From Lachnospiraceae bacterium UBA1251 (GTDB lineage: Bacteria > Bacillota > Clostridia > Lachnospirales > Lachnospiraceae): DNA of 12,981 nucleotides. The notes under the pieces were generated by a model. The model saw nothing but the letters and a program-made list of their open reading frames with translations, had not been told where the DNA came from and did no database searches. This document shows positions 1 through 12,981 of the stretch, one piece after another. The stretch's first letter is position 1. The number at the start of each line of letters is the position of its first letter. The stretch lies in contig DBVZ01000071.1 in assembly GCA_002308255.1 (NCBI GenBank), positions 7,984 to 20,964 on the forward strand, in the 5' to 3' direction. Made by a program: the position numbers and the translations under genes.

Positions 1-1
1 G

Positions 2-541
2 CCCTGGTTCGGACAGATGAGCATTCCGAGGGAACTGCATGTCCGGAACGGGATCCTGTATCAGACGCCGGTGAAAGAACTGGAAAGGCTCCGCGGCGCG
101 GAGACCGTACATGAAAATATCCTGATCGAGGACCGGGGAATCACGCTTCCGGGTATTTTCGGCCGCACGGTCGACATGGAACTGGAAGTGGAAGCGGCGG
201 ATCCGGAGCGGCTGTATCAGAAATTTGCCGTCCGTTTTGCCGAAAATGAGGAGTATCACACGGGCGTCAGTTTCCGGCCGCATGAGAGCTCTCTGAAGAT
301 CGACCGGAAATTCTCGGGATCGAGAAGGGCGATCATTCATCAGCGGCGCGCCGAAGTGCGGCATGACCGCGGCAGGCTTAAACTGCGTCTCCTGATTGAC
401 CGGTTTAGTGTGGAGGTCTTTGTCAATGACGGCGAGAAGGTCCTGACGGCTACCATGTATACGGATCTTGGGGCGGACGGCATCTCTTTTCACGCGGACG
501 GAAGCGTCAGGATCCGTGTCAGGCACTTTCATCTTCGATGA
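2..541 (+). CDS. Glycoside hydrolase family 32 (sucrose-6-phosphate hydrolase / fructanase type), C-terminal part, 5' truncated
   Basis: The frame is open from base 2 and the gene begins before the window; 179 residues are visible. The first residues, PWFGQMSIPREL, match the end of the GH32 five-bladed propeller (family form W-x-GQM-x-x-PREL). They are followed by NGILYQTPVKELERLR, which leads into the C-terminal beta-sandwich. Near the end, LLIDRFSVEVFVNDGEKVLT matches the sandwich signature D-x-S-x-VEVFVNDGE of sucrose-6-phosphate hydrolases and levanases. Family members hydrolyse beta-fructofuranosides such as sucrose, sucrose-6-phosphate or fructans. The catalytic Asp and Glu lie in the missing part, so substrate and signal peptide cannot be judged. 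The stop codon overlaps the ATG of the next open frame (ATGA), so the two are probably co-transcribed. GH32 membership is secure; the exact enzyme is not. Confidence 0.9.
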   Translation, partial: PWFGQMSIPRELHVRNGILYQTPVKELERLRGAETVHENILIEDRGITLPGIFGRTVDMELEVEAADPERLYQKFAVRFAENEEYHTGVSFRPHESSLKIDRKFSGSRRAIIHQRRAEVRHDRGRLKLRLLIDRFSVEVFVNDGEKVLTATMYTDLGADGISFHADGSVRIRVRHFHLR

Positions 542-603
542 CAGCTGCAGCGGATGTGCCGGAAGGAAAGAAAGAAGATCGGGGAAAGACAGTCGGACAG
601 GCA

Positions 604-1554
604 ATGGAACATAAGAAAAAGATCGAAAATGTTTATATTATAGGTATGGGCGCGCTCGGAATGCTGTTCGGGGGTCTTATTGAGGACCGGATCGGCTCCG
701 GGCACGCTGCCTTTCTCATGGATGACGAAAGGTATGAAAGGAACTGCGGGACGGTTCCCACTGTTAACGGAGTCCCGCGGCCGTTCCGGATGGTCCGCGC
801 ATCGGAAGCGGAGCCCGCGGATCTGATCATGATCGCCGCGAAGGCGACCGGGCTTGCGGACGCGCTGGTATCCATGGAACGCGCGGTGGGGGAAGAGACG
901 ATCATTATTTCAATCCTCAACGGCATCACGAGTGAAGAGATCGTCTCGGAACGGTACGGAGAAGAAAAAGTGATCCACACCGTCGCGCAGGGAATGGACG
1001 CGGTCTGTTTTGACAATGCGCTGACCTATGTGAGGCCCGGCAGGCTGTGTGTGGGGATTCCACCGGAAAAAGCCGCAAGAATAAACGGCATGAGGGAAAA
1101 ACTGGACTCTCTGACGGAGTTCTTCGACCGGACGGGCATTCCTTATCAGGTGGAAGACGATATCATCCGCCGGCAGTGGAGCAAATTCATGCTGAACTGC
1201 GGGTGCAACCAGGTATGCATGGTCTGGGACACCGGGTACGGCGGAATGATGGAACCGGCCAGCGAAGCATTTATGGCCATGACGGCTGCGATGAGAGAGG
1301 TGGTCGTTCTAGCACGGCTGGAAGGTGTCGATCTCGGGGAAGAGGATGTCGCCGAGTATCTGGCTCTCATGAGGACGCTGCAGCCGGATGCCATGCCCTC
1401 CATGGAACAGGACCGGATCCGGAAGAAGAAAACAGAGGTGGAGATCTTTGCGGGGACGGTTCGGAGGCTTGCCGCAAAACACGGGATCGAGGTGCCGGCG
1501 GCAGATTTCCTCTACCGAAGGATCCGCGAGATCGAGACTACTTACGAAAAATGA
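604..1554 (+). CDS. Ketopantoate reductase-like protein (ApbA/PanE family)
   Basis: A 316-residue NADPH-dependent 2-dehydropantoate 2-reductase-like protein. Numbered from the ATG at 604, the Rossmann motif GMGALG is at 14-19, a conserved Lys at 80 (IAAKAT), and LNG at 105-107. The catalytic helix QWSKFMLNCGCN has Lys194, Asn198 and Asn202. The C-terminal PSMEQD...TEVE has Glu278 at the place of the substrate-binding Glu. The family reduces ketopantoate to pantoate for pantothenate and CoA synthesis, but many homologues act on other 2-keto acids. No panB, panC or panD is visible nearby. The frame is open back to an ATG at 538 that overlaps the GH32 stop. That form adds 22 Lys/Glu-rich residues before the Rossmann strand, which the family normally lacks. 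I prefer 604, although neither start has a clear ribosome binding site, and translational coupling at 538 is possible. Confidence 0.8.
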   Translation: MEHKKKIENVYIIGMGALGMLFGGLIEDRIGSGHAAFLMDDERYERNCGTVPTVNGVPRPFRMVRASEAEPADLIMIAAKATGLADALVSMERAVGEETIIISILNGITSEEIVSERYGEEKVIHTVAQGMDAVCFDNALTYVRPGRLCVGIPPEKAARINGMREKLDSLTEFFDRTGIPYQVEDDIIRRQWSKFMLNCGCNQVCMVWDTGYGGMMEPASEAFMAMTAAMREVVVLARLEGVDLGEEDVAEYLALMRTLQPDAMPSMEQDRIRKKKTEVEIFAGTVRRLAAKHGIEVPAADFLYRRIREIETTYEK

Positions 1555-1561
1555 ATTCTGG

Positions 1562-1590
1562 TTGCACAAGGGATAAGAACAGCTTATAAT
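1562..1590 (+). promoter_or_regulatory. Sigma-A type promoter for the Na/Pi cotransporter
   Basis: TTGCAC at 1562-1567, a 17-base spacer, then a perfect TATAAT at 1585-1590. It sits in the AT-rich gap between the reductase stop (1554) and the transporter start (1666). This predicts a leader of about 70 bases. No terminator for the upstream genes is visible in the gap. Confidence 0.75.
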
Positions 1591-1665
1591 TATAAAAGAA
1601 TTTCTTATAGTTTGTTTGCCATTGGCATTATCAACAGACAGATTTTTCGTTAGAGGTTATGTGCT

Positions 1666-3507
1666 ATGGATACGTTTTACAGAATTGTCTCTATGCTGGG
1701 TGGTCTCGCGCTGTTCCTGTACGGCATGCGGATCATGGGGGACGGGCTGAAAAGCAGTTCCGGCGGCGCGTTGAAAGCAGTGCTTGCAAAAGTAACCGAC
1801 AAACCGGTAAAGGGTTTCCTTCTCGGGATGCTGGTGACCTGCATGATCCAGAGCTCCACGGCCACCATCGTCCTCACGGTAGGTCTTGTGGGTGCCGGAT
1901 TTCTGAATTTCCGCCAGTCGATCGGCATTGTCCTCGGGGCAAATGTCGGAACGGCGATCACGGCGCAGATCATCCGTCTTATGGACGTTCAGGCCGGCAG
2001 CGGCAGTGTTCTTTATTTCTTTAAATCGGACAACCTCGCTCCGATGGCCCTGATCCTCGGTATCGTGATGATCATGTTCATCCATACCAAATCGTCGGGG
2101 ACGGTAGGAACGATCAGTATGGGATTCGGTATTCTGTTCGTCGGACTTATGAACATGAGCAGTGCCGTCAGCACGATGGGAGATTCCCTGAGCGCGCTCC
2201 TCACCTCTTTTGAAGGCAACTATTTCCTCGGATTTCTGTCCGGCGTGCTTGTGACGGGAATTATTCAAAGTTCCTCCGCCGTCGTCGGTATCATCCAGTC
2301 CGTGGCGAGCTCCGTCGGCGTGCGGTTCTGTGCGATCTTTGCCGTCATCATCGGCGTCAACATCGGGGACTGCATGACAACATTTCTTGTCTGCCGGCTC
2401 GGAGCGAAAACGGATCAGATCCGGACCACTCTCATTCATATCATTTACAATGTGTGCGCAGCCGTATTGATCTTTGCGGTCGTCGGGATTACAAGGGCTT
2501 CAGGGCTTCTCGGCGATGAAATCTGGTTTGCCACGCTGCGCTCCGGCGGCGTAGCGAATGTGCACGGACTGTTCCGTCTTGTGCCTGCCGTAGTGCTTCT
2601 TCCGTTTTCCGGACTGTTCGCGAACCTCGCGGAGAAGATCGTGCCCGAGAAGGTTGAGGAAAACGAAGACTCTGTTTACGAACAGTATCTGCGCGAACTG
2701 GATGTGAGACTGATCCAGAACCCCACACTCGCCCTCAGCGAGAGTGAGGAACTGATCGGCCGCATGTCGGAGGTGGCGATCCACAACTATACAGCTGCTG
2801 TGCAGCAGATATTCACATTTGAAGAAGCCAGAGAAAAGAGGATCGAGGAAAGGGAGGACCTCCTTGACCGGATGGCGGACGCGTCCAATAAATATATTGT
2901 GGCGATTTCTCCTTACATTTCGCTGGAAAGAGACCAGCGGAACCAGAGTTTCCAGTATAAGGCGCTGACCTGTTTTGAGAGGATCGGAGACCTTGCGGTC
3001 AACATCCGGAACAATCTGAAAGCACTGCGGGATTCCGGATATTCCTTCTCGGATATGGCCCACGCGGAGCTCAAGGTGATCACCGGTGCGGTCGGGGATG
3101 TTCTTGCCCTCGCCTCGGATGCCTATGTGAGCAACAGCATTTCTCTTGCGAAAAAAGTGGAGCCGCTGGAAGAGGTCATCGATGAACTGATCGCGAAAAT
3201 GCGGGACAAGCACACGAAGAGAATGGTGAACGGGCAGTGCGAAGTCTTCAGCGGGATTGAATTCCAGAATATCCTTCTTAATCTGGAACGTGTTTCGGAT
3301 CAGTGTTCCGACCTCGCGGTCTACCTGCTCGGCCGAAGCGACGACCGTATCAACGGAAGGGAGCATCAGTACATCGATAATCTGCACCACTCCAACGATC
3401 CGGAATATCTCAGGGCTTTCGGGGAGAACTACGAGAAGTACTTTGACCGGCTTGACGAAGTGATCAAAGAGTATCAGGAAAAAGCAGCTTCGGGTAATAA
3501 TATCTAA
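1666..3507 (+). CDS. Na+/phosphate cotransporter family protein with C-terminal PhoU-like domain
   Basis: A 613-residue inner membrane protein. Two inverted Na_Pi_cotrans repeats are visible. The first has GLALFLYGMRIMGDGL (13-28), QSSTA at 62-66 and GANVGTAITA at 91-100. The second has QSSSA at 201-205 and GVNIGDCMTT at 230-239. The paired QSS motifs are the family hallmark and form the Na+ and phosphate site. Hydrophobic segments end near residue 325. A charged helical region (about 335-600) containing FERIGDLAVNIRNN and LERVSDQCSDLAV matches PhoU-like helical domains, which often end these transporters. The predicted job is sodium-driven uptake of phosphate or another small anion, with the tail in the cytoplasm possibly for regulation. 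AGAGG at 1652-1656 lies 9 bases before the ATG. The second repeat has Asp in place of the usual Thr in G-x-N-x-G-T, which may affect substrate choice. Family assignment is firm; substrate is inferred. Confidence 0.92.
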   Translation: MDTFYRIVSMLGGLALFLYGMRIMGDGLKSSSGGALKAVLAKVTDKPVKGFLLGMLVTCMIQSSTATIVLTVGLVGAGFLNFRQSIGIVLGANVGTAITAQIIRLMDVQAGSGSVLYFFKSDNLAPMALILGIVMIMFIHTKSSGTVGTISMGFGILFVGLMNMSSAVSTMGDSLSALLTSFEGNYFLGFLSGVLVTGIIQSSSAVVGIIQSVASSVGVRFCAIFAVIIGVNIGDCMTTFLVCRLGAKTDQIRTTLIHIIYNVCAAVLIFAVVGITRASGLLGDEIWFATLRSGGVANVHGLFRLVPAVVLLPFSGLFANLAEKIVPEKVEENEDSVYEQYLRELDVRLIQNPTLALSESEELIGRMSEVAIHNYTAAVQQIFTFEEAREKRIEEREDLLDRMADASNKYIVAISPYISLERDQRNQSFQYKALTCFERIGDLAVNIRNNLKALRDSGYSFSDMAHAELKVITGAVGDVLALASDAYVSNSISLAKKVEPLEEVIDELIAKMRDKHTKRMVNGQCEVFSGIEFQNILLNLERVSDQCSDLAVYLLGRSDDRINGREHQYIDNLHHSNDPEYLRAFGENYEKYFDRLDEVIKEYQEKAASGNNI

Positions 3508-3520
3508 AACGGCTGGCGTA

Positions 3521-3542
3521 CACACATATTGTGTGGTACAAT
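3521..3542 (+). promoter_or_regulatory. Extended -10 promoter with an overlapping perfect palindrome, upstream of the zinc-ribbon gene
   Basis: TG at 3534-3535 and TACAAT at 3537-3542 form an extended -10 element (TGnTACAAT). A -35 box is poor (TGGCGT at 3514-3519, 17-base spacing), as is common with extended -10 promoters. CACACATATTGTGTG at 3521-3535 is a perfect inverted repeat with 6-base arms and a 3-base centre. It lies in the spacer and touches the TG element, where a repressor could block RNA polymerase. No U-run follows, so it is unlikely to be a terminator. The regulator is unknown. Confidence 0.5.
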
Positions 3543-3614
3543 ATTTCCAAAGTTTTAAGACGAACAGGCCTTGAAACGAACCAGAGTGAAAACGATTGAA
3601 AGGGAGGCTATATT

Positions 3615-3824
3615 ATGGCAGTATTGAGCGGATGTCAGGAAGGCAAACAGACCCCGAAACTCACGGAACTGATCTGCCCGGAGTGCGGTGAGATCATCGA
3701 AGTATTCGTAAGACAGGGCGGCACGGGAGATGACGCAGGCCGCACAAGAGATGATGCGATCTGTGAAAAATGCGGATACAAGATTCCGGACGGATCCAAG
3801 ATCGGTGATTACGAGCTGGCATAA
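3615..3824 (+). CDS. Small zinc-ribbon protein of unknown function
   Basis: A 69-residue acidic protein with two Cys pairs: CPECG at 21-25 and CEKCG at 50-54, with a Gly/Asp-rich stretch (GGTGDDAGRTRDD) between them. This spacing is typical of a single zinc ribbon that binds one Zn2+ through four Cys. Cys7 is additional. No DNA-binding helix, membrane segment or catalytic motif is visible. The start is well supported by GGGAGG about 7 bases upstream of the ATG. The gene has its own candidate promoter and ends just before a strong hairpin, so it is probably a single-gene transcript. I do not recognise a function. Small zinc ribbons can act as adaptors, nucleic-acid-binding or zinc-storage proteins, but nothing here chooses among these. 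Confidence 0.8.
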   Translation: MAVLSGCQEGKQTPKLTELICPECGEIIEVFVRQGGTGDDAGRTRDDAICEKCGYKIPDGSKIGDYELA

Positions 3825-3856
3825 CGCCTTTGATAATCTTTATATTAAAACAAAAG

Positions 3857-3892
3857 AAGATCCCGGCATTTTCGGCCGGGATCTTATTATTC
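3857..3892. terminator. Bidirectional rho-independent terminator between the zinc-ribbon gene and xpt
   Basis: AAGATCCCGGC (3857-3867) pairs perfectly over 11 bases with GCCGGGATCTT (3875-3885) around a 7-base loop. Read on the minus strand the stem is followed by a T-rich stretch (CTTTTGTTTTAATA), which makes a strong terminator directly after the xpt stop. On the plus strand the tail ATTATT is weaker but can end the convergent zinc-ribbon transcript. Confidence 0.88.
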
Positions 3893-4462
3893 CTCCCTGA
3901 AAACGACGGTATTGTCTGTCATGGATTCGATAATGGCCAGGGAATGCAGGTTGACTCCTTTCTCCCGCAGCATTTTTCCGCCTTCCTGAAAACCCTTTTC
4001 AATAACGATTCCGACTCCCTCGAGCGATGCGCCTGCCTGGCCGATGATGTCGATGAGACCTTCCGCCGCGCAGCCGTTGGCGAGGAAATCATCCACGATC
4101 AGCACATGATCCTCCGGTCCGAGAAATCTTCTGGAAAGCACCACGTCGTAGATCTTGCCGTAGGTATAAGAGCGGACGATCGAGCGGTACAAAGAGCCGT
4201 CCAGGTTTTTGGTCTGTGCTTTTTTGGCGAACACCACGGGTACGCCGAAACTCTGTGCCGTCATGCACGCCACCGCGATCCCGGAAGACTCGATCGTCAG
4301 GATCTTCGTGATCGGGCGGCCGCTGAAAATCCGGTGGAATTCTTCGCCGATCTCCTGCAGAAATGCAACGTCGATCTGATGGTTGAGAAAGCTGTCTACC
4401 TTGAGGATATTGCCGGGACGGACCCTGCCTTCCCGGAGAATTCTTCCTTTTAAAGCGTCCAT
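3887..4462 (-). CDS. xpt: Xanthine phosphoribosyltransferase
   Basis: A 191-residue cytoplasmic enzyme that joins xanthine to PRPP to give XMP, part of purine base salvage. It closely follows the Bacillus Xpt pattern: start MDALKGRI, then LKVDSFLNHQID (near 21-32), TKILTIESSGIA (52-63), and the PRPP-binding signature VLIVDDFLANG (about 121-131), followed by GIVIEKGFQ. Length matches the family (about 190-195). The frame extends to a GTG at 4471. The ATG at 4462 is preferred because AAAGGAG lies exactly 8 bases upstream of it, overlaps the GTG, and gives the usual N-terminus. It is transcribed divergently from the nucleoside catabolic genes and should recover xanthine released by nucleoside cleavage. 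In many Bacillota xpt is preceded by a purine riboswitch. The 107-base gap here is too short to hold one together with both promoters. Confidence 0.95.
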   Translation of the reverse strand: MDALKGRILREGRVRPGNILKVDSFLNHQIDVAFLQEIGEEFHRIFSGRPITKILTIESSGIAVACMTAQSFGVPVVFAKKAQTKNLDGSLYRSIVRSYTYGKIYDVVLSRRFLGPEDHVLIVDDFLANGCAAEGLIDIIGQAGASLEGVGIVIEKGFQEGGKMLREKGVNLHSLAIIESMTDNTVVFREE

Positions 4463-4470
4463 TTTCCGCA

Positions 4471-4477
4471 CTCCTTT
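4471..4477 (-). promoter_or_regulatory. Ribosome binding site that fixes the xpt start
   Basis: On the minus strand AAAGGAG lies 8 bases before the ATG at 4462 and overlaps the alternative GTG at 4471. This excludes the longer form. Confidence 0.8.
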
Positions 4478-4510
4478 TTCTTTGTGGAAGGGTCTGCTTC
4501 TCTATACTTT

Positions 4511-4539
4511 ATTATTGCAAAATGATATAATAAATGCAA
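4511..4539 (-). promoter_or_regulatory. Candidate promoter for xpt
   Basis: On the minus strand TTGCAT (plus coordinates 4534-4539), a 17-base spacer and AATAAT (4511-4516) make a plausible sigma-A promoter. It overlaps the divergent aldolase promoter on the other strand, so the two may compete or share a regulator. Confidence 0.5.
4523..4531 (+). promoter_or_regulatory. Candidate extended -10 promoter for the aldolase operon
   Basis: TGATATAAT at 4523-4531 is a perfect TATAAT with an extended TG element. There is no good -35 (TATACT at 4503-4508, 17-base spacing). Arms ATTGCA (4514-4519) and TGCAAT (4535-4540) lie symmetrically around it and could be an operator. The predicted leader is about 30 bases. 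Confidence 0.6.
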
Positions 4540-4569
4540 TCCGCATAAGCCGAAAATGGAGGAGCGTGA

Positions 4570-5217
4570 ATGCGTTATCAGAGTGAAAAAGAGGAAATGA
4601 TCGCCCGTTTTCTGAGGCTGTATGAGAGCGGAATGATCAATATGTTTGAGGGAAATATTACCGTCAGGACACCGGACTGTGTTCTTGTTACGCCTTCTCA
4701 GAAGGAAAAGGACAAGATCACTCCGGAGATGATCATTGAGATGGATCTCGACGGAAATATCCTGAACGATCCGCCAGCAAAGCCGTCGTCGGAGTATAAG
4801 ATGCATCTGATGCTTTACCGTCTGCGTGAGGATGTGAACGCCATAGTGCATACCCACAGTGCTTATGCCACTTCCTATGCCGTGGCGCGGGAACCGGTCC
4901 GCGGCAATATGGCCGAGCTCTACATGTTCTTCGGAGGAGAGATCCCGGTCTGCTCCTACGGCACGCCGGGAACCGAGGCGATCTGCGCGGATTTTCCGAA
5001 ATACTTCGTCGAAGAGGACAAAGATGCCGTCCTTCTGGCAAATCACGGCATCGTGACAGCCGGAAAAACGCTTGCGGATGCATACAGCAAGGCGGAATCT
5101 GCCGAAAAACTTGCGATGATCGGCATTCAGGCGCGTCTCATCGGTGAAAAGGGCGCCCTCAGGGAGGAAGATAAAGAACCGCTGATGGCTTTATACAGGA
5201 ACCGCAAAAAGCGGTAA
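4570..5217 (+). CDS. Class II aldolase (fuculose-1-phosphate / 5-deoxyribulose-1-phosphate aldolase type)
   Basis: A 215-residue zinc-dependent aldolase of the AraD/FucA family, the usual length of FucA. Visible features are EGNIT at 27-31 (phosphate site, compare Gly-Asn in FucA), TPSQ at 41-44, KPSSE at 71-75 with the catalytic Glu75, and zinc ligands His94 and His96 (VHTHSAYAT) and His159 (ANHG). These enzymes cleave a 1-phosphoketose into dihydroxyacetone phosphate and an aldehyde. Next to an MtnA-type isomerase the likely substrate is 5-deoxyribulose-1-phosphate, 5-methylthioribulose-1-phosphate or ribulose-1-phosphate, rather than fuculose-1-phosphate. No fucose isomerase or kinase is present. 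GGAGGAG at 4558-4564 supports the start. The gene is first in a run with the phosphorylase (27-base gap) and the isomerase. MtnB, the dehydratase of aerobic methionine salvage, is a distant homologue and a less likely alternative. Fold certain, substrate inferred. Confidence 0.85.
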   Translation: MRYQSEKEEMIARFLRLYESGMINMFEGNITVRTPDCVLVTPSQKEKDKITPEMIIEMDLDGNILNDPPAKPSSEYKMHLMLYRLREDVNAIVHTHSAYATSYAVAREPVRGNMAELYMFFGGEIPVCSYGTPGTEAICADFPKYFVEEDKDAVLLANHGIVTAGKTLADAYSKAESAEKLAMIGIQARLIGEKGALREEDKEPLMALYRNRKKR

Positions 5218-5244
5218 GGACCGGAAAACGGGAAAGGAAAAAAC

Positions 5245-6036
5245 ATGGGCGAAGAATTCAAAAGACAGGAACAGAAAGCGTCCGAGATCGGGCATGTGGA
5301 AAAGAACCTGCCGGAAATATTTCCGAGGTACTGTCTGCTTCCCGGCGACCCGGACCGCGTTGACGTCATGTCGGCGCAGTGGGATCCGGGCGTGACAAGC
5401 TATGACCTTGCCCGGAGGGAGAGAGCGGCTGTCGGAACCTACAAGGGAAGTCCGATTGGAGCCTGCGACACCGGAATGGGAGGCGGGAGCGTCGAGATCT
5501 ATCTGACGGATCTGGTAGCCCGCGGGGCGGATACGTTTATCCGCGTCGGGACGACCGGCTCGATCCAGGAACATGTTAAAGTGGGCGATATCGTCATCAA
5601 TGACGCCTGCGTCCGGATGGACGGGACTTCGGACCTGTATGTGCTGAAAGGTTACCCCGCGGCTGCAAATTACCTTGTCACGGCAGCACTCGTGGAAGCC
5701 TGTGAAAAGCTCGGTTTCCGCTATCACGTAGGTACCGGCTGCACCTGTGCGTCTTTTTATACCGGTCAGTGCAGGACCACGATCGGCGGATACCGCCCGT
5801 CGGGCGCGGACCGGCTGTTTGATGACTTAAGACAGGCAAAAGTACTGAATTTTGAGATGGAAGGCGCCACGATCTTTACGCTGGCGAGAATCTTCGGCAA
5901 GCGCGCCGGAATGTGCGCTTCCGTCGTGGCACACCGTCTGACGGGAGAATGGCTGGAGGATCCGGAAGCGGAAGCCCGGGCGTGCCTGGTCGGCGCGGAG
6001 GCGCTCCACATCCTTGAAGAAAGGGAACGGGCCTGA
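5245..6036 (+). CDS. Uridine phosphorylase-like nucleoside phosphorylase (NP-I family)
   Basis: A 263-residue member of the PNP/UDP phosphorylase family, which splits nucleosides with phosphate into base and sugar-1-phosphate. Visible motifs are PGDPDRV at 33-39, GMGG at 78-81, RVGTTGSIQ at 100-108 (phosphate and ribose sites), FYTGQCR at 171-177, NFEMEG at 202-207 (Glu204, Met205, Glu206 for the ribose) and Arg231. Gln175 and Arg177 match Gln166 and Arg168 of E. coli uridine phosphorylase, which bind the pyrimidine. His17 sits near the place of its His8, which contacts the ribose 5'-OH from the neighbouring subunit. Uridine or a related nucleoside is thus the best guess. Its place between the aldolase and the isomerase suggests that its sugar-1-phosphate product feeds them, so a 5'-deoxynucleoside or methylthioadenosine substrate remains possible. 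AAAGGA lies about 8 bases before the ATG. Confidence 0.85.
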
Positions 6037-6101
6037 AGAGACAGCGGCAGGAAGAAAACCGGAACCCCGGGACAGGGGAGCCTGAGAAGGAGGCAAATGA
6101 C

Positions 6102-7169
6102 ATGGTCATAACAAAAGAAGAACGAATGGGATGCAGTGTGCACCTGTCCGGGGATGAGAAAAGCGTGATCATTCTCGATCAGACGCAGCTGCCGAACCGG
6201 CAGGTGTATCTCACTCTGGAAACGGCGGAGGAGATCTACGACGCCATTAAAGTGCTCGCGGTGCGCGGAGCACCCGCAATCGGCATCTGCGCCGGATACG
6301 GCATGTACGTTCTTGCCTTGAAAAAACAGACAGAAGATTATGCTGCTTTTCGTAAAGAAATGCACGAGGACGGAGAGTATCTGATCTCTTCGAGACCGAC
6401 CGCCGTCAACCTGAGCTGGGCCGTAAAGCGCATGCTCGGCGTTGTGGACGGAAACGGGGACAAAACGGTTCCGGAGATCGTTTCCCTGCTTCATGACGAA
6501 TGCTATGCCATCCAGGACGAGGATATAGAAATGTGCCGCCGCATTTCCGAGTACGGGCTTTCTCTCGTCAAAGACGGCGACGGGATCCTGACGCACTGCA
6601 ATGCGGGCCCGCTGGCGACGTCAAGGTACGGAACGGCGATCGGACCGATGCTTCTCGGAAAAGAGAAAGGGATCGAATTCCACGTCTTTGCCGATGAGAC
6701 GAGACCTCTTCTGCAGGGTGCGAGACTGACCTCCTATGAACTGCAGAAAGCGGGCGTCGATGTCACCCTGATCTGCGACAACATGGCATCCCTCGTGATG
6801 AAGAACGGATGGGTGCAGGCCTGTTTCGTGGGATGCGACCGCATCGCCGCCAACGGTGACTTTGCCAATAAGATCGGCACGTCCGGCGTCGCGATCCTTG
6901 CGAAGCACTACGGGATTCCGTTCTATACGCTCGGACCAACGTCGACGATCGACATGAGCTGCCCGACGGGGGCAGACATTAAGATCGAACAGAGAAATCC
7001 GGACGAGATCCGGGAAATGTGGTACAGGGAACCGATGGCTCCCGCCGATGTCAAATGCTATAATCCCGCATTCGATGTCACGGATCACGAGCTGCTGACC
7101 GCGATCGTCACGGACCGCGGGATCGTGTATCCGCCGTTTGAGGAGAATCTGAAGAAGATATTTGAATAA
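6102..7169 (+). CDS. mtnA: MtnA-type aldose-1-phosphate isomerase (methylthioribose-1-phosphate / 5-deoxyribose-1-phosphate isomerase)
   Basis: A 355-residue cytoplasmic isomerase of the MtnA/eIF2B-like family, full length. It shows VRGAPAIG at 54-61, [10 protein letters not shown] at 97-106, HCNAG at 165-169 with the catalytic Cys166, [13 protein letters not shown] at 198-210, and [17 protein letters not shown] at 244-260 with the catalytic Asp246. The reaction is ring opening and isomerisation of a 5-substituted ribose-1-phosphate to the ribulose-1-phosphate form. The usual substrate is 5-methylthioribose-1-phosphate; some homologues take 5-deoxyribose-1-phosphate. The rest of the classical methionine salvage pathway (mtnB, C, D, K) is absent here. 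Instead an aldolase and a phosphorylase lie upstream, so it probably serves a DHAP-shunt type route. Compared with the forms I remember, GADRI reads GCDRI and KIGTY reads KIGTS. AAGGAGG at 6087-6093, 8 bases before the ATG, fixes the start. Confidence 0.9.
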
Positions 7170-7203
7170 TCAGTTCACAGCTGCTGCTCTCCGGATTACC
7201 GAA

Positions 7204-7232
7204 TCTGTTTTAACAAAAGTTTCAATTATAGT
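7204..7232 (+). promoter_or_regulatory. Weak candidate promoter before deoD
   Basis: TATAGT at 7227-7232 with TCTGTT 17 bases upstream (7204-7209). The -35 is poor, so deoD may instead be read from the aldolase promoter. The 83-base gap before deoD holds no terminator. Confidence 0.3.
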
Positions 7233-7252
7233 CGCCATATGGAGGAGAAATC

Positions 7253-7984
7253 ATGGTTACCAGTTCACCGTCAGCAAGCATTCAGTTAAAAGAAGGCACA
7301 CACATCGCGAAAGTGGTCCTTATGCCGGGTGATCCGCTCCGCGCGAAATATGTAGCGGAGCACTATCTCGAGAATCCGGTCCTGTTCAATGATGTCCGCA
7401 ACATGCTGGGTTATACCGGAACGTACGAAGGCAAGGAAGTGTCGGTTATGGGCTCGGGCATGGGAATGCCTTCCTTCACGATTTATGCCTATGAACTGTT
7501 CACGTTCTTCGGCGTGGAGGCGATCATCCGCATCGGATCCGCCGGCGCGATCCAGGATGACGTCCATGTCCGCGATGTCGTCATCGCGATGTCGGCGTCG
7601 ACGAATTCCGCGATGGGCAAGGCTTACGGCCTGCAGGGCGTGATCGCTCCGACCGCGACCTACGGCATGCTGAAAGAGGCTGTAAAAGCAGCAGAGGAGC
7701 TGGGCGTGCGTTCGCATGTGGGAACGGTCTATACATCTGATTACTTCTATAATCCCGACAAGAACATAAATCAGAAAGCCAGAGATCTCGGACATCTTGC
7801 GGTCGAGATGGAATCGGCGGGACTGTATCTCACGGCGATGGCCGAACACAAGAAAGCGCTTGCCCTGTTCACGATCTCGGATCATATTTACACCGGGGAG
7901 GCTCTCAATGCGCAGGAGAGACAGGACAGCTTCCACGAGATGATGGAAGTCGCCCTCAAGACGGCGGTCCGCTCGGAGATCTGA
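7253..7984 (+). CDS. deoD: Purine nucleoside phosphorylase, DeoD type
   Basis: A 243-residue hexameric-type phosphorylase, the usual DeoD length. It cleaves purine (deoxy)nucleosides to free base and (deoxy)ribose-1-phosphate. Motifs: MPGDPLRAKYVAE at 24-36, SGMGMPS at 68-74, RIGSAGAI at 93-100, SDYFY at 162-166, VEMES at 184-188 (Glu185, Met186, Glu187 for the ribose), ISDH at 208-211 with the purine-protonating Asp210, and Arg223 in QERQDSF. The family His near the N-terminus (His4 in E. coli, which binds the ribose 5'-OH across subunits) appears replaced: the segment reads SASIQLKEG where Bacillus DeoD has HIGAEKG. That could loosen the need for a 5'-OH. GGAGG at 7241-7245 supports the start. 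It lies between the isomerase and the nucleoside importer, and its hypoxanthine, guanine or adenine products would need other transferases than Xpt. Confidence 0.93.
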   Translation: MVTSSPSASIQLKEGTHIAKVVLMPGDPLRAKYVAEHYLENPVLFNDVRNMLGYTGTYEGKEVSVMGSGMGMPSFTIYAYELFTFFGVEAIIRIGSAGAIQDDVHVRDVVIAMSASTNSAMGKAYGLQGVIAPTATYGMLKEAVKAAEELGVRSHVGTVYTSDYFYNPDKNINQKARDLGHLAVEMESAGLYLTAMAEHKKALALFTISDHIYTGEALNAQERQDSFHEMMEVALKTAVRSEI

Positions 7985-8026
7985 ACCGGATGTGCCGGCG
8001 GGATTTTTATCAGACAGCTTTTTTTT
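7980..8026 (+). terminator. Weak possible terminator after deoD
   Basis: TCTGA (7980-7984) can pair with TCAGA (8010-8014) around an inner CCGG/CCGG hairpin, and a run of eight T (8019-8026) follows 4 bases later. The stem is short and interrupted, so termination would be partial at best. Confidence 0.3.
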
Positions 8027-8038
8027 AGAGGCAAGGCG

Positions 8039-8047
8039 TGATAAAAT
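8039..8047 (+). promoter_or_regulatory. Candidate extended -10 promoter for the nucleoside ABC importer
   Basis: TGATAAAAT at 8039-8047 is an extended -10 form (TG-A-TAAAAT). A T-rich block lies at the -35 position without a clear box. A separate transcript start for the importer is plausible, because a weak terminator-like structure lies just upstream. Confidence 0.45.
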
Positions 8048-8060
8048 AAATTGTTAAATC

Positions 8061-8082
8061 GGGACAATTTTTATTGTATCCC
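8061..8082. promoter_or_regulatory. Imperfect inverted repeat upstream of the nucleoside receptor gene (possible operator)
   Basis: GGGACAAT (8061-8068) mirrors ATTGTATCCC (8073-8082) apart from a 2-base TA insertion. Another ATTGT at 8050-8054 mirrors ACAAT at 8064-8068. The site is downstream of the candidate -10 and upstream of the ribosome binding site, where a repressor could block transcription. No matching regulator gene is in the window. Confidence 0.35.
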
Positions 8083-8088
8083 TGAATT

Positions 8089-8096
8089 AAAGGAGG
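8089..8096 (+). promoter_or_regulatory. Ribosome binding site that fixes the start of the receptor gene
   Basis: AAAGGAGG ends 5 bases before the ATG at 8102. A longer frame from a TTG at 8051 would run through this site and add 17 residues before the signal peptide, so it is rejected. Confidence 0.85.
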
Positions 8097-8101
8097 CAAA
8101 T

Positions 8102-9292
8102 ATGAAAAAGAAAACAATTCGACTGATCAGCATGCTCCTTGTCCTTGTTCTTACACTCGGACTTTGCGCATGCGGCGGCGGCAATCCTGTTTCTTCGGAA
8201 ACGGAAAGCACCGCGGAAGCAGCGGAAGACACCGGCAAGGGTCTCAAGATCTGCATTATCACTACATCGGGTGTTGACGACGGTTCCTTCAACGAGAACT
8301 GCTACGACGGCATCAAGGCGTTCATAGCCGATCATCCGGACTGCACCGTAAAAGATGTCAAGGAAGCGGACCTGTCCAAGGTCATCGATACGGTCGGCGC
8401 TCTCGTCGGCGATTATGACGTTATGCTCCTTCCGGGCTACAATTTCGCAAGGGTCGCAGAGATCGCGCAGGCGAATACCGACAAATACTTCATCATTGTC
8501 GACTCTACGCTCCAGGACCAGGAAGGAAATGAAGTCAACGGCCTTCCGAATGTCTACACGATGACGTTCATGGAGCAGGAATCCGGTTTCTTCGCCGGTC
8601 TTGCGGCGGCTCTTTCCACCGAGACAGGCAAAGTTGCGGTCGTCAACGGCATTGCGTTCCCGTCCAACGTCAACTATGAATTCGGCTTCATGGCCGGCGT
8701 GAACTACTCGAACGCAAAATTCGGCACGAGCGCGGAATATGTTGAGATCCCGTCCTACGCGGGCGAAGCGGCTGTCCCGGTAGCGGGCGGCGACTACGGC
8801 ACAGCGGTAGGCGGCAACTACATCGGAGACTTCGCGGATCAGGCAAAGGGCAAGGAAGTTGCGGAAGCCCTGATCGCAGCGGGCGTCGACATCATCTTCC
8901 CGGCAGCGGGAACCGCAGGAAACGGCTGCTTCACAGCGATCAAGGAAAACGGCAAAGGATACTGCATCGGCTGTGACGTCGACCAGTTTGACGACGGCGT
9001 GAACGGAAGCTCCAACATTATCCTTACCTCCGTTCTCAAGGTCATGGATATCAACATCACCAAGCAGCTGAATGCGATCTATGACGGCACGTTCAAAGGC
9101 GCGGATGATACGCTCGGCGCGGCATCTGATCCGGCAGGAACCGGCTTCGTTTCCGCAGAAGGACGTCATCAGCTCTCCGCAGAAGCTCTTGAAAAGATGA
9201 ACCAGGCATACGAAGACCTCAAGGCCGGCAAGATCGAGCCGCCCTCGAACTTCAACGGCTATACACCGGAAGACTTCCCGGGTCTGAAATAA
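8102..9292 (+). CDS. BMP/PnrA family nucleoside-binding lipoprotein of an ABC importer
   Basis: A 396-residue extracellular lipoprotein. The N-terminus MKKKTIRLIS is followed by a hydrophobic stretch and a lipobox, LCAC, so the lipidated residue is probably Cys24. A Gly/Ser/Glu-rich linker runs to about residue 45. The mature domain shows family features: IITTSGVDDGSFNENCYDGI (52-71, compare the GSFN segment of PnrA), YDVMLLPGYNFA (105-116), FMEQESGFFAGLAA, VNYEFGFMAGV, and DIIFPAAGTAGNG. BMP/PnrA proteins bind purine or pyrimidine nucleosides and pass them to the double-ATPase transporter encoded directly downstream, which fits. The neighbouring phosphorylases support a nucleoside ligand. 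A terminator after the gene is likely to let the receptor be made in excess over the membrane parts. Some family members are called basic membrane protein or CD4-T-cell-type antigens. The ligand has not been tested. Confidence 0.92.
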   Translation: MKKKTIRLISMLLVLVLTLGLCACGGGNPVSSETESTAEAAEDTGKGLKICIITTSGVDDGSFNENCYDGIKAFIADHPDCTVKDVKEADLSKVIDTVGALVGDYDVMLLPGYNFARVAEIAQANTDKYFIIVDSTLQDQEGNEVNGLPNVYTMTFMEQESGFFAGLAAALSTETGKVAVVNGIAFPSNVNYEFGFMAGVNYSNAKFGTSAEYVEIPSYAGEAAVPVAGGDYGTAVGGNYIGDFADQAKGKEVAEALIAAGVDIIFPAAGTAGNGCFTAIKENGKGYCIGCDVDQFDDGVNGSSNIILTSVLKVMDINITKQLNAIYDGTFKGADDTLGAASDPAGTGFVSAEGRHQLSAEALEKMNQAYEDLKAGKIEPPSNFNGYTPEDFPGLK

Positions 9293-9306
9293 GTTGAAAA
9301 AACATG

Positions 9307-9345
9307 AAGGGTCAGCCATGACGCGGTGCATGGCGGCCCTTTTTT
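9307..9345 (+). terminator. Intra-operon terminator/attenuator between receptor and ATPase genes
   Basis: AAGGGTC-A-GCCATG (9307-9320) pairs with CATGGC-GG-CCCTT (9329-9341), with one bulged A and one T.G pair, around an 8-base loop. Six T (9340-9345) follow. It lies 14 bases after the receptor stop and 24 bases before the ATPase start, so it probably gives partial termination. Confidence 0.85.
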
Positions 9346-9369
9346 AAGCGGAAGTGAGGGAGTCACCAT

Positions 9370-10914
9370 ATGGGTGCAAACAACGAAGAATATATCGTGG
9401 AAATGCGGCATATTACCAAGCGATTCCCGGGTATTATCGCCAATGACGACGTCACGATCCAGGTGAAAAAAGGTGAGATCTACGCTTTGCTCGGTGAGAA
9501 CGGAGCGGGAAAGTCGACTCTCATGAGCATGCTTTATGGTCTCTATGAGCCTGATCACGGTGAGATCTATGTCCGGGGCGAAAAAGTAGAATTCAAATCG
9601 CCGGCAGAAGCCGCAGCAAAGAACATCGGAATGGTGCATCAGCATTTCAAGCTGGTCGACAACTATACGGTCGGAGAGAACATCGTTCTAGGCATCGAAC
9701 CGATGAAAAAGGCGCTGGGGATATTCCCCTACGTCGATATGAAAGAGGCTAATGAGAAGATCCGTACGCTTTCCAAAGAATACGGGCTGGAAGTGAATCC
9801 GACGGATCTGATTTCTGATATTAATGTTTCGATCCGGCAGCGCGTAGAGATCATGAAGATGCTTTACCGCGAAGCGGAGATCCTGATCTTCGATGAACCG
9901 ACCGCGATCCTGACGCCGCAGGAAGTGGAATACCTCCTCAAGATCATGCTGGAACTCCGGAAAGGCGGCAAGACGATCATCCTGATCACGCACAAGATCG
10001 AGGAGATCAAGAAAGTAGCGGACCGCTGCGCGATCCTTCGCCGCGGCAGACTGATCGATATCCTGGATGTTCCGACAACGTCCACACAGGAGATGGCAAA
10101 TCTTATGGTGGGACGCAACGTGGAGCTTTCCGCCGTCAAATCGGAACCGCATTTCGGGGGTGTCGTCCTTTCCGTTAAGGACCTTTCCGTTAGAAACGAG
10201 GAGAAGGTCCAGGTCGTCAAAGGCATTTCCTTTGATGTACGGGCAGGTGAGATTTTTGCGATCGCCGGCGTATCCGGCAACGGGCAGGTCGAGCTTGCGG
10301 ACGCGATCACGGGACTTGAAAAGATCGAGAGCGGATCGGTCACCCTCCTCGGAAAAGAAATAACGAACGAGAGCATCCGCACCCGGACGGAGAGCGGCAT
10401 CAGCTACATTCCGGAAGACAGACAGAAATTCGGTATTTTCATGGATTTCAGCCTTCGTGACAATATGGCGATCCGCCGCTATTACAAAGAACCGTTCTCG
10501 AAAAAAGGCATTTTCAATTTTGCGGAATCGGAAGCGTACGCGAACAATGTCATTGACAATTATGACGTCCGGAGCGGTCAAGGCGCGAAAACGATCATGC
10601 GTTCGATGAGCGGCGGCAACCAGCAGAAAGCGATCGTCGGACGTGAGATTGAAGAACATACGCCTCTAATCATCTTCGTGCAGCCTACGCGTGGTCTTGA
10701 CATGGGCGCTATTGAGAACGTTCATAAGCAGATCCTGCAGGAACGTGACAGAGGGGCGGCGATCGTTCTGATCTCTCTTGAACTTGAAGAAGTCATGAAC
10801 CTTGCGGATACGATCGGCGTTATCTACAACGGGCAGCTCCTCAAGATCGCGGATGCCGGCACGCTGACATCGCAGGATGTCGGACGGTATATGATGGGGG
10901 TGACGGAAGCGTGA
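9370..10914 (+). CDS. Nucleoside ABC importer ATP-binding protein with two nucleotide-binding domains (NupO/YufO type)
   Basis: A 514-residue cytoplasmic ATPase with two fused ABC domains, the usual length for sugar/nucleoside importers. Domain 1 has Walker A GENGAGKST (42-50), Q-loop Gln91, Walker B ILIFDEPTA (171-179) and H-loop His208. Its signature is degenerate (INVSIRQRVEI, 151-161, with no LSGGQ). Domain 2 has a degenerate Walker A (GVSGNGQVEL, 300-309), a good signature MSGGNQQK (413-420), IIFVQPTRGLD (434-444, Gln where the catalytic Glu would be) and no His switch (ISLELEE). The head-to-tail dimer would therefore have one competent site (domain 1 Walker A with domain 2 signature) and one degenerate site, as in the RbsA/NupO group. 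GAGGGAG lies 7 bases before the ATG. The stop overlaps the GTG start of the first permease (GTGA). Confidence 0.93.
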   Translation: MGANNEEYIVEMRHITKRFPGIIANDDVTIQVKKGEIYALLGENGAGKSTLMSMLYGLYEPDHGEIYVRGEKVEFKSPAEAAAKNIGMVHQHFKLVDNYTVGENIVLGIEPMKKALGIFPYVDMKEANEKIRTLSKEYGLEVNPTDLISDINVSIRQRVEIMKMLYREAEILIFDEPTAILTPQEVEYLLKIMLELRKGGKTIILITHKIEEIKKVADRCAILRRGRLIDILDVPTTSTQEMANLMVGRNVELSAVKSEPHFGGVVLSVKDLSVRNEEKVQVVKGISFDVRAGEIFAIAGVSGNGQVELADAITGLEKIESGSVTLLGKEITNESIRTRTESGISYIPEDRQKFGIFMDFSLRDNMAIRRYYKEPFSKKGIFNFAESEAYANNVIDNYDVRSGQGAKTIMRSMSGGNQQKAIVGREIEEHTPLIIFVQPTRGLDMGAIENVHKQILQERDRGAAIVLISLELEEVMNLADTIGVIYNGQLLKIADAGTLTSQDVGRYMMGVTEA

Positions 10915-12107
10915 GTAAAGAAAAGAAAATGAACGAAAAAGGCTTCAAGGCCTGGCTGGCGCGCTTCCTGACAAATGAAAAATGGTCGAAGCTCACCGTC
11001 CCGGTCTTCTGCATCGTCCTGATGCTGATCTTCTCGAGCATCCTGCTGCTGATTCTCGGGAAAAACCCGTTTACGGCGTTCTACAGCTTCCTTGCGGGCA
11101 ACGGGTTCGCGCCGAAGGCCAGCTACGGCGCCGGCTCCGGCATGCTGTCGGATTTCTTCCAGTTCCTGAACATCATGGCGCCGATGCTGCTTGCCGCGCT
11201 GGCATTTATCTTTGCCTACCGCTGCGGCCTGTTCAACATCGGTATCGCCGGGCAGATGCTGCTCTCCGGTTTTGTGGCGTCCATCACGGTCGGTTACATG
11301 AAAAATCTGAGCGGCGTTATCGCTAAGCCCCTGGTTATCCTGATCGGTATCCTGGTCGGCGGAGCGCTCGGCGCGTTTGTCGGGTTCCTGAAATATCGGT
11401 TCAATATTCATGAAGTCGTCTCGACGATCATGATCAACTATATTATCAGTTATCTGACCGGCTTCTATATCAACTCGAAATTCGTGGATCCGATCAGCCG
11501 CGCGTCGAAAGTCGTTTCCGCGCAGTCGAGATTGACCTATACAAAGGTCCTGATCGGCGGATTTTACTGCAATGTGCCGCTCGGCATCGTTCTGGCAATC
11601 GTGATGGCATTTGTCGTTCACTTCATTTTCGAAAAGACTGTTTTCGGATTTGAACTGCGTGCCGTCGGATCGAACCGGAACGCGGCCCGCTACAGCGGCA
11701 TCAACGTCGGAAGACAGATCGTCTTCTCCATGATGCTCTCCGGCGTTCTGGCCGGTCTTGCGGGTGTTACTTATTATCTCGGCTTCACCAATCAGATCCT
11801 TCCCAAGACCCTTGCGGGAATGGGATATGACGCGATCGCCACGGCCCTGCTGGGCAACTCGAATCCGCTCGGCGCGATCCTGAGCTCCATGCTGATCACT
11901 CTTTTCCAGAACGGCAGCAACTATATGAGCTCTGTCCTCGGCGTTGCCAAGGAGATCGCATCCGTCATTACCGGTATCCTGCTTCTGTTCTCCGCGTGCG
12001 GCGGGTATTTCCGCTACGTCTCTGCCGCTTCACTTGACCGGCTCGCCGACTATAAGCACACACAGGAGAAGCAGGAAAAAGAGGCGAAAGGAGGCGCGGA
12101 CAAATGA
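10911..12107 (+). CDS. Nucleoside ABC importer permease 1 (NupP/YufP type, BPD_transp_2)
   Basis: A 398-residue inner membrane permease. A Lys-rich cytoplasmic N-terminus is followed by hydrophobic segments at about 29-50, 88-104, 116-130, 141-160, 168-186, 221-240, 270-290 and 345-362. Family motifs are FAYRCGLFNIGIAGQ (101-115) and the cytoplasmic coupling loop LRAVGSNRNAARYSGIN (249-265), which meets the ATPase. The C-terminal tail (about 375-398) is highly charged. The start is a GTG overlapping the ATPase stop, with GGGGG about 12 bases upstream; an ATG at 10929 would remove only six residues and is possible. It should pair with the second permease to form the channel for nucleosides delivered by the lipoprotein receptor. 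The stop overlaps the start of that second permease (ATGA), showing tight translational coupling. Confidence 0.92.
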   Translation: MSKEKKMNEKGFKAWLARFLTNEKWSKLTVPVFCIVLMLIFSSILLLILGKNPFTAFYSFLAGNGFAPKASYGAGSGMLSDFFQFLNIMAPMLLAALAFIFAYRCGLFNIGIAGQMLLSGFVASITVGYMKNLSGVIAKPLVILIGILVGGALGAFVGFLKYRFNIHEVVSTIMINYIISYLTGFYINSKFVDPISRASKVVSAQSRLTYTKVLIGGFYCNVPLGIVLAIVMAFVVHFIFEKTVFGFELRAVGSNRNAARYSGINVGRQIVFSMMLSGVLAGLAGVTYYLGFTNQILPKTLAGMGYDAIATALLGNSNPLGAILSSMLITLFQNGSNYMSSVLGVAKEIASVITGILLLFSACGGYFRYVSAASLDRLADYKHTQEKQEKEAKGGADK

Positions 12108-12981
12108 GTTATATCAATAAAATGATCATCGACGGTCTTGCTTTCGGCATTCCGCTGTTCATCATGGCTGTCGGCGCGATCTACTCGGAAAAGAGCGGCA
12201 TCACGAACCTTGCCGTGGAAGGCTTCCAGGGGTTCGGCGCATTCTGCGGCGCCGTGCTCGCGACGCTTCTTGATATTCATACGAACATGGATCCGCAGGC
12301 GATCCTGTATCTGGCAATCCTGACAGCATTTTTCGGAGGAGCTCTGTACGCGACGCTTCATGCGCTCCTGTGCATCAAATTCCGTGCCGATCAGACGATC
12401 AGCGGCGTCGTCATCAATATCCTCGCCGTGGCGCTCACGACTTTCCTGACGTCCCAGATCAGCGGCGTCCTGTACGGCAACGCATCCAACAAATTCACGC
12501 TCGGCGTTTCCAACCGCTTTACGGTGCCCGGAATCAGCAAAATCCCGGTGATCGGGGCGATCTTCACCAACATTTATCCGTTCGAGATCATCATCCTGGT
12601 CCTCGGCGTGTTCATGTGGTACATCATGTATAAATCGAAATACGGCATGCGCCTGCGTGCCTGCGGCGAAAATCCCCAGGCTGTCGACGCGGCCGGCGGA
12701 AATGTCGCGAGGACCCGCTTTATCGCGGTCCTGATCTCGGGCGGTCTGTCCGGTATCGGTGGCATGTGCTTTGCCTATTCGATCCTGTCGATGTTCTCGC
12801 CGAGCATTTACCTCGGCTACGGGTATCTTGCCATCGCGGCGATGATCTTCGGCAACTGGAACATCATCCCGACGTTCCTGGTCTGTATTTTCTTCGGACT
12901 TGCCAGAGCGGGCGGCAATCAGCTGTGTCTGTTTGCGGGACTGTCCTCACTGTATACGGATCTCTTCATGATGATCCCGTA
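12104..12981 (+). CDS. Nucleoside ABC importer permease 2 (NupQ/YufQ type), 3' truncated by window end
   Basis: The frame runs from the ATG at 12104, which overlaps the previous stop, to the window end without a stop; 292 complete codons are visible. AAAGGAGG at 12087-12094, 9 bases upstream, supports the start. Features are IYSEKSGITNLAVEG (26-40, the conserved first-loop region), several hydrophobic segments, and the coupling loop LRACGENPQAVDAAGGNV (184-201) followed by SGGLSGIGG (212-220). These match the second permease of BMP-type nucleoside importers, which are usually about 300-320 residues, so only the last 10-30 are likely missing. With permease 1 it would form the membrane channel. 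There is no sign of a frameshift. Whether more genes follow, such as cytidine deaminase or phosphopentomutase, cannot be seen. Confidence 0.9.
   Translation, partial: MSYINKMIIDGLAFGIPLFIMAVGAIYSEKSGITNLAVEGFQGFGAFCGAVLATLLDIHTNMDPQAILYLAILTAFFGGALYATLHALLCIKFRADQTISGVVINILAVALTTFLTSQISGVLYGNASNKFTLGVSNRFTVPGISKIPVIGAIFTNIYPFEIIILVLGVFMWYIMYKSKYGMRLRACGENPQAVDAAGGNVARTRFIAVLISGGLSGIGGMCFAYSILSMFSPSIYLGYGYLAIAAMIFGNWNIIPTFLVCIFFGLARAGGNQLCLFAGLSSLYTDLFMMIP

Follow-up and report, generated by a model that had tools for sequence, protein, structure and literature searches.

Judging by its sequence, the 12,981-nucleotide stretch of Lachnospiraceae DNA analysed here (the window; its genome, G000, is 70% complete) has a slightly better than even chance of encoding a DHAP-type shunt that runs by phosphorolysis and via ketose-1-phosphates, with a likely nucleoside importer encoded beside it (Table 1; all coordinates are window positions). 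In the proposed route, a BMP-type ABC importer likely takes up nucleosides, going by its family. The DeoD-type phosphorylase (DeoD), which has Ser in place of the His for the 5'-hydroxyl, would split 5'-deoxyadenosine, MTA and perhaps ordinary purine nucleosides into the base and (5-deoxy)ribose-1-phosphate, and the uridine-phosphorylase-like nucleoside phosphorylase (NP) would do likewise with uridine-type nucleosides; DeoD is likely the first enzyme for 5'-deoxynucleosides, to which NP adds the uridine-type substrates. The MtnA-type isomerase (MtnA) would then convert the aldose-1-phosphate to the ketose-1-phosphate, which the class II aldolase would cleave to DHAP and an aldehyde (acetaldehyde or methylthioacetaldehyde, or glycolaldehyde where the sugar is ribose); the families of both enzymes are shown by sequence, their substrates predicted.

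Table 1. Features of the window.
Feature	Position	Strand	Evidence
xpt, xanthine phosphoribosyltransferase (base salvage)	3887..4471	-	NF006671, 267.9 bits (cut-off 177)
Class II metal-dependent aldolase	4570..5217	+	PF00596
NP, uridine-phosphorylase-like nucleoside phosphorylase	5245..6036	+	PF01048; TIGR01718 below cut-off; PDB uridine phosphorylase matches; motif table
MtnA-type aldose-1-phosphate ketoisomerase	6102..7169	+	PF01008; TIGR00512
MtnA Pro170, after CNAG; clade-marking residue	6609..6611	+	
MtnA Leu277-Gly278-Pro279, clade-marking motif	6930..6938	+	
DeoD-type purine nucleoside phosphorylase	7253..7984	+	TIGR00107, 294.9 bits (cut-off 232.25)
BMP-family substrate-binding lipoprotein, ABC importer	8102..9292	+	PF02608; start is the ATG behind AAAGGAGG
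ABC importer ATPase	9370..10914	+	PF00005, two stretches
ABC importer permease 1	10911..12107	+	PF02653
ABC importer permease 2, reading frame open at window end	12104..12981	+	PF02653

The aldolase, NP and mtnA genes lie in a row in that order with gaps of 27 and 65 bases, and the open reading frame list agrees here with an earlier sequence-only reading of this DNA. That reading slightly overstated the ribosome binding sites as strong on each gene: GGAGG 5' of the aldolase and AGGAGG 5' of mtnA are strong, but the site of NP, GGAAAGGA, is only fair. It also ended the unit too early, leaving out deoD and the importer, which continue the same-strand unit past mtnA to the window end. On the aldolase side, xpt is divergent, as it also is at two other loci, L001 (genome G031) and L002 (genome G010), and it is probably outside the operon. 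Searching the whole window with Rfam at gathering thresholds gave zero matches.

MtnA scores above the cut-off of the salvage equivalog TIGR00512 (398.7 versus 279 bits), and the equivalog score, the fold and the catalytic Cys and Asp (predicted to be C166 and D246) are all those of a methylthioribose-1-phosphate isomerase. Compared with B. subtilis MtnA, Ser is replaced by Pro at position 170 and Ala-Ala by Leu-Gly at 277-278, giving LGP where most other MtnA rows seen have AAP or CAP. Mapping of residue numbers to the contacts of R15P isomerase (PMC5789824) suggests that Pro170 is located at, or close to, the part of the active site that receives the C5 substituent, and LGP near the same pocket. 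Among the MtnA rows, the smallest clade with good support that includes the window has 34 members, 33 of them at support 0.997; its partners are PNP-II, DeoD, or DeoD and NP, 31 rows being phosphorylase-linked and 14 accompanied by the BMP importer, the window included in both counts. The LGP-type motif belongs mostly to this one clade, with seven Gly-type rows outside it. Within Lachnospiraceae the motif goes strongly with a phosphorylase, but we rejected LGP as a general marker of phosphorylase feeding, since AAP-type MtnA is often phosphorylase-linked too outside this clade and one LGP-type MtnA (L187) lies beside a kinase-like gene.

DeoD carries Ser at the position of His4 in E. coli PNP, which we take to be the contact to the 5'-hydroxyl, and it is predicted to act on 5'-deoxynucleosides (MTA and 5'-deoxyadenosine), purine nucleosides or both. 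This position is Cys, Ser or Met in all 14 mtnA-linked DeoD rows versus His in all ten unlinked rows, a split that tracks lineage; the unlinked rows all belong to a single genus and were drawn from loci collected around UP-like genes. Ser or Cys at this site may still be able to bond the 5'-hydroxyl. In 21 of the 31 mtnA-bearing genomes of the window's genus, read by hand, a DeoD-like gene adjoins mtnA on its contig, and this type is the usual phosphorylase beside mtnA there. The uridine-phosphorylase-like gene, to which the earlier reading gave the first step, is not a widely conserved first-step enzyme: NP was seen adjoining mtnA in four loci (the window, L001, L002 and L003); further close NP proteins are known without gene context and lie outside this count.

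The best NCBIfam model for NP is uridine phosphorylase TIGR01718, at 205.8 bits below its cut-off of 280.3, and the PDB matches are uridine phosphorylases. Q175 and R177 align with the Gln and Arg of E. coli uridine phosphorylase that we take to be its uracil-site residues, and both are kept in the window NP and in most of the relatives displayed in the motif table. His17, matched by eye, is a candidate counterpart of the His of the E. coli enzyme that presumably contacts the 5'-hydroxyl. Because no 5'-deoxynucleoside of the pyrimidine type is known to us as a natural substrate, an NP with uracil-site residues is ill-suited to a pure DHAP shunt. Among ten genes adjoining NP relatives in seven loci, only the PfkB kinase of L008 offered a plausible link.

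The aldolase is predicted to be a ketose-1-phosphate aldolase with DHAP and an aldehyde as products. Its E75, H94 and H96 align with E73, H92 and H94 of E. coli FucA, and the nearest solved structures are FucA entries and 6btd, which we take to be DrdA of B. thuringiensis. The best 25 of 30 NCBIfam matches all fall below their own cut-offs, including the FucA models NF005302 (128.7 versus 264) and TIGR01086 (79.6 versus 400.25) and the haloarchaeal ribulose-1-phosphate aldolase model NF053831 (119.9 versus 300 bits); among the matches listed, the top models are L-ribulose-5-phosphate 4-epimerase and FucA. In the aldolase tree, the window copy groups with the G031 copy alone, and the mtnA-linked aldolases are polyphyletic. 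Close kinship of other aldolases to that of the window was rejected: identities of about 55% were to Lachnospiraceae reference aldolases instead. The gene is absent beside NP and mtnA in L002 and L003, and G010 (93% complete) has a weak match only (E 8e-10). Its restriction to two of the four NP loci, the uracil-site residues of NP and the 70% completeness of G000 count against a phosphorolytic shunt.

MtnA occurs in 110 of 397 sampled Lachnospiraceae genomes. The exact aldolase-NP-MtnA order turned up in just two species, and the recurrent core is MtnA with a nearby nucleoside phosphorylase, found in 28 of the 32 regions sampled from Lachnospiraceae whose MtnA shares the motif of the window versus 3 of the 26 without (raw counts, kinship ignored; of 60 regions, L147, with a motif too divergent to read, and L129, in which mtnA was not found, were left out). 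A nucleoside phosphorylase is nearby in 31 of 59 sampled family MtnA regions, a BMP protein in 15 and a cytidine deaminase in 3, and the phosphorylase varies between PNP-II, DeoD, and DeoD with NP. The 5'-hydroxyl His of PNP-II, tried as a divider of operon types, did not discriminate, being kept in 12 of 19 Lachnospiraceae and 22 of 26 phylum-sample rows. Of 80 MtnA regions sampled across Bacillota, 10 hold a phosphorylase and an aldolase as well, and MtnK was found in 3 of the 57 MtnA-bearing genomes searched, so that feeding of MtnA by MtnK is rare here. The counts of 28 of 32, 10 of 80 and 3 of 57 support the phosphorylase-fed, DHAP-shunt-like route that had first been suggested for the locus; as for linkage of the three genes elsewhere, the functional set recurs, while the exact set and order largely do not.

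A rather unlikely alternative is ribonucleoside catabolism, in which NP and DeoD would make ribose-1-phosphate out of uridine and of purine nucleosides taken up by the importer, ribulose-1-phosphate would be formed from it directly by MtnA, and aldolase cleavage would release DHAP and glycolaldehyde, the whole standing in for phosphopentomutase (DeoB). The retained Gln175 and Arg177 of NP, with a His near the 5'-hydroxyl position, agree with this, as do the cytidine deaminase and BMP importer genes in family MtnA regions and the differences between the clade's MtnA and that of B. subtilis at or near residues mapping to C5-substituent contacts; on the other side stand the loss of the 5'-hydroxyl His in DeoD and the L187 pairing, by which LGP is no mark of ribose-1-phosphate use. 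The distribution of deoB points both ways. It was not found in G000, G031 or G010 versus 15 of 37 genus genomes with it, and among the genus genomes of 90% completeness or more, all 17 carry mtnA, deoB or both; yet deoB occurs in 12 of the 31 genus genomes with mtnA and 3 of the 6 without. Family-wide, it is about equally common with MtnA (84 of 110) and without (227 of 287, hand tally), so we rejected MtnA operons as a family-wide DeoB replacement, and they are no general proof of ribose-1-phosphate use. Haloarchaea convert ribulose-1-phosphate to DHAP and glycolaldehyde by another route (PMC9700705); our literature search gave no MtnA with ribose-1-phosphate as substrate. In its boldest form, likewise rather unlikely, this would be a kinase-free and phosphatase-free ribonucleoside route in anaerobic bacteria without DeoB, with a re-tuned MtnA clade and the pentose phosphate pathway bypassed, that also clears 5'-deoxyadenosine and MTA.

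On another, improbable reading, the locus does no more than salvage methionine or dispose of MTA (MTA to MTR-1-P to MTRu-1-P), and NP and the aldolase are unrelated passengers. The equivalog score of MtnA favours it, as does the MtnN search of G000, G031 and G010, which gave nothing over the cut-off; however, the near-pocket residues are unlike those of B. subtilis MtnA, NP is together with mtnA in all four NP loci, and MtnK had no match in the same three genomes. The earlier remark that further methionine-salvage genes are absent applies to the scanned window genes; genome-wide, the search of G000 covered MtnK and MtnN. In the three NP genomes, all of which have SAH hydrolase and gave neither MtnN over its cut-off nor MtnK, the phosphorolytic shunt would also clear SAM by-products. 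In the window's genus, MtnN exceeds the cut-off in 13 of 37 genomes, of which 10 have mtnA and 8 SAH hydrolase; of the 24 without MtnN, 21 have mtnA and 20 SAH hydrolase (SAH hydrolase versus MtnN, Fisher p 0.23), so that neither is significantly tied to MtnN loss. Least probable of all is a chance neighbourhood of housekeeping phosphorylases, a fuculose-1-phosphate aldolase and a salvage isomerase: the aldolase is a divergent class II enzyme with sub-cut-off epimerase and FucA models as its best and is missing at two of four loci, but MtnA is repeatedly paired with several phosphorylase types and polyphyletic aldolases, and neither fucose isomerase nor fucose kinase is among the scanned window genes.

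On the phosphorolytic shunt reading, a set of Lachnospiraceae MtnA operons look fed by interchangeable nucleoside phosphorylases rather than the textbook kinase, which offers a testable idea of SAM by-product disposal without MtnN and MtnK; the bolder ribose-1-phosphate reading, if true, would be a new fermentation route for nucleosides. Known DHAP shunt or 5-deoxyribose disposal systems include drdK-drdI-drdA of Bacillus thuringiensis and mtnK-mtnA-ald2 of E. coli ATCC 25922. In such systems the first step falls to MtnK, acting after MtnN, or to an MTA-type phosphorylase; here DeoD, with its altered 5' site, is the candidate phosphorylase. Like them, the window and G031 encode an MtnA-type isomerase together with a class II aldolase, and the proposed shunt would end in DHAP and an aldehyde. 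The differences are that the window has no kinase, that its phosphorylases are DeoD-type and uridine-phosphorylase-like rather than MTA-phosphorylase-like, and that a BMP-type importer follows. Phosphorylase-isomerase-aldolase clusters were already predicted, with Clostridium phytofermentans named (PMC6079011), and transporters form part of some DHAP-shunt clusters (PMC6079011, PMC10986504, PMC12632272). Clusters of PNP-II, mtnA, sometimes an aldolase, and a deaminase in other Bacillota and Lachnospiraceae likewise have a phosphorylase feeding MtnA, but their phosphorylase is of another family, matching inosine/guanosine phosphorylase models (NCBIfam), and they add an SAH/MTA/5'-deoxyadenosine-deaminase-like enzyme. 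The haloarchaeal non-carboxylating pentose bisphosphate pathway (PMC9700705) also begins with a nucleoside phosphorylase and ends with a ribulose-1-phosphate aldolase; it differs in using both a kinase and a phosphatase and in passing through ribose-1,5-bisphosphate and RuBP, and R1P kinase, R15P isomerase and RuBP phosphatase are not among the scanned window genes. Passages of PMC6079011, PMC6302742 and PMC7408626 show that the 5'-deoxyadenosine route of Methanocaldococcus jannaschii and the fluorometabolite route of Streptomyces cattleya share a phosphorylase and an MtnA-type isomerase with the window, the latter also the aldolase step to DHAP, although both use other phosphorylases and serve to make an aromatic precursor or fluoroacetaldehyde. 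Overall, the locus looks like a variation on an established type of pathway that may also put ordinary nucleosides to a new use.

An ORF check of the window bore out the sequence-only reading that genes for an aldolase, a uridine-phosphorylase-like protein (NP) and an MtnA-type isomerase stand in a row, separated by 27 and 65 bases. The window spans C56:7984-20964 of genome G000, which is placed in Lachnospiraceae through its named kin L001-L003. A fourth gene, deoD, lies on the same strand 83 bases after mtnA, and is followed, again on that strand, by genes for a BMP-family binding protein, an ABC ATPase and two permeases. Taking the ATG at 8102 as the start of bmp leaves 117 bases between it and deoD, so that the importer may have a separate promoter; a consensus scan of positions 3700-9500 gave five promoter-like and nine terminator-like sites against 3.1 and 5.8 in shuffles, no clear excess of either. 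The xanthine phosphoribosyltransferase gene xpt lies upstream, divergent from the aldolase gene. Purine riboswitches are frequent on xpt genes of Firmicutes; the 98-base xpt-aldolase gap has no Rfam match at gathering thresholds.

Positions of the features discussed
Feature	Location	Positions
xpt-aldolase gap	window	4472-4569
aldolase gene	window	4570-5217
NP gene	window	5245-6036
mtnA	window	6102-7169
deoD	window	7253-7984
bmp	window	8102-9292
DeoD-type gene pair	L104	9665-11126
deoD within importer operon	L114	9276-12839
deoD within importer operon	L171	1987-2772
MtnK-like kinase genes	G235:C66	7950-11630

The reading towards which we lean, if only slightly, is a phosphorolytic route of the DHAP-shunt type with 5'-deoxynucleosides as its core substrate. 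The main reason comes from the window's genome (G000, 70% complete) and from G031 and G010, which carry close NP relatives: searches of these three found SAH hydrolase in each, and no MtnN over the cut-off, no MtnK and no deoB. SAH is accounted for without MtnN, and MTA and 5'-deoxyadenosine would have a handler only if DeoD takes them. At the site equivalent to E. coli PNP His4, which contacts the 5'-OH, all 14 DeoD rows with mtnA in the locus (two of them from L104) have Cys, Ser or Met, and all ten without have His, these ten being from the window's genus; near-duplicates and fragments (L038, L039, L046, L059-L062, L064, L070, L075 and L128) had been removed before the comparison. L104 carries a tandem pair of DeoD-type genes ahead of mtnA, the second of which has diverged strongly (26% identity, with Glu where E. 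coli has D204). The PNP-II histidine, tried as a discriminator of operon types, failed to separate them.

Of the 37 genomes of the genus, 31 have mtnA, 13 MtnN over the cut-off, 15 deoB and 28 SAH hydrolase at a threshold of E 1e-20 (27 over the cut-off). Confidence in the 5'-deoxynucleoside reading is kept down by the finding that genomes with MtnN carry mtnA almost as often (10 of 13) as those without (21 of 24); SAH hydrolase is found in 8 and 20 of these, respectively, and neither trend is significant. Many of the genomes sampled, G000 included, are incomplete MAGs.

In the sampled Lachnospiraceae regions MtnA falls into two types, which differ at residue 278 (numbering of the window's MtnA). 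Linkage to a phosphorylase was seen for 28 of 32 Gly-type against 3 of 26 Ala/Cys-type proteins (Fisher p 4.5e-9, uncorrected for kinship), the Gly type being mostly one clade in a FastTree tree, with seven rows elsewhere. According to PMC5789824, the 5-phosphate in P. horikoshii R15P isomerase is bound by Ser137, by Lys240 and by backbone groups, among them those of Lys138 and Ala139, and catalysis depends on Cys135 and Asp204. Counted from the catalytic pair, the phosphate contacts map to about MtnA 168-170 and 282, on which basis the clade-marking residues 170 and 277-278, mapped by residue number, should lie at or near the expected site of the C5 substituent.

NP is harder to fit into the 5'-deoxynucleoside reading, since it looks made for uracil nucleosides and its product would be ribose-1-phosphate. 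It is possible that MtnA is an outlet for this ribose-1-phosphate, as no deoB was found in the three genomes. Family-wide, however, deoB shows no link with MtnA (84/110 genomes with MtnA vs 227/287 without, tallied by hand), and the LGP motif (Leu277-Gly278-Pro279), a clade marker, occurs also beside a kinase-like gene in L187. A literature search, mostly at title and abstract-start level and covering few subscription journals, found no publication on MtnA using ribose-1-phosphate or on this gene set.

Identity to NP is at least 80% in three of 61 relatives, G000 counted; at E 1e-45, two of 391 class genomes have a match, one being G000 and the other standing at 43% identity. When GTDB genomes were scanned by pattern, only L001-L003 emerged as close relatives. 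L001 contains xpt, the aldolase gene, NP, mtnA and deoD, together with importer genes; in L002, xpt is accompanied by NP and a truncated mtnA, with no aldolase gene between; L003 has NP, mtnA, deoD and the importer without the upstream aldolase gene. That such genes are neighbours by chance seems to us very improbable. The next relatives in the scan (L004-L020, 44 to 55% identity) are mostly archaeal, with one Alphaproteobacterium, one Nitriliruptoraceae and two Opitutales MAGs; mtnA at E 1e-8 is absent from the fetched DNA of all of them. Relatives at 58-71%, known from proteins alone, include some named from Christensenella, Oscillospiraceae, Pseudonocardia and Spirochaetales. Outside NP's own clade, archaea supply many of its nearest named relatives (44-50% identity, L005-L020), which may point to horizontal transfer. 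In three further members of the genus (L042, L045, L055) the UP-like phosphorylase has no Arg in its GQxR uracil motif; the name uridine phosphorylase may be wrong for these proteins.

MtnA is present in 110 of 397 sampled Lachnospiraceae genomes. Sixty regions were fetched: 58 came from 57 of these genomes, while G031 and G010 gave one apiece. In 59 of the sixty, mtnA was recovered. Within about 8.5 kb of it lie a nucleoside phosphorylase (31 regions), an amidohydrolase resembling SAH/MTA/5'-deoxyadenosine deaminases (19), a BMP protein (15), an aldolase (11) or a cytidine deaminase (3). An operon of PNP-II, mtnA, a BMP-type ABC importer and such an amidohydrolase, in places with a zinc alcohol dehydrogenase after PNP-II or a cytidine deaminase after the importer, recurs in L112, L115, L116, L118, L121, L123, L125, L127 and others, and occurs in more of the genomes sampled than does the gene set of the window. 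In L114 and L171, from two different families, deoD separates the binding-protein gene from the ATPase gene within the BMP importer operon. G235 has three MtnK-like kinase genes in a run and seven genomic matches to the MTR kinase model.

Among Bacillota, 303 of 398 genomes have MtnA at E 1e-60. Eighty regions, chosen from the better matches, contain a phosphorylase in 29 cases, an aldolase in 25 and an MtnK-like kinase in ten. In L224, L234 and L249, mtnA is followed by yet another phosphorylase, a PNP-I type that lacks the uracil motif, and by a zinc alcohol dehydrogenase. Phosphorylase and aldolase occur together in ten of the 80 regions, all ten phosphorylases being of PNP-II type, so the phosphorylase-MtnA-aldolase set is widespread. 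These sets agree with the clusters predicted in PMC6079011, where Clostridium phytofermentans is named for the phosphorylase form. The three-gene idea is thus already known, and the variant is the form with DeoD, NP and a BMP importer.
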